In this document: positions 1-64,000 of the stretch, piece by piece
Position numbering within the stretch: the stretch's first letter is position 1
Layout: the number at the start of each line of letters is the position of its first letter
From: Cohnella sp. SGD-V74
GTDB lineage: Bacteria > Bacillota > Bacilli > Paenibacillales > Paenibacillaceae
NCBI RefSeq assembly: GCF_003001675.1
Contig: NZ_PVYW01000023.1
Coordinates: forward strand, 62,001 to 126,000
Direction of reading: 5' to 3'
DNA length: 64,000 bases
The notes under the pieces: model-generated
The model's input: the letters and a program-made list of their open reading frames with translations, nothing else
The model's database searches: none
What the model was told of the DNA's origin: nothing
Translations under genes and position numbers: made by a program

Positions 1-572
1 GACAGCGGAAGCACGATGCGGAAGAACGTTCCCCAATCCCCGCAGCCGTCAATCTTGGCCGACTCCTGCAGCCCTTCCGGCAAGCCGTTAAAGAAGGTGC
101 GGAAAATGATCATATTCCAGACGCTGATCAGGGAAGGGATAATGAACACCCAGAACGAATCCATCAGCCCCAGCCCGCGAATGAGCAGATAGGTCGGAAT
201 CAGACCGCCGCCGAAATAGATCGTGACGATGCACATAATCATGTAATACTTGCGCCCGATCAGCTCTTTTTTCGTCATCCCGTAAGCAAAGACGGCCGTC
301 GCCAGAATGGACATGAACGTTCCGACGATCGTGCGCAGAACGGAGACGAAGAACGCCTGAAGCAGCCTGTCGTCCTTGAACACTGTCTCGTAGTTGTCCC
401 ACGTCCACGCCCTCGGCCAGAAGGTCACGCCGCCAAGGGCCGTATCCTTCCCTTCGTTAAACGAGATGACAAGCGCGTTCCAGAACGGATAAAACGTGGT
501 GAAAGCGAGCAACAACAACATGGCGTATATCGTAACGACCATCGTTCGGTCGCCGGCCCCTAATCTTCTCAT
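1..572 (-). CDS. Carbohydrate ABC transporter permease, LplC/YtcP type (C-terminus cut by window edge)
   Basis: Inner-membrane permease of a binding-protein-dependent sugar importer. The start is the ATG whose complement is CAT at 570-572; the protein begins MRRLGAGDRTMVVTIYAML and has a first membrane segment, then repeated hydrophobic segments. Near the window edge is the EAA loop signature (ESAKIDGCGDWGTFFRIVLP), which contacts the ATPase. The frame is open to base 1, so the C-terminus lies outside. It sits 34 bases downstream of a second permease on the same strand, the usual LplB-LplC pair for oligosaccharides; the binding-protein gene probably follows to the left. The substrate cannot be read from the sequence. 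Confidence 0.9.
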   Translation of the reverse strand, partial: MRRLGAGDRTMVVTIYAMLLLLAFTTFYPFWNALVISFNEGKDTALGGVTFWPRAWTWDNYETVFKDDRLLQAFFVSVLRTIVGTFMSILATAVFAYGMTKKELIGRKYYMIMCIVTIYFGGGLIPTYLLIRGLGLMDSFWVFIIPSLISVWNMIIFRTFFNGLPEGLQESAKIDGCGDWGTFFRIVLPL

Positions 573-606
573 ACGTTGTCTCTCCCCTTTCCTCGAAATC
601 GTCGGA

Positions 607-1560
607 TTACCATAAGCTGCTGCCGTACCTTCGAGCGATCAGGTTGGCGAACACAAGCAAGGCAACGCTGATGACCGCCCTGAACAATCCGATCGCCGTC
701 GCGAAGGAATAGCGCAAATTCTCGATGCCGATTCGGAATACGTACGTGTCGAGAACGTCCGATACGTTCCAGAGGATCGGATTTTTGGCCAACAGGAGAA
801 TGTCTTCGAATCCGGCGTTCAACAGATTGCCGATCGCAAGAATCATGAAGATGATGACGACCGGCATGATCGAAGGAAGCGTGATCAGGAACATCTGCTT
901 GAACTTGCTTGCCCCGTCCACCTCGGCTGCTTCATACATTGTCTGATCGATACCGGCGATCGCCGCCAGGAACACGATGGAGTTAAATCCGATGTCCTTC
1001 CAAATATTCGCCGTAATGAGAATCGTCCAGAAATACTGCGGCATGGACAGGAAGCTCAGAGGCTCGTCTATCAGCTTCAATTTCTGAAGGAGGATGTTCA
1101 CGCTGCCGTTGTCGATCGACAGCATCGAGGAGATAAAGCCCGCTACGATAACCCAGGAAATAAAGTAGGGCAAATAGCTGACGGACTGGACGAATCTCTT
1201 GAAAAAACGATGTCTGACCTCGTTCAGCATCAGGGCCAGCACGATCGGCGCGGGAAAGCCGATAAAAAACTTCAGACCGCTGATGACCAGCGTGTTGCGC
1301 ATAACCTTCAGGAAGTCCGGGCTTTCGAAGAACGCCTCGAAATGCTTGAATCCGACCCAGGGGCTGGCATTAAATCCTTTGATCAGGTTGTAGTCCTTAA
1401 AGGCGGTCAGCACACCGTACATGGGCAAATAGTTGAACACGAAGATGAGCGCGAGAGCCGGCAAAACCATCAACTGCATTTGCCACTGCCTGATTATTCT
1501 GATAACTATCCCGGCTCCCGCGGAACTGTTTTTCTTCGTCTGAATCGTTAGCTGCGTCAT
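607..1560 (-). CDS. Carbohydrate ABC transporter permease, LplB/YteP type
   Basis: A 317-residue polytopic permease and the first gene of the pair with the LplC-type permease. The N-terminal membrane segment (LMVLPALALIFVFNYLPMYG) and the EAA loop (MYEAAEVDGASKFKQMFLITLPS, about residues 205-227) are typical of the LplB family that imports polysaccharide breakdown products. A GGGGG-rich ribosome site lies just before the ATG. The 169 bases upstream carry the terminator of the methyltransferase gene and probably this operon's promoter; several AT-rich -10-like hexamers are present but none is decisive. No ATPase gene is expected, since this family usually shares MsmX-type ATPases encoded elsewhere. 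Confidence 0.92.
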   Translation of the reverse strand: MTQLTIQTKKNSSAGAGIVIRIIRQWQMQLMVLPALALIFVFNYLPMYGVLTAFKDYNLIKGFNASPWVGFKHFEAFFESPDFLKVMRNTLVISGLKFFIGFPAPIVLALMLNEVRHRFFKRFVQSVSYLPYFISWVIVAGFISSMLSIDNGSVNILLQKLKLIDEPLSFLSMPQYFWTILITANIWKDIGFNSIVFLAAIAGIDQTMYEAAEVDGASKFKQMFLITLPSIMPVVIIFMILAIGNLLNAGFEDILLLAKNPILWNVSDVLDTYVFRIGIENLRYSFATAIGLFRAVISVALLVFANLIARRYGSSLW

Positions 1561-1673
1561 CGCTTTCGCCCCCTGTCGTTCATAATCTAATCTTAAGGGA
1601 ACGCAAGTTCCAAAAATATTTGCCTAACCAACTATAATTGATACTTTTCACATGACTTGTCGGCGGAAAATGC

Positions 1674-1717
1674 AAAAAACCCGCTCGGTCGCACCAATGC
1701 GCGATGAGCGGGGTTTC
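1674..1717 (-). terminator. Rho-independent terminator of the methyltransferase gene
   Basis: The arms AAACCCGCTC and GAGCGGGGTTT pair around a loop of about 19 bases. The A-run at 1674-1679 becomes a U-tract on the minus-strand transcript. It starts just past the methyltransferase stop and separates that gene from the ABC permeases. Confidence 0.7.
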
Positions 1718-1729
1718 TATTGAAATAGG

Positions 1730-2500
1730 TTATCTTTTAATCGCTGTGATGCGCAATCTTCGGTAATCTGCCGTCCATCGGTTGCCGTCGTAGAGCGTGT
1801 CCGTTAATTTATCCGCCGCCTTCCCACTCCAACGCTCGGCCTCTGCTGGCGTGGCGTCCGGGAACATCGCCGTACCGAACATTTCAATCCAATCTCTCAT
1901 GCCAGCCTCGCCTTTCTCCAACAGAGTCGGCCGGTCCAGCAGAATCGCCGTCCGCACCTCCATTCCATGCTTCTCCAACAACGAAGCATACTCTCCGATC
2001 GACGGAAAATACCAAGGCATCACGAACCGATCCTCCGCCCCCTCCTCTTGCAATGTCTGCCTGGTCGCAGACACGATCGCCTGCACGTTCCCCGCGCCTC
2101 CGAATTCCGCGACGAACCTCCCTCCGGTCCGAAGTCCAGACAGGAAGCTGCGAATCGCCGCCTCGGGGTCCTTCATCCAATGCAGCGCCGCGTTGCTGAA
2201 GACGGCGCCGTATTCGAAATCCGCTCGCCAGTCCATCCCGTCCACGCACCGGAACCGAATATCCGGATATTTCATGCGCGCCCTTTCCACCATTTCCGGG
2301 GAAATATCAAGGCCGTATACGTCCGCCCCTCTCTTCGCAATCGCGGCAGCCAGATCTCCCGTCCCGCATCCGTAATCGACAATCGTCTCCCCCTCCGCCG
2401 GGTTCAACCAATCGATCAAATCTTCGCCGTACCGGGACACGAAGCTCATCGTTTCATCGTATCCGTCCGCCTGCCAATGGATCTTCTGCGTATTCACCAT
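1730..2500 (-). CDS. Class I SAM-dependent methyltransferase
   Basis: About 256 residues with a Rossmann methyltransferase fold. The SAM-binding motif I is VDYGCGTGDLA, followed by the acidic motif II end (VYGLDIS) and motif IV (FEYGAVFSNAALHWM). The HWM pattern resembles trans-aconitate methyltransferase (Tam) and small-molecule O-methyltransferases; the substrate is not evident. I chose the ATG at 2500 because AAGGAG stands 9-10 bases before it. An in-frame TTG at 2533, also with a weak AGGTG site, would add 11 residues. The gene stands alone between the sugar transporter and the repeat array. Confidence 0.85.
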   Translation of the reverse strand: MVNTQKIHWQADGYDETMSFVSRYGEDLIDWLNPAEGETIVDYGCGTGDLAAAIAKRGADVYGLDISPEMVERARMKYPDIRFRCVDGMDWRADFEYGAVFSNAALHWMKDPEAAIRSFLSGLRTGGRFVAEFGGAGNVQAIVSATRQTLQEEGAEDRFVMPWYFPSIGEYASLLEKHGMEVRTAILLDRPTLLEKGEAGMRDWIEMFGTAMFPDATPAEAERWSGKAADKLTDTLYDGNRWTADYRRLRITAIKR

Positions 2501-2607
2501 ACCGCTCCACTCCTTATCAAGGTCGATACTCAAGTTATAGCACCTTTCTTTTTATTGTTGAAATATATAAATATTATAATATTTATAGTTTTTAACTATA
2601 TATAACC

Positions 2608-3800
2608 TCCGTTCGTTCGCTCGCTCTAACCCGACTCAGGCGGGCTGCAGCTCCTCCAAGCTCCGTTTGCCGGCTCTAACCCGACTCAGGCGGGCTACAG
2701 TTCCTCCAACCTCCGTTCGCTCACTCTAACCCGACTCAGGCGGGCTGCAGCTCCTCCAACCTCCGTTCGCTCGCTCTAACCCGGCTCAGGCGGGCTACAA
2801 TTCCTCCAACCTCCGTTTGCCGGCTCTAACCCGACTCAGACGGGCTACAGTTCCTCCAACCTCCATTCGCTCGCTCTAACCCGACTCAGGCGGGCTACAA
2901 CTCCTCCAACCTCCATTCGCTCGCTCTAACCCGACTCAGTCGGGCTGCAGCTCCTCGAACCTCCGTTCGCTCGCTCTAACCCGACTCAGGCGGGCTGCAG
3001 TTCCTCCAACCTCCGTTCGCTCGCTCTAACCCGACTCAGGCGGGCTACAACTCCTCCAAGCTCCGTTTGCTCGCTCTAACCCGACTCAGTCGGGCTGCAG
3101 CTCCTCCAAGCTCCATTCGCTCGCTCTAACCCGACTCAGTCGGGCTGCAACTCCTCCAACCTCCGTGCGCCTGCTCTATAACCCGACTCAGTCGGGCTGC
3201 AGCTCCTCCAAGCTCCGTGCGCTTGCTCTAACCAGACTCAGTCGGGCTGCAGTTCCTCCAACCTCCATTTGCCGGCTCTAACCCGACTCAGTCGGGCTAC
3301 AAGCTCCTCCAACCTCCGTTTGCTCGCTCTAACCCGACTCAGTCGGGCTACAGCTCCTCCAACCTCCGTTTGCTCGCTCTAACCCGACTCAGGCGGGCTA
3401 CAGTTCCTCCAACCTCCATTTGCCGGCTCTAACCCGACTCAGTCGGGCTACAAGCTCCTCCAACCTCCGTTTGACCGCTCTAACCCGACTCAGGCGGGCT
3501 GCAGCTCCTCCAACCTCCGTGCGCCTGCTCTAACCCGACTCAGTCGGGCTGCAGCTCCTCCAACCTCTGTTCACTCGCTCTAACCCGGCTCAGTCGGGCT
3601 GCAGCTCCTCCAACCTCCGTTTGCTCGCTCTAACCCGACTGAGTCGGGCTACAGTTCCTTCAACCTCCGTTCGTTCGCTCTAACCCGACTCAGGCGGGCT
3701 ACAGTTCCTTCAACCTCCGTTCGCTCGCTCTAACCCGACTCAGGCGGGCTGCAGTTCCTCCAACCTCCGTTCGCTCGCTCTAACCCGACTGAGTCGGGCT
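2608..3800. repeat. Tandem array of 24 copies of a 50-bp hairpin unit
   Basis: The unit repeats every 50 bases, with a few 51- and 52-base steps, from 2608 to a clean end at 3800. Each copy carries an imperfect palindrome CCCGACTCAGTCGGG flanked by CTCTAA and CAGCTCCTCCAACCTCC. I count 24 copies of CGGGCT, from 2641 to 3795. About half have a perfect 7-bp stem (AGTCGGG arm) and eleven have one mispair (AGGCGGG arm); one copy has AGACGGG. The period is not a multiple of three, and no long ORF covers the array, so it is not a coding repeat. There are no unique spacers, so it is not CRISPR. No gene lies within 300 bases to its right. Confidence 0.97.
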
Positions 3801-3879
3801 AAGAAAAACTGTCGAAAACGGTTTTTACGGACATGGTAAAGAAGCCGCAGTATCGGAGTGAGAACTGCGACCACAAACC

Positions 3880-4170
3880 TTATTCGCTTTTCCTGCATTG
3901 CCTAAGACTTTCCTCTTCAGATACATTTTTATGGATTGTTATATTCTTTATCTTAACTCCAGATTCAGGCGTATCAGTCAAAATAAATTGAATTTTATCG
4001 TATGAAGGAGCATGGTGTCCTTCATAATTTAGCGCACTTGCATGAACTAAATGTCTGCGTGTACTTGGGGGAGGATGATACAATTTAATTAATCGTTTTA
4101 AATTAGAATGGAGCCGTGCGGTAGGACATTCACCAATAAGAAATGGTGATGATAATGCAATATGTATCAA
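3880..4170 (-). CDS. Doubtful ORF in an eroded AT-rich region
   Basis: A 96-codon frame starting at TTG without a ribosome binding site. The middle portion (residues about 28-80) has a protein-like composition with alternating hydrophobic positions, while the first 20 residues overlap the start of a rightward ORF. I do not recognise a family. It could be the C-terminal remnant of a larger gene broken at the edge of the array, or chance. Low confidence. Confidence 0.2.
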   Translation of the reverse strand: MIHIALSSPFLIGECPTARLHSNLKRLIKLYHPPPSTRRHLVHASALNYEGHHAPSYDKIQFILTDTPESGVKIKNITIHKNVSEEESLRQCRKSE

Positions 4171-4355
4171 GAAAAGCCGTTGAAGGTGCGATTCATAAGA
4201 TTTTTTTCAACAACGCTAAGGACACTGAAATTTCGGTCGATGTTCTGATCCGTTCATTGATTGAAGATCTCAATTCCCAACAATTGACCCAAGAGCAAAA
4301 AAACAAACTGGGGCAGTATATCTTTTTTAACCCGGATGTAATCCAGCAACTGTAA
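4155..4355 (+). CDS. Small hypothetical protein, about 66 residues
   Basis: Begins MQYVSRKAVEGAIHKIFFNN and ends with DVIQQL. It is mostly helical and amphipathic, with no membrane segment and no motif I recognise. GGTGAT, complementary to the 16S rRNA tail, lies 4 bases before the chosen ATG; the upstream ATG at 4143 would add four residues. It overlaps the doubtful leftward frame. Neighbouring sequence looks degraded, so it may be a fragment of an accessory gene. Confidence 0.3.
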   Translation: MQYVSRKAVEGAIHKIFFNNAKDTEISVDVLIRSLIEDLNSQQLTQEQKNKLGQYIFFNPDVIQQL

Positions 4356-4729
4356 CAATCGGAGACGGAAGCTGAGGACGAGTATACCGCCAATTATGAG
4401 GAATACATAAAGTTTAAGAATGCGATCACCAATGAGCCAAGATAATCCATATTCGGTTACATGGAGTCGAACGGCTCTTCGCGCGTTGCTTGGATTCAAC
4501 AAAGTTGATCATGATTATGTTTGCCGTTTGCTCAGATAGATAAAGTGGCCGATTATGGAAATTATCGATATACAGCATCCGTCCTCCTTTTACCAACGAC
4601 TAGTCTTCCTCTTCTCGGCGTGTTTCAAAACACATCTCTGTAAGCGTCAATCTCTCCCCACCTGTCAGCGCTCACGTACTTTGTCGGTGCCGTAATCACC
4701 GCCATTTTGACGAGCACTGACACTAGAAT

Positions 4730-4867
4730 GAAATTATTGACTTACCTGGAGAACCAGCAGAAAAGTTAATTGAACTATCACAACAATTCTTGTACTACAT
4801 TGGGAGTGCTGGATTAGGGGAAAGTTTACTTTACTGCAACTTGATCTTGATGAAAACAACAAAATGA
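4730..4867 (+). pseudogene. C-terminal gene fragment of unknown family
   Basis: An open frame right after an in-frame TAG reads EIIDLPGEPAEKLIEL and continues for about 45 residues with a strongly protein-like pattern, but it has no start codon. It looks like the tail of a decayed gene. The family is not recognised. Between this fragment and the ORF ending at 4355 I see no convincing gene. Confidence 0.2.
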
Positions 4868-4904
4868 GGAATCATGACATTATATATGAATTCAATAACT
4901 CGAT

Positions 4905-4929
4905 AACCGCCTTCTCACCAAGGCGGTTT
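4905..4929 (+). terminator. Hairpin with terminator character
   Basis: AACCGCCTT pairs with AAGGCGGTT around a 6-base loop and is followed by TTATAAT on the plus strand. It would stop transcription from the eroded region before it meets the agr-like operon coming from the right. Confidence 0.5.
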
Positions 4930-4974
4930 TATAATGGTCAATTATTATCCATATTAGAATTCAACAGAGTCCAA

Positions 4975-5003
4975 AATAAAAAAACCAAACCTCGGCGGTT
5001 TGG
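4975..5003 (-). terminator. Terminator of the agr-like operon
   Basis: On the minus strand CCAAACC and GGTTTGG form a stem around GCCGA, followed by seven T residues (A-run at 4978-4984). It lies about 30 bases after the LytTR gene stop. Confidence 0.75.
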
Positions 5004-5032
5004 CTTCTGTTTCCTTACGGCTGATATGCAGT

Positions 5033-5428
5033 TCACTTCTTCCAGAACAACGACGGCCTTAGGATAGATTTAGTCTGATAACTAGCTTCCTCTTCTTTAG
5101 CCAGATGTTGCACCTTACTAACATTCGCTTCCGAAACGGTAGCAAATTTGCTGTCACTAGTCCACGGCTGCTCAAAGTAAACCTTTCGAGCCTTTGGATC
5201 AAAAGCCTTCACGTGGTTCATGTTTACGACATTAGTGCGGTCCAGACGTTCGAAGCCCAGATCCTTAAACAGGACGAGTAGTTCTTCAAGCGTGGTGGGG
5301 TAGAAATACATGTTGTCCTTCGTATAGAACTCAGGACCATCCGACGTAGGCTTGATCGCAATTAAATCCTCAACGTTAACAACACATGGGTTTCCATCGC
5401 GATCTAGCAAGTGGATTTGGTTAGACAT
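5033..5428 (-). CDS. Stand-alone LytTR-domain DNA-binding protein
   Basis: A 131-residue protein consisting essentially of a LytTR-type beta-fold DNA-binding domain. The stretch about residues 30-100 has the family pattern (YFYPTTLEELLVLFKDLGFE, then LDRTNVVNMNHVKAFDPKAR). It has no N-terminal receiver domain, unlike AgrA. It is the last gene of the leftward agr-like operon, 32 bases after agrD, with an AAGGGGATG ribosome site. In known systems LytTR regulators bind direct repeats upstream of agr promoters. Here the protein cannot be phosphorylated in the AgrA manner, so how it receives the signal is open. Confidence 0.85.
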   Translation of the reverse strand: MSNQIHLLDRDGNPCVVNVEDLIAIKPTSDGPEFYTKDNMYFYPTTLEELLVLFKDLGFERLDRTNVVNMNHVKAFDPKARKVYFEQPWTSDSKFATVSEANVSKVQHLAKEEEASYQTKSILRPSLFWKK

Positions 5429-5460
5429 GAAATCATCCCCTTTCTAACGTTTAACAAGTA

Positions 5461-5583
5461 TTACTTCTTTAGTTCGGCAGGAATTTCGGGACGGTGCCAG
5501 AAGGTCCATGAAGCCGTGCTTACGAATACAACAGCAACCAGTGCAAGGAGTTTTGAAACACTTACGGCTACAGATCGTTTCAT
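5461..5583 (-). CDS. agrD: AgrD-like cyclic lactone autoinducer pre-peptide
   Basis: Forty residues. An amphipathic N-terminal leader (MKRSVAVSVSKLLALVAVVF) is followed by VSTASWTFW, then the acidic recognition tail HRPEIPAELKK. This is the AgrD layout: leader, autoinducer, tail with conserved Pro and Glu. The ring would be S-W-T-F-W: serine plus four residues gives the usual five-membered macrocycle, but as a lactone because serine replaces cysteine. The expected AgrB cut is between W and H. A perfect GGAGGTGAT site lies 5-7 bases before ATG. It sits 4 bases after agrB. Mature peptide ends are inferred. Confidence 0.88.
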   Translation of the reverse strand: MKRSVAVSVSKLLALVAVVFVSTASWTFWHRPEIPAELKK

Positions 5584-5587
5584 TCTA

Positions 5588-6106
5588 TCACCTCCTTTTT
5601 AACGAGATTGTAGAAACCGCTTGAAAAAAGTGAGCAATAGCAATGGTTGAACTCAGAAAAAAGAAATTCACTCCAATAATTAATAGAGATATAAGTTTCA
5701 ATAAAGGAAAATACTTTTTAGGAATTCGAGCATGGCCTTCAATATTAGAAGGTGCAAATATCATTATAATAACTAAGTTTATACAAATAAAGTATACTGT
5801 CCAACTTGCATTCAATGAAATATGTGGAGCTATCGAGAGCAATATAGTCGATAACAAAGAACAATGCATGGCTTTCCTTAAATGAAGCCCGCCGGAAAAA
5901 AAACGCAATATAACGAATGCCAACGCCCCGAGCATTGTCATGCCTAATGTTCCAGTAATGACCCCAACCGTTCCAATAAATAGAACCGTGAGTAGGGTTT
6001 GAATAATTCCTTCAAGAGAGAATTTCATTACGGCAACGCTAGCCGTATTATCCGGGTCTGCTCTCTTTATTGATTCGGCAATACGAAGAGCTAAAGATTC
6101 AATCAT
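5588..6106 (-). CDS. agrB: AgrB-like pre-autoinducer peptidase
   Basis: A 172-residue integral membrane cysteine endopeptidase that trims and cyclises AgrD. The catalytic pair is visible in GGLHLRKAMHC: His75 and Cys82, with the same seven-residue spacing as His77 and Cys84 of Staphylococcus AgrB. Five or six hydrophobic segments follow the amphipathic N-terminus. Its start overlaps the end of the upstream membrane-protein gene by 8 bases, and agrD follows after 4 bases, so the three are translationally linked. The region is clearly more AT-rich than the chromosome around it. Confidence 0.92.
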   Translation of the reverse strand: MIESLALRIAESIKRADPDNTASVAVMKFSLEGIIQTLLTVLFIGTVGVITGTLGMTMLGALAFVILRFFSGGLHLRKAMHCSLLSTILLSIAPHISLNASWTVYFICINLVIIMIFAPSNIEGHARIPKKYFPLLKLISLLIIGVNFFFLSSTIAIAHFFQAVSTISLKRR

Positions 6107-6761
6107 TTTTTCTCCCGTCCCTTTTCACAGAGAGATATATCAACCCTAACAGCGCGATAAAGAGAAATATTGAAACAAATAGATTAGGAACGTTCTTAAA
6201 CAAAACGAACATAAGATTAACAATAAAAATTGCCACAATCGATAAGGATATGAACACAAGGAACGGGCGATTGTCTCTATCAAAGAACCTGATCCGTTTA
6301 AATCGGCTATTATTTTCTACAAAACTGAATCCACCCTTTTGCAAGTAAATAACAAGCCCAAACATAAACATCATGAACGCTGAAGCCGATTGCATGATAA
6401 ATGCGTTTCTTGTGTATGGCTCGATTTCTCCAATACTTCCAAAGTGTATTGTAACTGTCGCAATAATCCATGAAACGATAAAATTAATTAAGTACCCGGT
6501 GGTCACCATTACAGTAGCATTAAATAAATGAACCCTTAGAAAAAAAACGACAAAGCATATCATTAAACCCGCTTGAACCAAGGGTGAAATTGCTCTTAAT
6601 GATTCCGTTTGCAACGTATTCGACACAAGACTCAACACAACAGAAAAAATAGCAAATTTTAATACATACTCATTAATATTGAATCGAAACAACACAAGTA
6701 TAAAAAACACAAATGCAATATATTCAAGCGATGAGAAGAACACAAAGCTAGCAAAATTCAT
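6099..6761 (-). CDS. Polytopic membrane protein, first gene of the agr-like operon
   Basis: 220 residues, about six or seven transmembrane segments, ending in the basic tail KRDGRKND. It has no kinase domain. Its segment pattern resembles the membrane sensor half of AgrC-type kinases, so it may be an extra peptide receptor, an immunity or transport factor, or a truncated sensor; I cannot assign a family. GGAGG stands 12 bases before ATG. The gene overlaps agrB by 8 bases and is transcribed away from the AgrC-like kinase gene. Confidence 0.75.
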   Translation of the reverse strand: MNFASFVFFSSLEYIAFVFFILVLFRFNINEYVLKFAIFSVVLSLVSNTLQTESLRAISPLVQAGLMICFVVFFLRVHLFNATVMVTTGYLINFIVSWIIATVTIHFGSIGEIEPYTRNAFIMQSASAFMMFMFGLVIYLQKGGFSFVENNSRFKRIRFFDRDNRPFLVFISLSIVAIFIVNLMFVLFKNVPNLFVSIFLFIALLGLIYLSVKRDGRKND

Positions 6762-6930
6762 TTTTGAATTGTTCCTCCAGCATAAAATAGTCCTGCTCCT
6801 ATTTTATCATTTTCAATTCATTCGTATCTATAATTTTCTAAAAAGTATGTTGAAAAAATAAATTAACTTATCCAATTTTCCTATATTAAATGGTATAAAA
6901 GGTTTATATCATTCTTCTTGGAGGTAAAAA

Positions 6931-8280
6931 TTGGATTCCATAATCAATTTTTTGAAATTAAACATTCTTGTATCCATTCCGCAATTTTTCGTTTACTGGC
7001 TATTTTGTTTTTCATTTATAAATCCCCAACCGCCGAAACTGATAAAAAGACTGTTTCTAATGGCCGTTATTCATTCTGTGTATACCGATTCGCTGGTCCT
7101 AGTATTGCCTACTTATATGCATCTAATTAATACTACGTTGACTGGCATCCTGCTGACGTTTCTATTTTTCCGGGACTTAAAAACTAAACAAAAAATTGTC
7201 GTTTACTTATTTTTGCTCGTGTTTTCAATCGTTATGGATATGATTTTAGCGACGATACTTGTTTACCTTATAGGAATTCCATCCCGTGAATCCTTTTTGC
7301 GCGAAGACTTGTTGAAGATACTCCCGGTATTGTATCCTCAACTTTTCGTAGTCTCGATCTTGTCCTGGTTTATTCGCGCCCGCAAAAATAATTATGGAAA
7401 AAAGATATTTTCGATATTATCGGATATTGAAAAAGGAACTCTCGCAAAAGTTTCTTCCCTTATCGTGATTCAATTTATACTGCTAGGGTCTTTACAACTA
7501 ATTCAAATCAGTACCGAAAAACATAACTTCTATTTGAGCATCATCCTCGTCTACCTCACCATCCTAGTCAGTCTACTAGCCCTAGTCTCGATCATCCGCC
7601 TGCTGGTGAGAACAAGAGAACAAGCGGCCAAGTCGACGCAAGAGGTATACATAGACGACATTAACGATATGTTCACGTCGATTCGCGGGCAGAGGCACGA
7701 CTTTCTGAATCACGTTCAAGTGATCCATACGATGGTGCAAATGGGCCGAACGGAGCAGTTGAAAGCCTATGTCGGAGATCTGGTCAAGGAGACCCGGGAC
7801 GTGAGCGATATCGTTCACCATTCTTCTCCGGCGCTCGCCGCCTTCATTCAAGCGAAGACGGCGGTCTCTATCGGTAAAGGCATCGATTTTACATACGAAC
7901 TCCCCGCCAAGTGGGATGCCGGCGAAACGACGGTTAAAGTGATCGACATTATCAAAATCATGGGCAATCTCGTAGACAACGCATTCGACGAAGCTATGAA
8001 CCTCCCGCAGCAGGAGCGAAGCGTCTTCGCCTCTATTCGCGTCTTGGAGGACGGATCGATCGAACTTCTAGTCTCCAATCGCGGCCGCTCCTTGACGGCG
8101 CACGATCGGCAGCTTATTTTCAAACCGGGGTATACGACGAAGGGGGAAGGACATAGCGGGCTCGGGTTGGCCATCGTCCAAGAGAGGGTCAAGCACTACA
8201 AAGGCTCGTTGGACCTGGTGTCCGACGAGAGGGAAGGGCTGACTACTTTCAAGGTCTACCTTCCGGAAATAAGCGCGTAA
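6931..8280 (+). CDS. AgrC-like sensor histidine kinase (GHKL, SpoOB-type)
   Basis: 449 residues. About six membrane segments fill residues 1-225, followed by a coiled linker. The phosphoacceptor is in RGQRHDFLNHVQVI (His256), typical of AgrC/CitA-like kinases, and the GHKL ATPase has an N box (NLVDNAFDEA) and a G box (GEGHSGLGLAIVQ). It would sense the AgrD-derived peptide at the membrane. TTG start with GGAGG six bases upstream. It is divergent from the agrBD operon with about 170 AT-rich bases between. No receiver-domain partner is found nearby. The membrane half is AT-rich while the kinase half has normal genome composition, a break inside one gene. Confidence 0.9.
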   Translation: MDSIINFLKLNILVSIPQFFVYWLFCFSFINPQPPKLIKRLFLMAVIHSVYTDSLVLVLPTYMHLINTTLTGILLTFLFFRDLKTKQKIVVYLFLLVFSIVMDMILATILVYLIGIPSRESFLREDLLKILPVLYPQLFVVSILSWFIRARKNNYGKKIFSILSDIEKGTLAKVSSLIVIQFILLGSLQLIQISTEKHNFYLSIILVYLTILVSLLALVSIIRLLVRTREQAAKSTQEVYIDDINDMFTSIRGQRHDFLNHVQVIHTMVQMGRTEQLKAYVGDLVKETRDVSDIVHHSSPALAAFIQAKTAVSIGKGIDFTYELPAKWDAGETTVKVIDIIKIMGNLVDNAFDEAMNLPQQERSVFASIRVLEDGSIELLVSNRGRSLTAHDRQLIFKPGYTTKGEGHSGLGLAIVQERVKHYKGSLDLVSDEREGLTTFKVYLPEISA

Positions 8281-8405
8281 TTCCTCTCTATCCATTATTT
8301 TAATATTTACGAGAATCCTCCCATTCCGGAAAATAGGTAGCAACGAGTTTGTTTCTATCAGGCTCACGCCGCCTTGGCATCGACCGACATGGGAGGATTT
8401 TTCTA

Positions 8406-9941
8406 TTGAATCGACATCGAGTTCATCTTCGCGCTGCCCTGCTGACCGTTATTTTTGCCATATTGCTTATTCCGATGCCTCCAGGGAACGCTGGGAGCGA
8501 GATCCAGGTTACATACAACGGCGCCAAAATTGCGTTTCAAGCCGCCCCTTTCGCCAAGAACGGCGCTACATACGTTCAAGCGCGGTCGCTGCTGAACGCC
8601 GTCGGATTGCAAGTTCAATGGCTGGACAAGACCAAGTTCAAGCTGTTCCGGGCGGGTACAGTCATCGATATGGAGGTCGGAAAAACCTCTGCCGCTCTCA
8701 ACGGGAGCAAGCTGTCTCTCTCTCACGCGCCGATTCTCTCTAATTCGACGTTGTTTCTGCCGGTGCGTCCCGTTTCTGCTCTATTAGGTTTACAAGTAGT
8801 CTGGTCCGCTTCCGTAAATACGGTCGCCTTGACCGCTTCGGGAACGAAACCGGCGGCTCCCCCGTACCGAATCATCGCTTACTATCCGTACTGGGCCTCC
8901 TATCAGAAGCTTGGCCTGTCCCGCTTCGCCGAGTCCGGAATCACCCATCTCAACTACGCGTTCGCCAACATTCGGGGAGGCGAAGTCGTAGCGGGCGACG
9001 CTGCGGCGGATCGCGTTAACTTCGCCGAGTTAAAGCAGATCAAGAAAGAGAACCCGGCATTAGAAGCTTTGATCAGCGTAGGCGGTTGGAGCTGGTCCGG
9101 ACAATTCTCCGACATTGCCCTGACCGCCGCTTCGAGAACCAGGTTCGCGGAAAGCGCGGTGCGATTCATTCGGGAACATGGATTCGACGGCGTCGACCTC
9201 GATTGGGAATACCCGGTGTCCGGAGGGCTGTCCTCGAATCGGACGAGACCGGAAGATAAGAAGAACTTTACTCTGCTGCTGCAAGAACTAAGAAACAAGC
9301 TGGACGAGGCGCGCCAAAAAGACGGCAAACCGTACTTGCTGACGATTGCCGCCGGAGCTTCATCAAGCTATGTCGCCAACACGGAAATGGACAAGGTCGC
9401 GGCCATCGTCGATTGGATCAACTTGATGACATATGATTATCACGGAAGCTGGGAGAAGACCGCCAATCATCACGCTCCCTTGTACTCGGATCCGAAGCGG
9501 CCCGCAACTTCCGGAGCGAGCGCGAACGATACGGTCAATTTCTTCCTCAAAGCAGGCGTTCCCGCGAACAAGCTTGTACTGGGCATTCCTTTCTACGGAC
9601 GGGGATGGACCGGATGCGCGGCAACCGGCAGCGGACTCTCGCAAGCTTGCAAAGGCTTGTCCGACGGAGCAGTGGCGGCGGGCGTTCACGAGTTCGGGAA
9701 TTTGGAGAAACAAGGCTGGATCGGAGGCAACGGTTTTGTCCGCTATTGGGACGACGTCGCCAAAGCTCCATGGCTGTACCAGAAAGCGACAGGGACCTTC
9801 GTCACTTACGAAGATCCCGAATCGCTCGCTTACAAAGCCGGTTACATTAAAACCAAGGGGCTCGGAGGCGCCGTCGCTTGGGAGATCAGCCAGGACTTCA
9901 ACGGCACGCTGCTGAAGAAGCTGACCCAGGCTCTGAAGTAA
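8406..9941 (+). CDS. Secreted GH18 chitinase-like glycosyl hydrolase with stalk domain
   Basis: 511 residues from the TTG at 8406, which has GGAGG nine bases upstream. The signal peptide is about residues 1-30 (hydrophobic LLTVIFAILLIPMPP). Residues about 33-150 form the copper-amine-oxidase-N-type stalk domain (IQVTYNGAKIAFQAAPF, LPVRPVSALLG) common in Paenibacillaceae surface enzymes. Residues about 155-510 are the GH18 barrel: substrate strand SVGGWSWSG and the catalytic motif DGVDLDWEYP with Glu268 as acid/base and Asp266 and Asp264 beside it. It probably cleaves chitin or peptidoglycan-like beta-1,4 linkages outside the cell. A MITE follows. Confidence 0.93.
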   Translation: MNRHRVHLRAALLTVIFAILLIPMPPGNAGSEIQVTYNGAKIAFQAAPFAKNGATYVQARSLLNAVGLQVQWLDKTKFKLFRAGTVIDMEVGKTSAALNGSKLSLSHAPILSNSTLFLPVRPVSALLGLQVVWSASVNTVALTASGTKPAAPPYRIIAYYPYWASYQKLGLSRFAESGITHLNYAFANIRGGEVVAGDAAADRVNFAELKQIKKENPALEALISVGGWSWSGQFSDIALTAASRTRFAESAVRFIREHGFDGVDLDWEYPVSGGLSSNRTRPEDKKNFTLLLQELRNKLDEARQKDGKPYLLTIAAGASSSYVANTEMDKVAAIVDWINLMTYDYHGSWEKTANHHAPLYSDPKRPATSGASANDTVNFFLKAGVPANKLVLGIPFYGRGWTGCAATGSGLSQACKGLSDGAVAAGVHEFGNLEKQGWIGGNGFVRYWDDVAKAPWLYQKATGTFVTYEDPESLAYKAGYIKTKGLGGAVAWEISQDFNGTLLKKLTQALK

Positions 9942-9989
9942 CGATCAGGCAGACCGCTAATCACTCGCCAACCGCCCAAGCCGGATATT

Positions 9990-10271
9990 GGGGCTGACCC
10001 ACAAGTAATAGCGTACAAGATTGTCGATGAAAAGAAGGTGGGCATCTATCTCCCGGAGACTGCCTCATACGGGCCTGAAATCACCTCTTAACGGGTTTAC
10101 CGTTCCCATTTCAGGATCACGCTTTTGGGGCCCCCGCAAAGTAATCGGAATAAGCTTCGAAGCTTAACGTCACTTTGTGGGGTATCTTGCATCGGAGGGA
10201 GATAGATGCCCATGATCACCCATCCATCGATAATCGTTCGGTACGACTTGGTTTACTTATGGGACAGCCCC
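9990..10271. mobile_element. MITE-like palindromic element, copy A
   Basis: The ends are inverted: GGGGCTGACCCACAAGTAA at the left against the reverse complement of the right end, GGGGCTGTCCCATAAGTAA, which resembles insertion-sequence termini of the IS1182/IS4 kind. Nested inside are a near-perfect ATTGTCGATG/CATCGATAAT pair, a perfect 15-base pair GGGCATCTATCTCCC (10040-10054) with 10197-10211, and a hairpin around AAGCTTCGAAGCTT. The core 10062-10118 matches 36743-36799 at 50 of 57 positions. It encodes nothing. The right end is 3 bases from the prkA stop, between two convergent genes. No target duplication is obvious. Confidence 0.8.
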
Positions 10272-10274
10272 GTC

Positions 10275-12170
10275 TCACCGGTTGAGCAAGCTGCCGACGT
10301 ATCGAAGCAGCTCGTTGGCGCAGACCGGGCAATAGTGGTGCTCGTCGATGAGCCGCTTCGTCACCTCGTTGATGCGCTTGAGCTGGCTCTCGTCGGGCGT
10401 CTTCGTCGAAGTCGTAATTTTCACGATGTCCTTCAGATCGGTGAACAGCTTCTTCTCGATCGCCTCGCGAAGCCGGTCGTGCATGCTGTAGTCGAACTTC
10501 TTGCCCTTGCGGGAGTACGCCGACAGGCGGATAAGAATTTCTTCGCGAAACGCTTTCTTCGCGTTCTCCGACACGCCGATCTGCTCCTCGATCGAACGCA
10601 TCAGCCGTTCGTCCGGGTCCATCTCTTCTCCGGTCAGCGGATCTTTGATCTTCGACCAGTTGCAATAGGCTTCGATGTTGTCGAGATAGTTCTCGAACAA
10701 CGTGCGGGCCGACTCCTCGAACGAATAGACGAACGCCTTCTGAATTTCCTTCTTCGCCAGATTGTCGTACTCCTTGCGCGCGACGGAGATGTAGTTCAGA
10801 TACTTCTCCCGCTCCTCCCTCGTAATCGAAGGATGCTGGTCGAGCCCTTCCTTAAGCGCGCGCAATACGTCCAGGGCGTTAATGCACGGCAGGTCGTGCT
10901 TGATCAGCGCGCTCGAGATCCGGTTGATGACGTAGCGCGGATCGATGCCGGACATGCCTTCCTCGCTGAACTCGTTCTGCATCTCCTTCAAGTCGGCTTC
11001 CTTGTAGCCTTCCACCTCTTCGCCGTCGTACATCCGCATCTTTTTGATCAGATCCATCCCCTGCTTCTTCGATTCCTTGAGACGGGTCAGAATCGAGAAG
11101 ATCGCGGCGGCGCGCAGCGCATGCGGCGCGATATGGATGTGGCTCATGTCGGACTGGCCGATCAGCTTCGTGTAAATCTTCTCTTCCTCGGACACCTTCA
11201 GATTGTACGGAATCGGCATGACGATCATCCGCGACTGCAGCGCTTCGTTCTTCTTGTTGGCGATGAACGCCTTGTACTCCGATTCGTTCGTGTGGGCGAT
11301 AATCATCTCGTCCGCGCTGATGAGCGCGAACCTGCCCGCCTTGAAGTTGCCCTCCTGCGTCAGCGAGAGCAGGTTCCACAGAAACTTCTCGTCGCACTTG
11401 AGCATTTCCTGGAACTCCATCAAGCCCCGATTCGCCTTGTTCAGCTCTCCGTCGAAACGGTAAGCCCGCGGATCGGATTCCGAGCCGTATTCCGTAATCG
11501 TCGAGAAGTCGATGCTCCCGGTCAAGTCCGCGATGTCCTGAGACTTCGGATCGGACGGGCTGAACGTGCCGATGCCGACGCGGTTTTTCTCCGAGATCAG
11601 CACGCGCTCGATCGGCACCTGCTCGATGTCGTTGCCGAACTCCGTCTTCAGCCTCATCTGGCAGGACGGACACAGGTCGCCTTCAATCCTTACGCCTAGC
11701 TCCTTCTCGATCTCCGGGCGAAGCTCGTCAGGAATCAGGTGCAGAGGATCTTCCTGCATCGGGCAGCCCTTGATTGCGTAGACGGCTCCCCTCGACGTTC
11801 TGGAATACTGTTCGAGCCCTTTCTTAAGCAGCGTTACGATCGTCGATTTGCCCCCGCTGACGGGTCCCATGAGCAGCAAAATCCTTTTGCGCACGTCAAG
11901 TCTTCTGGCAGCGGAGTGGAAATACTCCTCCACCAGCTTTTCCATCGTCTGATCCAAGCCAAAAATCTCGGAGTTAAAAAACTTGTATTTTTTGCTTCCG
12001 CCCGACTCTTCCACCCCATGGGACACGATCATATCGTAAACCCGGGCGTGAGCGGTCATCGCCGGAGAATTGTCGCGGCGAAGAATGTCGATGTAATCCC
12101 GAAAAGTCCCCGACCAGCTTAGCTTCTCACTCTCGGCCCGATACTCTGAGATCCGACTGAAGATGTCCAT
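10275..12170 (-). CDS. prkA: PrkA AAA+ protein (serine kinase / Lon-like protease of sporulation)
   Basis: 631 residues, the usual family length. The AAA+ core carries a Walker A motif at about residues 102-110 (GPVSGGKST) and the C-terminal PrkA domain follows, with a cysteine pair in CPSCQ and another in CPVCA. Family members were first described as serine protein kinases, and the Bacillus protein has been reported to act as a Lon-like protease that helps sigma-K-dependent sporulation. AGGAGG lies 8 bases before ATG, and a sigma-E-like promoter lies upstream. Its 3' end nearly touches a MITE, which probably supplies the transcription stop. Confidence 0.96.
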   Translation of the reverse strand: MDIFSRISEYRAESEKLSWSGTFRDYIDILRRDNSPAMTAHARVYDMIVSHGVEESGGSKKYKFFNSEIFGLDQTMEKLVEEYFHSAARRLDVRKRILLLMGPVSGGKSTIVTLLKKGLEQYSRTSRGAVYAIKGCPMQEDPLHLIPDELRPEIEKELGVRIEGDLCPSCQMRLKTEFGNDIEQVPIERVLISEKNRVGIGTFSPSDPKSQDIADLTGSIDFSTITEYGSESDPRAYRFDGELNKANRGLMEFQEMLKCDEKFLWNLLSLTQEGNFKAGRFALISADEMIIAHTNESEYKAFIANKKNEALQSRMIVMPIPYNLKVSEEEKIYTKLIGQSDMSHIHIAPHALRAAAIFSILTRLKESKKQGMDLIKKMRMYDGEEVEGYKEADLKEMQNEFSEEGMSGIDPRYVINRISSALIKHDLPCINALDVLRALKEGLDQHPSITREEREKYLNYISVARKEYDNLAKKEIQKAFVYSFEESARTLFENYLDNIEAYCNWSKIKDPLTGEEMDPDERLMRSIEEQIGVSENAKKAFREEILIRLSAYSRKGKKFDYSMHDRLREAIEKKLFTDLKDIVKITTSTKTPDESQLKRINEVTKRLIDEHHYCPVCANELLRYVGSLLNR

Positions 12171-12217
12171 GCCGCTTCCTCCTCGCAGCTTTCTCTACTC
12201 TGAACTTGACGTAATAT

Positions 12218-12247
12218 ATTCTTATGCGGGGAGAAGGACGAATTTGA
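12218..12247 (-). promoter_or_regulatory. Candidate sigma-E promoter of prkA
   Basis: On the minus strand TCAAATT (12241-12247), a 14-base spacer and CATAAGAAT (12218-12226) resemble the sigma-E consensus KMATATT-N14-CATACAMT. The spacer length fits exactly and the -35 matches at six of seven positions. prkA of Bacillus subtilis is known to be sigma-E dependent. Inferred by eye. Confidence 0.4.
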
Positions 12248-12287
12248 CCTGACATTCGCTGTCATGGCTAAAACCCTATGTCCCGTG

Positions 12288-12296
12288 TGCTATAAT
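12288..12296 (+). promoter_or_regulatory. Extended -10 promoter for the DUF2161 gene
   Basis: TGCTATAAT is a perfect extended -10 element about 48 bases before the TTG start. No good -35 hexamer is seen 16-18 bases upstream, which fits an extended -10 promoter. Confidence 0.4.
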
Positions 12297-12343
12297 GGCG
12301 ATAAATCGAGAACACGAAGCTCTGATCAGGAGGAGATTACGCC

Positions 12344-13204
12344 TTGGCCGTCAAATTGGAAACCGAATTGTACCCGCCGGTCAAAAGCTTCTTCGCCTCC
12401 CGAGGGTACGAAGTCAAAGCGGAAATTCGCGGCTGCGATCTGGTCGCCTACCGCCCCGAAGAAGAAGGCGATCCCGTCCCCACGATCGTCGAAATGAAAA
12501 AAACGTTCACGCTGCCGCTGCTCCTGCAAGGAATAGACCGTCAGAAGACCGGAGCGTCCGTCTGGCTCGCCGTGGAGAGGAACCGTGTGAAAAAAGGGGC
12601 GCACAACCAGAGGTTCAACGAGATCACTCATCTATGCAGAAGGCTGAACCTCGGATTTATGACCGTCACCTTCTATCGCACGAAATCGCCCGTCGTCGAC
12701 GTCTGGTGCGAACCTGCGGAAATCCGCCGCGCCTCTCCCGTCCCCGTCTCCCTGACCCCCTCCGCGACGGCGGCGGAGACGGGAGAGCTCTATACCCTCC
12801 AGCCGAGAGGGAGAAGCAAGGCCAAAGCCAACAGGCTGCTCAAGGAATTCAACGCGCGGAGCGGAGACTACAACGTCGGAGGCAGCTCGAAGCGGAAGCT
12901 CGTTACCGCCTACAGGGAGAAGGCGATCCAGTGCGCGCTTGCGCTCGTCTGCCACGGTCCCTCCGCTCCCCGTCAAGTCCGGGATTGGACGAATTGCCCG
13001 AATGCCGGCACGTTTCTGCGCGACAACCACTACGGTTGGTTCAGAAAAATTGCCAAAGGCGTATACGAAGTGACGGACGCGGGGACGGCGGCTTTGGAGG
13101 AATACGGGGAAGTGACGCGCGTGTGGGCCCGGCAGTTTCCGTGGGCAAGCGCGTATGCGGCGGACCCGTCGGAAGAACGTTCGGAAGGAGCGGCATCCCA
13201 ATGA
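12344..13204 (+). CDS. DUF2161 family protein, putative PD-(D/E)XK phosphodiesterase
   Basis: 286 residues. The N-terminal half looks like a restriction-endonuclease-type fold: ETELYPPVKSFFASRGYEVKAE, then GCDLVAYR and IVEMKK, which supply the D...ExK metal site. The C-terminal half ends in a winged-helix-like region (YGWFRKIAKGVYEVTDAGTAALEE). This is the DUF2161 pattern; biological targets are unknown. The start is TTG with GGAGGAG 8 bases upstream. The stop overlaps the start of the Rieske gene as ATGA, so both are translated from one message. Confidence 0.8.
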   Translation: MAVKLETELYPPVKSFFASRGYEVKAEIRGCDLVAYRPEEEGDPVPTIVEMKKTFTLPLLLQGIDRQKTGASVWLAVERNRVKKGAHNQRFNEITHLCRRLNLGFMTVTFYRTKSPVVDVWCEPAEIRRASPVPVSLTPSATAAETGELYTLQPRGRSKAKANRLLKEFNARSGDYNVGGSSKRKLVTAYREKAIQCALALVCHGPSAPRQVRDWTNCPNAGTFLRDNHYGWFRKIAKGVYEVTDAGTAALEEYGEVTRVWARQFPWASAYAADPSEERSEGAASQ

Positions 13205-13515
13205 ATGAAGATCGCTATCCGATCGACCTCGGTCCTTCGTCCCTGTATGCCTCCTTGCCCGCGGAGATAACGGTAGAAGGCTCGCCCTATTGGCTTGTCC
13301 GCGACCCCGAAGGGGAATATCGTCTGCTGATGGCCGTCTGTCCCCATGCGGGGGGAGACGTACGTCCACATGAGGACATCTTCTATTGCCCGCTGCACTT
13401 CTGGACGTTCCATGGGAAAACCGGGGTTTGCCTGAGCGACCCCGGCTATCGATTGGCTTATCGTAAGGTCGCCGTGAACAACGAGCGCCTCTACGCATCA
13501 GCCGAGCTGCATTAA
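13201..13515 (+). CDS. Small Rieske [2Fe-2S] protein
   Basis: 104 residues forming a single Rieske domain. The cluster ligands are in CPHAGGDV (about residues 47-54) and CPLHFWTF (about 66-73), the CxH...CxxH pattern of ferredoxin-like Rieske subunits. It has no membrane anchor and no oxygenase catalytic domain, so it is probably a soluble electron carrier or assembly partner. Its ATG overlaps the TGA of the DUF2161 gene, and its stop overlaps by 3 bases the stop of the convergent aminotransferase-like gene. The oxygenase it would serve is not present here. Confidence 0.85.
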   Translation: MNEDRYPIDLGPSSLYASLPAEITVEGSPYWLVRDPEGEYRLLMAVCPHAGGDVRPHEDIFYCPLHFWTFHGKTGVCLSDPGYRLAYRKVAVNNERLYASAELH

Positions 13516-14648
13516 TTGCGGGACCAGCGTCCCGTAAATTCTTCGATGCTCTCGGCCAGCCTCGCCACTCCCTGGCGGATCTGCCGCTCGTCGGCGAAGG
13601 CATGGGTAACTCTGACGGTGTTCGGCTTCGGATCTTTCGTAAAGAACGGAGCACCCGGTTGGAAAATAACGCCTTTCAGCCATGCGCCCCGCAGCAATGC
13701 CTCTCCGTCCAGTCCCGGAGGCAGCACGAGCCAGAGATGCAGCCCTCCCCTCGGTTCCGCCCAAGCCAACTCGTCGATGCCTTGACGGGACAACTGGTCC
13801 GTCATCATCCTCTTGCGTTCCCGGCATTGAATTCTCAGCATATCGAGCAGCGGCTCCAGCGGCTGCTCCTCGATCAACCCGGACAACGCCCGCTGTTCGA
13901 TCGGGCCTAACGCGTGTTTCCTGGCATTCTCTCCTGCAGAGAACAAAGGGCGGTTGACTGGCGCCGCGGTTCCGGCGATCCAGCCGACGCGCGAGCCCGC
14001 GATCAGCCCCGGAGGCAGCTGACCGATGGAGAGCACGCCCGGTTCCAGCAGCCGCTGGGCGGAAGCCGGCTCTTCGGCCTCGTAGAGCAGCATCTCCTGC
14101 CTGTCGTCGACGACCAGCAGCACGCCGGCTTCCCGGCACCGATGGAAGACGGCGGCCTTATGCTCCACGCTCCACTTCGCCCCTTCCGGCTCCGTGCAGG
14201 ACGGAGCGACGTACACCATCCTGGGCCGATAGCGGAATAGAGCTGTCGTCAGCGCTTCCGGGTCCATCCCTTTCCGGTCTCCGTCGACCGCTTCCACTCT
14301 CATCCCGGCTTTGCGGAACGCTTGCAGCGCCGTACGCGACGTAAGGCGTTCGGTCAAGACGGTGTCGCCGGGCTGCAGCGCCTCCCCGATAATCCAGCTT
14401 AGCGCTCCGTCCGCCCCTTTCGTGAACTTGATGCGGCTGCCGCTGCCCCCGGTCTTCCCGTGCAGCAAGCCTTTGGCGAATTGCTCCTTCAATTTCTCTT
14501 CCCTGACACTGCCGGATTCCCGCCGCCCCAGGCCGAACTCTTCCGCCGCCAACTCCCCTGCGGCGGCTTCCACGCGCTCTTCCCAATCCGACGAGGAAAC
14601 GAGTCCTTCTTTCGGCCACCCGCCCATCCAGTTGATGATCGAACTCAC
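13512..14648 (-). CDS. Aminotransferase-fold (class I/II) protein lacking the PLP lysine
   Basis: 378 residues from the GTG at 14648, which has GGAGGGAG 8 bases upstream; a longer frame from 14687 lacks such a site. It resembles the aminotransferase half of MocR-type proteins: KFTKGADGALSWIIGEALQPGDTVLTE, the aspartate pair LLVVDD, and the C-terminal arginine region PNTVRVTHAF. In the usual SxSK...PGxRxGW segment it reads SIGQLPPGLIAGSRVGW, so the Schiff-base lysine position is not Lys. The tyrosine of the DDPYxE motif is also changed (DDRQEM). It may be a catalytically dead sensor-like paralogue. No DNA-binding domain is attached. Confidence 0.75.
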   Translation of the reverse strand: MSSIINWMGGWPKEGLVSSSDWEERVEAAAGELAAEEFGLGRRESGSVREEKLKEQFAKGLLHGKTGGSGSRIKFTKGADGALSWIIGEALQPGDTVLTERLTSRTALQAFRKAGMRVEAVDGDRKGMDPEALTTALFRYRPRMVYVAPSCTEPEGAKWSVEHKAAVFHRCREAGVLLVVDDRQEMLLYEAEEPASAQRLLEPGVLSIGQLPPGLIAGSRVGWIAGTAAPVNRPLFSAGENARKHALGPIEQRALSGLIEEQPLEPLLDMLRIQCRERKRMMTDQLSRQGIDELAWAEPRGGLHLWLVLPPGLDGEALLRGAWLKGVIFQPGAPFFTKDPKPNTVRVTHAFADERQIRQGVARLAESIEEFTGRWSRN

Positions 14649-14802
14649 GGCGACTCCCTCCCCTTGCGATGTTGGCCACGGTTTCATTTATATGCCCGGC
14701 GAGCGAAGATCATCAACCATTCCGGTTTGTTCACAACATTTTGCGTTTTCTTTTTGACAAGGGTTGGTTATAATAAGGGGTAGTTAATCGGAGGTGTAGG
14801 AT

Positions 14803-14952
14803 ATGTTCCTTTCGGCAGCTGGCGAAGCGGCGCAAGAAGTGATCTTATTCGGGATGTCCCACAAGTTTTGGATTGTCGTTCTTGTCATGGCGTTGTTCAT
14901 CGGCGCAATTTTGACCTCTTCGTATAACGATGATAAAACCAAAGGTCTCTAA
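14803..14952 (+). CDS. Small single-pass membrane protein, 49 residues
   Basis: Begins MFLSAAGEAAQEVILFG, has one transmembrane helix (about residues 23-40, FWIVVLVMALFIGAILTS) and a short charged tail YNDDKTKGL. GGAGGTG lies 7 bases before ATG. A TTGACA and a TATAAT occur 30-50 bases upstream, but their spacing is too short to form one promoter. A strong terminator follows directly, so it is a monocistronic gene. Its family is not recognised. Confidence 0.7.
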   Translation: MFLSAAGEAAQEVILFGMSHKFWIVVLVMALFIGAILTSSYNDDKTKGL

Positions 14953-14963
14953 AATAGCCGCCA

Positions 14964-14995
14964 ACAAAACCGGAACCCAAGGGTTCCGGTTTTGT
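14964..14995 (+). terminator. Terminator of the small membrane protein gene
   Basis: A perfect 15-base stem (ACAAAACCGGAACCC with its complement) around AA, followed by TTTATC. The A-rich left arm could also act for leftward transcripts. Confidence 0.9.
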
Positions 14996-15016
14996 TTATC
15001 CGCATAACGACAAAAA

Positions 15017-15052
15017 CGACAAAAACCGTCCCCGATCGGGACGGTTTTGTCG
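15017..15052 (-). terminator. Terminator of the AbrB-type gene
   Basis: CGACAAAAACCGTCCC pairs with GGGACGGTTTTGTCG around a short loop, 12 bases past the AbrB-type stop. The A-run on the plus strand gives a U-rich tract on the leftward transcript. Confidence 0.8.
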
Positions 15053-15063
15053 TGCCGGTATCT

Positions 15064-15306
15064 TTACAGCCCGTGCATCTCTTTCACGCAAGTAGCGCAC
15101 ACGTAACGCTCCTTGAATTCTCCGACGGATTCCATCGAAGAGCAGAACACGCAACGGGGCCGATAACGTTCCAAAATGATATGATCGCCTTGAACCAATA
15201 TTTCTACGGGATCCCCTTCATTCATCTGGTACCGTTTGCGCAACGATTTCGGAAGAACAATCCTTCCCAATTGATCCACTTTACGAACTACGCCTGCAGG
15301 TTTCAA
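15064..15306 (-). CDS. AbrB/SpoVT-type transition-state regulator with zinc-ribbon-like tail
   Basis: 80 residues from the TTG at 15306, which has GGAGG seven bases upstream; the ATG at 15324 would add six residues but would place that GGAGG inside the gene. Residues 1-45 form the swapped-hairpin AbrB DNA-binding fold (GVVRKVDQLGRIVLPKSLRKRY). The tail has two cysteine pairs (CVFC and CATC), absent from Bacillus subtilis AbrB, which may bind zinc. Such proteins repress post-exponential genes. Single gene with its own terminator. Confidence 0.88.
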   Translation of the reverse strand: MKPAGVVRKVDQLGRIVLPKSLRKRYQMNEGDPVEILVQGDHIILERYRPRCVFCSSMESVGEFKERYVCATCVKEMHGL

Positions 15307-15486
15307 TGCAGTTCCTCCATTCATACGCTAGTCTAGCTGGTTATCTCGAAACCTTTTAGCCTAATTGACCACTTTATACGGTTCTATACGCGTTGCTTAT
15401 TCCCTTCCCTTTAACCAATTTGCTTAGGATTATGCAATTTTCGACATTTCATATCGAATCGATGAGAATAATGTCGAAATAAGAGA

Positions 15487-15948
15487 TCAGGACAACGGGA
15501 ATTCATTTTGCCGCAGCGCCTCGAACACGACGATCGCGGCCGAGTTGGCCAAGTTCAGCGATCGCACCTTGTCCGTCATCGGGATGCGCATGCACGTATC
15601 GAGATGAGCGTCCAGCATGTCCTGCGGAAGCCCCTTCGTCTCCCGGCCGAATACGAAGAAATCCCCTTCACGAAACGCGAAGTCCGTATACCGCTTGGTC
15701 ACGCGGGTACTCGCGAAGAAAAACCTCGCTCCCGCATGGGCCTCTTTCACTTCTTCGAACGAATCGTAATAGGTGATGTGAACGGAATGCCAATAATCGA
15801 GTCCGGCTCTCTTCAGCACTTTGTCGTCGGTGGAGAAGCCGAGCGGGCGCACCAGGTGAAGATGCGTACCGGTAGCGGCGCAAGTTCTGGCGATGTTGCC
15901 GGTATTGGCCGGAATTTCCGGGTTCACGAGCACGATGTGAAAAGGCAT
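15487..15948 (-). CDS. trmL: tRNA (cytidine/uridine-2'-O)-methyltransferase TrmL
   Basis: 153 residues, a minimal SPOUT (alpha/beta-knot) methyltransferase that modifies position 34 of tRNA-Leu with SAM. The knot motifs are visible: NPEIPANTGNIARTCAATGT near the N-terminus, FVFGRETKGLP, and MRIPMTDKVRSLNLANSAAIVVFE at the C-terminus. Length equals the family norm. It follows serC on the same strand but is separated from it by a strong terminator at 15971-16006. Confidence 0.95.
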   Translation of the reverse strand: MPFHIVLVNPEIPANTGNIARTCAATGTHLHLVRPLGFSTDDKVLKRAGLDYWHSVHITYYDSFEEVKEAHAGARFFFASTRVTKRYTDFAFREGDFFVFGRETKGLPQDMLDAHLDTCMRIPMTDKVRSLNLANSAAIVVFEALRQNEFPLS

Positions 15949-15970
15949 ATCGTTGTGCCTCCTTGTTGCG

Positions 15971-16006
15971 AAAAAAATCGAAATAGCGGCTTGACGCCGC
16001 TATTTC
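15971..16006 (-). terminator. Terminator of serC
   Basis: GAAATAGCGGC pairs perfectly with GCCGCTATTTC around a 5-base loop, and the run of seven A at 15971-15977 gives the U-tract on the leftward transcript. It lies between serC and trmL. Confidence 0.9.
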
Positions 16007-16035
16007 CGTCGTTCGTTATCCGTTGTGTCTAACAA

Positions 16036-17124
16036 TTAACCGTTGCGGCTCTGGAAATCGCGCATGAAGCCGACCAGCGCTTGCACGTTTTCCGGAGGAA
16101 CGGCATTGTAGATCGACGCTCTCAAGCCGCCGACGCTGCGATGGCCTTTCAAGCCGACGAAGCCTTGCGCTTCGGATTCCTTCGCGAACTGCTTCTCCAG
16201 CTCTTCCGTCGCCAGACGGAAGGTCACGTTCATGATCGAACGGCTGCCGGCTTCCGCGAAGCCACGATAGAAGCCTCCGCTCGAATCGATCGTATCGTAC
16301 AGAAGGTTCGCCTTCTCGCGATTGCGGGCTTCCATGCCGTTCGCCCCGCCGTTCGCCTTCACCCATTTCAGCACTTCGCCCGCCATATAGATTGCGAACG
16401 TAGGAGGCGTATTGTAGAGCGAATCGGCCTTCGCGTGCGTAGCGTAACGCAGCATCGTCGGCACGGCGCCTTCGGGCTTGGCGATCAGATCCTCGCGGAT
16501 AATGACGATCGTCACGCCGGATGGGCCGAGGTTCTTCTGCGCGCCGGCATAGATCAAGCCGAATTTCGACACGTCGATCGGACGGCACAGAATGTCGCTC
16601 GACATATCCCCGATCAGCGGCACGCTGCCCGTATCCGGATAATCCGACCATTGCGTGCCCTCGATCGTCTCGTTGGAAGTCAGATGCACGTAAGCCGCGT
16701 TGCCCGGCACCTTCAATTCCTCCGCCGACGGGATACGCTTGTACGAATCAGCTTCCGACGAGGCCGCGATCGCGACTTCCCCGAACAGCTTCGCTTCCTC
16801 GATCGCCTTCGTCGCCCAGCTTCCCGTTGCCACGTAAGCTGCCGTCGTACCCGCGCGAAGCAGGTTCAGCGGAATCATGGCGAACTGCGTGCTGGCTCCG
16901 CCTTGAACGAACAATACTTTGTAGCCTTCCGGAATTGCCAACAGCTCGCGCAGCAGCGTTTCCGTCTCATAATGAACCTTCTCGTAGATCGCTCCCCGAT
17001 GAGACATCTCCATCAAGGACATGCCGCTGTCCCCGTATTCGACAAATTGCTTCTGAGCGTTCTCCAGTACTTCGAGCGGCAATGCCGCCGGGCCGGCGTT
17101 AAAATTGTATGCGCGGTTGGCCAT
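16036..17124 (-). CDS. serC: Phosphoserine aminotransferase
   Basis: 362 residues. PLP enzyme converting 3-phosphohydroxypyruvate and glutamate into phosphoserine for serine synthesis; it can also act in pyridoxal phosphate synthesis. It starts NFNAGPAALPLEVLE as in the whole family, with the phosphate-binding QGGASTQF and the PLP lysine in YAGAQKNLGPSG. The C-terminal GHRSVGGLRASIYNA is also typical. AAGGTGG precedes ATG. It is a single gene between its own terminator and a 214-base spacer after the glutamine synthetase terminator. Not odd in any visible way. Confidence 0.97.
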   Translation of the reverse strand: MANRAYNFNAGPAALPLEVLENAQKQFVEYGDSGMSLMEMSHRGAIYEKVHYETETLLRELLAIPEGYKVLFVQGGASTQFAMIPLNLLRAGTTAAYVATGSWATKAIEEAKLFGEVAIAASSEADSYKRIPSAEELKVPGNAAYVHLTSNETIEGTQWSDYPDTGSVPLIGDMSSDILCRPIDVSKFGLIYAGAQKNLGPSGVTIVIIREDLIAKPEGAVPTMLRYATHAKADSLYNTPPTFAIYMAGEVLKWVKANGGANGMEARNREKANLLYDTIDSSGGFYRGFAEAGSRSIMNVTFRLATEELEKQFAKESEAQGFVGLKGHRSVGGLRASIYNAVPPENVQALVGFMRDFQSRNG

Positions 17125-17275
17125 CTCGTCCCCACCTTGTCTGAAATCATAATAGGCTAATCATATCAGAGCTTTACTCCGCTCGGCAACCTTTATCCGT
17201 CGATATTCACCGAATGTTCGACTAAATTCCGAACGAAAGCGATATCAACTTCTATAAACCTTCGGTTTTCGACAC

Positions 17276-17314
17276 ATCAAAACGCAGCCTCCACCCCGAA
17301 GGATGAAGGCTGCG
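17276..17314 (-). terminator. Terminator of glnA
   Basis: CGCAGCCT and AGGCTGCG pair with a 16-base loop partly closed by further pairs, and AAAA on the plus strand gives a short U-tract leftward. It is 25 bases past the glnA stop. Confidence 0.65.
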
Positions 17315-17338
17315 ACGCTTGCCGTATCGATTATAGAA

Positions 17339-18763
<1,425 letters not shown>

Positions 18764-18842
18764 TTGAATTTCCTCCCCATTTCCGAACATTAAGTTCTTA
18801 AAACCGATCTAATGTTCAAGTTTTCACCGAACTTATGAAGTT

Positions 18843-18871
18843 ATTATAAAACTCTCCTATAGGAGCGTCAA
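18843..18871 (-). promoter_or_regulatory. Sigma-A promoter of glnA
   Basis: On the minus strand TTGACG (18866-18871), a 17-base spacer and TATAAT (18843-18848). The spacer contains the palindrome CTCCTATAGGAG. The start of transcription would be near 18836, about 73 bases before the ATG. Confidence 0.8.
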
Positions 18872-18899
18872 TACTTATGTCAGGTATTTTTTGCGCTTG

Positions 18900-18916
18900 T
18901 GTTAGCAATTCTTACA
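18900..18916. promoter_or_regulatory. GlnR/TnrA box upstream of glnA
   Basis: TGTTAGCAATTCTTACA matches TGTNA-N7-TNACA at every fixed position. It is centred about 72 bases upstream of the predicted start of transcription. A single half-site TGTCA at 18878-18882 lies between it and the promoter. Nitrogen control by GlnR or TnrA is inferred from the motif. Confidence 0.75.
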
Positions 18917-19168
18917 ACTTCAATAATTGTTCATAAATATTGGTCTATTATGAGGGTTAGACAAGGCTGATTCATGAATGCGCTTACGCGCTAAAACCCG
19001 TAAATACCTTACATCACCCCTATTCGGCACCCCGACTAACCGATTATTTTCCGGAAACATGTTTTCCCCGTCAGTTTCTCTCCCGCCGCCAATTGTTCTC
19101 GTTTTCCGAACGAACCGTACAATTCGCAATACCTGACAAGCCGTCCGCTCTCATTGTTGATTTCCGTC

Positions 19169-19217
19169 AAAAAAAGAGCCGAACGTCCCCGGAATTCCGG
19201 GCAACGATCGACTCTCT
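19169..19217 (-). terminator. Terminator of aroF
   Basis: A long imperfect hairpin around CCCGGAATTCCGGG, closed by AGAG/CTCT pairs, with seven A at 19169-19175 as the U-tract source. It starts 16 bases past the aroF stop. The rest of the 469-base gap before glnA's start holds the glnA regulatory region and nothing else I can identify. Confidence 0.85.
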
Positions 19218-19232
19218 CTTTATAGAAGCGAT

Positions 19233-20294
19233 TTATTTGATCCAGGTTGCGAACGCTTCGGCCGGCTCCTTCGCCGTATCGAACTTCTTGCCGAGAAGCG
19301 GAGCGAGCTGCTCCAGTTCCTTCAGCAGATTGGCGAATTGATCCGGGAACAGCGACTGAACGCCGTCTCCCGTCGCCGAATTGTCCGGGTCGGTGTGCAT
19401 TTCGATAATCAGGCCGTTCGCTCCTGCCGCTACGGAAGCTTTCGTCATCGTCTCGACGAGCTCGCGGCGGCCTGTCGCATGGCTCGGGTCGGCGATAACC
19501 GGAAGGTGGGACAGCTGCTGGATGACCGGGATCGCCGCCAAATCGAACGTGTTGCGCGTGTACGTCTCGAACGTGCGGATGCCGCGCTCGCAGAGCATGA
19601 CGTTCGGGTTGCCGCCGGCCAGAATGTACTCGGCCGCATTCAGCCACTCGTCGTAGGTTGCGCTGAATCCGCGCTTGAGCAGTACGGGATTCTGGATCGT
19701 TCCCAGCTTGCGCAGCAAGTCGAAGTTCTGCATGTTGCGCGTTCCGACCTGCATAATGTCGGCGTACTCGGCGCACACGTCCACGAACTCCGGCGCCATG
19801 ACTTCGGTAATCGTCACGAGCCCGTACTTGTCTCCCGCTTCCTTCATCCACTTGAGCCCTTCGATGCCGATGCCCTGGAAGCTGTAAGGTCCCGTCCGCG
19901 GCTTGAACGCGCCTCCGCGAAGCACTTGGCCGCCCGCAGCCTTGACCAGTCTGGCGATTTCGTCGATCTGCTCCGGCGTCTCCACCGCGCAAGGCCCGCC
20001 CATCACGACGAGGTTGTCGCCGCCGATCTTCACGCCCTTAATCTCGATAATGGTGTCGTCCGGATGGAAATCCCGGCTTGCGAGCTTATACGACTTCGAA
20101 ATTTTAATGACGTTCTCTACGCCCTTCATCGAACGAATATGTTCGGCAAGCGACGGCTCGGCTTTGCCGATAATGCCGATGACGGTCCGGTCGGTTCCAC
20201 GGGACACGTGCGCTTGCACGCCGGATTGCTCAATGTAACGTACGATTTCGTTAATTCTTTCTTCTGCGATATGAGGGGAAGTAATGACGATCAT
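19233..20294 (-). CDS. aroF: DAHP synthase (type I beta) with N-terminal regulatory domain
   Basis: 353 residues from the ATG at 20294 with AGGAG ten bases upstream; an upstream GTG at 20303 sits too close to that site. It condenses phosphoenolpyruvate and erythrose 4-phosphate, the first step of the shikimate pathway. Residues 1-70 are the ferredoxin-like feedback domain seen in Thermotoga ([19 protein letters not shown]), the rest the barrel: [44 protein letters not shown], and DPSHATGRR. Unlike Bacillus subtilis there is no chorismate mutase domain. It has its own promoter and a repeat-containing leader. Confidence 0.95.
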
Positions 20295-20319
20295 GACGTT
20301 CACTCTCCTGAATATATTA

Positions 20320-20348
20320 ACGCGTATACGCTGTGACGCTTATACGCT
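20320..20348. promoter_or_regulatory. Direct-repeat operator candidate in the aroF leader
   Basis: ACGCGTATACGCT (20320-20332) and ACGCTTATACGCT (20336-20348) are 13-base direct repeats with one mismatch and a 16-base period. The first contains the palindrome GCGTATACGC. They lie between the predicted start of transcription and the aroF start codon, a position fitting a repressor site. Confidence 0.5.
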
Positions 20349-20364
20349 TTTAAGCACTAAAGTA

Positions 20365-20393
20365 AATATAGAGGATAAAAAGCCCTATGTCAA
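20365..20393 (-). promoter_or_regulatory. Sigma-A promoter of aroF, embedded in the preceding terminator
   Basis: On the minus strand TTGACA (20388-20393), a 17-base spacer and TATATT (20365-20370). The -35 hexamer belongs to the descending arm of the hairpin that terminates the upstream DUF2062 gene, and the spacer is its U-tract. Confidence 0.8.
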
Positions 20394-20416
20394 CCCCCGA
20401 AGTGACATAGGGCTTT
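20378..20416 (-). terminator. Terminator of the DUF2062 gene
   Basis: AAAGCCCTATGTCA and TGACATAGGGCTTT form a perfect 14-base stem with a 10-base loop. On the leftward transcript the stem is followed by UUUUAUCC. It shares bases with the aroF promoter. Confidence 0.85.
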
Positions 20417-20490
20417 GATTCTCGGCACGAGTTCGTCGTCTTAGCTTGCGGCGAATACGGCTTGCGCGAACCGTCGGCCGGCGCTTGACC

Positions 20491-20976
20491 TCACGCTTCC
20501 AAGCGGGCGCGAATCAGCTTGCGCTTGTCTTTGCGCTTCGCTTTGTAGGCATTCAAGCTGTAACGAATCAGAAAGAAGCACAGCAGCCCGAGCAGAGCGC
20601 CGTCCACCATTCCTCCGACGATCAGCTTCAGATTCGTCAGCAGCAGATGGTTGATCCATTCCGGCACGATCGGAAGATGAATGCTGAGATGCTTCGGCAA
20701 GATCCAGCCGCCCACCTTGGAGTTCGGGTACATCATCGGAATGTAGATCACCTTGCCGATGACGAAGCCGATCAGCGCCGCCGGCAAGTTGCCTCTCAGC
20801 AGCAGGCAGAGCGGGAAGATGAGCACGAACGCGACTCCCAGCGTCGGCAGCGTGAACATTTCCACGGCAATGCCGATCGCAAAACCCATCGCTACGATAG
20901 AAGCGCCGCCTTTTGCCCTCAACAGCAGGATATACTTATATTTCAGCCAACGAACAAGCGAGTGTAGGCGACGCAT
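20491..20976 (-). CDS. DUF2062 membrane protein
   Basis: 161 residues with three or four hydrophobic segments. The family core is visible in SIVAMGFAIGIAVEMFTLPTLG and PAALIGFVIGKVIYIPMMY. The protein ends with a very basic tail (AYKAKRKDKRKLIRARLEA). DUF2062 members are membrane proteins of unknown role, sometimes fused to glycosyltransferases. It is on the same strand as ispH, 41 bases downstream of it, so the two may be co-transcribed and end at the hairpin at 20378-20416. Confidence 0.85.
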   Translation of the reverse strand: MRRLHSLVRWLKYKYILLLRAKGGASIVAMGFAIGIAVEMFTLPTLGVAFVLIFPLCLLLRGNLPAALIGFVIGKVIYIPMMYPNSKVGGWILPKHLSIHLPIVPEWINHLLLTNLKLIVGGMVDGALLGLLCFFLIRYSLNAYKAKRKDKRKLIRARLEA

Positions 20977-21017
20977 AGGATGCTCCTTCCATGACGCAGA
21001 CGGCCGCGAAGCCGCCC

Positions 21018-21977
21018 TTACTGACTCGTCTCTGCCGATTTGACCTTGACGTTCGGCAACAGCTTGTTCGGATTAACGGTCCGCTTGATCGGCCATGTCG
21101 ACGGGTCCGAGGAGTCGAACTGCTCGATATAGGCGATTACTTCCTTCGTCAGAGCCGTCGGCGTGGACGCACCGGACGTGACCGCAACCCGTTCGAGCCC
21201 TTGCAGCCATTCCTGCTTGATCTCGGACACGTCCGCCACGCGATAGGCAGGAACGCCCGCGATCTCCTGGGAAACCTGGGCCAGACGGTTGGAGTTGTTG
21301 CTGCGCGGATCGCCGACGACGATGCACAGCTGCGCTTCCCCCGCTTGACCGGCTACGGCTTCCTGACGGACCTGCGTGGCAAGGCAAATCTCGTTGTGGA
21401 TTTCCGCGGTCGGAAATCTCGCCAGAAGCAGCGACATCAGATGCCGGATATCCCACTGGGACATCGTCGTCTGATTCGTAATGATGATTCTCTCCGTATC
21501 CAGCTCCAGCTTCTCGATATCGTCTTCCCTCTCGATCAAGTGCACGTGACCGGGAGCGATGCCGATCGCGCCTTCGGGTTCGGGATGGTTTTTTTTGCCG
21601 ATGTAGATGACCTCGAAGCCTTCGCCGACCTTCTCCCGAATCAGATCGTGCGTCTTCGTTACGTCCGGGCATGTCGCGTCGACGACCGTCAGGCCCTTCT
21701 CCTTCGCCCGCCGGCGGACTTCGGGAGACACTCCGTGAGCCGTGAAGATGACGGTGCCTTGGTCGATCTGCTCCAGAATATCGAGCCGATTGTGGCCGTC
21801 GAGCGTAATGATTCCTTCATCCTTGAAAGCTTCCGTTACATGACTATTATGGACAATCATTCCCAATATATAAATCGGCCTGGGCAAATCCAGATTTCTT
21901 GCCGTCTGAAGCGCCAGCACCATGGCATCGACCACGCCGTAACAGTAGCCTCTCGGCGATATTTTCACGACTTGCAT
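21018..21977 (-). CDS. ispH: 4-hydroxy-3-methylbut-2-enyl diphosphate reductase
   Basis: 319 residues. Last step of the MEP isoprenoid pathway: reductive dehydroxylation of HMBPP to IPP and DMAPP by an iron-sulfur enzyme. The three cluster cysteines are Cys12 (RGYCYGV), Cys103 (DATCPDV) and Cys198 (NEICLAT). The substrate-binding FTAHGVSP and [12 protein letters not shown] are also intact. The protein is longer at the C-terminus than the Escherichia form by a few residues. It is cytosolic and upstream of the DUF2062 gene on the same strand. Confidence 0.97.
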
Positions 21978-22107
21978 TGTCTGCGCCCGCTTTCTCGCCC
22001 TTCATTGTTCAGCGACCTGTCAACAGGTCCTAAGTCGTGGGCGGTCCGACTCTACGTATCTATTATAGCCTATTCGGGATACAGGGGAAAGGAGCGGTCC
22101 CGGAACG

Positions 22108-22137
22108 AAAAAGAAGACGCCCGCGCCGGTCGTCTTC
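22108..22137 (-). terminator. Terminator of the two-component operon
   Basis: GAAGACG and CGTCTTC pair around a GC-rich loop that can itself close partly, and AAAAA at 22108-22112 gives the U-tract. It is about 20 bases after the histidine kinase stop. Confidence 0.75.
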
Positions 22138-22159
22138 CTGGAAATTATGCGAGATGCCG

Positions 22160-23683
22160 TCAGGCTTCGTCTCCTTGCTGTACGGGCAGCCACACCGTAA
22201 ACACCGTTCCTTCGCTCAGCCTCGTCCGCACCTCGATCCGGGCGTGGTGCATGTCGGCGATCCATTTGGCGATCGACAGTCCGAGCCCCGTGCCCGAAGT
22301 TTCGCCTCGCGAGACGTCCACGCGATAGAACCGTTCGAATATATGCGGCACCTCGTCCGCCGCGATGCCGATGCCGGTATCGGCCACGGACAGCCCGATC
22401 ATATTGTCCCGACGCGCCGCGTACAGACGAACAACGCCGGAAGGCGTGTACTTGAAGCCGTTCTCGATCAGAATAAACAGAAGCTGCAGCAAATAATCGC
22501 GATTGCCCCGCACCCTGACGCCGTCGAGCGCCTCCAGCGGCCCGACCGCCCACTCCGCCTTCCGCGGCAGGAAAGCCGCTCTTCTCGCCGCTTCCTCCGC
22601 GAGGGGACGCAGCTCCACGTCGCTCATCTCCATCACGTAGCCGGCATCCGCCCTCGCGAGCGACAGCAGATGGTTGACCAGTCCGCTCATGCGCCTGGCT
22701 TCGTCGGCAATATCGCGAATGGACTCGAGCGACATGCCGCGTTTCTCGGTCTCCGACAGGGCCGATGCGGATGGCGCCGACAGGGTGTCAGTTCCCTCTG
22801 AACCCGGCTGTTCCGCCTCCTCGCTCGACCAGATCTTCTCGAGCAAGTCGACGTTGCCCCGGATCGTCGTCAGCGGCGTCCGCAGCTCGTGCGACGCGTC
22901 GGAGACGAAGCGCCTCTGGGCCGCATTGGAGTCCTCCAGGTTTTTGTACGCCCGCTCCACGCCCGACAGCATCGCGTTCAGCGTATCGGTCAGCCGGCCG
23001 ATCTCGTCGTTCGGCTTCTCCCGCGGGATTCTCAGACTCAGCTCCGACCCGCTCTGGATGCGCTCCGCCGCTTCGGTGACGCGGTTAATCGGCATCAGCG
23101 CCTTGCGCGAGAGGAACATGCCGAGCAGGAAGGCGGCGATCAGGCCGGCTGCTCCGGCGAACCAGAGGATCGAGCGCAGCTGGTGCAGCAACTGCTCTTC
23201 CCGCCCTGTCCAAGCTCCGACTTGAAGCAGCCCGACTACGGTATCGCTGTAGAGGATAGGCTTTTCCAGCACGATAAAAGGAACTCCCTCGATCTCGCGA
23301 TTCACGAAAGCGTACTTGTCGGAGCTTACCTCATTCTGTCTAGGAAACGAAAATGTCAGTTCCGGCCTATTCGCCGAAGGACGCATATTTGGAGTTTTGT
23401 CGTCGACAACCCCAGTGATCGTTGGCGTGTAGTTGACGATTTGAATAAAGAATGAGTTGTAGTCGATCGCGCTTCTCAGTACTCCGCTTAGATTAACCCC
23501 TTGCCCCATTCTGCCTTGACTCGTCATTCTGACCTGGGTCTCTTCGCTAATACGCTTCAGTTGATCCTTCAACGATGACATCGTATTGTTTTGCACGATT
23601 CCGTAAATAATGACGCCGAAAGCGACCAAAGTTACCGCCAGCAGCCCCGAATACCACAAAGTCAACCGCAGCCGGATGGACAT
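22160..23683 (-). CDS. HAMP-domain sensor histidine kinase, partner of the adjacent regulator
   Basis: 507 residues. There is a membrane segment at about 10-30, an extracellular sensor region to about 175, a second segment (AGAAGLIAAFLLGMFLS), then HAMP (ALMPINRVTEAAERI), HisKA with the phosphoacceptor in FVSDASHELRTPLTTIRGN, a low-complexity insertion rich in Glu, Gly and Ser (about residues 300-320), and an HATPase with GLGLSIAKWI. Three bases separate it from the response regulator. HtrA immediately upstream suggests it senses envelope or secretion stress like CssS, but the sensor region itself is not diagnostic. Confidence 0.93.
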   Translation of the reverse strand: MSIRLRLTLWYSGLLAVTLVAFGVIIYGIVQNNTMSSLKDQLKRISEETQVRMTSQGRMGQGVNLSGVLRSAIDYNSFFIQIVNYTPTITGVVDDKTPNMRPSANRPELTFSFPRQNEVSSDKYAFVNREIEGVPFIVLEKPILYSDTVVGLLQVGAWTGREEQLLHQLRSILWFAGAAGLIAAFLLGMFLSRKALMPINRVTEAAERIQSGSELSLRIPREKPNDEIGRLTDTLNAMLSGVERAYKNLEDSNAAQRRFVSDASHELRTPLTTIRGNVDLLEKIWSSEEAEQPGSEGTDTLSAPSASALSETEKRGMSLESIRDIADEARRMSGLVNHLLSLARADAGYVMEMSDVELRPLAEEAARRAAFLPRKAEWAVGPLEALDGVRVRGNRDYLLQLLFILIENGFKYTPSGVVRLYAARRDNMIGLSVADTGIGIAADEVPHIFERFYRVDVSRGETSGTGLGLSIAKWIADMHHARIEVRTRLSEGTVFTVWLPVQQGDEA

Positions 23684-23685
23684 GC

Positions 23686-24372
23686 TCAGCTGTCTCCCTT
23701 CAGGACGTACCCGGCTCCTCTGACGGTTTGAATCAGCCTTTTCTCCCCGTTCTCTTCGAGCTTCTGCCTGAGCATCGCGACGTACACTTCAAGCACGTTG
23801 GATTCCCCGCTGTAATCGTAGCCCCATATTCTCTCCATGATCAGATCGCGCGACAGCACGCGCTTCGGATTTTGCAGGAACAGATGCAGCAGGTCGAACT
23901 CCTTGGCCGTCAGCTCGATGCGGCGCTCTCCGCGCATAATCTCGCGGCCGTCCACGTCCATGACCAAGTCCTCGTAGCGGAACTGGCCGCCCTCCTCGGT
24001 TCTGTCCGACCGCCTGCGAAGCAGCGCCCTGACGCGGGCCATCAGCTCCTCAAGCGCGAACGGCTTGACCAGATAATCGTCGGCGCCCAGATCCAGCCCG
24101 CGCACTCTATCCGATACTTCATCCTTGGCGGTCAGCAGCAGTATCGGGGAGACGATGCCCGCCTCACGCAGTCTTCTGCACACTTCCCAGCCGTCCATCT
24201 TCGGCATCATCACATCGAGAATGACCAGATCGGCCGGCTTCTGTCCAATCAGCTTCAGCCCCTCGGAACCGTCCGAAGCCGTCATTACCTCATAGCCCTC
24301 GAACGCCAGACTGCGACGCAGCAGCGCCGTTATTTTCTCGTCGTCGTCAATTACTGCAATACGGGGTCTCAT
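23686..24372 (-). CDS. OmpR/PhoB-family response regulator
   Basis: 228 residues: receiver domain (acidic pair in VIDDDEKI, phosphorylated Asp in LVILDVMMPKMDGWE, Lys in DYLVKPF) followed by a winged-helix domain with LTAKEFDLLHLFLQNP and RVLSRDLIMERIWGYDYSGESNVLEVYVAMLRQKLE. GAGGAGGAC stands before ATG. It is 74 bases after htrA and 3 bases before the kinase gene. A CssR-like role, activating htrA through the direct repeats at 26009-26025, is inferred from gene order only. Confidence 0.95.
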   Translation of the reverse strand: MRPRIAVIDDDEKITALLRRSLAFEGYEVMTASDGSEGLKLIGQKPADLVILDVMMPKMDGWEVCRRLREAGIVSPILLLTAKDEVSDRVRGLDLGADDYLVKPFALEELMARVRALLRRRSDRTEEGGQFRYEDLVMDVDGREIMRGERRIELTAKEFDLLHLFLQNPKRVLSRDLIMERIWGYDYSGESNVLEVYVAMLRQKLEENGEKRLIQTVRGAGYVLKGDS

Positions 24373-24396
24373 AGGGAACGTCCTCCTCTACCGACG

Positions 24397-24427
24397 AGAG
24401 CGGGAACCCGAATCGGTCTCCCGCTCT
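24397..24427. other. Intercistronic hairpin between htrA and the regulator gene
   Basis: AGAGCGGGA and TCCCGCTCT form a perfect 9-base stem with a 13-base loop. No U-tract follows in the leftward direction, so it is more likely an mRNA-processing or stability element separating htrA from the two regulatory genes than a terminator. Confidence 0.45.
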
Positions 24428-24446
24428 ATCCAACTTATAGCTTACT

Positions 24447-25934
24447 TTACTGCTGAACGTTGAATTCGTTCTTGTCGCCGATCTCGACGATGATTTCCAC
24501 TTCCTTGCCTCCGCGAAGCACGTCGAGCGTCGCCTTGGCGCCAACTTCTTTTTTCTGGATGGCCGCGATCAATTCGTCTTTGTTCTTGTACGCCGTGCCG
24601 TCCATGCCGGTAATGACGTCGTACTGCCGCAGATCGCCTCTGTAGGCCGGGGAGTTGAAAATAACCTCGCGCACGAACGAGCCTTTCGTCTCTTTGTCGA
24701 TGCCCAACTGCTGGGCGATCTCTTCGTTCACGTCCATCAGAGTCGCGCCGATGAAAGGTACGGGCTTCTGCGGAATTTTCGTGTTCGTCTTCAGGTTCTC
24801 CAGCACTTCGGTAATCGTGCTCGTCGGAATCGCGAACCCGATGCCTTGAGCCTGCGTGCTGACCGCCGTATTGATGCCGATGACTTCACCGCTCAGGTTC
24901 AGCAGCGGCCCTCCCGAGTTGCCAGGGTTAATCGAAGCGTCCGTCTGCAGCAGGTGCTGGTATTTACGCGTGCTGCCGCTGCTGTCTTGGATCGTGATCT
25001 CGCGTTCGTTGGAGCTGAGCACGCCGACCGTGATCGTATGCTCGAAGCCGACGGGGTTGCCGATCGCGACGACCCAGTCCCCCATGTTCATGCTGCTCGA
25101 GTCGCCGAGCTTCAGCGTCGGGAAATCGTTGCCTTCGATTTTCAGCACGGCCAGATCCAGCTCAGGACTCGTGCCGAGCAGCTTGGCGGTGTACGGCTCG
25201 TTGTGGCCTTCGACCGTAACTTTAATTTGATCCGCGCCTTCGATGACGTGCTGGTTCGTCAAAATATAGCCGGTCGAGTCGAACAGGAAACCCGAGCCCA
25301 TGCCGCTCTCCTGCAAGTCGCCCTCGCCTTCGCCGCCTCGGTTGCTTCTATAATTGTCGCCGAAGAACTGGCGGAAAAACTCATCCTCCCAAGTCGAGCC
25401 TTGGCGGGCCTTCGCGTAGGTTTCAACTTTGACGACCGCCGGAGAAGCTTGCTCGAATATTTTGGCGATGTTGTTCGGCCGGACGACGTCCTCGGTGTTG
25501 TTCACCGGGTTGTTAACCGGCTTCGCCGTCGTGTTCTGCGCCTGCGGCGTTCCGCCGAACAGCTCGCCCGTAAACCAATTTTGCCGATCCGCCGTATACA
25601 TCAAGGCGCCGACGACGATGACGCCCGCCAGGAACGAGGCGAAGATCGCGCGGAACGATGTCCTGCGCGGAGGCTTGGCGTTCCAGTCGCTCCTGGCCGC
25701 TCCCCCGGATACGGTGAACGGCCGATATTCTTTCGTCGCGGACGGCGCGACTTCCACGACGCCGGGCGCCTCTTCCCTCGGAGTCTCGTCCGCGTACGGA
25801 CGGCCTGCGCCGCCGAACGGGCCGAACGTGTACGGCTCCGCGTCTCTGCGCGTCTCCCCGTAAGGATCGTCGCGCTTCTCTCCTTCGTATGTGAATCCCT
25901 GCGGTTGTTCCGGTTTTTTGTTTTCGTCTTCCAT
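24447..25934 (-). CDS. HtrA/DegP-type membrane-anchored serine protease
   Basis: 495 residues from the ATG at 25934 with GGGAGG 8 bases upstream; the longer frame to 26006 lacks a ribosome site. A long acidic cytosolic N-terminus (about 1-90) precedes one membrane helix (SFLAGVIVVGALMYTA). The trypsin-like domain outside the membrane has the triad His229 (TNQHVIEG), Asp260 (ELDLAVLK) and Ser340 (INPGNSGGPL). A PDZ domain fills about 385-490. It degrades or refolds misfolded secreted proteins. First gene of a likely htrA-regulator-kinase unit, like htrB next to cssRS in Bacillus. Confidence 0.95.
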   Translation of the reverse strand: MEDENKKPEQPQGFTYEGEKRDDPYGETRRDAEPYTFGPFGGAGRPYADETPREEAPGVVEVAPSATKEYRPFTVSGGAARSDWNAKPPRRTSFRAIFASFLAGVIVVGALMYTADRQNWFTGELFGGTPQAQNTTAKPVNNPVNNTEDVVRPNNIAKIFEQASPAVVKVETYAKARQGSTWEDEFFRQFFGDNYRSNRGGEGEGDLQESGMGSGFLFDSTGYILTNQHVIEGADQIKVTVEGHNEPYTAKLLGTSPELDLAVLKIEGNDFPTLKLGDSSSMNMGDWVVAIGNPVGFEHTITVGVLSSNEREITIQDSSGSTRKYQHLLQTDASINPGNSGGPLLNLSGEVIGINTAVSTQAQGIGFAIPTSTITEVLENLKTNTKIPQKPVPFIGATLMDVNEEIAQQLGIDKETKGSFVREVIFNSPAYRGDLRQYDVITGMDGTAYKNKDELIAAIQKKEVGAKATLDVLRGGKEVEIIVEIGDKNEFNVQQ

Positions 25935-25992
25935 AGGAATTACCTCCCTCGCGCAGCCTTGGCGGCTGTCGCCGTTCTGATCTTGTATCCGT

Positions 25993-26025
25993 ATCATAAA
26001 CTCCATTCCTTAAAACTATCTTAAA
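25993..26025 (-). promoter_or_regulatory. Candidate regulator-dependent promoter of htrA
   Basis: On the minus strand two TTTAAG hexamers start 11 bases apart (26020-26025 and 26009-26014), the helical-turn spacing used by OmpR-family regulators, followed by a TATGAT -10 (25993-25998). The -35 position (AGATAG) is poor, as expected for an activated promoter. Confidence 0.45.
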
Positions 26026-26065
26026 CGGAAATGAAGACGAAGTAAAAGTCGCAGCAAAAACTCAA

Positions 26066-26084
26066 GCAAAAACGCCTTCGGCGT
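26066..26084 (-). terminator. Second hairpin downstream of the yugN-like gene
   Basis: ACGCC and GGCGT form a short stem with a 3-base loop, and the leftward transcript then has five U. It would back up the larger terminator at 26114-26159. Confidence 0.5.
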
Positions 26085-26113
26085 CCCCTGGACGATGAAT
26101 GCGTTTTGTCGGT

Positions 26114-26159
26114 TGAAAAAGGTGCATGCGTCTCCTTCGCGAGAAGATCGCATGCACCT
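26114..26159 (-). terminator. Terminator of the yugN-like gene
   Basis: AGGTGCATGCG and CGCATGCACCT form a perfect 11-base stem; TTTTTC follows on the leftward transcript. It is 32 bases past the stop. Confidence 0.8.
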
Positions 26160-26190
26160 CTTGCGGCCGCGACTTATTCGCAGCCTGTTG

Positions 26191-26604
26191 TCACCGGGGA
26201 TAGAGCGCCTCGATTTCATCGAGCTTGCGCCGGGCCTTCTCGATCCACGAGCTCTCGATCGCGTCGTCCGGGTCTACCGGATCGGAAAATTGATTGAGCA
26301 GGCCGCCGAACGTGCTCGCCCGCGCGCTGCCGTCCAAACCTTCGTTGTACACGTGCTTAAGCACGTAGGGCTGACCGAACCGGATTTCCGTATCCATCGG
26401 TTCGGCTTCGCCGTCGAGCGTTCCCGCCGTCACGTCGAACGGCAGTCTGAGCCACACTTTGTTCGCGTCGTCCAGCGCGCAATCGAACGAGCCGTGATCG
26501 TAATCCCAATTGCCGCCCAGGGCAAAGCCCCGCTCCGTCAGCAGCGTGCGGGAAACGCCGTAGTCGTGGACTTGCGAAGTCAAGGAAGAATCCAGTACGT
26601 GCAT
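26191..26604 (-). CDS. YugN-like family protein
   Basis: 137 residues. It shows the YugN-like pattern: GFALGGNWDYDHGSFDCALDD, then VWLRLPFDVTAGTLDG, FGQPYVLKHVYNEGLD and LNQFSDPVDPDDA. The family is widespread in Bacillales with no known role. It is soluble, acidic and without a signal peptide. It stands alone between the htrA promoter region and the liaR stop, with its own tandem terminators. Confidence 0.85.
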   Translation of the reverse strand: MHVLDSSLTSQVHDYGVSRTLLTERGFALGGNWDYDHGSFDCALDDANKVWLRLPFDVTAGTLDGEAEPMDTEIRFGQPYVLKHVYNEGLDGSARASTFGGLLNQFSDPVDPDDAIESSWIEKARRKLDEIEALYPR

Positions 26605-26668
26605 GCCGAGGTACCGCCTTTTTTTCTTACTAGACTTCCCCCATGCCGCCCGTTTATCCCCTCATCAA

Positions 26669-27346
26669 TCAAGCTTCCTTGACCCAGCCTTTGCGATGCG
26701 CGAATATCGCCAGCTGCGTGCGGTCTTCCAGCTCACACTTCATGAGCAAGTTGCTGACGTGCGTCTTCACCGTCTTGATGCTGATGTGCAGCTCGTCGCC
26801 GATCTCCTTGTTGCTCCGGCCTTCGGCGATGAGCAGCAGCACTTCGCGCTCGCGCTCGGTCAATCCTTCGACCTCCGTGCTCGCGGAACGCTTGCGCAGC
26901 CCTCTCGTCAGCGCCTGGGAGACGTCTCCGCTCATGACCGGCATATTTTTGACCGCGCCCTGCATCGCGTAGATCAGTTCGTCGGCGGACACCGTCTTCA
27001 GCACGTAGCTGACCGCGCCGGCCTCGATCGCTTCGACGACTTTCTCGTCCTCCAGGAAGCTCGTCAGAATGATGATCTTGAGTCCCGAATAACGCGCCAG
27101 CAGCTCCCGCGTCGTCTCGACGCCGTTCATCTCCGGCATCATCAGATCCATCAGGACGATCTGCGGCATCTGCCCGTCGAAGCCGCCCCGCTCCAGCTTG
27201 TCGATCGCTTCGCGGCCGCCGCCGGCTTCGCCGATCACCTCGAACCTCGAATCCAGCATCAAATAAGTGCGAAGCCCCATCCGCACCATCTCGTGATCGT
27301 CGACGATCAGCACTTTCCACGTCGTCCCCGTTCCAGTTCCCGTCAC
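26669..27346 (-). CDS. liaR: LiaR/VraR-type response regulator
   Basis: 225 residues starting at the GTG at 27346, which overlaps the liaS stop (GTGA) and has AAGGAG ten bases upstream. Receiver domain: VLIVDDHEMVRMGL, phosphoaspartate in IVLMDLMMPEMNGVE, LKTVSADE. The C-terminal LuxR-type helix-turn-helix is LTEREREVLLLIAEGRSNKEIGDELHISIKTVKTH. It belongs to the NarL/FixJ family and should activate cell-envelope stress genes, including its own operon. A much longer frame reading through liaS is a shadow. Confidence 0.94.
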   Translation of the reverse strand: MTGTGTGTTWKVLIVDDHEMVRMGLRTYLMLDSRFEVIGEAGGGREAIDKLERGGFDGQMPQIVLMDLMMPEMNGVETTRELLARYSGLKIIILTSFLEDEKVVEAIEAGAVSYVLKTVSADELIYAMQGAVKNMPVMSGDVSQALTRGLRKRSASTEVEGLTEREREVLLLIAEGRSNKEIGDELHISIKTVKTHVSNLLMKCELEDRTQLAIFAHRKGWVKEA

Positions 27347-28416
27347 TTCGCATTCGCTCCTTGTTCCATGTCTTCTACGATTTCCTCCGGCTCGTCCGGC
27401 TCCGGCGCGAATTTCGGAACCCACACCCGGACTCTCGTACCCGAGCCCGGCTTCGTCACGATTTCCGCATCTCCGCCCAGCTTCTGCGCGCGTTCGCGCA
27501 TCGTCGACAAGCCGTAGCCTCCCGGTCTGACTTGCCCGCCCTTGAATCCGAGCCCGTTGTCCTCGATAGACAGAGAAATTTGCGTGCCGGTGTCTCCAAG
27601 CAGCAAGCGGACGCTCTGGGCCTCCGCATGCTTGACGACATTCGCCATCGCTTCCTGAATGATGAGGAACAATTGATGCTCCTTCGCTTCCGATATCCGG
27701 TCTCCGATCTGGATGTCCAGCGTGCCCTGCAGCCCGTTCTGCCGACAATAGTCGGGGAACCAGCGGTTCAAGGCCTCCTCCAGCGTCTTGCCCTGAAGCT
27801 CCATCGGCCGCAGCTGCGCGATCAAGCCTCTCATCTGCTTCTGCGCCGTCGAGGACATCGCGATCAACTGTCCCATTACCTGCTGCGCGTGTTTCATATC
27901 CCTTTCGATCAGCATCGGCAAAGAGGAAGCGGACATATGCAGCGCGAACAATTGCTGGCTGACCGTGTCGTGGAGATCCCTCGCCAGACGTTTCCTCTCC
28001 TCTAGCACAGCGTCTTCCGTCGTTATCATTTCTTCGAGCGCTTCCTTCTCCCCGAGGCGCTGCAGCAGCTTGATGCGCGACTCCAATTGTCCCATCATCG
28101 CGTTGACCTCGCGGTACACTCCGGAGAAGGCGTCCCCCTCCTCTTCCGGAAGCCGATAGTTCCAATTGCCCGCGGAAGCGTGCTTCATCGCCAGCTGCAA
28201 CTGGTCGATCTTGCGCTGCATGCGCTGGCCGACCTGGTACGTGAGCGCCATCTGCAGCACGGCCAACGTTCCCGTCCAGGTCAGCCACGTCTCCAGATGC
28301 GGCACGGAGTCCGTGAACACAATTACGCCATAGTACAGAACGAACATGAGAACGATCGTCGCCAGTCCGGCATAGATCGAGGAAGCCCATTTGCTCGTGC
28401 GAACTTTTCTGACCAT
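27343..28416 (-). CDS. liaS: LiaS/VraS-type sensor histidine kinase
   Basis: 357 residues. Two membrane helices (about 12-32 and 45-62) with a very short outer loop, as in intramembrane-sensing kinases, then a HAMP-like linker, HisKA_3 with the phosphoacceptor in RLARDLHDTVSQQLFALHM, and an HATPase (DNGLGF, GGYGLSTMRERA). The C-terminal tail is acidic. It starts 3 bases after the liaF stop and overlaps liaR by 4 bases. It would respond to lipid II-cycle inhibitors, held in check by LiaF; this is known from Bacillus and inferred here. Confidence 0.94.
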   Translation of the reverse strand: MVRKVRTSKWASSIYAGLATIVLMFVLYYGVIVFTDSVPHLETWLTWTGTLAVLQMALTYQVGQRMQRKIDQLQLAMKHASAGNWNYRLPEEEGDAFSGVYREVNAMMGQLESRIKLLQRLGEKEALEEMITTEDAVLEERKRLARDLHDTVSQQLFALHMSASSLPMLIERDMKHAQQVMGQLIAMSSTAQKQMRGLIAQLRPMELQGKTLEEALNRWFPDYCRQNGLQGTLDIQIGDRISEAKEHQLFLIIQEAMANVVKHAEAQSVRLLLGDTGTQISLSIEDNGLGFKGGQVRPGGYGLSTMRERAQKLGGDAEIVTKPGSGTRVRVWVPKFAPEPDEPEEIVEDMEQGANAK

Positions 28417-28419
28417 CGG

Positions 28420-29454
28420 TTAACCTACCTTCGTCACGCGTACGTCGCCGATAAAGCTGCTCACGATGAGTACGACCCGCTTATCCGAATCCGGGAAAAA
28501 CGGCGTTTCCACGGACATCTGGTTAAACAAACCTCCGCGCTTCTGCCCCAGCACTTTGACGTCGCCGATCAGACTGCTCGAGACGACCTGAATGCCTACT
28601 CCCAGATCGTTGGGCACGAATACTTTGACGTCGCCGATGAAAGAAGACACGTACACCCGGGTTTCGCCGACCGGAATTTGCGCCTTCGTCAGATCCAGCG
28701 TCGTATCTCCGATAAAATGCGAGATGTTCATCGGCCGCAGCTCCCAGTAATCGTTGCCGAGGTGAACGTCCCCGATGAAGCGGCTGTGGGAGTTTTTGCA
28801 GGCATGCTTCCAATCCTTCGAGTCCTTCGAATCCCACCATCCGTCCTGGGGCCCCGCTCCGTCTTTCCAATAAGGACCCGAGTTCGGCGGCGGCGGGGTC
28901 GTCGGCCCCCTGCGAGAGAAGTCGTAAGCGCGAGGCTGCTCCTCCGCTTTCGGCTCCTTGCCCAGGTTGATCGAAGAGCGTCTCTCGAATTCCTCCAGCT
29001 CGGGAGGCGCGGGAGGCGGTCCCGGAGGCACTGGCGGAATCGGCGGTTCATGCGGCGACCCAGGGTGCACGGGATTCCATCCTTCGTGCTTCTGGTGCGA
29101 ATGCCGATGCTGATGCCGGCGCGACGGACGGTTACCTCTGAAGATCAAGCTTAATCCGAACAAAATAATCGCTACCGGCCCCAGAATCCGGGCGAAGTCG
29201 CCGAAGCTCCATTCCAGGAGCTCGAGGTTTCTCCCGAGAAAATAACAGCCGATGATGACCGTCAGCAAATTCCACCACACTTGCTGCAGCAGCATGCCCT
29301 GCAGACCGAACACGATCAGAAACACCGGCCAATAGGTGCGGAACAAATCCCCGATGTCCATCGAGATCAGCCCGACTTGATTCAGTAGAAACACGACGCC
29401 CACGATGACGATGAACGCTCCCCATAGGAGCCGGTGAACGATTGATGTATTCAT
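28420..29454 (-). CDS. liaF: LiaF-like envelope-stress modulator
   Basis: 344 residues from the ATG at 29454 (GGAGGACAGGG upstream). Four hydrophobic segments fill residues 8-110, followed by a proline- and histidine-rich linker (about 115-220). The C-terminal beta-helix domain has five FIGD/LIGD repeats: SRFIGDVHLG, SHFIGDTTLD, SSFIGDVKVF, SSLIGDVKVL, SSFIGDVRVT. This is the domain of LiaF/VraT that holds the kinase off. The linker is longer than in Bacillus subtilis LiaF. First gene of liaFSR. Confidence 0.92.
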   Translation of the reverse strand: MNTSIVHRLLWGAFIVIVGVVFLLNQVGLISMDIGDLFRTYWPVFLIVFGLQGMLLQQVWWNLLTVIIGCYFLGRNLELLEWSFGDFARILGPVAIILFGLSLIFRGNRPSRRHQHRHSHQKHEGWNPVHPGSPHEPPIPPVPPGPPPAPPELEEFERRSSINLGKEPKAEEQPRAYDFSRRGPTTPPPPNSGPYWKDGAGPQDGWWDSKDSKDWKHACKNSHSRFIGDVHLGNDYWELRPMNISHFIGDTTLDLTKAQIPVGETRVYVSSFIGDVKVFVPNDLGVGIQVVSSSLIGDVKVLGQKRGGLFNQMSVETPFFPDSDKRVVLIVSSFIGDVRVTKVG

Positions 29455-29499
29455 ATCCCTGTCCTCCAACTCGCTCGCATATGTTATCTCGTTGTATTC

Positions 29500-29527
29500 A
29501 GTATAGCGGAACACCTCGTCTGCACAA
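29500..29527 (-). promoter_or_regulatory. Promoter of liaFSR
   Basis: On the minus strand TTGTGC (29522-29527), 16 bases, TATACT (29500-29505), about 45 bases before the liaF ATG. Judged by eye. Confidence 0.5.
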
Positions 29528-29660
29528 TAGCGGCGCGGGGTGGAAGTTGGCCTCGGTCTGCAGACCGATATGCCGCCGGACGGAAGGCAAAGGCCGCCCC
29601 CGACCGTCTTATCGACGATCCGCGAAGCGGCCTCTCTTATTTCTATATAAAATGAAACGC

Positions 29661-31103
29661 CTAGGACACCGCGATGTCTATGCCGACTACCCCGAACGCC
29701 GATCCGTCCCCCCGGCGCAGCGGCATGGACACCGTCAGACACGGCTTCTTCGTGATCGCGGATATGTACACTTCCGACACGAACGTCTCTCCGTTCATCG
29801 CCCGCTTCCACCATTCGCGCCCTCTGGCGTTCAACAGGCCGGCGGCCGGTTCGGAGAATACGAACGACCCGTCGCTGCGGTTCGACCAGATCGCCTCCAT
29901 GCCGTTGGAACGCTTCAGCCATCCGCCCAGCACGCTGCGGTGAACCTCCTCTGACAGATCCGCCAGCGCGGGATCGGAGACGATCGTGCGCAGCAAGTCG
30001 GTCCATCTGGCCGTATCCGACGCGGCCGCTCCTTCCCAGGCGCGTCCTCCGGCGTTCTGCACGGCGGACACGAGCTCTTCGGACGCTTCCTTCAGCTCCT
30101 CGGATACGCGAGCGAGGTTGGCGATCTCCGCGCGCTGCCTGTCGTTCTGCGCCAGCGTCTCGTCCACGCTGCTCAGCGTAATGCCGACCGATTCCACGAC
30201 GTCCTCCAGCATCGCGCTCGTGGCCGTCGTCCGTTCGGCTTGCTCCACCGCGTATTCCAGCGTTTTCCCGACATGCTCGTCCACTCCGAGGAAGGAGTTG
30301 AAGATGACGTCCATGCGCTCGCGGGTTTTGCTCATTTCCTGCAGTCCGAGCGCCACCGACTTCTTCTCCCCTTCGACCGAGCTGACGACTTGCCGGATAC
30401 CCGCTTCGATGCTTTGCACGATGCCTGTCGAATTTTTGATCGCTTGGGCGCTCTGCTCCGCCAGCTTGCGGATTTCCTGGGCGACGACGGAGAAGCCGCG
30501 TCCATGCTCGCCCGCATGAGCCGCTTCGATCGCGGCGTTCAGAGCGAGCAGCGACGTCTGGGACACGATCTCCTGAATCCATCCGTTGATCTCGCCGATT
30601 TTGGACGCCTGCTCGATCAGGGCATTGACCCGCTCCTCCATCGTGCCGTGATTGCGGGACAGATCGTTCATCACTTCGTCCGTATGCGTCAACGATCGGC
30701 ATACTTCGACGACGACTTCCCGAGCATTTTTGCTTTGCGCGCTGAGCTCTTCGGTAACGCTGCGAATTTCTTGCGAAGAAGCGGACACCTCCTGCAGGGA
30801 AGAGAAAGCCTCCTCCAGGCGGCGCATCGCGGTTTGGGCGTGCTGCCGGAGCTTCTCCTCCTGCTTGGCCGCCCTGTCGGCGATTCCGTCAAGCTGGCCC
30901 ATGCTGGAATCCACTTCGGATACCGCGGCCTGCAGCCGATCGGCAATGACGACCGCCTCTTCGATCATTTGCCGGAGAGCTTCCGGATTCGTCCCTGCGG
31001 ACGCGCCCGCTTCGCGATCGGCAACAGCCGTTCCCGGCGCGCTCGAAATCCGCTTATCCGCTTCTGTTCCTTCGCCCTTCAACCAACGCCGCCAATCCCC
31101 CAT
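29661..31103 (-). CDS. Soluble methyl-accepting chemoreceptor with C-terminal Cache/PDC-like domain
   Basis: 480 residues from the ATG at 31103 (GGAG 8 bases upstream; an ATG at 31130 would add nine). No membrane segment is visible. Residues about 45-370 are a coiled-coil signalling domain with the receptor tip [20 protein letters not shown] followed by [17 protein letters not shown]. The last ~110 residues ([11 protein letters not shown]... [12 protein letters not shown]) look like a PDC/Cache sensor fold, placed after rather than before the signalling domain. It should sense an intracellular ligand and control CheA. Single gene. Confidence 0.85.
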
Positions 31104-31171
31104 CTCCACCACTCCAGACGTATTTGTCATTATTACGTTAGTTTTCCTAACATTATATAAGGTTTTTCGAC

Positions 31172-31200
31172 AAAAAGAAAGGGACCTGTAAGGTCCCTTT
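31172..31200 (-). terminator. Terminator of the SASP gene
   Basis: AAAGGGACCT and AGGTCCCTTT pair around GTA, and the leftward transcript continues with UUCUUUUUG. It is about 65 bases past the SASP stop. Confidence 0.85.
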
Positions 31201-31263
31201 CGCGTTAACGCGTATTCGTAAAGCTTCTCCGCCAATCGGTCCGCGCGAATCGACTCGCGTCGT

Positions 31264-31392
31264 TTAACGTTTGGAGTTGTTCTTCTGAGCGGCTTTGCCG
31301 TTGGCAGCCGCGTTATTCTCATTCAGCTCCGAAGCGAATTCTTCTTGATAGGCGTTCGAGTTGCCCAGCTTCTGCTTCTTGTTCTTTGCCAC
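31264..31392 (-). CDS. Short gamma-type small acid-soluble spore protein
   Basis: 42 residues from a GTG start (GAGGTGAGG upstream): [20 protein letters not shown], then [22 protein letters not shown]. The [12 protein letters not shown] segment matches the repeated TEFASET core of gamma-type SASPs, which serve as amino-acid stores in spores and are cut there by the Gpr protease. It has one repeat instead of two, so it is shorter than SspE. Rich in Asn, Lys and Ala, with no Cys or Trp. It follows the sigma-factor gene on the same strand. Confidence 0.75.
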
Positions 31393-31437
31393 TGTCTTCC
31401 TCACCTCCACCCATAGCATGGACAGAGGGAGAAAGCA

Positions 31438-31962
31438 TTATGTATTATGGCGGTTCTCGTCGTCGGCCTGCGTTCTTAACCTGGCTTTGCCCCTGTGAAT
31501 ACGGGCCTTGACCGTGCCGACCGGCAGGTCCAACGCAGCCGCGATCTCGGCATCCTTCAGCCCGTAATAAAACTTATAAAGCAACAGCGTTCTTGTCGTC
31601 GGATCTAACCGTCCGAGCAGATCGGACAGTTCCATCATCGATTCAGGTTCGAAGACGAACGTCGGGCTGGCGATCTCGTTCTCCAGATCTTCGTAGTTGG
31701 CTTCGCGGCGCCTTGCGCGGTTCGCGTTCGAGGCGAGATTGTAAGCGATTGCTTTCGCCCAAGGGATCAGCTTCTCCTTGTCCCTCAGCGTGGAGCTCTT
31801 CTCCAATATGCGCACCCAGGCCTCCTGCACGACGTCCACCGCATCGCTCTTATGCCACAGCTTGTGGCGAACGACCTTTAACATCTGGGAATACAGCTCG
31901 ACCAACACTTCGTCTTCCGACTGAAACGCTTCAGGCAAATGAGAATCGCGGAGGAAGTTCAT
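31438..31962 (-). CDS. ECF-type RNA polymerase sigma factor
   Basis: 174 residues from the ATG at 31962 (AGGGGTGG 8 bases upstream; a GTG at 31974 is in frame). Region 2: HKSDAVDVVQEAWVRILEKS and LIPWAKAIAYNLASNANRAR; region 4: LDPTTRTLLLYKFYYGLKDAEIAAALDLPVGTVKARIHRGKARL. This is the small two-domain (ECF/sigma-70 family) layout. There is no anti-sigma gene on either side, so its control is not evident. It lies downstream of thrS, across the thrS terminator, and is followed by the SASP gene. Confidence 0.9.
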   Translation of the reverse strand: MNFLRDSHLPEAFQSEDEVLVELYSQMLKVVRHKLWHKSDAVDVVQEAWVRILEKSSTLRDKEKLIPWAKAIAYNLASNANRARRREANYEDLENEIASPTFVFEPESMMELSDLLGRLDPTTRTLLLYKFYYGLKDAEIAAALDLPVGTVKARIHRGKARLRTQADDENRHNT

Positions 31963-32078
31963 GTACCCGGCCACCCCTAAACGGATGCTTGATTAAAGTA
32001 TTCCTATTCTATCACAACCGCGATAAAAAGAGAATAATTTACATTTTGTAGGAAATAAACGACAAGCGCCGTCGCGCG

Positions 32079-32116
32079 AAAAAGAAAGGACTGCCCCCTC
32101 TATAGGGAGACAGTCC
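32079..32116 (-). terminator. Terminator of thrS
   Basis: GGACTG...CAGTCC with the inner CCCTCTATAGGGAG stem; the leftward transcript then reads UUUCUUUUUC. Confidence 0.8.
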
Positions 32117-32124
32117 CTCGTCCA

Positions 32125-32198
32125 GGGCGTGTATGCAACCTCCGAGGATAGCAGATGTTGCCGAATTTTCGCCTCTGAGCGGGTTTGCATACACGCCC
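32125..32198. repeat. Inverted-repeat element, copy 1 (GGGCGTGTATGCAA ends)
   Basis: GGGCGTGTATGCAA (32125-32138) and its exact reverse complement TTGCATACACGCCC (32185-32198) bracket 46 bases. The same arm sequence occurs at 62918-62957 with a much shorter inside. It encodes nothing and sits between thrS and its terminator. Confidence 0.75.
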
Positions 32199-32211
32199 CA
32201 AGCCGCTTCGA

Positions 32212-34152
32212 TTAATCGACGCGTTTGGACGCGATTTCTCCGGTAATGCGGGCCACGAAATCTTCCAGCGACTGAGCGCCGAGATCCCCTTCTCCGCGGC
32301 GGCGCACGGAGACGGTGCCGCTGGCGGACTCCTGCTCGCCGATGACGAGCATATACGGAATTTTCTCGAGCTGCGCTTCGCGGATTTTGTAGCCGAGCTT
32401 CTCGTTGCGCAGATCCGATTCGACGCGGACTCCCGCCAGCTGAAGCTTCTCCTCGACCTGCTTCACGTACGGCTCGTACACCGGATTAACCGGGATCAGC
32501 TTCGCCTGGACCGGGCAGAGCCAGAGCGGCAGCGCGCCGGCGAAGTTTTCCAGCAGGAACGCGGTCATGCGCTCCATCGTGCTGATGATGCCGCGGTGAA
32601 TGACGACCGGACGATGCTTCTTGCCGTCGTCGCCCACATATTCCAGTTGGAAGCGTTCCGGCAGCAGCACGTCGAGCTGAGCAGTCGACAGCGTCTCTTC
32701 CTTGCCCAGCGCGGTCTTGATCTGCACGTCCAGCTTCGGACCGTAGAACGCGGCTTCCCCTTCGGCTTCGAAGAACGGCAGGCCCAGTTCCTCGACAACC
32801 TCGCGCAGCATGCGCTGGGACGTCTCCCACATCTCGTCGTCCGGCCAGTACTTCTCGGTATCCTTGGGATCGCGGTACGACAGGCGGAAGCGGTATTCCT
32901 TGATGCCGAAATCCTCGTACACCTGACGGATCAAGTTCACGACGCGCGTAAACTCCTCCTTGATCTGATCCTGACGGCAGAAGATATGGGCGTCGTTAAG
33001 CGTCATCGCGCGAACGCGGTGCAAGCCGGTCAGCGCCCCGGACATCTCGTAGCGGTGCATCGTGCCGAGCTCGGCGATCCGGATCGGCAGGTCGCGATAG
33101 CTTCGCATGTCGCTCTTGTACACCATCATATGGTGCGGGCAGTTCATCGGACGGAGCACCAGCTCCTCGTTGTCCAGCTCCATCTTGGGGAACATGTCCT
33201 CTTGATAGTGCTCCCAGTGTCCGGAAATCTTGTACAGCTCCACATTGGCGAGAACCGGCGTATAGACGTGGGTGTAACCAAGTCTTTCCTCCAGATCGAC
33301 GATATAGCGTTCCAGCGTCCGGCGCAGCTTCGCCCCGTACGGAAGCCACAGCGGCAGCCCTTGGCCGACCTCGCGGGAGAATGCGAACATTTTCAGCTCG
33401 CGGCCCAGCTTGCGGTGATCCCGCTTCTTCGCTTCCTCCAGGAAGTGCAGATGCTCGTCCAGCTCCGCCTTCTTCGCGAACGCCGTGCCGTAAATCCGCT
33501 GCAGCATCTTGTTCTTGCTGTCGCCGCGCCAATACGCGCCCGCCACGCTCAGCAGCTTAAACGACTTGATGCGGCCCGTGGACGGCAAGTGCGGCCCGCG
33601 GCACAGGTCGAAAAACTCGCCCTGGTCGTAGATCGTAATGGCGACGCCTTCCGGCAAATCGCGAATGAGCTCCAGCTTCAGCGGATCTTCGATTTCCCCG
33701 AAAATGCGAAGCGCCTCTTCCCGGCTCACCTCGCGTCTGGAGATCGGCAAGTTCTCCTTCACGATCTTCTCCATTTCCTTCTCGATCGCCGGCAAGTCTT
33801 CCGGAGTGATCGACTGCTCCATGTCGATATCGTAATAGAAGCCGTCCTCGATGACCGGCCCGATGCCGAGCTTGACCTTGTCCGCTCCGTATACCCGCTT
33901 AAGCGCCTGGGCCAGCAAATGCGCCGTGCTGTGCCGCATCACTTCAAGCCCTTCCGCATTGTCCAGCGTCACGATTTCGAGGGCGACGTCGCTCTCGATC
34001 GGCGTATTCAGGTCGACGACCTGGCCGTCCACCTTGCCGACGACCGCTACCTTCCGCAGCCCCGGGCTGATCGATTGCGCCACCTCTTCGACGGTAACGC
34101 CCGCCTCGTAGGAGCGAACGGCCCCGTCCGGCAATTTTACCTGTACTGACAT
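32212..34152 (-). CDS. thrS: Threonyl-tRNA synthetase
   Basis: 646 residues from the ATG at 34152 (GGAGG nine bases upstream), the normal length. The TGS domain is at residues 1-63, then the editing domain with [16 protein letters not shown], class II core motifs (motif 2 in [20 protein letters not shown], motif 3 near [19 protein letters not shown]) and the anticodon-binding domain at the C-terminus. Zinc ligands include the Cys of NCPHHMM. Regulated by an upstream T-box. Essential; no oddity. Confidence 0.98.
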
Positions 34153-34203
34153 TTCCGAATGCCTCCTTCTGATTGACCCCTTTGAACCCTCGCTTGTCGT
34201 CGG

Positions 34204-34495
34204 GAACAAAAAAAGCACCGCGTCCCGAAAGGGACGGGTGCTCTGTATGCGGCCCGTGGTTCCACCCTCCATCAATCGGCGCGAATGCCGATCCTCTGGC
34301 ATGAAGCTAACGGTCATGACCCGGCAGGAAATACTGGCACGGCGTCGTTAGGCGTCCGTCGGTTCATCCCTGCAGCTCGAAAGGGGTATCTGTCAGCCGG
34401 TTGCGGGAGGAACTTGCAGCCTTGGGTTCCTCTCTCTGGACCGTCCGGTTCAGACAGCGTTGTCTTTCTCATCGCTTTTGAATTGTGGATTCATA
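34204..34495 (-). promoter_or_regulatory. T-box riboswitch of thrS
   Basis: Read leftward, the leader has the AGAGAGAGG stem I motif, a candidate threonine ACC specifier in AGATACCCC, the invariant T-box GGAGGGTGGAACCACG (34254-34269), and a terminator (arms AGCACC/GGTGCT with inner GTCCC/GGGAC) ending in a U-run at 34205-34213. Uncharged tRNA-Thr should favour the antiterminator. The specifier is my reading; the T-box itself is clear. Confidence 0.93.
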
Positions 34496-34501
34496 TCGTT
34501 C

Positions 34502-34531
34502 ATTATATCGATTGCGATCGATATCCGTCAA
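34502..34531 (-). promoter_or_regulatory. Promoter of the thrS leader
   Basis: On the minus strand TTGACG (34526-34531), 18 bases, TATAAT (34502-34507). The spacer holds the palindrome TATCGATCGCAATCGATA, which partly overlaps the -10. Confidence 0.7.
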
Positions 34532-34545
34532 GTTCCGCTCCGCCC

Positions 34546-35445
34546 TCAGTGGGCGGGCAGATCGGGGTACAGCGCCGCCCGATCTCCGAAAATGCCGATA
34601 ATCGTGCGAATGACCTGCGATTCCGGCTCCGGCGTGTGGATGTAGAGCTGACGGGGCGATGCGGCAAGCAGACGGCTTACCACCAAGCTTTCTTCCTCCG
34701 CCTCTTCCCGGCCCTCCTCCTCGCCCGCTTTCGAATGTCCCATCGTATCGGATTCCGCTTCGCCCGTCTGCTCGAGAGGACGCATCTCCTCGTCCAGCAA
34801 CCGGAAGGCATGCCCGCCCGAGTGCAGCACGTGAACCGTCGACGTCCTCGTCTCCTGCCACTCCACCATCGACTTGAGCAGAGACATGAATTCCTGATAT
34901 TGGCGTTCCATCATTCTTTCCTCGATCGCGGCTTCGGCGGCTTCCTTCACTTCCGCCCTGTAATCCGCCAGGCGAAAACGAAGGAATCCTTCCAGATTCA
35001 ACCGCTCATGCTCCTCCAAATAGCGCGAGAACCTGGCCGCCAGCTTCTGCAGCCTGCGCTCCCTGCCCCGGCCCATCCAACCGCCGACGGCATCCGGTTC
35101 GCCGTCGAGCAGCGACACCGCTTCGGCGATCAGCGCGTCTGCCTCCATCTCGTCCTTCAAGCCGAACTTGGAACGGAACAGCTTCCTGAGGAGCGATGGC
35201 TCTTGCTCCGACAGCGTATATTCGGCCAGCACCTTGCCGACGCGATCGCACGACCTCTTCTTGCCTTGCGGCCCCGGGCCGACCGGAAATTGACAGCGAA
35301 TGACGCCATCCTCCTGGCTGAGCTCCCACTGAATGCTGTCCACCGGATCGTCCGCCTCGACGAACGTTCGGCCCAGCATGCCCGCCAGCCGTTCCAACGA
35401 AGGAGGATCGCTTGCGTAAGCCACGACGAACTCCATCTTCTTCAT
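34546..35445 (-). CDS. ytxC: YtxC family sporulation-associated protein
   Basis: 299 residues. The signature is HERLNLEGFLRFRLADYRAEVKEAAEAAIEE (about residues 145-175) followed by EFMSLLKSMVEWQETRTSTVHV, as in YtxC. The function is unknown; it is annotated as a sporulation protein in Bacillus, where it also lies directly upstream of thrS. A Glu-rich insertion (about 240-255) is extra. GGAGGTGGAG precedes ATG. It is transcribed toward the thrS promoter and the T-box leader. Confidence 0.88.
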   Translation of the reverse strand: MKKMEFVVAYASDPPSLERLAGMLGRTFVEADDPVDSIQWELSQEDGVIRCQFPVGPGPQGKKRSCDRVGKVLAEYTLSEQEPSLLRKLFRSKFGLKDEMEADALIAEAVSLLDGEPDAVGGWMGRGRERRLQKLAARFSRYLEEHERLNLEGFLRFRLADYRAEVKEAAEAAIEERMMERQYQEFMSLLKSMVEWQETRTSTVHVLHSGGHAFRLLDEEMRPLEQTGEAESDTMGHSKAGEEEGREEAEEESLVVSRLLAASPRQLYIHTPEPESQVIRTIIGIFGDRAALYPDLPAH

Positions 35446-35564
35446 TTCTCCACCTCCATCCTTCCGACTCGTTACTTAAACTATATGGTGGCCCAAAAAG
35501 GGATATACGATGGCAGATCGTTTATGGTATATTTTATGAAGTTTGATCGAGAAAGGACGTCCTT

Positions 35565-36674
35565 ATGTCTTTACCATCGTTTTCCGTACGCCAAGAGCGT
35601 TGGAATCGGCTGCTGCTCCAAGGCTGCTGGATCGTGTTCCTGCTGTCCGTCGCTTTGGAATTTCTTTTTCTGCAGGTTACCGAAGTGCCGCCCGCGCAAT
35701 TCATAGCTCTATACATCGTCAGGCCGACGGCAATCATGGGAACTATACTGCTCGTCGCGGAAATCAGCGTTCGTTACTTGTCCAAACACCACGACTACAT
35801 CCTCATTACGACCGCCACTTTGCTGACCTTCACGGTCACTTTCGTCCACTCCTCCTTGGAGTATCTCCTGTTTCTTCTGTTTTTTCCGATTCTGATCAGC
35901 ATTTTTTATTTCCAATACAAGAAGCTGCTGTATGCCATTCTCATTACCGGCATCGCTTTCGCCGCCTTGCTCGCGTTTAACGGAGAGATCGGAGAACGCA
36001 TGTCGACCACGGGATCGCTGACGATGGCGATCATTTTGCTCGTCTACAGCGGAATCGGCTTCGGCATTCTCGCCAGGGGCAGAGAAATTTTGACGCATCT
36101 GCGCAGCTCGTACGAATCGAACCAGGAGCTGCTCGTGCGCACGATCCTGATGGACAAGCTGGCGAAGACGGACGCGCTGACCGATACTTACAATCATATG
36201 GCCTATCATGAATACAAGGACCACCTCGTGGCGCAGGCGGATAACGGAACGCTGCAGCTGCACCTGGCCATCATGGACATCGACAACTTCAAGAAAGTGA
36301 ACGATACGTTCGGTCACAAAGCGGGAGACGCCGTATTGCGGAAAGTCGCTTCGATCGCCCGGTCGAAAACCGGAAGCAACGACTTTATCGCCAGGTACGG
36401 CGGAGAAGAATTCGTCATTCTGTTTACGGAGAAAAGCTTCCAGGAAGCTTACGATCTGGTCGAGGATATTCGCAAAGAGATCGCTTCGGCCCTGCACGAT
36501 GCGCTGGACGGAAGCAACGTAACGGTCAGCTTCGGGCTGAACGCGTACGTTCCGGGGATGGGCAAGGAGGAACTGTTCAAGCTGGCGGACGCCGCTCTCT
36601 ATGAAGCGAAGCATTCGGGGAAAAACCGCACCGTCATCGCCAAAGCCGGTCAGCCGGCCGCAAGCGGACGCTAA
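35565..36674 (+). CDS. Membrane diguanylate cyclase (GGDEF)
   Basis: 369 residues. Six membrane segments fill residues 16-170 (a 5TM/7TM-like sensor), followed by a coiled linker and a GGDEF domain from about 200. The active site is RYGGEEF (GGEEF variant, normally active), with DIDNFKKVNDTFGHKAGDAVL upstream for GTP and metal binding. I see no RxxD inhibitory site five residues before it. It should make cyclic di-GMP at the membrane. The stop codon TAA overlaps the first base of a MITE, so the insertion may have set the present C-terminus. Confidence 0.9.
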   Translation: MSLPSFSVRQERWNRLLLQGCWIVFLLSVALEFLFLQVTEVPPAQFIALYIVRPTAIMGTILLVAEISVRYLSKHHDYILITTATLLTFTVTFVHSSLEYLLFLLFFPILISIFYFQYKKLLYAILITGIAFAALLAFNGEIGERMSTTGSLTMAIILLVYSGIGFGILARGREILTHLRSSYESNQELLVRTILMDKLAKTDALTDTYNHMAYHEYKDHLVAQADNGTLQLHLAIMDIDNFKKVNDTFGHKAGDAVLRKVASIARSKTGSNDFIARYGGEEFVILFTEKSFQEAYDLVEDIRKEIASALHDALDGSNVTVSFGLNAYVPGMGKEELFKLADAALYEAKHSGKNRTVIAKAGQPAASGR

Positions 36675-36873
36675 AGGGCTGCCTTCCATAAGATCTGAAT
36701 TATCGATAAGAAAAAAGTGAGCGCATATATCTCCTGGAGAAGGCCTCATACGGTCCTGAAATCACCTTACAACGGGTTTACCATTCGGATTTCAGGATCG
36801 TATAGACTCGGAAGGAGATATATGCGCTTTTATCTTCTGCTATCGATAATTAGCCTCTTATGGAGCAGCCCTT
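36674..36873. mobile_element. MITE-like palindromic element, copy B
   Basis: Ends AAGGGCTGCCTTCCATAAGA and, reverse complemented, AAGGGCTGCTCCATAAGA. Inner pairs are ATTATCGATA with TATCGATAAT and a perfect 14-base GCGCATATATCTCC (36721-36734) with 36814-36827. The core 36743-36799 matches copy A in 50 of 57 positions. It lacks the additional inner hairpin of copy A. It lies between two convergent genes (diguanylate cyclase and mqnC) and touches the stop codon of the former. Confidence 0.8.
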
Positions 36874-36883
36874 ATTTTACGAT

Positions 36884-38020
36884 TTAATTTTGCATCACAT
36901 AATCTTTCGCAGCCGTCTCATTCTCGCCGTACACCTTCAGAAGCTCGTACTTCGTGTTGCGCTGGGCGGGAATTTTGCCGCATTCGCGGATCAGCTTAAG
37001 AATAAGTTCGATATTGACCTTATGCGTCGTGCCGGCGGCCGATACGACGTTCTCCTCGATCATCGTGCTGCCGAAGTCGTTGCAGCCGTACTGCAGCGAC
37101 AGCTTGCCGATCTCCGGTCCCATCGTCACCCACGACGATTGGAAGTTCTTGATGTTGTCGAGGGCGATCCGGCTGATCGCCAGCGTCTTGAGGTATTCCT
37201 CCGGCGACGCCTTCTCGCGCTTCATATTCGTGTTGTCCGGCTGGAACGTCCACGGGATGAACGCCAGGAATCCGGGCGAAGGATAGCCGTTGTTGAGGCA
37301 TTCGTCCTGGGCGTCGCGCACGCGCAGCAGGTGCAGCGCCCGCTCCTCCATCGATTCGCCGAAGCCGATGACCATCGTCGCCGTCGTGTTCATGCCGACT
37401 TTGTGCGCGGTCGTCATCACTTCCATCCAGTCTTTCCAGGAGCCCTTCAGGCGGCTGATTTTCTTCCGCGTTCTATCGTCGAGAATTTCCGCGCCGCCGC
37501 CCGGAAGCGAGTCCAGACCGGCCTCGTGAAGCTGCCTGACGACGTCCTCGATCGGAATGTCGCCGGCGACGACCTGCATCTTGCGAATTTCCGCCGGGGA
37601 GAACGAATGCATCGTAATGCCGGGGAAACGCTGCTTGATCTCGCGCAGCAAATCGAGATAATAGCTGAACGGCAAATCCGGATTCGTGCCGCCCTGCATC
37701 AATATTTCCGTGCCGCCTACGTCGATCGTCTCCTGGATTTTACGGAAGATCGCCTCGTTCGGAAGCACGTACCCTTCCTTGGAGCCCGGCGCCCGGTAGA
37801 ACGCGCAGAAACGGCAATAGACGTCGCATACGTTCGTGTAGTTGACGTTGCGTCCGACGACGAACGTCGTGATCGGCTCGGGATGCTTGGCCAGCATGAT
37901 CCGGTTGGCCGCATGCCCCATCTTCTCTATCTCATCGCTCTCGAACAAAGCAACGATATCTTCCAGTTGAAGCCGTGTGCCTTGCAGAGCGCCTTCCAAA
38001 ATTCGGTCCACTTGACTCAT
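36884..38020 (-). CDS. mqnC: Cyclic dehypoxanthinyl futalosine synthase
   Basis: 378 residues from the ATG at 38020 (AGGAGGAGGG upstream). A radical SAM enzyme of the futalosine route to menaquinone. The 4Fe-4S ligands are CDVYCRFC (CxxxCxxC); GGTNPDLPFSYY, HSFSPAEI, LPGGGAEILDDRTR and the C-terminal MIEENVVSAAGT are typical of MqnC. It suggests this organism makes menaquinone by the futalosine pathway, but no other mqn gene is in the window. Ends 10 bases from a MITE. Confidence 0.95.
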   Translation of the reverse strand: MSQVDRILEGALQGTRLQLEDIVALFESDEIEKMGHAANRIMLAKHPEPITTFVVGRNVNYTNVCDVYCRFCAFYRAPGSKEGYVLPNEAIFRKIQETIDVGGTEILMQGGTNPDLPFSYYLDLLREIKQRFPGITMHSFSPAEIRKMQVVAGDIPIEDVVRQLHEAGLDSLPGGGAEILDDRTRKKISRLKGSWKDWMEVMTTAHKVGMNTTATMVIGFGESMEERALHLLRVRDAQDECLNNGYPSPGFLAFIPWTFQPDNTNMKREKASPEEYLKTLAISRIALDNIKNFQSSWVTMGPEIGKLSLQYGCNDFGSTMIEENVVSAAGTTHKVNIELILKLIRECGKIPAQRNTKYELLKVYGENETAAKDYVMQN

Positions 38021-38101
38021 ATTCGGGACCCTCCTCCTCGTTGGACTGCTGTCCTCTTCAAACCTTATCCCATCGTAACACAAAAATACCGCGGGAGTCA
38101 C

Positions 38102-39478
38102 CTAAGAGGCGACAAGTCCGCGGCGATGCTGAATCCGGTCTTTCGTTTCCTGGAACATCTCCCGTTCATGCTCGTACAGCAGCACGTTCGGACGCGCGAA
38201 GTAATACCCTTGCCCCATGTCCACTTCGAGCTTGAACAGGACGTCGGCCTCCTCCTCGCGCTCGACTCCTTCCGCCACGATCTCGCACTTCATCTCCCGT
38301 GCGGCCGTGACGATGGCCCGCAGCAGCGACTCCTTGATGGCGATCCGATCCACGTGGCGAATGACCGAACGGTCGACCTTGATCAGCTCCGGAACGAGCT
38401 CCCCGATCCATTGGAGACTCGAATAGCCCGAGCCGGCATCGTCCACGGCAAAGCGGAAGCCATGCTCCCGGAACGTCCGTAAAATATCGATCATCGCATC
38501 GAAATTCGTAATTTGGTGGCGTTCGGTAATTTCGAAATAGATTTGCTGGGCGCTGAGCGGCGCGTTGCGCTCCAGGCATTCGAGCACGTGGGACAGGAAG
38601 AGGGGATGAGACAGCGTCACCGCCGTTACGTTCAGGAAGATCGGCTCCTTGATGCTGCGGGAAGCGATCTCCTCCAGAGCGCGCTTCACGACGAGAAACT
38701 CCAGACGGCTGAGAAGCCGGCTCTGCGAAGCGAAATTAAACAACTCGTCCGGGAAATGCAGCACCGTGCCTTCCGGACCCCGAGTCAGAATCTCCCAACC
38801 GAACACGTCCCCCGTCGTCAAGTTCATGATGGGCTGAGCCAGCACGCTGATCGAACCGTTCTCCAGAACGCGTTCCAGCTCGCTCCGCAGACGCTGCATC
38901 TGGGGCGTTATCGTTCCCGTGGCCAGCGCAAACGCAGACTGATAGCTTTCCTGCAGCAAAATCTCGGCAGGCACGGAGGAAGCGCAGTTGGCAGGAAACG
39001 GCACCGCCGAGGAGACGACGGTCAGCGCGTTCCTCCATTCGGGCCGGTAGCCCGCCAGTCCGATTTCCAGATCTGCGCGCACCTCGTCCAGCAGGGACTG
39101 CAGCTTCCCGGGAACGAGATCGCTTTTCTCTTTGCCGTGCCGGCTCTCGACCAGCAGCACGAAATCGGCATCGGAATATTGAAAGACCGCGATTACGTCC
39201 TGTTCCTCGAAACGGCTCGTTACGGAAATGCGCAGATGTCTCCGGGCGGCTTCGAGAAAGTCGGACCAGTCGCCGCGGGACAATTCTTGCTTGATAGGAG
39301 AGCAATCCAGCCTGAACAAAGTCAGGTAACATTCCTTGCCTTGTCGGATTCTCTTATTCAACAAGGAAACGATCGGACGGCGCAAGGTGAAATCCGGCGG
39401 ATAGAACTTAAGCAACCGGTTCGGCAGCAGCATGCGGCATGCCAAGGAAAACCGGTCGATCATCTTCTGGATCTTCAA
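38102..39478 (-). CDS. EAL-domain phosphodiesterase with degenerate GGDEF-like domain
   Basis: 458 residues. The N-terminal half (about 20-190) is a GGDEF-like fold without the GGDEF motif. The EAL domain (about 215-440) has EIL in place of EAL (GWEILTRGP), then FLNVTA, YFEITER, AVDDAGSGYSSLQ, IKVDRSVI and VAEGVE, so the metal and catalytic residues are kept. It likely hydrolyses cyclic di-GMP, balancing the cyclase about 1.4 kb to the left. It has no membrane segment. It is read leftward into mqnC, 81 bases after its stop. Confidence 0.9.
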   Translation of the reverse strand: MKIQKMIDRFSLACRMLLPNRLLKFYPPDFTLRRPIVSLLNKRIRQGKECYLTLFRLDCSPIKQELSRGDWSDFLEAARRHLRISVTSRFEEQDVIAVFQYSDADFVLLVESRHGKEKSDLVPGKLQSLLDEVRADLEIGLAGYRPEWRNALTVVSSAVPFPANCASSVPAEILLQESYQSAFALATGTITPQMQRLRSELERVLENGSISVLAQPIMNLTTGDVFGWEILTRGPEGTVLHFPDELFNFASQSRLLSRLEFLVVKRALEEIASRSIKEPIFLNVTAVTLSHPLFLSHVLECLERNAPLSAQQIYFEITERHQITNFDAMIDILRTFREHGFRFAVDDAGSGYSSLQWIGELVPELIKVDRSVIRHVDRIAIKESLLRAIVTAAREMKCEIVAEGVEREEEADVLFKLEVDMGQGYYFARPNVLLYEHEREMFQETKDRIQHRRGLVAS

Positions 39479-39552
39479 GTCCCATCATCCTTGTCTTGGG
39501 GTAGATTGGAAATATTGTAGCACGAAACGGGCAGGATTAGGTAGGGGAATAA

Positions 39553-39591
39553 CCAAAAAAACCGCAAGAATCGACAAGATTCTTGCGGTTT
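39553..39591 (-). terminator. Terminator of the methionine operon
   Basis: AAACCGCAAGAATC and GATTCTTGCGGTTT form a perfect 14-base stem with loop GACAA; AAAAAA on the plus strand gives the U-tract. It is a few bases past the patB stop. Confidence 0.9.
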
Positions 39592-39597
39592 CGTCGT

Positions 39598-40785
39598 TTA
39601 CGGCCGCCCGCCGTTCAAGTCCTGCACGGCTTTGGAGAATTTCTCCAGCCCTTCCAGCAGCAAAGAGCGCGGACAAGCCAGGTTCACGCGCAAATAGCCG
39701 GCCCCTTGTTCTCCGAATACCGAGCCTTCGCTGAAGGCGACGCCCGCCTTCTCGAACATGAGCCGCTTGAGCTCCTGAGGCTTGTCCGAGATCGCCGTGC
39801 AATCCATCCATACCATATACGTGCCTTCCGGCGACATCGCCTTCACCTGCGGCAGATGCTCCTTCACGTAAGCGAGCAGCGCGTCCCGGTTGCCTTCCAG
39901 ATATACGAGCAGCTGATCCAGCCATTCATCGCCGTGCGCGTAGCTGGCTTCGGTCGCGGTCAGCCCGAAATACGACTCCATATGAATGGACAGCGTCTTG
40001 AGCGCCGCGTTGTATTTGCGACGGATATCCGCGTTAGGAATGATGACAGCGGCCGCTTGCAGCCCCGCCAAATTGAACGTCTTGCTCGGCGCGATGCAGG
40101 TAACGGAATGCTGCGCGCAAGCTTCGGACAAGGAAGCGTACGGCACGTGCTTGTGTCCGGAGAAGACGAGATCGTGGTGGATTTCGTCCGCGACGACGAG
40201 CAGGCCGTGCTTCTCGCAGATTTCTGCGATGCGCTCCAGCTCCTCGCGCGTCCACACGCGGCCGCCGGGATTGTGAGGCGAGCATAGCAGCAGCATTTTC
40301 GCCCCGCCGGCCGCCTGCTCCTCAAGCAGCTCGAAATCGATCTCGTACCGTCCGTCCTTAAGCAGGAGCGGATTGTTCACGACTTTCCGCCCGTTCATCA
40401 GAATGACGTCGTAGAACGGGTAGTAGACAGGCGATTGCAGAATGACGCCGTCCCCCGGCTCCGTGAACGTCTGCACCATCAAGCTCAGCGCCGGCACGAC
40501 GCCCGGGCTGGAAGACAGCCACTCCTGCTCGATCCGCCACTGATGGCGCCGGGACAGCCAGCCGATAATCGCGTCGTAATACCCTTGCGTCCGCACCGTA
40601 TATCCGTAGATTCCGTGCTCCGCCCGGAGTTTAATCGCCTCCACGACTTCCTGCGGAGGCTCGAAATCCATGTCCGCTACCCACAAGGGCAAAATATCGG
40701 AACGCCCGAACAGCCTCTCGGACTGATCCCACTTGTAGGAAGCCGTCCCCGTCCGGTCGATTCGTTTGTCGAAATCGTATTTCAT
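39598..40785 (-). CDS. patB: PatB/MalY-type cystathionine beta-lyase
   Basis: 395 residues. PLP-dependent C-S lyase that cleaves cystathionine to homocysteine. Fold-type I motifs: ILPLWVADMDFEPP at the N-terminus, LCSPHNPGGRVW, VADEIHHDL, and the PLP lysine in APSKTFNLAGLQ. Third gene of the metA-metI-patB operon, 23 bases after metI, under the SAM-I riboswitch. MalY-type enzymes can also act on cysteine, and some are regulators; pathway context favours the methionine role. Confidence 0.92.
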   Translation of the reverse strand: MKYDFDKRIDRTGTASYKWDQSERLFGRSDILPLWVADMDFEPPQEVVEAIKLRAEHGIYGYTVRTQGYYDAIIGWLSRRHQWRIEQEWLSSSPGVVPALSLMVQTFTEPGDGVILQSPVYYPFYDVILMNGRKVVNNPLLLKDGRYEIDFELLEEQAAGGAKMLLLCSPHNPGGRVWTREELERIAEICEKHGLLVVADEIHHDLVFSGHKHVPYASLSEACAQHSVTCIAPSKTFNLAGLQAAAVIIPNADIRRKYNAALKTLSIHMESYFGLTATEASYAHGDEWLDQLLVYLEGNRDALLAYVKEHLPQVKAMSPEGTYMVWMDCTAISDKPQELKRLMFEKAGVAFSEGSVFGEQGAGYLRVNLACPRSLLLEGLEKFSKAVQDLNGGRP

Positions 40786-40808
40786 GCCGTGATCCCCTCC
40801 GATCCGTT

Positions 40809-41966
40809 TTACCCGTTGATTTCCCGCTCCGCGGCCTCGATCGCTTGCCGCAGATCCTCCAAAATATCGTCCGCATGCTCGAGTCCGACGGAGAACCGGA
40901 GCAGCCGGTCGTCCACGCCGACCGCGAGGCGAATCTCTTCCGGAATGTCCGCGTGCGTCTGCACGGCCGGGTATGTCATGAGGGATTCTCCGCCTCCCAG
41001 GCTCTCGGCGAAGGCGATCAGCTTAATGTGGCGCAAAATCGGCTCGATCGTGCGGGCGTCCTTCATTCTGAAAGAGAAAATGCCCGTATTGCCGGAAGAC
41101 TGGGCCTTCTGAATGTCGTGTCCCGGGTGATCCGGCAGCGCCGGATAATACACCGATTCAACGGAAGGATGGCTCTTGAGCCATTCGGCGATCCGCGTCG
41201 CGTTCGCCTGATGCCGCTCCATCCGCAGAGCGAGCGTCTTCATGCCGCGCATCAGCAGCCAGGAATCCTGGGGCCCGAGCACCGCGCCGATCGAGTTGTG
41301 CAGGAACGCCACGTCGGCGGACAGCTTCTCGCCTTTCGTCACGATCAGACCCGCCAGCACGTCGTTGTGGCCGCCTAAATATTTGCTCGCGCTGTGCACG
41401 ACGATGTCCGCGCCAAGCTCGATCGGCCGCTGGAAGAACGGCGTCAGCAGCGTATTGTCCACGATCGTGAGCAGGTCGAAGCGCTTCGCCCACGCGGCAA
41501 CCTTGGCGATGTCCGTCACCATCATGAGCGGGTTCGTCGGCGTCTCGATCAGCACCGCTTTCGTGTTCGGCTTGCGGTGCGACTCCAGCGCGTCCAGGTC
41601 GTTCGTATCGATGTAGGTCGCCGTCACGCCGAATCTGGACATCACTTGCTCCAGCAGACGGTAAGTTCCTCCGTACAGGTCAAGCGACACGAGCAGATGA
41701 TCTCCGCTGCTGAACAAGGAGAAGACGATCTGCAGCGCGGCCATGCCGGAGCTCGTCGCGAATCCCGCGTCCCCTCTCTCCAGATCGGCCGCGGCCGCTT
41801 CCAGCACGGCGCGCGTCGGACTCTTCGAGCGAGAATAATCGAAGCCCGTGCTTTGTCCCAGCCGGGGATGGCGGAAAGCCGTCGATTGGTAGATCGGAAA
41901 GCTGACCGCTCCGGTTTGAGGATCGTTTTGCGACCCGATTTGGGCCAGGCGACTTTCAATCTTCAT
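40809..41966 (-). CDS. metI: MetI-type cystathionine gamma-synthase / O-acetylhomoserine thiolyase
   Basis: 385 residues of the Cys/Met-metabolism PLP family. Motifs: QSTAFRHP near the N-terminus, YSRSKSPTRAVLE, SSGMAALQIVFSLF, IDTND, ETPTNPLMMVTDI, VDNTLLTPFFQRP, and the PLP lysine in HSASKYLGGHNDVLAG. It joins O-acetylhomoserine with cysteine or sulfide. Seventeen bases after metA and 23 before patB, so it belongs to the same operon. MetI is the best name by context; the sequence alone does not exclude other members. Confidence 0.92.
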   Translation of the reverse strand: MKIESRLAQIGSQNDPQTGAVSFPIYQSTAFRHPRLGQSTGFDYSRSKSPTRAVLEAAAADLERGDAGFATSSGMAALQIVFSLFSSGDHLLVSLDLYGGTYRLLEQVMSRFGVTATYIDTNDLDALESHRKPNTKAVLIETPTNPLMMVTDIAKVAAWAKRFDLLTIVDNTLLTPFFQRPIELGADIVVHSASKYLGGHNDVLAGLIVTKGEKLSADVAFLHNSIGAVLGPQDSWLLMRGMKTLALRMERHQANATRIAEWLKSHPSVESVYYPALPDHPGHDIQKAQSSGNTGIFSFRMKDARTIEPILRHIKLIAFAESLGGGESLMTYPAVQTHADIPEEIRLAVGVDDRLLRFSVGLEHADDILEDLRQAIEAAEREING

Positions 41967-41983
41967 AATCGTTCATTTGCCTC

Positions 41984-42916
41984 CTAACGAATCGTGTGTG
42001 GCTTTGCCTTGCCGAGTTCGTACGGCGTAGCCTGGTATACGTAGTAGTTCAGCCAGTTGGAGAACAGCAAGTTGCCGTGCGCCCGCCAGGTGGACATCGG
42101 GAATTTCGCCGGATCGTCGTTCGGAAAATAGTTTTTCGGAACGTTGATTCTGAGCCCCTTGGCTTTGTCGCGGTCGTATTCCCACTTGAGCGATTGCGGA
42201 TCGTATTCGGAATGCCCGGTAACGAAAATTTGCTTCCCGTCCGTCGAAGCCGCGATATAGACGCCCGCTTCCTCCGATTCCGACAAAATCTCCAACCCCG
42301 CCGCTTTCGCCACGTCCTCCCTCAGCACCTCGGTGTGGCGGGACTGAGGCGCGTAGAACACCTCGTCGAAGCCGCGCAGAAGCGGCGTATTCGGCTTCGA
42401 TACTCCGTGCGGGAAGACGCCGAACATTTTCTCCTGGAGCGGATACTTCGGAATGCCGAAGTGATGGTATAGGCCCGCTTGCGCTCCCCAGCATATATGG
42501 AAGGTAGACGTCACGTTGTCGACCGTCCAATCCATGATCTCCTTCAGCTCTTCCCAGTAATCGACTTTCTCGAACGGCAAGTGTTCGACGGGGGCGCCGG
42601 TAATGATCATCCCGTCGTATTGCTGGTCCTTGATGTCGTCGAAAGTTTTATAGAAGCTGGTCAGGTGATCCGCGGACGTGTTCTTCGACGTATGCGTCTT
42701 CGGGTGCAGCAGCACCGCTTCCAACTGCAGCGGCGTGTTCCCGATCAGGCGAAGCAATTGGGTTTCCGTCGTTTCCTTGGTCGGCATCAAATTCAGGATC
42801 GCAATTCGCAGCGGGCGAATATCTTGATGATACGCGACGCTTTCGTCCATGACGAAGATGTTCTCTCGCGCCAGCACTTCCTTGGCTGGCAAATTGTCCG
42901 GTACTTTGATCGGCAT
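41984..42916 (-). CDS. metA: Homoserine O-acetyltransferase (MetA)
   Basis: 310 residues from the ATG at 42916 (GGAGGAGGAATGAGC upstream). It activates homoserine for methionine synthesis. The catalytic Cys142 is in HICWGAQAG and His in TGHSEYD. Residue 111, in TGAPVEHL, is Glu; a Glu here marks acetyl-CoA use, where succinylating enzymes have Gly. First gene of the SAM-I-regulated operon. The predicted acyl donor follows from the family rule, not from a test. Confidence 0.95.
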
Positions 42917-42957
42917 GCTCATTCCTCCTCCGGAATGGAAAATTCCATTTCTCCAAC

Positions 42958-43133
42958 ATAAAAACGACCCCAAATGAGATCAGGGTCGTGTATCCATCAA
43001 TCGTACGCGCGCCCCTCTCATCTGTCAGAAACGATACCGTTTCCGCAAGAATTAGCACCGTGCGTCTAATGACACTACGCCGGTTGCCGGGCTTCATAGG
43101 GCTAGTCCCTCCGCCTGCTCTTGATAAGATGGC
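42958..43133 (-). promoter_or_regulatory. SAM-I (S-box) riboswitch of metA-metI-patB
   Basis: Read leftward: CTTATCAAGAG (43118-43128), then GGCGGAGGGA, GCCC...GAAGCCCGGCAACC, the core S-box. It ends in a terminator (ACGACCC/GGGGTCGT, 42964-42989) followed by UUUUUAUG. SAM binding should stop transcription before metA. Confidence 0.96.
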
Positions 43134-43166
43134 CATCTTTATTCGGTTGTCGGGAAAACTATCCTT

Positions 43167-43195
43167 AATGTACCCGAAATCGCGAGGACAGTCAA
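43167..43195 (-). promoter_or_regulatory. Promoter of the SAM-I leader
   Basis: On the minus strand TTGACT (43190-43195), 17 bases, TACATT (43167-43172), about 35 bases before the riboswitch core. Confidence 0.7.
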
Positions 43196-43344
43196 GGTGT
43201 CCTTTACAGGCTGTTTACAGGCTGTCCGCCCTGCTTCGGCCGCTGATTTTCTCCTTGAAACGTTCGGGGGGTGAGGATTATACTTATCACGTTAACTGCA
43301 TTTATCGACAAAGTCCACGGGACTGTAAAAGGGGGGAGCCGGAC

Positions 43345-43443
43345 ATGGAAGGCGATAAACCGAAGCCGGATGGAAATCACATACGCAAGGCAGGACCGAT
43401 TTCCGTCGCGGTAAAGCTCGCGGTGTCCGGCTTCCCCGGATAA
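43345..43443 (+). CDS. Candidate 32-residue leader ORF upstream of corA
   Basis: ATG with a very strong GGGGGGAG site six bases upstream, then MEGDKPKPDGNHIRKAGPIS and a stop 64 bases before the corA start. It has no known homologue to my knowledge. It may be a leader peptide or chance. No M-box or other magnesium riboswitch core is seen in this spacer. Confidence 0.35.
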   Translation: MEGDKPKPDGNHIRKAGPISVAVKLAVSGFPG

Positions 43444-43507
43444 CCTTATTTGCTCCGACGGAATCGTCCTGCATGAACGGTAACGGACATGCAAAGGAGC
43501 GGTTCCC

Positions 43508-44443
43508 ATGAAAATCAGACTGGTTAACAACGGCGTATTCACGCCTATCGACAGCATCGAAGATACGCTGCTTCCGCCTAAGAGCGGATTTTACTGGATC
43601 GACGCGGACGTCGACGACCTGGTCGTCCTTCAGCCCTTGTTCGGCCTTCACGACCTGGCCGTCGAGGACTGCCTGACGGAAGAAGAGCAGCGGCCGAAGC
43701 TGGAAATTTACGAAAACCAATACTTCCTTGTCATTAACAGCATCCGGTTCGACGACGAAGAAATTTTCCTGCGCGCGCTGAATCTGTTCCTCGGCCGCCA
43801 TTATTTGATCACGGTCACCCGTCAGAAAATCAACGAGCTTCGCAGCGTCAAGCCGCTTCTGTGGGAACAGGAGGTCGATACGGCGGACCGGTTCCTGTAC
43901 CACCTCGTCGACCTCGTCGTCGACAACTACATTACGGTAGGCGACCGGATCGAAGCTCGCATCGAGAGTCTCGAAGAAGACATTCTCATGCACACGAAGA
44001 AGTCCCACCTGACCGAGATCATCGGTCTTCGAAGCGAAATTTTGTGGCTGAAGAAGGCGCTCGGCCCGCAGCGCGACCTGATCGCCACACTCAACAAGAA
44101 GGACCTGCGCCTGATCGACAACGATCTGCAGAAGTACTTCGGCGACATCCACGAGAACGCGGTCAAAATCTACGAGACGTTCGAGACGTACCGCGATCTC
44201 ATGGGCAACTTGCGGGAGGCTTACCAATCCAGCCTGGCGAGCCGCGCGAACGAAATTATGAGAGTTTTCACCGCGCTTACGACTATCTTCATGCCGCTAA
44301 CGTTCATTACCGGAATCTACGGAATGAATTTCGACTATATTCCGGGCATGCACTTCGCCTACGGCTCGGTCGTTCTGATCGGGTGCATGGTCGCCATCGC
44401 CGTCGGCATGTTCTACTTGTTCCGCAAGAAGGATTGGCTGTGA
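43508..44443 (+). CDS. corA: CorA-type magnesium/divalent cation channel
   Basis: 311 residues. A long soluble N-terminal domain with alpha/beta part and long helices (SLEEDILMHTKKSHLTEII), then two C-terminal membrane helices: IMRVFTALTTIFMPLTFITG ending in the selectivity motif YGMNF, and a second helix before the positive tail RKKDWL. It works as a homopentamer in the membrane. GGAGCGG lies before ATG. A single gene with a strong terminator. Near the family's typical length. Confidence 0.95.
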   Translation: MKIRLVNNGVFTPIDSIEDTLLPPKSGFYWIDADVDDLVVLQPLFGLHDLAVEDCLTEEEQRPKLEIYENQYFLVINSIRFDDEEIFLRALNLFLGRHYLITVTRQKINELRSVKPLLWEQEVDTADRFLYHLVDLVVDNYITVGDRIEARIESLEEDILMHTKKSHLTEIIGLRSEILWLKKALGPQRDLIATLNKKDLRLIDNDLQKYFGDIHENAVKIYETFETYRDLMGNLREAYQSSLASRANEIMRVFTALTTIFMPLTFITGIYGMNFDYIPGMHFAYGSVVLIGCMVAIAVGMFYLFRKKDWL

Positions 44444-44475
44444 TGGACAATTCCCGGTCTGCCAGGCCCCAGCGA

Positions 44476-44520
44476 AAGGAGCCGGTTTCCGCATCCCGAT
44501 AAACGGAACCCGGCTCTTTT
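44476..44520. terminator. Bidirectional terminator between corA and the HRDC gene
   Basis: GAGCCGG pairs with CCGGCTC, extended by TTTCCG/CGGAA, with AAAG before and TTTT after the stem. It serves two convergent genes. Confidence 0.85.
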
Positions 44521-44529
44521 CGTGCGCCG

Positions 44530-45525
44530 TCAGACGGCTTGACCGGCCGACCGGCGACGCCGGATGCGCATCATGCGCAGCTTCGCGTATTTCGTCTCCA
44601 CCTCGTCTGCGGACACCGACTCTCCGTATATTTTGCGAAGAAGCGGCTTCAGGTACTGATCTCCCAGCTCGCTGATCGCCGCCTCGAACTGCAGCGCTTC
44701 CTCGGCGCTCATCTCGCCAAGCTCCTGTTCCACGATCGGCAGCACGTCGTATCCTTCCTCGTCCAGACGCTCGATCCGCTCGATGAGCGCGCGCCGCGAA
44801 CAGCCCAGGTCGCTCTCCAGCTGCGCAAGCGTCTTGCCGCTGCGGATTCCTTCCAACAGAGAACGCTTCTCCTTGACGACCGCCAGCTTCTTCCCGTACT
44901 TCTCCTCCTGGAGCCGGAACATCCAGGTCGACAGTTGATCCGCGGTTACCGCTCCGGGAACCCATCCGCTGAGCGGAAACGTATGCTGCCTCTCCATGCC
45001 TTGCAGCAGCGCGACGATCTCTCCGCCGTACCGCTCGGTCTTGACTTTCCCGAAGCCCGGAATCTCCCCCAGCTCGTCCAGCGTATGAGGCACATAGACG
45101 GCCAGCATCTGCACTTCCCGGTTCGTCGCGATCAGATAAGCCGACTTCTTCTCCTCGATCGCCTTCGCTCTCCTCCAGGCCCGAAGCGCGGATACGGCTT
45201 CCTCGGCTTGTTGCGTATCCGCATAGCACTGCAGCAGCTGCGGCAGCGCTTGCCGGCGCTCCCAGAACGGCACCTCCTCCAGCATGCCGTCCAGAAGCGG
45301 CCTGAAGCCCTCCTTCATCTTGACGGCTACCCCGTGACGGAACGCCGCCAGCAGCTCCTCCCAGCTCATGCCTTCGTACCACAGATGCTGCACCTCCGAC
45401 TCCGCGCCCTGAAGCGCGCGCCAGCCGACGCTCCAGATGCCTTGCAGCTCTCCGATGAACACTTGCGCCCGTTCGTCCGCATGTCCCATCACCCGTTCGA
45501 ACTGATTCAGAAACACGACTTGCAT
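44530..45525 (-). CDS. HRDC-domain protein
   Basis: 331 residues from the ATG at 45525 (GGAGG seven bases upstream). The HRDC domain, an auxiliary nucleic-acid-binding fold of RecQ helicases, is seen at about 130-205 (LRAWRRAKAIEEKKSAYLIAT, VPHTLDELGEIPGFGKVKTERYG). A predicted winged-helix part follows (KTLAQLESDLGCSRRALIERIERL). There is no helicase domain. It likely binds DNA or RNA; its role is unknown. Convergent to corA. Confidence 0.85.
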   Translation of the reverse strand: MQVVFLNQFERVMGHADERAQVFIGELQGIWSVGWRALQGAESEVQHLWYEGMSWEELLAAFRHGVAVKMKEGFRPLLDGMLEEVPFWERRQALPQLLQCYADTQQAEEAVSALRAWRRAKAIEEKKSAYLIATNREVQMLAVYVPHTLDELGEIPGFGKVKTERYGGEIVALLQGMERQHTFPLSGWVPGAVTADQLSTWMFRLQEEKYGKKLAVVKEKRSLLEGIRSGKTLAQLESDLGCSRRALIERIERLDEEGYDVLPIVEQELGEMSAEEALQFEAAISELGDQYLKPLLRKIYGESVSADEVETKYAKLRMMRIRRRRSAGQAV

Positions 45526-45600
45526 CCCTATTCCTCCTTGGCCGCATCCCGCGGCTTGATCGTATGCGTTCAAACCGCAGAGCCGGTTAGGGAAAAATGA

Positions 45601-45637
45601 CAAAAAGCACCCCACGCCGGTTGGCGATGAGGTGCTT
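45601..45637 (-). terminator. Hairpin upstream of the HRDC gene
   Basis: AAGCACC and GGTGCTT pair with a large GC-rich loop, with AAAAAG beside it on the plus strand. It would end any leftward transcription entering the HRDC gene; it lies about 75 bases before that gene's start. Confidence 0.55.
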
Positions 45638-45752
45638 CCTCAATCGTGCGAACATTGAACACCTTAAGATTATCAAAATTATCCAGGTTAGGCAAGACCC
45701 CTTCGATCATTTATAATAAGGGCAACAGCCGCCTCAAGGAGGACTTATCCGC

Positions 45753-46049
45753 ATGGTTTTGAAAGATTACGATTTTCTGTCCGATTCGACGGAGCAGACG
45801 TCGACCCGATTCGTTACGTTCATTACGCCCGGCCTTAAGCGCTTCGATCTGGCCCTCCTGACGACGAACCGCTTCTATGGCAAAAAGCTGGTCACCGACC
45901 TGATGTTCGGGAGAAGCGCCATTCTCGGCCCCGACGATCTGGAGGAGGAAGGCGTGCTCGAAGCGGCGTTCCGCATCAGCGAAGAGGAAGCCGCGGAGCT
46001 CGCCCAGTTTCTGACGCTTGTGCTCGGGGCCGTCAACTTTACCGACTAA
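45753..46049 (+). CDS. DUF3055 protein
   Basis: 98 residues. DSTEQTSTRFVTFITPGLKRFDLALLTTNRFYGKKLV is the family's N-terminal signature, followed by an acidic C-terminus. It is small and soluble, conserved in Bacillales with unknown role. CAAGGAGG lies before ATG. The next gene follows after 65 bases on the same strand. Confidence 0.85.
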   Translation: MVLKDYDFLSDSTEQTSTRFVTFITPGLKRFDLALLTTNRFYGKKLVTDLMFGRSAILGPDDLEEEGVLEAAFRISEEEAAELAQFLTLVLGAVNFTD

Positions 46050-46114
46050 CGGAAGCGCGGTTCGGACATTCTAACGGAATCCAGACCAACCTGCGAAGGA
46101 GGCGAGATTCCGCC

Positions 46115-46390
46115 ATGACCCCGTTCCGTTCCGAGAAAAAGCAGCCGACGACCGATCTGGCGACGGTAGAGTCGCAGCGCAACGACCTCATTCCCGAAGA
46201 GTTTCCGGAGGGACCGTACGGCTCTCCCGCTCCGATGTACGCCATCGGCAAGAGCACGCCGTGGCGCGACGACCAGCGTCCGCCCAACGCGTTCTCTTAC
46301 GAGAATCGCGAGTTCCACGCCGGCCTGGAGCGCGGCTATCCCGGGGAAGTCGAAGCCGAGGACGAGATCGTCGAACAAGATTATCCCTGA
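46115..46390 (+). CDS. Hypothetical acidic protein, 91 residues
   Basis: Begins MTPFRSEKKQPTTDLATVES and is rich in Pro, Glu and Asp; it ends EDEIVEQDYP. It has no predicted membrane segment, and probably little fixed structure. GGAGG is 12 bases before ATG, a little far. Codon use resembles neighbouring genes, and it follows DUF3055 closely, so I think it is real. Not recognised; possibly a spore- or coat-associated small protein. Confidence 0.6.
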   Translation: MTPFRSEKKQPTTDLATVESQRNDLIPEEFPEGPYGSPAPMYAIGKSTPWRDDQRPPNAFSYENREFHAGLERGYPGEVEAEDEIVEQDYP

Positions 46391-46394
46391 CGCG

Positions 46395-46440
46395 CAGGCC
46401 CGGAAGACAGTCGGCGTTCCCGTCGACCGCTCCGGGCCTG
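46395..46440. terminator. Hairpin between convergent genes
   Basis: CAGGCCCGGA and TCCGGGCCTG form a perfect 10-base stem. The U-tracts are weak on both sides, so termination strength is uncertain. Confidence 0.55.
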
Positions 46441-46483
46441 ACTTCTAGCTCTTGCTTAACGTCTTGACCTCTTCGGAGACAAC

Positions 46484-47833
46484 TTATCGCAAGTTCGGGC
46501 CAAACAGCAGCACATTGCTCAGGTTCCGTCCCGGCGTGAACAGCTGAACCCCCTGCGAGTAGATGCCGGCTGACGCGCCTCCGTCCAGCGCCATCGCTTC
46601 TACGGCCCCTTTGGCCCGCAGCAACTCCGCGACTTCCCCGTGCGTTGCCGTACCTGTCGTCACCAGGACGACGCGGCCGTCCTTCGTGATCCCGATGCCG
46701 CTGCGGGCTGCCCGCTTGGCGTCGGCTCCGTCTTTCTCGACAACCTTGCCGCCCTCGATCAGCCTCGGCCAGGCTTGCACGGCCGTGACCGTGTCGTTCC
46801 ACTGGACAAGCCGTCCTTCCCTGTTCGAGTAGGTCACGCGGTAATGCACCTTCCGGCCGACCTTGAACATTTCCTTCAGCTCCGCCAAGCTATCGCGCTG
46901 GTTCACGATCACGTAGCCGTCGCGTGGGATTTTCGCGTTTTCTCCGGCCGCTACTTTGACGACTTTGCCGCCGCTGACGACAATCATAACGCCCTTGTCG
47001 GTGCCGATTCTCGCGCCGTAATCGGGCGTATAGATCGTCGTCCCGCTGCCGGCGCGGCGGTTCACGTAGCTCGCCGTCCAGCGACGCTCCGAATCGTACA
47101 GTCCGTCGAAGCCCCCTGTAATGCTCGGCGACGCCACCTCAAACCGTGCAGTGCCATCCGCCCCAAAGCTAATGATCGTGCCCACGCTGCCGGTATTGAA
47201 CAGCAGCTCCCCGTCTTTCACCAGCGTGCCGTAAGGCAGCGGTACTTCATCGTTGTACGCGGCAAAATAAGTGCCGTTAATCGCATAGCTCGCCTGGTGC
47301 CTCGTCACGATCGCCTTCATCGCCTCCGCGTTGCCGAGCGCGTCCTTCCCGAGTCCGAGACCGGTCGGCATCCCCTTCGGCAGCACGATCGTATTGACGT
47401 ATACTTTCCGGCCGTTCAGCTTCGTCTGTCCCGACTCCGTCTTCGGCGCGATGTCCGGCTTGAACTTGACGGGATCGACGATCTGCAGCCGGAAGCTGCA
47501 GCCGGCCGCTTCGCGTTCGTACCCGGACGCCGTGACCCCCACTTGCGTCACGCCCTTCGCCAGCGGCACGGCGATGCCTTGCGACGTCACGCGGGCCAGC
47601 TTCGGATTGGCCAATTCATAGTACAAATACGGTTCGTATTGAAAAAGAGCGTCCAGGCTCTTGCGATCGTTCATCGGCAGCTTGACCGTTTCCCTCGGAC
47701 AGGCAAGCTGGCCCGCCTGCGGCTCCACTTGCGGAACTGAAGACCTATCCGTTCCGGCATCCGCCCCTATTAAACTTAAGCCAAGCACTCCTGCTCCTGC
47801 TACCTTGACCAAGAAACGAAACTTTTTACCCAC
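46484..47833 (-). CDS. NAGPA-type phosphodiester glycosidase family protein, secreted
   Basis: 449 residues. A GTG start is followed by a signal-peptide-like helix (about 9-25, VKVAGAGVLGLSLIGADA). Residues 40-120 resemble a Big2-like Ig fold (KGVTQVGVTASGYERE). The C-terminal 290 residues form the NAGPA domain: YAINGTYFA, SGIGITKDGRVVLVTT and the closing MALDGGASAGIYSQG. Such proteins remove or recognise GlcNAc phosphodiesters and are common in envelope metabolism. The ribosome site AAGGGG lies inside the uxaC terminator hairpin. Confidence 0.9.
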   Translation of the reverse strand: MGKKFRFLVKVAGAGVLGLSLIGADAGTDRSSVPQVEPQAGQLACPRETVKLPMNDRKSLDALFQYEPYLYYELANPKLARVTSQGIAVPLAKGVTQVGVTASGYEREAAGCSFRLQIVDPVKFKPDIAPKTESGQTKLNGRKVYVNTIVLPKGMPTGLGLGKDALGNAEAMKAIVTRHQASYAINGTYFAAYNDEVPLPYGTLVKDGELLFNTGSVGTIISFGADGTARFEVASPSITGGFDGLYDSERRWTASYVNRRAGSGTTIYTPDYGARIGTDKGVMIVVSGGKVVKVAAGENAKIPRDGYVIVNQRDSLAELKEMFKVGRKVHYRVTYSNREGRLVQWNDTVTAVQAWPRLIEGGKVVEKDGADAKRAARSGIGITKDGRVVLVTTGTATHGEVAELLRAKGAVEAMALDGGASAGIYSQGVQLFTPGRNLSNVLLFGPNLR

Positions 47834-47834
47834 G

Positions 47835-47884
47835 AAAAAAGACCCCTTCCTTCCGAATAACGTTATTTTCGGAAGGAAAGGGCC
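47835..47884 (-). terminator. Terminator of uxaC
   Basis: CCTTCCTTCCGAATAACG pairs with CGTTATTTTCGGAAGGAAAGG, and AAAAAA at 47835-47840 is the U-tract source. Its right arm holds the ribosome site of the following NAGPA gene. Confidence 0.85.
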
Positions 47885-47890
47885 TATTGT

Positions 47891-49297
47891 TTAGAAGCCG
47901 AAGTAATTTTGGGCGTTGCGGAAGCAGATGTCCTCCACCATGCCGCCGAGCAGCTCCATATCGTGCGGCGCTTCTCCGCGCTCGACCCACTCGCCGAGCA
48001 TATCGCACAAAATTCTGCGGAAATATTCGTGGCGCGGATAGCTCAGGAAGCTGCGGGAATCCGTCAGCATGCCGACGAAGCGGGACAGCAGGCCAAGATT
48101 GGCCAGCGCGTTCATCTGCTCCAGCATGCCGTCCTTCGTATCGTTGAACCACCAGGCCGAGCCGAGCTGGATTTTGCCCGGTATGCCGCCGCCCTGGAAG
48201 CTGCCCATCACCGTTCCCAGCACGTAGTAGTCCTTCGGATTAAGCGAGTACAGAATCGTTCTCGGCAAGCCGGCTTTGGCGTCGATGCCGTCCAGCAGCT
48301 TCGTCAGCGGATAGGCCAGCTCTCCGTCGTGGATCGAGTCGAAGCCGGTATCCGGACCGAGGCGGGAGAACGTACGGCTGTTGTTGTTCCGGGATGCGTG
48401 GATGTGCAGCTGCATCGTCCAGCCGAGCTTGCTGTACTGCTCGCCCAGGTGAAGCAGCGTGTACGTCTTGTACTTGCTTTCCTCCTCCAGCGTCAACGTC
48501 TCGCCGCCAAGCGCCCGCGCATAGATGTCGGATACTTCTCCCAGATTCGTCTCGGCGTACAGCACACGGTCGAGCGCATGGTCGGACACTTTGCAGCCGA
48601 CCTTGGCGAAGAAGGCGATCCGGCTGTCCACCGCCGCCAGGAACCCCTCGTACGTATCGACGTTCGTCCCTGCCGTCTCGCCGAGCTTGCGCACCCATGG
48701 CACGAACGTGCCGCGGCGAATTTCCAGCCCCTTGTCGGGCCGGAACGACGGAAGCACGAGGCAATCGAAATCGGCGATGCCTTTGATTCCTTCATGATAT
48801 TCGAGCGTATCGGTCGGATCGTCGGTCGTGCAGATGACGCGCACGCGCTGATCCCGGATCAATTTTCGGACGGAAAAGTCTTCGGAACGCAGCACCGCGT
48901 TCGCCTTCTCCCAGATCGCCGGCGCGTTCTTCTCGTTGATCGGCTCCTCGATGCCGAAATAACGTCTCAGCTCGAGATGCGACCAGTGGTACAGCGGATT
49001 GCCCAGCGTCGCGGGAACCGTCCTCGCCCACGCGAGGAAACGGTCGTAGTCGTCTACCCCCGGACCTCCGGTTACGAGCGCTTCCTCGATTCCGTTCGCC
49101 CGCATCGCTCTCCACTTGTAGTGGTCTCCGTACAGCCAAATTTCCGCGAGGTTGCCGAAACGCTTGTCCTCGTAGATTTCCTGCGGATTCAGATGGCAGT
49201 GGTAGTCGATAATCGGCTGTCCCGCCGCGTAATCGTGATACAGCCTCCGAGAAACCTCGCTCTGAAGCAGAAAGTGCTCGCCCATGAACTCCTTCAC
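47891..49297 (-). CDS. uxaC: Glucuronate isomerase
   Basis: 468 residues, the family's length. Converts D-glucuronate/D-galacturonate to fructuronate/tagaturonate. N-terminal DYHCHLNPQEIYEDKRFGN holds metal ligands; TTDDPTDTLEYHEGIKG and FRPDKGLEIRRG follow, and the C-terminus DSRSFLSYPRHEYFRRILCDMLGEWV is typical. Start GTG at 49297 with GGAG ten bases upstream. It follows the Gfo/Idh gene by 15 bases. Part of a uronate or pectin-derived sugar pathway. Confidence 0.96.
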   Translation of the reverse strand: MKEFMGEHFLLQSEVSRRLYHDYAAGQPIIDYHCHLNPQEIYEDKRFGNLAEIWLYGDHYKWRAMRANGIEEALVTGGPGVDDYDRFLAWARTVPATLGNPLYHWSHLELRRYFGIEEPINEKNAPAIWEKANAVLRSEDFSVRKLIRDQRVRVICTTDDPTDTLEYHEGIKGIADFDCLVLPSFRPDKGLEIRRGTFVPWVRKLGETAGTNVDTYEGFLAAVDSRIAFFAKVGCKVSDHALDRVLYAETNLGEVSDIYARALGGETLTLEEESKYKTYTLLHLGEQYSKLGWTMQLHIHASRNNNSRTFSRLGPDTGFDSIHDGELAYPLTKLLDGIDAKAGLPRTILYSLNPKDYYVLGTVMGSFQGGGIPGKIQLGSAWWFNDTKDGMLEQMNALANLGLLSRFVGMLTDSRSFLSYPRHEYFRRILCDMLGEWVERGEAPHDMELLGGMVEDICFRNAQNYFGF

Positions 49298-49312
49298 TTC
49301 GCTATCGCTCCT

Positions 49313-50605
49313 TCATCGAAATTTGACCAGCTCGTCGACGCGCACCGCCTGTCCCGTCCGAATCGAACGGTTCGCCGCGATGCCCGTCAAAATGCTTTTC
49401 GCTCCGTCGATATGATTCGCCGCCCGCTTGAACCGATCCTCCGCCGGAACGCCGAAAATATCGTTCAGCAGCACCGGATCGCCGCCGCCGTGCCCGCCTT
49501 CGCCCTCTTCGACCTCGACCTCGTAAGGAGCCGCGAACATCGGGAACACGGTGATCGATCTGTCTTTAAGCGCGCCTTCCTCGGCTTTCTCGCCGCCCGA
49601 GTTGACGTACGATTGCTCGACGATCGTCATCTCGATCCGGCCCTTCGTGCCGTTAAAGGCGATGCGGTACCCTTCCCAAGGGAGGTAAGCGTTGAGGGAA
49701 TACGTCAAAATCGCGTTGTTCTTGTACCGGACCAGCACGCCCATCGTATCCTCGATGCTGATGCCGTCTCCGAACACGCTCTGGTCGCGCTGGTAGCCGT
49801 CTTCATGCTCCGCATCCAGATAGAGCGCCTTCAGGTTGTCGTTCTCGTCGAGCGGCAGGGCGAACGGATCGCCCTTGGCGTTCGGATTTCCGGTGGCGCG
49901 ATCGTAAAACTTGGTCACTCCGCGCTGCTCCGCGTTCTCCTTGCCGTAGAACAGCAGATCCCCGAAAGCGAACACCGTATCCGGCTCCGAGCCGATCCAG
50001 AAGTTGACGAGGTCGAAATGGTGCGTCGACTTGTGGACGAGCAGGCCGCCGCTGTTTCTTTTGTCCCGGTGCCATCTGCGGAAATAATCCGCGCCGTGCT
50101 GCGTGTTCAGCAGCCACTCGAAATGAACCGAAGTAACTTTGCCGATCACGCCGTCCTCGATCAGCTCGCGGGCTTTCGTATGGTGCGGCGCATAGCGGTA
50201 GTTAAACGTCACCCGCACATTCCGGCCGGTGCGCTCGACCGCGTCCAAAATGTCCTGGCACTTCTTCTCGTCCACCGTCATCGGCTTCTCGGTCACGACG
50301 TCGCAGCCGAGTTCCATCGCCCGAATGATGTACGTATGGTGAGTGCGGTCCACGCTCGTCACGATGACGGCGTCTGGCCTCTCCCTGGCGATCATCTCGT
50401 CGAACTGCTCGGTCTTGTAAGTCGCGACCGGACGATAGCCGTAACGCTCGGTCAGCTGCCGGTTGGCGTAATTCATCCGGGTCTGGTTCGTGTCGCAGAA
50501 CGCCAGCAGCTCCGACGTATCGCGGAAAGACGTCGCGATCGCCGAATAGAAAAACTCCGCCCGTCCGCCCGAACCTACTAACACGTACTTTTTCTTGTCG
50601 CTCAT
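49313..50605 (-). CDS. Gfo/Idh/MocA-family oxidoreductase
   Basis: 430 residues. The N-terminal Rossmann nucleotide site reads YVLVGSGGRAEFFYSAI; the family's EKPMTVDEKKCQDI lysine-proline motif and the catalytic-type HKSTHHFDLVNFW are present. It is likely an NAD(P)-dependent dehydrogenase for a sugar or sugar acid, feeding uxaC immediately downstream. The exact substrate is unknown. Divergent from the AraC-type regulator, which probably controls both. Confidence 0.92.
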   Translation of the reverse strand: MSDKKKYVLVGSGGRAEFFYSAIATSFRDTSELLAFCDTNQTRMNYANRQLTERYGYRPVATYKTEQFDEMIARERPDAVIVTSVDRTHHTYIIRAMELGCDVVTEKPMTVDEKKCQDILDAVERTGRNVRVTFNYRYAPHHTKARELIEDGVIGKVTSVHFEWLLNTQHGADYFRRWHRDKRNSGGLLVHKSTHHFDLVNFWIGSEPDTVFAFGDLLFYGKENAEQRGVTKFYDRATGNPNAKGDPFALPLDENDNLKALYLDAEHEDGYQRDQSVFGDGISIEDTMGVLVRYKNNAILTYSLNAYLPWEGYRIAFNGTKGRIEMTIVEQSYVNSGGEKAEEGALKDRSITVFPMFAAPYEVEVEEGEGGHGGGDPVLLNDIFGVPAEDRFKRAANHIDGAKSILTGIAANRSIRTGQAVRVDELVKFR

Positions 50606-50765
50606 ATTCGCTCACCCTTATGTTTGGATTGTTGTTCCGATAAGAGTAACTTATAGCAAACAAGAAACGTTTTCTCCTGCTTTCCTGCTCATTAACGCAA
50701 AAATCCCGCATATTTTGCTATAATACATCGTAAGCTTCGCGAAAATGAAAGAAGGTGCAGCAGCG

Positions 50766-51641
50766 TTGACAACGTCGCCCTTGCCGGAGAGGCTCGAACA
50801 CGGAAGCTTGTACGACTCCTTTTACATCGAATACGTGCGGCGCACCCGGCCCTTCACAATGGACGTGCATCATTTCCATTCCTACTTCGAGCTGTACTGC
50901 CTGCTGTCCGGCACGCGCGATTATTTCGTGCGCGATTCGACGTACGCCGTGGAAGCGGGCGACCTCGTGTTCATCGGCCCGAACGCGCTGCACCGGACGC
51001 TGCTCGCCGGCGATCCCGCCCACGAGCGCATCGTCGTCCATATCGACGACCGCTATGTTCGGGACGCGCTCGGCGAGCATGCCGAGCTGCTGCTCGGCCC
51101 CTTCGAGGCGGCTGCGCCGATCGTCCGACTGCGAGGCGAGCAGCGGCTGCGGCTCGACGCGCTGACAAGCCGCATGCTCGAAGAGCTCAGAACGCGGCCG
51201 CCCGGCTTCGAGCTGGCGCTGAAGACGGCGGTCGCCGAGCTGCTGCTGCTCTCCGCGCGCGCCGTTCACGCCGGCCATGCGCCGGAAGCTTCTCTCAGCT
51301 CCCCGATGCACCGCAAAATGTCTGAAATCGTGCGCTACCTGAACGCCAGCTACGGCGAGCCAATCAAGATCGGGGAGCTGGCCGAGCGCTTCTACATCAG
51401 CCCGTACCATATGAGCCGATCGTTCAAGGCCGCGACCGGCTTCACCCTGATCGACTACTTGAACCTGACGCGGGTCAAGGAGGCTCAGCGGCTGCTTCGC
51501 GAGACCCAGCTTCCGATTACGGAGATCGCGGCCCGGACCGGCTTCGACAACTTCTCCCACTTCGGCAAAACGTTCAAAAAAATAACCCGGGCTTCCGCCC
51601 GGGATTACCGCAAAGAGCATCGCGCCGCCTCTCCACAATAG
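50766..51641 (+). CDS. AraC-family transcriptional regulator
   Basis: 291 residues from the TTG at 50766 (AAGGTG 8 bases upstream); an ATG at 50745 is in frame but has no ribosome site. N-terminal cupin-like sugar-binding domain (HHFHSYFELYCLLSGTRDYF, GDLVFIGPNALHRT) and C-terminal double helix-turn-helix (KIGELAERFYISPYHMSRSFKAATGFTLIDYLNLTRVKEAQRLL, FDNFSHFGKTFKKITRAS). Divergent from the uronate genes across 160 bases with TATAAT near 50720. It probably activates them on their inducer. Confidence 0.92.
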   Translation: MTTSPLPERLEHGSLYDSFYIEYVRRTRPFTMDVHHFHSYFELYCLLSGTRDYFVRDSTYAVEAGDLVFIGPNALHRTLLAGDPAHERIVVHIDDRYVRDALGEHAELLLGPFEAAAPIVRLRGEQRLRLDALTSRMLEELRTRPPGFELALKTAVAELLLLSARAVHAGHAPEASLSSPMHRKMSEIVRYLNASYGEPIKIGELAERFYISPYHMSRSFKAATGFTLIDYLNLTRVKEAQRLLRETQLPITEIAARTGFDNFSHFGKTFKKITRASARDYRKEHRAASPQ

Positions 51642-51662
51642 CATACTGCGCGAGGAGGCGGC
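51624..51662 (+). terminator. Terminator overlapping the end of the AraC gene
   Basis: GCCGCCT and AGGCGGC pair across a 25-base loop, then TTTATT follows. The first arm is within the coding sequence. Confidence 0.5.
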
Positions 51663-51743
51663 TTTATTGGAATAGTGCGTTTTCGCTTCCGATTTGACTG
51701 TGAGTCTTCAACCAATCATCGATTCCAATAGGCGGCATAGCCG

Positions 51744-52886
51744 TCATTGCGCGCTCGCCTTCGGAATTTCATTGTTCGCGATCATCTCTCCGAACGGGCT
51801 GATATACGAATTGCCAGCCGGCCGTTCTTGCTTGTTCGCCAGAGGAAGCAGCGGGAAGAGCAGCTCGGCCGTCCGGTACGCTTCCTCGAGATGCGGGTAG
51901 CCGGACAGGATGAACGTCTCGATGCCGAGCTCGGCATACGCCTTCATGCGGTCGGCGACCGTCTGCGGGTCCCCCACGAGCGCGGTGCCGGCTCCGCCGC
52001 GCACGAGGCCTACGCCCGCCCACAGATTCGGACTGATTTCCAGCGCCTCGCGGCTGCCCCCGTGCAGATTCATCATCCGCCGCTGGCCGACCGAATCGAA
52101 GCGGTCCAATATTTTCTGCGCTCCGGCGATCGTCTCGTCGTCCAAGTAGCCGATCAGCTCCTCGGCGGCTTTCCAGGCGTCCTCTTCCTTCTCCCGGACG
52201 ATGACGTGCAGACGAATGCCGAAGCGCACCTTCCTTCCCTGCTGCGCGGCCAGCTCGCGAACGACGGCGATCTTCTCCGCCACCTGCTCCGGCGGCTCCC
52301 CCCAGGACAGATAGACGTCGACATGGCGGCCTGCGACCTTGTGGCCCGCCTCCGACGAACCGCCGAAATAAAGCGGCGGATAGGGCTGCTGCACGGGCGG
52401 ATACAGCACCTTGCCCCCGTCGATGCGGATGTACTCGCCGGCGAAGTCGATTTCTTCGCCCTGCAGCGCCTTGCGCCATACGGTCAGAAATTCGTCCGTC
52501 AAGTCGTACCGGGCATCGTGGCTCAGATGCAGGCCCTCCCCGGCCAGCTCGACCGGATCGCCGCCCGTTACGACGTTGATCAGCAGCCGTCCGCCCGAAA
52601 TCCGGTCGAACGTCGACGCCATTCGCGCCGCGATCGTCGGAGACATGAGTCCCGGCCGGACCGCGACGAGAAACTTAAGCCGCCGGGTAATCGGAATAAG
52701 CGCGGACGCCGCGATCCACGGATCTTCGCAGGATTTGCCCGTCGGCAGCAGCACGCCTCCGAATCCGAGACTGTCGGCCGCTTTGGCGATTTGGCTCATG
52801 TAGTCGAAGTCGACCGCCCGGGCGCCGTGGCCGGTGCCCAAATATTTTCCGTCCCCGTGGGTCGGGATGAACCAGAACACTTCCAT
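51744..52886 (-). CDS. ssuD: FMNH2-dependent alkanesulfonate monooxygenase
   Basis: About 380 residues from the ATG at 52886 ([17 protein letters not shown], the usual SsuD start); a TTG three codons upstream is also possible. It is a luciferase-type TIM barrel that uses reduced flavin and oxygen to release sulfite from alkanesulfonates. [39 protein letters not shown] and [16 protein letters not shown] are hallmarks. Last gene of the sulfur operon. No flavin reductase gene lies nearby. Confidence 0.94.
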
Positions 52887-52908
52887 TTCCTTCAAACCCC
52901 TTTCCTGA

Positions 52909-54351
52909 CTAGCGCGTTTGCCTCAGCAGCTTCCATACCGGATCGATCAGCGCGGCCTTGTCGCTGCTTAAATATTGGTTGGCGTAGCTCCTTACCGGGT
53001 CTCCGGCGTAGAACCTTTCGTACAGCTCGTGCCGCGAGCCCAAGGGGCTTCCGATCAAATCCCAGGCCAGCTTGAACAGCCTGACCTTCTGCTCGGCGCC
53101 GACCGACACCCCTTCGAAGTAGCGGTTCAGCAGATCGCCGAGAGGCCCGTCGAACTGGCTCATCCGGGCCGGCGTCTGAACGAAGCCGCCTCCGCCGACC
53201 TGCTGCAAAATCTCGATCGCGCGCGGATACAGCTTCGTCCCGATGCTTCTCGCCGTATCGATGAACGTCGCCTCCGGCAGCCACATCCCCGTCGCCGGAT
53301 CGGGCTTCGCCTGCGCTTCCGCAGCGATCAGCAGCGCCTTGGCCGTATCGATCTGCGTGATGAGCTCCCCGAGCTTCTCCTGAACATGGAGAAAACCGTT
53401 CACCCCGATCGCGTCGGCGACGGCGAACGTCACCCCGGCGACGAATTCCAGCTTCGCGACGAAGCGAACGACCGTCTGATGGAACGCCAGCGAATTCGAA
53501 GGCACATGCGAGCGCAGCTTCCAGACGGCGTCGGCGTCCCCGTTCAGCAGTACCCGCTCCCACGGAACGAGCACCTCGTCGAACAGCAGCACCGCGTCCA
53601 TCTCGTCATAGCGCGAGCTGAGCGGATGATCCTGCCCGTCAGGCTCGGCGAACGACTCCCTGCAGACGATGTGCAGCCCTTCCGATCCTGCCGGCACGAT
53701 CAGCGCATGGGCATGCTTGCTATGCCGGGCATCGAGCTTGTTGAACGAGAAAATGAGAAAATCGTGCGTGTAGGGCGCGCCCGTCGCGATCATCTTGGCT
53801 CCGCTCAGCACGATGCCTTCTTTCGTTTCTTTGACGACGTGCAAATAGCGCTCTGCGATCCTTTTATCGTCCAGCCCCTTCGAGCGGTCGATCTGCGGGT
53901 CCAGCAGCGAAGTCGTCAGGAAGCGGTCGTTGTCCCGGGCTTCCTCGTAGTACGCGGAGATCTTCGCCTCCAGCCCGGCGTCCAGCTTGCCGAGCTGCTT
54001 GCGCGAGCCGTACCATCCCGCGACGAGCGAACGCGCGTAATCGGACAGACGGCTCATGACGCCGTTCGTTTCCTTGGCCCAATAAGCGAACGCGCGGCTT
54101 CTCTTCGCCAGATCCTCCGCGGTGTAAGGCACGAGAAAAGAACTGTGGGCGAACTTGCCGCTGTCGCCCGCCGCATACCCGACATAGTCTCTGCGGCGGG
54201 GATCGTCAAGCAGGTCAAACAGTCGGCCGATCGTGGCGAGCGTTCCGGAGAATGCCGGGTGCCCCGGCAGGTCGACCACTTTCTCCTGGTCTACCCATAC
54301 GTTCCTGCCATCCTGCAGACTGTCCAGAAAGCGTTGTCCTCTCGATGTCAT
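52909..54351 (-). CDS. HpaB-family (4-hydroxyphenylacetate 3-monooxygenase-like) protein
   Basis: 480 residues with the acyl-CoA-dehydrogenase-like fold of HpaB/Tft[64 protein letters not shown], and [13 protein letters not shown] near the C-terminus. It would be a reduced-flavin-dependent oxygenase on an aromatic or organosulfur substrate. It overlaps the upstream monooxygenase gene by 4 bases (ATGA). Its place in a sulfonate operon, where SsuD alone would suffice, suggests an aryl or heterocyclic sulfur substrate; inferred. Confidence 0.88.
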
Positions 54352-55748
54352 GTGCCGGATCGCTCCTTCGCCGCGCTCGCGCGCCGGAAGGCCGCGCCAG
54401 GGTGCCGGTCCGGCAGACGGCTTGCGCCGGGTCCGAACAGCTTCTCGCGCATCGTGCCCTTGGCGTATTCCGTCTTGTACGCGCCGCGCTCCTGCAAGAT
54501 CGGCACGACCAGATCGATGATGTCCTTCAAGCTGCCGGGCGTAATGAGATGGGCAAGGTTAAAGCCGTCGATGCCCGTCTTCTCCACCCAAGCCTGCATC
54601 TGATCGGCGACCTCCTCGGCCGATCCGAACAGCAGGGCGCTTCGTCCTCCGATTTTGACGATCTCGTCGACGACTTCCCCCACGTTCATCCGCTTCTCCG
54701 ACATCGTCGTGAACCGGGCCACGGCCGCCTGTCCGTGATCGGACGCGAAGTACGACAAGTAGTCGGAGCGGTCGTACTTCGACAGGTCGATGCCGCTGAA
54801 GCCCCCGTACAGCACTTGAGGCGCGTCTTCGCTGCGCAGGGCCGTGTATTCCCTGAACTTCTCCTCCGCTTCCGCCCGCGTCCGGCCCACGATGGAGTTG
54901 ATGGCCATGAACACTTTTACGTCCTCCGGCTTGCGCCCGTAGGAGACGGCCTTCGCCCGGATGTCGTCGACGTAAAACTTCAGGCTCTCGTAGTTGTGCG
55001 CGTCGATGAACACGCACTCGGCGTGCTTGGCGGCGAACTCCCGTCCTTTGGCGGACGTCCCGGCCTGATACAGCACGGGCGTGCGCTGGGGCGAAGGCTC
55101 GCTCAGATGCGGCCCCGGAATGTTGTAGTAGGGTCCGGCGTGATTGATCTCGTGAACTTTGGAAGGATCGGTATAGATGCCGCGCACGGCGTCGCGCACG
55201 ACGGCGTCCTCCTCCCAGCTCGCTTCCCACAGCTTGTAGACGACTTCCATGTATTCGTCCGCAACCTCGTAGCGGCGATCGTGATTGACTGCCTGATCGA
55301 GTCCGAAATTTTTCGCGGCGCTCGGCAGGAACGAAGTGACGATATTCCACCCTACCCGGCCTCCCGTCAGATGGTCCAGCGTGGACATTCTTCTCGCATG
55401 GGCGTAAGGAGGCTCGTAGGTTGTCGGAATCGTGACGGCGAAACTCAGATGCTCCGTCGCGTACGCCATCGTCGGTATGATCAGGGACGGATCGTTGACC
55501 GGCACCTGGACGGCGTCCCGCAGCGCGGCGTCGCGATTGCCGCGGAACACGTCGTAAAATCCGTACACGTCCGCCAGGAACAAGGCGTCGAACAAGCCCC
55601 GCTCCAGCAATTGCGCCAGCTCGACCCAATAATGCAAATCCTTGTAGCGGTGCCGCTCGCTCGCGGGATGCTTCCATAAGCCGTGCGCGCTGTGCATGGC
55701 CGTGTTCATATCGAATGCGTTAAGCAGTATTTGTTTCCCCATGTTCAT
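54348..55748 (-). CDS. NtaA/DszA-family FMN-dependent monooxygenase (copy 2)
   Basis: 466 residues. Luciferase-type barrel: LLNAFDMNTAMHSAHGLWKHP, GLFDALFLADVYGFYDVF, HLTGGRVGWNIVTSFLPSAAKNFG, and RTPVLYQAGTSAKGREFAAKHAECVFID. Such enzymes oxidise nitrilotriacetate, sulfones or similar compounds with reduced FMN. It is a close tandem paralogue of the gene upstream (roughly three-quarters identical by eye) and overlaps both neighbours by ATGA. C-terminus longer by a basic tail ([12 protein letters not shown]). Confidence 0.9.
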   Translation of the reverse strand: MNMGKQILLNAFDMNTAMHSAHGLWKHPASERHRYKDLHYWVELAQLLERGLFDALFLADVYGFYDVFRGNRDAALRDAVQVPVNDPSLIIPTMAYATEHLSFAVTIPTTYEPPYAHARRMSTLDHLTGGRVGWNIVTSFLPSAAKNFGLDQAVNHDRRYEVADEYMEVVYKLWEASWEEDAVVRDAVRGIYTDPSKVHEINHAGPYYNIPGPHLSEPSPQRTPVLYQAGTSAKGREFAAKHAECVFIDAHNYESLKFYVDDIRAKAVSYGRKPEDVKVFMAINSIVGRTRAEAEEKFREYTALRSEDAPQVLYGGFSGIDLSKYDRSDYLSYFASDHGQAAVARFTTMSEKRMNVGEVVDEIVKIGGRSALLFGSAEEVADQMQAWVEKTGIDGFNLAHLITPGSLKDIIDLVVPILQERGAYKTEYAKGTMREKLFGPGASRLPDRHPGAAFRRASAAKERSGT

Positions 55749-57121
55749 TCCCCTCGCGCGAAGCGGTATTCCGCGCCGGGATGCCGCTCGGGCAGCCGGG
55801 CGCGGCCGGCTCCGAACAGCTTCTCGCGCATCGTGCCCGCTTCGTAGCTTGTTTTGTATAAACCCCGTTCCTGCAAGACCGGAACGACGAGATCGACGAT
55901 TTCCTCCAGGCTCCCCGGCGTGACCAGGTGACCGAGATTAAAGCCGTCGATGCCGGTGTTCTCTACCCACTCCTGCATTTGATCGGCGACCTGCTCGGCC
56001 GAGCCTTTGAGCAGCACGGTCCGTCCGCCAATTCGGGTAACGGACTCGATTACTTCCCCGTAGGTCATCTCCTTCGGAGACAGCTTCGTATACCTCGCCA
56101 TGACCGTCTGCCCGTGATCCGTCGCCCGATAGGTCAAAATCTGGTTCGGATCGCCTTGCGCCAGGTCGATTCCCGTATATCCGCCGTAGATGGCCTGAGG
56201 GCCGTCCGCACTGCTTAGAGCGGTCAATTCCCGGTACTTCTCCTCCGCCTCGGCTTCCGTTGTCCCCACGATCGTGCTGAGCGCCATGAACACTTTCACG
56301 TCGTCCGGCTCCCTGCCGTAAGCGGCCGCTCTGGCGCGGATATCGTCCACGTAAAACTTCATGCTCTCGAAGGAATGGCCGTCGATGAACACGCATTCCG
56401 CATGTTTGGCGGCGAACGCCCTGCCTCTCTCCGACGCGCCCGCCTGATAAATGACCGGGGTTCGCTGAGGCGAAGGCTCGCTCAGATGCGGCCCGGGAAC
56501 CCGGTAATGCTTCCCTTCGTGATGGATCTCCCGAACTTTGAGAGGATCGGTATAGATGCCTGCGGCCGGATCGCGAACGACGGCGTCTTCGGCCCAACTG
56601 CCTTCCCACAGCTTGTAGACGACTTCCATGTATTCGTCGGCCTGCTCGTAGCGCTCGTCGTGTCCGATCATCCCGTTCAGCCCGAAATTGCGGGCGGCGC
56701 TCGGAAGGAAGGACGTAACGACGTTCCAGCCGATACGGCCGTTCGTCAGATGATCCAGCGTCGTCATCCGCCGCGCGTGGGCGTAAGGATGCTCGTACGT
56801 CGTCGGCACCGTCACGGCGAAGCCGAGATGCCGGGTTGCGTAGGCCATCGTCGGAATGATCAGCGCCGGATCGTTGATCGGGGCCTGGACGGCGTCCCGC
56901 AGCGCGGCGTCGCGGCTGCCGCGGAACACATCGTAAAACCCGTACACGTCCGCGAGAAACAAGGCGTCGAACAGTCCCCGCTCCAGCAGCTGCGCCAGCT
57001 CGACCCAGTAACGCAAATCCTTGTAGCGATGCCGCTCGTTGTCGGGATGCTTCCACAAGCCGTGCGAATTGTGCATGGCCGCGTTCATATCGAAGGCGTT
57101 AAAGCGGATCTGCTTCGCCAT
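55745..57121 (-). CDS. NtaA/DszA-family FMN-dependent monooxygenase (copy 1)
   Basis: 458 residues, same architecture as copy 2: RFNAFDMNAAMHNSHGLWKHP, NGRIGWNVVTSFLPSAARNFG, TPVIYQAGASERGRAFAAKHAECVFIDGH. The two copies differ most in residues 140-160 and 340-370, regions that could set substrate preference. It is 3 bases after the acyl-CoA-dehydrogenase-like gene and overlaps copy 2 by 4 bases. Tandem duplication in the operon is evident. Confidence 0.9.
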   Translation of the reverse strand: MAKQIRFNAFDMNAAMHNSHGLWKHPDNERHRYKDLRYWVELAQLLERGLFDALFLADVYGFYDVFRGSRDAALRDAVQAPINDPALIIPTMAYATRHLGFAVTVPTTYEHPYAHARRMTTLDHLTNGRIGWNVVTSFLPSAARNFGLNGMIGHDERYEQADEYMEVVYKLWEGSWAEDAVVRDPAAGIYTDPLKVREIHHEGKHYRVPGPHLSEPSPQRTPVIYQAGASERGRAFAAKHAECVFIDGHSFESMKFYVDDIRARAAAYGREPDDVKVFMALSTIVGTTEAEAEEKYRELTALSSADGPQAIYGGYTGIDLAQGDPNQILTYRATDHGQTVMARYTKLSPKEMTYGEVIESVTRIGGRTVLLKGSAEQVADQMQEWVENTGIDGFNLGHLVTPGSLEEIVDLVVPVLQERGLYKTSYEAGTMREKLFGAGRARLPERHPGAEYRFARGE

Positions 57122-57124
57122 CGC

Positions 57125-58246
57125 TCAGCCCTGCTCCTGGACGCCGAGCTCGTTCTTGGCGACGTACAGCCGGCACAGCTCGCTGGAGTAGGCCATCAAG
57201 CCGCCCGCCTGGGCATCGCGCAGATGGCGCTCGAAGGACAGCGCGCGCGTGAACGCCAGCCCGCCTCCGACGCGCAGGCCGAGATCGGCTGCGTCCTTGG
57301 CGATCTGGTTGGCCAATATTTTGGCTTCCATCGAGACGATGATCGTCTCCTGGGAGCCCTCGTCCGCCAGCTCCAGCAGCCGGTCGGCCAGCAGCTTGGC
57401 GGCTTTCAGGCGAACGTGGACGTCGGCCGTCTCATACTGAATCCACTGCACATGGGAGAGCGGCTTGCCGTCGGCCAGCTTCTTCCCTTTCGCCTGCGCG
57501 ATCAGCGCGTCGTACGCCGCCTGGGCGATGCCGAGCGACAGCCACGGCAAGCCGAGCGCAATCAGATTTTGGCGCGGGGACGCGGCCTCGACGAAGCGGT
57601 TGGCCGCTTGGAGCCGGGTGCCGCGGAAGCCGATCAATTGGCTCCGCGTGCCGCGCATGCCAAGCGCGTCCCAGATGTCGTGAATGTCGACCGTATCGTC
57701 CCGTTCCACGCCGAAGAAGGCGGGCTGGCCGTCAATGCTCGCATTGATCAGGAAGTAGTCGGCCAGCTCGGCGCCGGAGACGAAGCGCTTCGCTCCGTCG
57801 AGGCTCCAGTCGCCGTCGCCGAGAGACGTCGCCTCCTGTACGGGATTCAGGAACAGATTGCCCGAGGAAGGCTCGCTAAGCGCGTTGGCGAAGCGCTTGC
57901 CCCGTTTCCACTCCCGCAAATAATGCTCCGATCTCTCCGGCGAGGAGAGCGTGATCAGCGATTCGGCGGCGGCCGTGTTCATCAGCCAGACGCAAGCGGT
58001 GGACGGGCAGCCTTTGGCGATCTCGAACACGATCCTTCCGAACGTCCGGTACGAGATGCCCGCACCGCCTTTCTCCTCTGGAAGAATCGCCGTGTCGAGC
58101 CCGCGCTCGAACAGCTCCCGCAAATTGTCCTTCGGCAGCTCGGCGTTCCGGTCGATCTCGGCCGCCGTCAGGGCGAACTTCGCCGACAGCTCCGACGCGA
58201 GATCGATCCAGCGCTGCTCCTTCGCATGCGATATCAGGGTGCTCAT
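57125..58246 (-). CDS. Acyl-CoA-dehydrogenase-fold monooxygenase, SfnB/DszC-like
   Basis: 373 residues. It has the acyl-CoA dehydrogenase fold: RELFERGLDTAILPEEKGGAGISYRTF, TACVWLMNTAAAESL, FANALSEPSSGNLF, GDWSLDGAKRFVSGAELADYFLI and VGGGLAFTRALSFERHLRDAQAGGLMAYS near the end. The usual base of true dehydrogenases is not evident; DszC/SfnB-type enzymes of this fold oxidise organosulfur compounds with reduced flavin. ATG with GGAGGAAAC upstream. Operon position between ssuA and the monooxygenases supports a sulfur role. Confidence 0.88.
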   Translation of the reverse strand: MSTLISHAKEQRWIDLASELSAKFALTAAEIDRNAELPKDNLRELFERGLDTAILPEEKGGAGISYRTFGRIVFEIAKGCPSTACVWLMNTAAAESLITLSSPERSEHYLREWKRGKRFANALSEPSSGNLFLNPVQEATSLGDGDWSLDGAKRFVSGAELADYFLINASIDGQPAFFGVERDDTVDIHDIWDALGMRGTRSQLIGFRGTRLQAANRFVEAASPRQNLIALGLPWLSLGIAQAAYDALIAQAKGKKLADGKPLSHVQWIQYETADVHVRLKAAKLLADRLLELADEGSQETIIVSMEAKILANQIAKDAADLGLRVGGGLAFTRALSFERHLRDAQAGGLMAYSSELCRLYVAKNELGVQEQG

Positions 58247-58277
58247 AGGTAGTTTCCTCCGTCGCGCGTTCTGTGCG

Positions 58278-59354
58278 TTATTTCGGCAAATATTCCGTCG
58301 TGAACGCTTCGTTCACGTCGACGTCGTTTTTGAGCAGGCCGACTTCCAGCAGCTGCTTCTTGTTCTCTTCCCAGCGCTCTTCCTTCATGACGCCGAATCC
58401 TTCCGTCGCCGCGTCGCCTCCCGTTACGAACGGCTTGTAGGCGACGGCCTGCTCATTCATCGCGGGGATCGGCAATTCCTTGTTGTCCTCGTGAATGCGC
58501 ACGTTCACCTCCTCGAAGTGGTCGAAGTAATACGCCCAGCCTTTCTTCACGGCGCGCAAGTAGCCTTTGACGACCTCCGGATTTTCCTTCAGGAAGCTTT
58601 CCGACGTGATGATCGTAATCTCGTAAGGATCGTAACCGGACTCGGACAGCAGGAACGGCACCGCTTCCACGCCCTGTTCCTTAAGCGTAATCGGCTCGGA
58701 GGTGGAGAAGCCGTGCAGCAGGGACGTCTCGTCCGCAAGGAAGCGCACGAGCGTTCCGTCAGTCACTTGCTCCTTCAATTGCAAATTGTATTTCTTCTTC
58801 ACGTATTCGTATGCCGGCACCCCGGGAACGAAGAAGGCGGTGCGGCCGTTCAAATCCTCGAACGATTGAATGTTCTGCGATTTATGGAAAATGAGCGCCT
58901 GGGGCGAGCCTTGCAAAGCGGCGGCCACGGCTACGATCGGCAGCCCCTCCTCGCGGTTCTGCAGCACGGTGTCGGCTTTGGCGAAGCCAAATTCGGCGTT
59001 GCCCGTGGCGACGATCTGTCGGCCGTTCACTTTGGGTCCGCCCGGCTTGATCGTCACGTCGAGACCTTCCTCCTCGAAATACCCCTGGACCAGCGCGGCG
59101 TATTCCCCGCCGTATTCCGGCTCGGCGAACCAGCCAAGCTGGACGGTGATTTTGCGAAGCTCCTTCGTCTTCTCCTCCGGCGAGGCGGAAGGGGAAGCTG
59201 CGGGCGACTGCGGCGCGGAAGCGGAGGGCTTGGCAGACTCCGACGAGGCTGAGGATGCTCCCGGCTCCGCTTTGCCGCCGCAAGCGGCCAGGATGACGGT
59301 CGTTAGCAGCAATAAAGAGGTTAATTTGAACGGTTTTTTGATCATCTTCATCAT
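58278..59354 (-). CDS. SsuA/NMT1-type substrate-binding lipoprotein
   Basis: 358 residues with a lipoprotein signal: LLLLTTVILAACGGK, lipid on Cys25 (counted from the first ATG; a start three codons later fits the AAGGA site better). A Ser/Ala/Pro-rich linker follows. The mature part: ITVQLGWFAEPEYGGEYAALVQGYFEEEGLDVTIKPGG, like ABC solute receptors for sulfonates and nitrate or pyrimidine precursors. It is anchored outside the membrane and delivers substrate to the permease encoded just upstream. Confidence 0.9.
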   Translation of the reverse strand: MMKMIKKPFKLTSLLLLTTVILAACGGKAEPGASSASSESAKPSASAPQSPAASPSASPEEKTKELRKITVQLGWFAEPEYGGEYAALVQGYFEEEGLDVTIKPGGPKVNGRQIVATGNAEFGFAKADTVLQNREEGLPIVAVAAALQGSPQALIFHKSQNIQSFEDLNGRTAFFVPGVPAYEYVKKKYNLQLKEQVTDGTLVRFLADETSLLHGFSTSEPITLKEQGVEAVPFLLSESGYDPYEITIITSESFLKENPEVVKGYLRAVKKGWAYYFDHFEEVNVRIHEDNKELPIPAMNEQAVAYKPFVTGGDAATEGFGVMKEERWEENKKQLLEVGLLKNDVDVNEAFTTEYLPK

Positions 59355-59369
59355 TCCTTCGGATAAAAT

Positions 59370-60170
59370 TTAATCGTTGTCGGGCGCGAGCTCCGACTCG
59401 TGCCAGGAGCCCAGCAGCTTGCGGGAAAACCAATTCACGAGCTGATAGAAAGCAATGCCGAGCAGCGAGGCCATCAGCCCGCAGGCGAACAGATACGGCG
59501 TCTGAATCCGCATCGCCGCATATGTGATCGCGTAGCCGAGGCCGCCCTGCCCTCCGCCGACGCCGGCGACGTATTCCCCGACGATCGCGCCGATGACGCA
59601 TAGGGAACACGAAATTTTGAGGCCGCCCACGATGTAAGGAAGCGCCGCGGGAATGCGCAGCTTCCACATCGTCTGCCATTTCGAGGCGTTGTAGAGGCGG
59701 AACAGGTTTTTCAGATGTTGATCCGTGGAGTTAAGCCCGATCAGCGTGTTGGACAGCATCGGGCAGAAGCCGATCAGGAAAGCGATAATGACGATCGACC
59801 TCAGCCCCGCGTCGAACCAGATGACGATGATCGGGGCGACGGCGACGATCGGAATCGTCTGCAGCACGATCGCGTACGGATAGACGCTTCTCTCGATCAC
59901 TTTCGAGCTGGCCAGCAGAATCGCTCCCAATACGCCTCCGGCGACGGAGAGCAGAAAGCCGATCACGGTTTCCAGCGCCGTCGTATAGACGGAGCCGAGC
60001 AAGCTTCTCCAGTTGTCTCCGACCGATGCGACGATGTCGGTCGGCTTCGGCAGCATGTAAGGCGGAATGCCGGCCTGGCCGACGATCAGCTGCCACAGCC
60101 CGACGAACAGCACGAAGGCGACGACGGGCGGGACGATGCGTCCGAGCTTTCCGCTTCTAATGGCGTTCAT
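59370..60170 (-). CDS. ssuC: SsuC-type ABC transporter permease
   Basis: 266 residues from the ATG at 60170 (AAGGGG ten bases upstream; the longer frame begins at a TTG too close to it). Six membrane segments; the EAA loop is LKNLFRLYNASKWQTMWKLRIPAALPYIVGG. Family members import aliphatic sulfonates, taurine and similar anions. Between ssuB and ssuA in one operon. Normal length. Confidence 0.93.
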   Translation of the reverse strand: MNAIRSGKLGRIVPPVVAFVLFVGLWQLIVGQAGIPPYMLPKPTDIVASVGDNWRSLLGSVYTTALETVIGFLLSVAGGVLGAILLASSKVIERSVYPYAIVLQTIPIVAVAPIIVIWFDAGLRSIVIIAFLIGFCPMLSNTLIGLNSTDQHLKNLFRLYNASKWQTMWKLRIPAALPYIVGGLKISCSLCVIGAIVGEYVAGVGGGQGGLGYAITYAAMRIQTPYLFACGLMASLLGIAFYQLVNWFSRKLLGSWHESELAPDND

Positions 60171-60212
60171 AGCGTACAATCCCCTTCATTCGAATCGTTC
60201 CCACGATTCCGA

Positions 60213-60966
60213 TTAATGCTTGAGCGATTCGCTTACTTCGCTGACGTAACGGCCGAAGTCGGGATGAGCCCTGAACCGCTCCCCGCGCGGATACGGTACG
60301 TCGATGCGGATTTCGCCGGCGATTCTTCCCGGCCGCGGCGTCATGACCATGACCCTGTTCGACAGGTACACCGCTTCGAAAGCGTTGTGCGTCACGAACA
60401 GAATCGTCATCCGCTCCGTTTTCTGCCGGATCGTCAGCAATTCGTCCTGCAGCGTCTGTCTCGTAATTTCGTCCAGCGCGCCGAAAGGTTCGTCCATGAA
60501 CAAAATCCGCGGATTGGCGACGAGCGCCCGCGCGATCGACACGACGCATCTTCATGCCTCCGGACAGCTCGCGCGGCAGCGCCTTGGCGTAATCCTGCAA
60601 ACCTACGAGATGCAGCACCCGTTCCGCCTCTTCGATCTGGCGTTTCTTGGGCTGCTTGCGAAGCTGCAGCGGCAACGCGATGTTGTCCCTCACGGACACC
60701 CACGGAAGCAGCGTCGCTTCCTGGAAGACGCAAGCGATGCCGTTGCTCTTCCTCGCTTCGTCCGGAGACCCGCCGAGAATTTCTATTTCTCCCCCGGTCG
60801 GCGCGGACAAACCCGCAGCCATGCGAAAAATCGTGGATTTGCCGCAGCCCGAAGGCCCGACGAATGAAACGAAATCCCCCTCGCGAACGCTCAAATTCGC
60901 CTGCTGTACGGCGATCGTTCCGTTTTTGTACGTTTTCGATACGTTGTTCAGGCCAAGCACTTGCAT
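60213..60966 (-). pseudogene. ssuB: SsuB-type ABC transporter ATPase, frameshifted
   Basis: The gene starts at 60966 (GGAGGAGGGAG upstream; MQVLGLNNVSKTYKNG) with Walker A FVGPSGCGKST, the Q-loop FQEATLLPW and the signature LSGGM. Then the frame shifts: the part with Walker B (RILFMDEPFGALDE) and the H-loop (FVTHNA) continues in another frame, ending at 60213. Around 60544 the sequence reads CGTCGTGTCG where CGCGTGTCG would restore MRVSIARAL. One extra base therefore separates signature from Walker B. It is a real mutation or a sequencing error; without the C-terminal half the ATPase would be dead. Confidence 0.85.
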
Positions 60967-61072
60967 TTCCGTCTCCCTCCTCCTTGCAACCCGCCGTCCC
61001 AACTCTATTTCAACGAACCTCCAGTTGTCTGGTCAGTAGAACGCCCTTGGCAGCTTCCGCCGCTTCAGGTTA

Positions 61073-61108
61073 ATAGGAATCTTAATTTACCAAATTCCTA
61101 TGTGTCAA
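61073..61108 (-). promoter_or_regulatory. Promoter and operator candidate of the sulfur operon
   Basis: On the minus strand TTGACA (61103-61108) with TAAGAT 18 bases on (61079-61084). ATAGGAAT and ATTCCTAT form an 8-base inverted repeat with 13 bases between (61073-61080, 61094-61101), lying over the spacer and -10. A repressor there could block the promoter; CymR or another sulfur regulator is a guess. Confidence 0.55.
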
Positions 61109-61189
61109 GTAGGATTAATTCTTGTGAAACGGGCTCCTTTACACTAAAATAAACATAGCCAAGTTCATCCAAGCTGGGGGCGAACTGAA

Positions 61190-61846
61190 ATTTGGACCAC
61201 GATAAGGAGGGATTAAAGATGGCGGCAAAACGCAGAAGATTTACGCCCAGCCAGAAGGCGCACATTTTATCCAAGCTTCTTGAGGAACAGGTCAGCGTCG
61301 CCGGATTGGCCGAGGAATACCGGATTTCTCCCGTCGTCTTGAACCGGTGGAAAAATCATGCCGTCCAAAACATGCACAAGCTGTTCGAAAACGAGCGCAA
61401 GTCGGAAAACGAACTGAAAACCGCGTACGAGCATAGGATCGGGGAATTGCAGGAGGAGGCCGACAAGCTGCGCCTGCAGCTGGAGTGGCTGAAACAGGCG
61501 ATGATCTCGAGACTCCCCAAGGAGCATCGCAACGAACTTGTCGCCAAGGACGACGGAGGACTGCCGATCCGGACGCAAACCGCTCTGCTCGGGTTGAGCC
61601 GCTCGACGCTCTATTACCGGATGAACAACGGCTCCTCCGGGAGACGGTCGCCGCTCGAGGACGATCGCAGAGACGCCGCCCATTTTCCCGCCTACCTGTT
61701 CGCCGGCTTAAGCATGGAGCCGCAGCGCTCCAGTCGCGAGAAGGAGCTGTCCAAGCTGAAGATCATCAACGGCTGGATGGACGTGTTCGGCGGCTATCAC
61801 TGAATCAGGAATGCCGAACTTATTTTTTTCGTTTTCGTGTCCAAAT
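61190..61846. mobile_element. IS3-type insertion sequence remnant
   Basis: The ends are related: ATTTGGACCACGA at 61190-61202, and TCGTGTCCAAAT at 61835-61846, which is its near reverse complement. Inside is a full OrfA and the start of OrfB, but the DDE catalytic core is missing, about half the normal length. No target duplication is evident. It lies directly upstream of the sulfur operon promoter. Confidence 0.6.
61219..61803 (+). CDS. IS3-family OrfA-like transposase protein fused to an OrfB stub
   Basis: 194 residues from the ATG at 61219 (AAGGAGGG upstream). Residues 1-95 are the IS3 OrfA type: RRFTPSQKAHILSKLLEEQ, VAGLAEEYRISPVVLNRWK helix-turn-helix, and a leucine-rich coil (LQEEADKLRLQLEWLKQAM). 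Residues 120-140 (IRTQTALLGLSRSTLYYRMN) match the beginning of IS3 OrfB. The DDE domain is absent; the tail is unrelated. It cannot transpose alone, but the intact DNA-binding part could still repress or bind IS ends. Confidence 0.7.
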   Translation: MAAKRRRFTPSQKAHILSKLLEEQVSVAGLAEEYRISPVVLNRWKNHAVQNMHKLFENERKSENELKTAYEHRIGELQEEADKLRLQLEWLKQAMISRLPKEHRNELVAKDDGGLPIRTQTALLGLSRSTLYYRMNNGSSGRRSPLEDDRRDAAHFPAYLFAGLSMEPQRSSREKELSKLKIINGWMDVFGGYH

Positions 61847-61917
61847 CAAGACAACTCGACTCTCCATCCGCACTTATCATTACGCCTCAGTAACAATAAA
61901 TTAAAATTTTCTCATAA

Positions 61918-61969
61918 TAGAAAAAGAACCTGCATCCCCGGCATACCTTCGCCCGCGTGCAGGTTCTTT
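61918..61969. terminator. Terminator of the exonuclease gene
   Basis: AAAGAACCTGCA and TGCAGGTTCTTT form a perfect 12-base stem; the leftward transcript then reads UUCUAUU. It lies between the IS remnant and the exonuclease, and can act on both strands. Confidence 0.8.
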
Positions 61970-61986
61970 CAATAGGATGGATGAAC

Positions 61987-62877
61987 TTAGGATACCTCTA
62001 TCAGCTTGCCGACCTCTTTGACGAGACTGTTGAACTCCAGCTCCTCGAACAGCGTTGCGATCTGCGCACGATCCGGCCGCCAATGCGAATCCTCCACGGA
62101 GCAGGCGACGGGGGCCTCGCAATAGATCGTTGCCAATTCGCGGCATAGGTGCAGCATCTCGACGTCTGCTTCGATCTTCGCTTTGACGCCTTTCGGCAGC
62201 AGATGCAGATTCTCCAAAATGCCGTCGATGGAGCCGTACTCGATGAGCAGCTTCGTTGCCGTTTTCTCGCCGATCCCTTTGACGCCGGGGTAATTGTCCG
62301 AAGTGTCCCCGATCAGTCCCTTGAGGTCGATAAATTGCTGCGGAGTAAGCTGTTTCTCTTCCAGCAGCTTCTCCTTGTCGTACACCGCGTAGTTGGACGG
62401 CCCCTTCTTCATGATGACGACTTTAACCCGCTCGTCGACGAGCTGCAGCATATCGTGATCGCCGGTCAGCACGTAGACGTCCATATGCCGGCCGAATTGC
62501 TTCGACAGCGTCCCGATGCAGTCGTCCGCCTCGTAGCCGGAAATGCCGACGTTCGGGATGCTTAGCCCGCTCACGACTTCCTTCACGAGATCGAACTGCG
62601 GGATCAGGTCCGCCGGAGCTTCCGGGCGATTTCCCTTGTAGGCGTCGAACTTCTCGGTGCGAAACGTCTTGCTGCCCATATCCCAGCAGCAGACGATATG
62701 CGACGGGCCGAATGTACGGCAAGCGTCGAGCAAGTACCGGACAAAGCCGAACACCGCGTTCGTCGGCAGCCCCGCCTTCGTCTTGCGAATGTATCCTCCG
62801 TAAGCGTTGGCATAATAGCCTCGGAACAGCAGCGCCATTCCGTCGACGAGCATCACTTTCGGGTTGATTTCGTTCAA
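61987..62877 (-). CDS. 5'-3' exonuclease, YpcP-like (Pol I exonuclease-domain family)
   Basis: 296 residues from the TTG at 62877 (GGAG 8 bases upstream). FEN/PIN-type nuclease: VDGMALLFRGYYAN, VCCWDMGSKTFR, ISGYEADDCIGTLSK with its metal-binding acids, TGDHDMLQLV, and the helix-hairpin-helix GDTSDNYPGVKGIGEKTATKLL. Homologous to the 5' domain of DNA polymerase I but stand-alone, as YpcP of Bacillus; removes RNA primers and flaps. The frame is longer, but the upstream part is part of an inverted repeat. Single gene. Confidence 0.93.
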   Translation of the reverse strand: MNEINPKVMLVDGMALLFRGYYANAYGGYIRKTKAGLPTNAVFGFVRYLLDACRTFGPSHIVCCWDMGSKTFRTEKFDAYKGNRPEAPADLIPQFDLVKEVVSGLSIPNVGISGYEADDCIGTLSKQFGRHMDVYVLTGDHDMLQLVDERVKVVIMKKGPSNYAVYDKEKLLEEKQLTPQQFIDLKGLIGDTSDNYPGVKGIGEKTATKLLIEYGSIDGILENLHLLPKGVKAKIEADVEMLHLCRELATIYCEAPVACSVEDSHWRPDRAQIATLFEELEFNSLVKEVGKLIEVS

Positions 62878-62914
62878 ACTGATCTCTCCGCTCCTGAAAA
62901 CCGTTTTCCTTTCC

Positions 62915-62960
62915 CTAGGGCGTGTATGCATACTCCGAGGAGTTTGCATACACACCCTAG
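62915..62960. repeat. Inverted-repeat element, copy 2 (GGGCGTGTATGCA ends)
   Basis: CTAGGGCGTGTATGCA at the left and TTTGCATACACACCCTAG at the right form a near-perfect palindrome with a short loop. The arms match copy 1 at 32125-32198. The element lies in the leader of the exonuclease gene and could fold in the mRNA. Confidence 0.75.
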
Positions 62961-62976
62961 TATAGTATCATGTACG

Positions 62977-64000
62977 CTAGAGTCCGCCAACCGGGTCGTT
63001 CCGAACGGAGAGAAGGAATTTCTCCCATTTTTCCGCCGCCGTCTTGTCGTTCATCAGCTTGAACCTGAGCTCGGGATCGTCCGTCTTCACTCCGGCCACC
63101 TCGGCTCGCAGCACGTATTGCTTCAGCAGCTTGTATACGGTCGGAGACATCGCCTCCACCTTGCGCTCGGTCTCCTCCGGAGCGAAGCGGACTTGCCGCC
63201 GGGCGGCAAGCTCCGCGAGCCGGTCCAACGATTCGGCGCCGAGCCGATCGATCGGATAATCCGCTCTCTCCTCTCTCAGCCAGGAAGCGAGAATCGCCTC
63301 CGTCCCGTTCAGCTCCGATATGACGGCTTCCGGATTCTCCGCGCCGCCGTCCGTATGCTCCCATAGCGGCAGCAGCTCCTTGCCGAACAAATACCGGGCC
63401 GCGAACTTGTCGGTCTCGTCGCCCAGCGCGTAATGAACGATCGCGCTCAGTTGCAGTTCCTCGCCCGTCGGATGCTCCAGAATCGCCTGAAGCATGCGGT
63501 TCCTCTCCCCGTACAGCTCGAAGCTGCGTTCCTCGATCGCCCGAACGACCAGAGGCGCCTTCGTATAATGAAGAAATTCAAGAAGTCCGTATGAATCGGC
63601 GATCCTGTCTTCCTCCATCGGCGCGAAGCCCAGCAGAGAAGCGTCCTTAAGCGTCATATAGACGTATTTGCGGTACAGCGAGGAGAAGCTCTCTCCGACG
63701 TTTGTGCCCAGTCTGAGCTTCAGGCTCTCAGGCAGCGCGCTCATCGACGCCGTCTCGTAATACGTCGCCAGTCCCTCGTACAGCCATTGGCTAGGCGGCG
63801 CCTGATACAGCTTGCTGGTAACCTTCCAGTCGAAGAATGCATGAAAGAAACGGTGCCCCATCAGCTCCCAGTCGCGCTTGCTGTGCGTATCGAAAGTCGT
63901 CCCGATCATCTGAGCGCCTGCGCCGGCAAAAACGTAGTCGCCGCCTTGCGAACTTGGCTGCAGCATCACGATTGACATACGCGGCAGATCGAAGCCGAAC
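62977..64000 (-). CDS. M61-like gluzincin-fold protein lacking the catalytic Glu (N-terminus beyond window)
   Basis: The open frame runs from the stop at 62977 to the right window edge, so at least 341 residues, with no start seen; the ATG at 63978 is probably internal. It contains MGHRFFHAFFDWKVT then QWLYEGLATYYETASM, the layout of M61/M1 peptidases (HExxH...E). The first Glu is replaced by Arg (HRFFH). The metal-ligand histidines and the downstream Glu remain. It is probably inactive or a binding protein; C-terminal half mostly helical. Family assignment is moderate. Confidence 0.6.
   Translation of the reverse strand, partial: FGFDLPRMSIVMLQPSSQGGDYVFAGAGAQMIGTTFDTHSKRDWELMGHRFFHAFFDWKVTSKLYQAPPSQWLYEGLATYYETASMSALPESLKLRLGTNVGESFSSLYRKYVYMTLKDASLLGFAPMEEDRIADSYGLLEFLHYTKAPLVVRAIEERSFELYGERNRMLQAILEHPTGEELQLSAIVHYALGDETDKFAARYLFGKELLPLWEHTDGGAENPEAVISELNGTEAILASWLREERADYPIDRLGAESLDRLAELAARRQVRFAPEETERKVEAMSPTVYKLLKQYVLRAEVAGVKTDDPELRFKLMNDKTAAEKWEKFLLSVRNDPVGGL

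Follow-up and report, generated by a model that had tools for sequence, protein, structure and literature searches.

The agr system is the textbook peptide two-component system. Lactone peptides are known from Staphylococcus pseudintermedius and Enterococcus faecalis (PMC3673130), and kinase-less AgrC-like proteins were already noted in 2014 in the phages Davies, Emery and Abouo (PMC3901668). In the available part of the account of the LytTR Regulatory Systems, "LRS-like" operons of Bacteroides are described as putting the membrane gene first, and neither AgrB nor Paenibacillus appears in its main text (PMC6193735). The portion of the open-access literature that was covered contains no account of a cassette combining a kinase-less membrane protein (TM protein) with a LytTR protein, and one partial forerunner (PMC3901668). 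The operon described here lies in a stretch of 64,000 nucleotides that was analysed as a whole (the window; contig NZ_PVYW01000023.1, positions 62,001 to 126,000). The host, Cohnella sp. SGD-V74, is a soil bacterium.

The genes encoding the TM protein, AgrB, AgrD and the LytTR protein follow each other in this order on the minus strand, and the gene of an AgrC-like histidine kinase is located divergently on the plus strand (Table 1). The TM gene and agrB overlap by 8 nt. The first-pass annotation had described an agr-like locus with this arrangement; every gene was recovered at the same place and on the same strand, and the agr assignment is confirmed by the Pfam family PF04647 on AgrB and by TIGR04223 on AgrD, which scores above the cut-off of that model. 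No Pfam family was matched by AgrD at E<=1.

Table 1. Features of the agr-type locus in the window
Feature	Position	Strand	Remarks
TM protein gene	6099..6761	-	220 aa; AgrC-type sensor domain, kinase part absent; proposed as peptide receptor
AgrB gene	5588..6106	-	172 aa; His75/Cys82; PF04647 E 7e-18; AgrD processing
AgrD gene	5461..5583	-	40 aa; TIGR04223 43 bits (cut-off 19)
LytTR protein gene	5033..5428	-	131 aa; PF04397 E 3.5e-8; proposed output regulator
AgrC-like histidine kinase gene	6931..8280	+	449 aa; divergent; optional companion
Promoter-like site 5' of TM gene (weak)	6801..6830	-	consensus scan
Terminator-like hairpin and T run directly 3' of LytTR gene (weak)	4980..5008	-	scan

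The conservation of the operon was assessed at 73 agrB loci from 37 Cohnella genomes, seven of which have less than 4 kb of sequence on one side. The TM gene is present at all 73 loci, which answers the neighbourhood check that had been suggested for the membrane protein and agrB. The full TM-AgrB-AgrD-LytTR order recurs in 68 of the 73 and is not a product of chance; the LytTR gene is missing beside three cassettes. Among 295 genomes of the family, AgrB occurs together with TM in 183, AgrB alone in 10, TM alone in three and neither in 99. At 20 loci of other genera, which were chosen by their TM match, AgrB was found in 19, AgrD in 20 and the LytTR gene in 14. The LytTR gene is thus missing next to six of these cassettes, as it is next to the cassette L170, and at L168 the region directly downstream of the cassette holds a kinase frame of 277 aa together with a gene for a receiver-LytTR protein. 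The phages Emery, Davies, Abouo and Harrison of Brevibacillus/Paenibacillus also carry a TM-AgrB-(AgrD)-LytTR cassette, and a model search detected neither a kinase nor a receiver among the genes of these four cassettes.

The membrane protein had been regarded as an extra component without a known role. A Pfam search returned no family for it at E<=1, and a Foldseek comparison of its structural model with the PDB gave no match at E<=0.001. The AF2 model (pLDDT 90.6) contains seven helices, and the charge profile predicts an N-out/C-in topology; residues 141-161 would form a loop in the cytosol. The profile of the TM family matches the sensors of full AgrC kinases from the same phylum outside the class Bacilli with a probability of 98.3 and an E of 2e-14 over 154 columns; the reversed control reached only E 0.22, and the AgrB controls gave no match. 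By profile comparison, the TM protein is homologous to AgrC sensor domains. Its last residue, 220, falls at the point where a kinase domain would follow, and it has neither the phospho-acceptor His nor the N and G boxes. Its gene occupies the place of AgrC in collinear operons. The earlier view of a protein without a role does not hold, and the question becomes how the TM sensor acts on the LytTR protein.

The LytTR protein had been described as a regulator without a receiver, and this is correct: Pfam detects the LytTR domain and no receiver domain in it, and among 32 relatives a LytTR match is found in 31 and a receiver match in none. The family profile matches the DNA-binding domain of AgrA (3bs1, E 1.3e-6). 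The claim that an AgrA with a receiver is lacking also stands, as none is encoded in the locus and a genome-wide search found no canonical agrA among the five LytTR proteins of the assembly. Three of these are stand-alone and receiver-less (the one in the window and those on contigs 25 and 4), one is fused to an ABC-ATPase-like domain as read from its frame, and one, on contig 21, has a receiver and lies beside a His_kinase/GAF sensor. No receiver frame with a LytTR domain was found near the 73 Cohnella cassettes; one receiver frame, that of L109, is truncated where the stretch ends.

Operons collinear with the cassette, in which AgrC with an active kinase, AgrB, AgrD and AgrA with receiver and LytTR domains follow each other, are found at L222, L224, L225, L226 and L228. 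All 17 kinases tested from outside the class Bacilli retain the H, N and G boxes. The comparators from other Bacilli families all keep the TM domain (7/7), but with a dead kinase, a motif check that leaves out L164, the frame of which seems to be cut. In the AgrB tree, for which 15 of the 73 Cohnella loci were used and the short frame of L160 was omitted, the 45 kinase-less rows form one group (97/86) beside the seven rows of dead-kinase loci (99/92), and the 17 rows of kinase-bearing loci stand apart (100/99). The LytTR tree, built on 104 columns and with a bootstrap that had not settled, places the LytTR domains of AgrA, LytR and the ABC-fused proteins in one clade (100/98), apart from those of the cassettes. 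A loss of the receiver from AgrA is unsupported by this tree, since the cassette proteins are not nested among the AgrA LytTR domains; recruitment of a stand-alone LytTR protein is an equally possible origin.

His75 and Cys82 of AgrB, pointed out in the first-pass annotation, can be read directly in the sequence, and among the 71 Cohnella AgrB frames that reach 150 aa, 70 contain the GGxH...C motif. The ring S-W-T-F-W predicted for AgrD is encoded by codons 5497-5511 and followed by the tail HRPEIPAEL. Its position was set by aligning the tails of 70 AgrDs; the serine ring stands as a prediction. Conservation of the serine in homologous loci was checked and is absent: the first ring residue is Cys in 38 of the 70, Ser in 23 and another residue in nine, seven of which have a Cys one position earlier. 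Serine in the predicted ring is therefore a common variant and no defining feature, and the idea that the serine lactone is a novelty was dropped in view of the frequent Ser/Cys interchange.

The divergent kinase matches the Pfam families SPOB_a and HATPase_c with E values of about 1e-15, and its H, N and G boxes are intact. AF2 models its sensor (pLDDT 77) as a bundle of helices, the last of which continues further. The direct comparison of the TM profile with this sensor is weak (probability 10, E 0.003), so the link between the two runs via the AgrC sensors outside the class Bacilli. It is unlikely, though the best surviving of the alternatives, that this kinase is the true peptide receptor, signalling through an unlinked response regulator, with TM and LytTR as accessory proteins (e.g. 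for peptide immunity or autoregulation). Such a role would agree with the catalytic motifs kept in 17 of 17 kinase frames longer than 400 aa, of which one is a paralogue and the others come from 16 cassette loci, with the AgrC-like kinase sensor (profile comparison, E 4.7e-11) and with the co-divergence of kinase and LytTR. However, the kinase adjoins only 15 of the 73 Cohnella cassettes, leaving 58 without one, and is broken in L082; weak hits to the kinase model 0.9-3.7 kb away from L066, L073, L076, L100 and L119 (86-98 bits, other H-box types) were excluded from this count. It is also missing from the 13 kb around the second cassette of the same genome, for which the Cys ring CQYGM is predicted, and from the four phage cassettes. 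The kinase thus cannot be kept as the core sensor it had been taken for.

Co-divergence was tested at 14 loci with a TM gene and a kinase frame of more than 400 aa. AgrD follows TM there (rho 0.49, p 0.001) and not the kinase sensor (rho 0.12, p 0.24); with PrkA DNA as a species proxy the values are 0.53 (p 0.0005) and 0.29 (p 0.05), respectively. LytTR at these loci follows the kinase sensor (0.77; partial 0.67, p 0.0045) and not TM (0.18; partial 0.12), and the kinase may therefore act on LytTR in some way. In 51 kinase-less cassettes TM and LytTR co-diverge (0.47, p 0.001; without species control). L082, L119-L121 and loci without one of the parts were left out; for L051, where the kinase is split over two frames, the longer one was used, and for L060 the nearest of three kinases. 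In some Cohnella the kinase is probably a second, optional sensor.

It is quite unlikely that a separate histidine kinase serves the TM sensor as a partner in trans and passes phosphate to an unlinked regulator, with LytTR only modulating the response in the way of BlpS. Separate genes for a sensor (about 160 aa) and a kinase (about 285 aa) do exist outside the class Bacilli, at L233, L234, L235, L237, L238 and L239, and Streptococcus gallolyticus has in BlpS a LytTR protein without a receiver, which is described as a repressor in a pheromone pathway (PMC8545106, available part). However, in all of these split loci but L238, namely those with AgrB in view, both the kinase and a receiver-LytTR protein are encoded inside the cluster; no receiver-LytTR protein was found near any Cohnella cassette, and the phosphate would find no receiver on the cassette LytTR. 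The TM protein could also have another role, but that it is an AgrB partner, exporter or immunity protein instead of a receptor, with LytTR outside its control, is very unlikely: the overlap of TM gene and agrB in the window and their co-divergence (rho 0.60) would fit, whereas the homology to AgrC sensor domains and the place of AgrC in the collinear operons speak against it.

The DNA around the operon was scanned against shuffles, which in the upstream-repeat tests were first-order Markov samples. Promoter-like and terminator-like sites do not exceed the shuffles in number; the hairpin fits the operon end by its position. The 10-mer TGATAAAATA occurs in nine of 73 upstream regions and in at most three in shuffles. 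Paired direct repeats (8-of-9 identity, 20-23 bp) are not enriched (11/73 vs 254/1460 shuffles), and at spacings of 10-45 only small excesses appear, the largest being eight loci vs 3.1 expected (11-mers, nine matches, spacing 11). Pairs of LytTR site-matrix hits at p<=0.05 are present in five of 73 regions, the window's own among them, which is not beyond chance. Autoregulatory LytTR repeats 5' of the TM gene were rejected on these counts.

We propose that the operon is probably an agr-type quorum-sensing system without a phosphorelay, with a receptor that lacks a kinase and works directly on a LytTR regulator that lacks a receiver. AgrB would cut and cyclise AgrD, and a small ring peptide, the structure of which we infer, would leave the cell. 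This peptide would be bound by the TM protein, an AgrC sensor ending where the kinase would begin, and binding would change the hold of the TM protein on the LytTR protein, which would then act on DNA. Direct contact that releases or activates LytTR, similar to the streptococcal LytTR regulatory systems, is the most likely mode; the receptor role, the contact and the direction of control are inferred likewise. A broader reading, which we hold tentatively and at slightly less than even chances, is that of a phosphotransfer-free form of peptide quorum sensing that is widespread, being shared by Paenibacillaceae, one or more further bacterial families and temperate phages of Brevibacillus/Paenibacillus, with a kinase-less AgrC sensor that binds the peptide and controls LytTR by direct contact. 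It would have arisen from an agr lineage with a decayed kinase, of which the dead-kinase loci survive, and TM-AgrB-AgrD would form a swappable specificity block.

The recurrence of the same operon throughout a large family, and also in phages, without either phosphotransfer domain makes membrane-to-DNA signalling a small two-protein question. The natural series of active kinase, dead kinase and no kinase would illustrate how a two-component system is dismantled. If the proposal is true, the operon itself encodes a ligand for a system of the LytTR-regulatory type, the inputs of which are little known, and the phage cassettes could let prophage density decide between lysis and lysogeny.

Several described systems share parts of this arrangement. 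The report on agr cassettes of Brevibacillus (then Paenibacillus) phages, in its available part, mentions neither the adjacent LytTR gene found here nor the family-wide bacterial cassette (PMC3901668). The BlpS/BlpRH cluster also contains a receiver-less LytTR protein in a peptide quorum-sensing context, but BlpS is described as antagonising a full two-component system, unlike the cassette (PMC8545106, in part). The serine-lactone pheromones of S. pseudintermedius and GBAP of E. faecalis resemble the predicted peptide in the lactone ring made by an AgrB-type protein, and differ in that AgrC/FsrC and AgrA/FsrA are present, as far as that source was available (PMC3673130). With the LytTR Regulatory Systems HdrRM and BrsRM, as far as the available text describes them (PMC6193735), the operon shares a receiver-less LytTR regulator and a co-encoded kinase-less membrane protein. 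There the regulator gene comes first and the membrane protein, which acts as an inhibitor of the regulator, belongs to DUF3021/DUF2154, whereas here the membrane gene is first, LytTR is last (68/73) and the membrane protein belongs to the AgrC-sensor family; furthermore, the operon makes a peptide, and the upstream paired repeats of those systems were not found in it. With canonical agr, such as agrBDCA of Staphylococcus, it has in common the AgrB His/Cys pair, AgrD, an AgrC-type sensor and a LytTR output domain. Its gene order is the same as that of the collinear AgrC-AgrB-AgrD-AgrA loci, from which it differs by a sensor without a kinase domain and a regulator without a receiver.

The first-pass annotation had placed five genes at this locus, those of a membrane (TM) protein, AgrB, AgrD, a LytTR protein and an AgrC-like kinase, and that placement was confirmed for all five. 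The first four form the cassette discussed here. When 45 relatives of the TM protein were compared with families at E≤0.1, no family was matched by more than two of them and no kinase family was matched. A minisatellite with a 50-bp unit (23.7 copies, 89% matches) lies near the operon at 2614-3800, and a SAM riboswitch (78.7 bits) is located at 43015-43130 on the minus strand.

Features of the agr-like locus in the window
Feature	Coordinates	Strand and position	Support
TM gene	6761-6099	minus	no family in Pfam or NCBIfam
agrB	6106-5588	minus	Pfam; 8-nt overlap with TM gene
agrD	5583-5461	minus, same strand as agrB	NCBIfam
LytTR gene	5428-5033	minus, downstream of agrD	Pfam
Kinase gene	6931-8280	plus, divergent from cassette	Pfam
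Terminator-like hairpin	5008-4980	minus	scan; site class not above shuffles
Promoter-like site	6830-6801	minus	scan; site class not above shuffles

AgrB is present in 37 of 37 Cohnella genomes, that of the window included. For the genus, 73 loci were taken with about 6 kb per side where the contig permitted; the profiles were seeded with the window's own proteins and, because the loci were chosen by AgrB, the TM and LytTR counts are not built in. The first-pass annotation had called for a neighbourhood analysis of the membrane protein with agrB, and the TM gene stands at all 73 agrB loci. AgrD and LytTR are each present in 70, and the order TM-AgrB-AgrD-LytTR on one strand is kept in 68. A homologue of the divergent kinase adjoins 15 of the 73 cassettes and is broken in locus L082. 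None of the receiver frames found near these cassettes carries a LytTR domain. Locus L060 shows three tandem AgrC-like kinases (940-5112) divergent from a single cassette. Single parts are duplicated in loci L076 (4958-5833), L111 (6600-7322), L167 (5881-7288), L255 (1107-2508) and L256 (1104-2508), either as a tandem pair of LytTR genes, as a 240-aa fusion of two LytTR copies or as tandem TM genes, the last in one bacterium and two phages.

Frames of 406-480 aa from other families, both in the class and in the wider phylum, match the TM profile over their N-terminal half. Five loci from other classes of the phylum (L222, L224, L225, L226, L228) encode full kinases in the order AgrC-AgrB-AgrD-AgrA, with receiver and LytTR in AgrA. 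Outside the class, 17 kinases were checked, 11 of them full and 6 encoded apart from their sensor, and every one retains the phospho-acceptor His and the N and G boxes. A profile built from the TM proteins of all 73 Cohnella loci matched that of ten AgrC sensors (probability 98.3, E 2e-14, 154 columns); the reversed control gave E 0.22 and AgrB no match. A Cohnella-only TM model matches 8 of 11 kinase frames of this kind at E≤1e-3 and no reversed frame, the former not being an unbiased rate because the TM profile was itself used to find these kinases. The AF2 model of the TM protein is a confident seven-helix bundle (pLDDT 90.6), and the charge distribution places its C-terminus inside the cell. 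In six loci outside the class (L233, L234, L235, L237, L238, L239), AgrC is split into genes for a sensor of ~160 aa and a kinase of ~285 aa.

Within Paenibacillaceae, the TM profile matches 186 of 295 genomes and 16 of 19 genera, and AgrB is found in 193; both occur in 183 genomes, AgrB only in 10, TM only in 3 and neither in 99. Twenty loci of other genera, picked by TM match, contain AgrB in 19 cases, AgrD in 20 and LytTR in 14. No LytTR gene was found after AgrD in the remaining six, all of whose genomes encode LytTR proteins somewhere (four also as frames of 116-168 aa). Of 398 genomes sampled from the class, 44 gave TM matches, 19 of them in the family of the window. Another family, f23, has stand-alone TM genes in five loci (L167-L170, L174), four with a short LytTR; at L168 the cassette also has a kinase frame next to it, along with a LytTR protein that carries a receiver. 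In locus L201 (4914-5839), agrD directly follows the TM gene and no AgrB frame was found.

The cassette is also carried by phages. A 2014 paper (PMC3901668) describes three phages, now Brevibacillus phages Davies, Emery and Abouo, that encode AgrB, a putative AgrD and membrane proteins resembling AgrC but lacking the ATPase domain. An AgrB search of a phage collection returned eight records, comprising these three and Paenibacillus phages Paisley and Harrison. Four phages were read over about 2.5 kb per side of agrB. All four matched the models for TM (E 1e-27 to 8e-36), AgrB (E≤3e-38) and, in the next gene of 118-122 aa, LytTR (E 5e-15 to 3e-11; above the Pfam cut-off in two); AgrD matched in three. 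The kinase and receiver models gave no match among their cassette genes. Emery and Davies have two TM genes in tandem, and in Davies and Abouo the upstream neighbour is an integrase gene. That a mobile element carries just these four genes argues that they suffice, although proteins of the host could play the missing part. According to a 2025 review, agr-bearing phages are without AgrA and may use that of the host (PMC11945551). In all four phages read here, a LytTR gene adjoins agrD.

Seven loci (L156-L160, L162, L163) encode the TM domain as in the cassettes followed by a degenerate kinase, which has lost the His, N box and G box in every case. Pfam at E≤0.01 detected no ATPase domain in the five scanned, and in L159 NCBIfam still recognised a trace of a DcuS/MalK kinase (E 7e-4 and 5e-4). 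A receiver is kept in the last gene of L156, L158 and L162 (Pfam) and L159 (receiver model); next to AgrD, L157, L160 and L163 showed no LytTR gene. L160, L163 and L164 combine agrBD, a TM domain attached to a kinase that is dead or cut, and an adjoining separate kinase of ~270 aa, and no LytTR gene was found at these agrBD loci. In the AgrB tree (midpoint root, for drawing only; L164, not motif-checked, in and L160 out), the kinase-less rows, 45 in all, cluster together (97/86), seven dead-kinase-locus rows (99/92) adjoin this group, and 17 kinase-bearing rows are set apart (100/99). This arrangement fits a loss of kinase activity that would have preceded loss of the domain. The LytTR tree does not repeat this picture. 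There, a single clade unites AgrA, LytR and the ABC-fused domain; because the cassette LytTRs fall outside it, the regulator may have been recruited rather than trimmed from AgrA.

Aligned on the conserved tail, the 70 Cohnella AgrDs have Cys (38), Ser (23) or another residue (9) at the first ring position, with Cys one residue earlier in seven of these nine. Ring size and cleavage are predicted from this tail alignment alone. Serine lactones are known in other systems (PMC3673130). In eight cassettes (phage loci L255, L256, L257 and L258, and L167, L172, L174 and L097), AgrD-like peptides have Lys instead of Cys or Ser at about the ring start, e.g. AKVTIGSPVVPKEL; their AgrBs keep His and Cys, with GG changed to KG in four. 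Both a lactam ring and an uncyclised peptide are possible products.

The assembly containing the window (8.24 Mb, 59 contigs) encodes five LytTR proteins. Only one has a receiver, and it adjoins a His_kinase/GAF sensor; thus no AgrA-like partner was found. The LytTR alignment retrieved 24 named loci, 23 of them with the label Cohnella and one with Paenibacillaceae, the family to which NCBI assigns Cohnella. Contig 25 has a second cassette in the same order, with a TM protein of 211 aa homologous to that of the window (26% identity, E 6e-7), AgrB, an AgrD whose sequence reads CQYGM where that of the window has SWTFW, and LytTR of 123 aa; the kinase model has no match across the 13 kb read around it. 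The nearest paralogue of the window kinase (contig 27, 36% identity; locus L021, 6623-7963) has cytochrome-oxidase-like neighbours, and neither agr genes nor a partner regulator were seen in the frames around it.

Co-divergence was assessed in 14 Cohnella loci whose kinase frame exceeds 400 aa, where mean identity is 0.42 for TM, 0.38 for AgrB, 0.58 for AgrD, 0.77 for LytTR and 0.46 for the kinase sensor. AgrD distances track those of TM (rho 0.49, p 0.001) and AgrB (0.29, p 0.007) and do not track the kinase sensor (0.12, p 0.24). PrkA DNA distance served as species proxy, a coarse one, PrkA being 89-97% identical to the window's protein. It is tracked by the kinase sensor (0.62) and LytTR (0.51) and not by TM (0.15), AgrB (0.11) or AgrD (-0.17). 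With this proxy, the partial correlation of AgrD is 0.53 with TM (p 0.0005), 0.29 with the kinase sensor (p 0.05) and 0.30 with the kinase domain (p 0.05). TM-AgrB-AgrD therefore behaves as one block for specificity, a pattern that favours TM as the putative receptor. The partial correlation of LytTR is 0.67 with the kinase sensor (p 0.0045) and 0.12 with TM (p 0.19). Where the kinase is present, this link between LytTR and the kinase is the chief finding that argues against a simple line from TM to LytTR. Without a control for species, TM and LytTR do show co-divergence among 51 kinase-less cassettes (0.47, p 0.001).

The anatomy and homology of the cassette are well supported. As to mechanism, we infer that the signal most likely reaches DNA without phosphotransfer. 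One receiver-less LytTR protein, BlpS, acts as a repressor within a pheromone pathway (PMC8545106). LytTR Regulatory Systems (PMC6193735) pair a receiver-less LytTR protein with a membrane inhibitor and resemble the cassette in anatomy; however, the cassette is not classed with them because the order of its genes, the family of its membrane protein and the upstream repeats set it apart. Nor is it canonical agr, since the kinase and receiver of that system are both missing. We regard the cassette as a novel form of agr that is widespread across its family and is also carried by phages.
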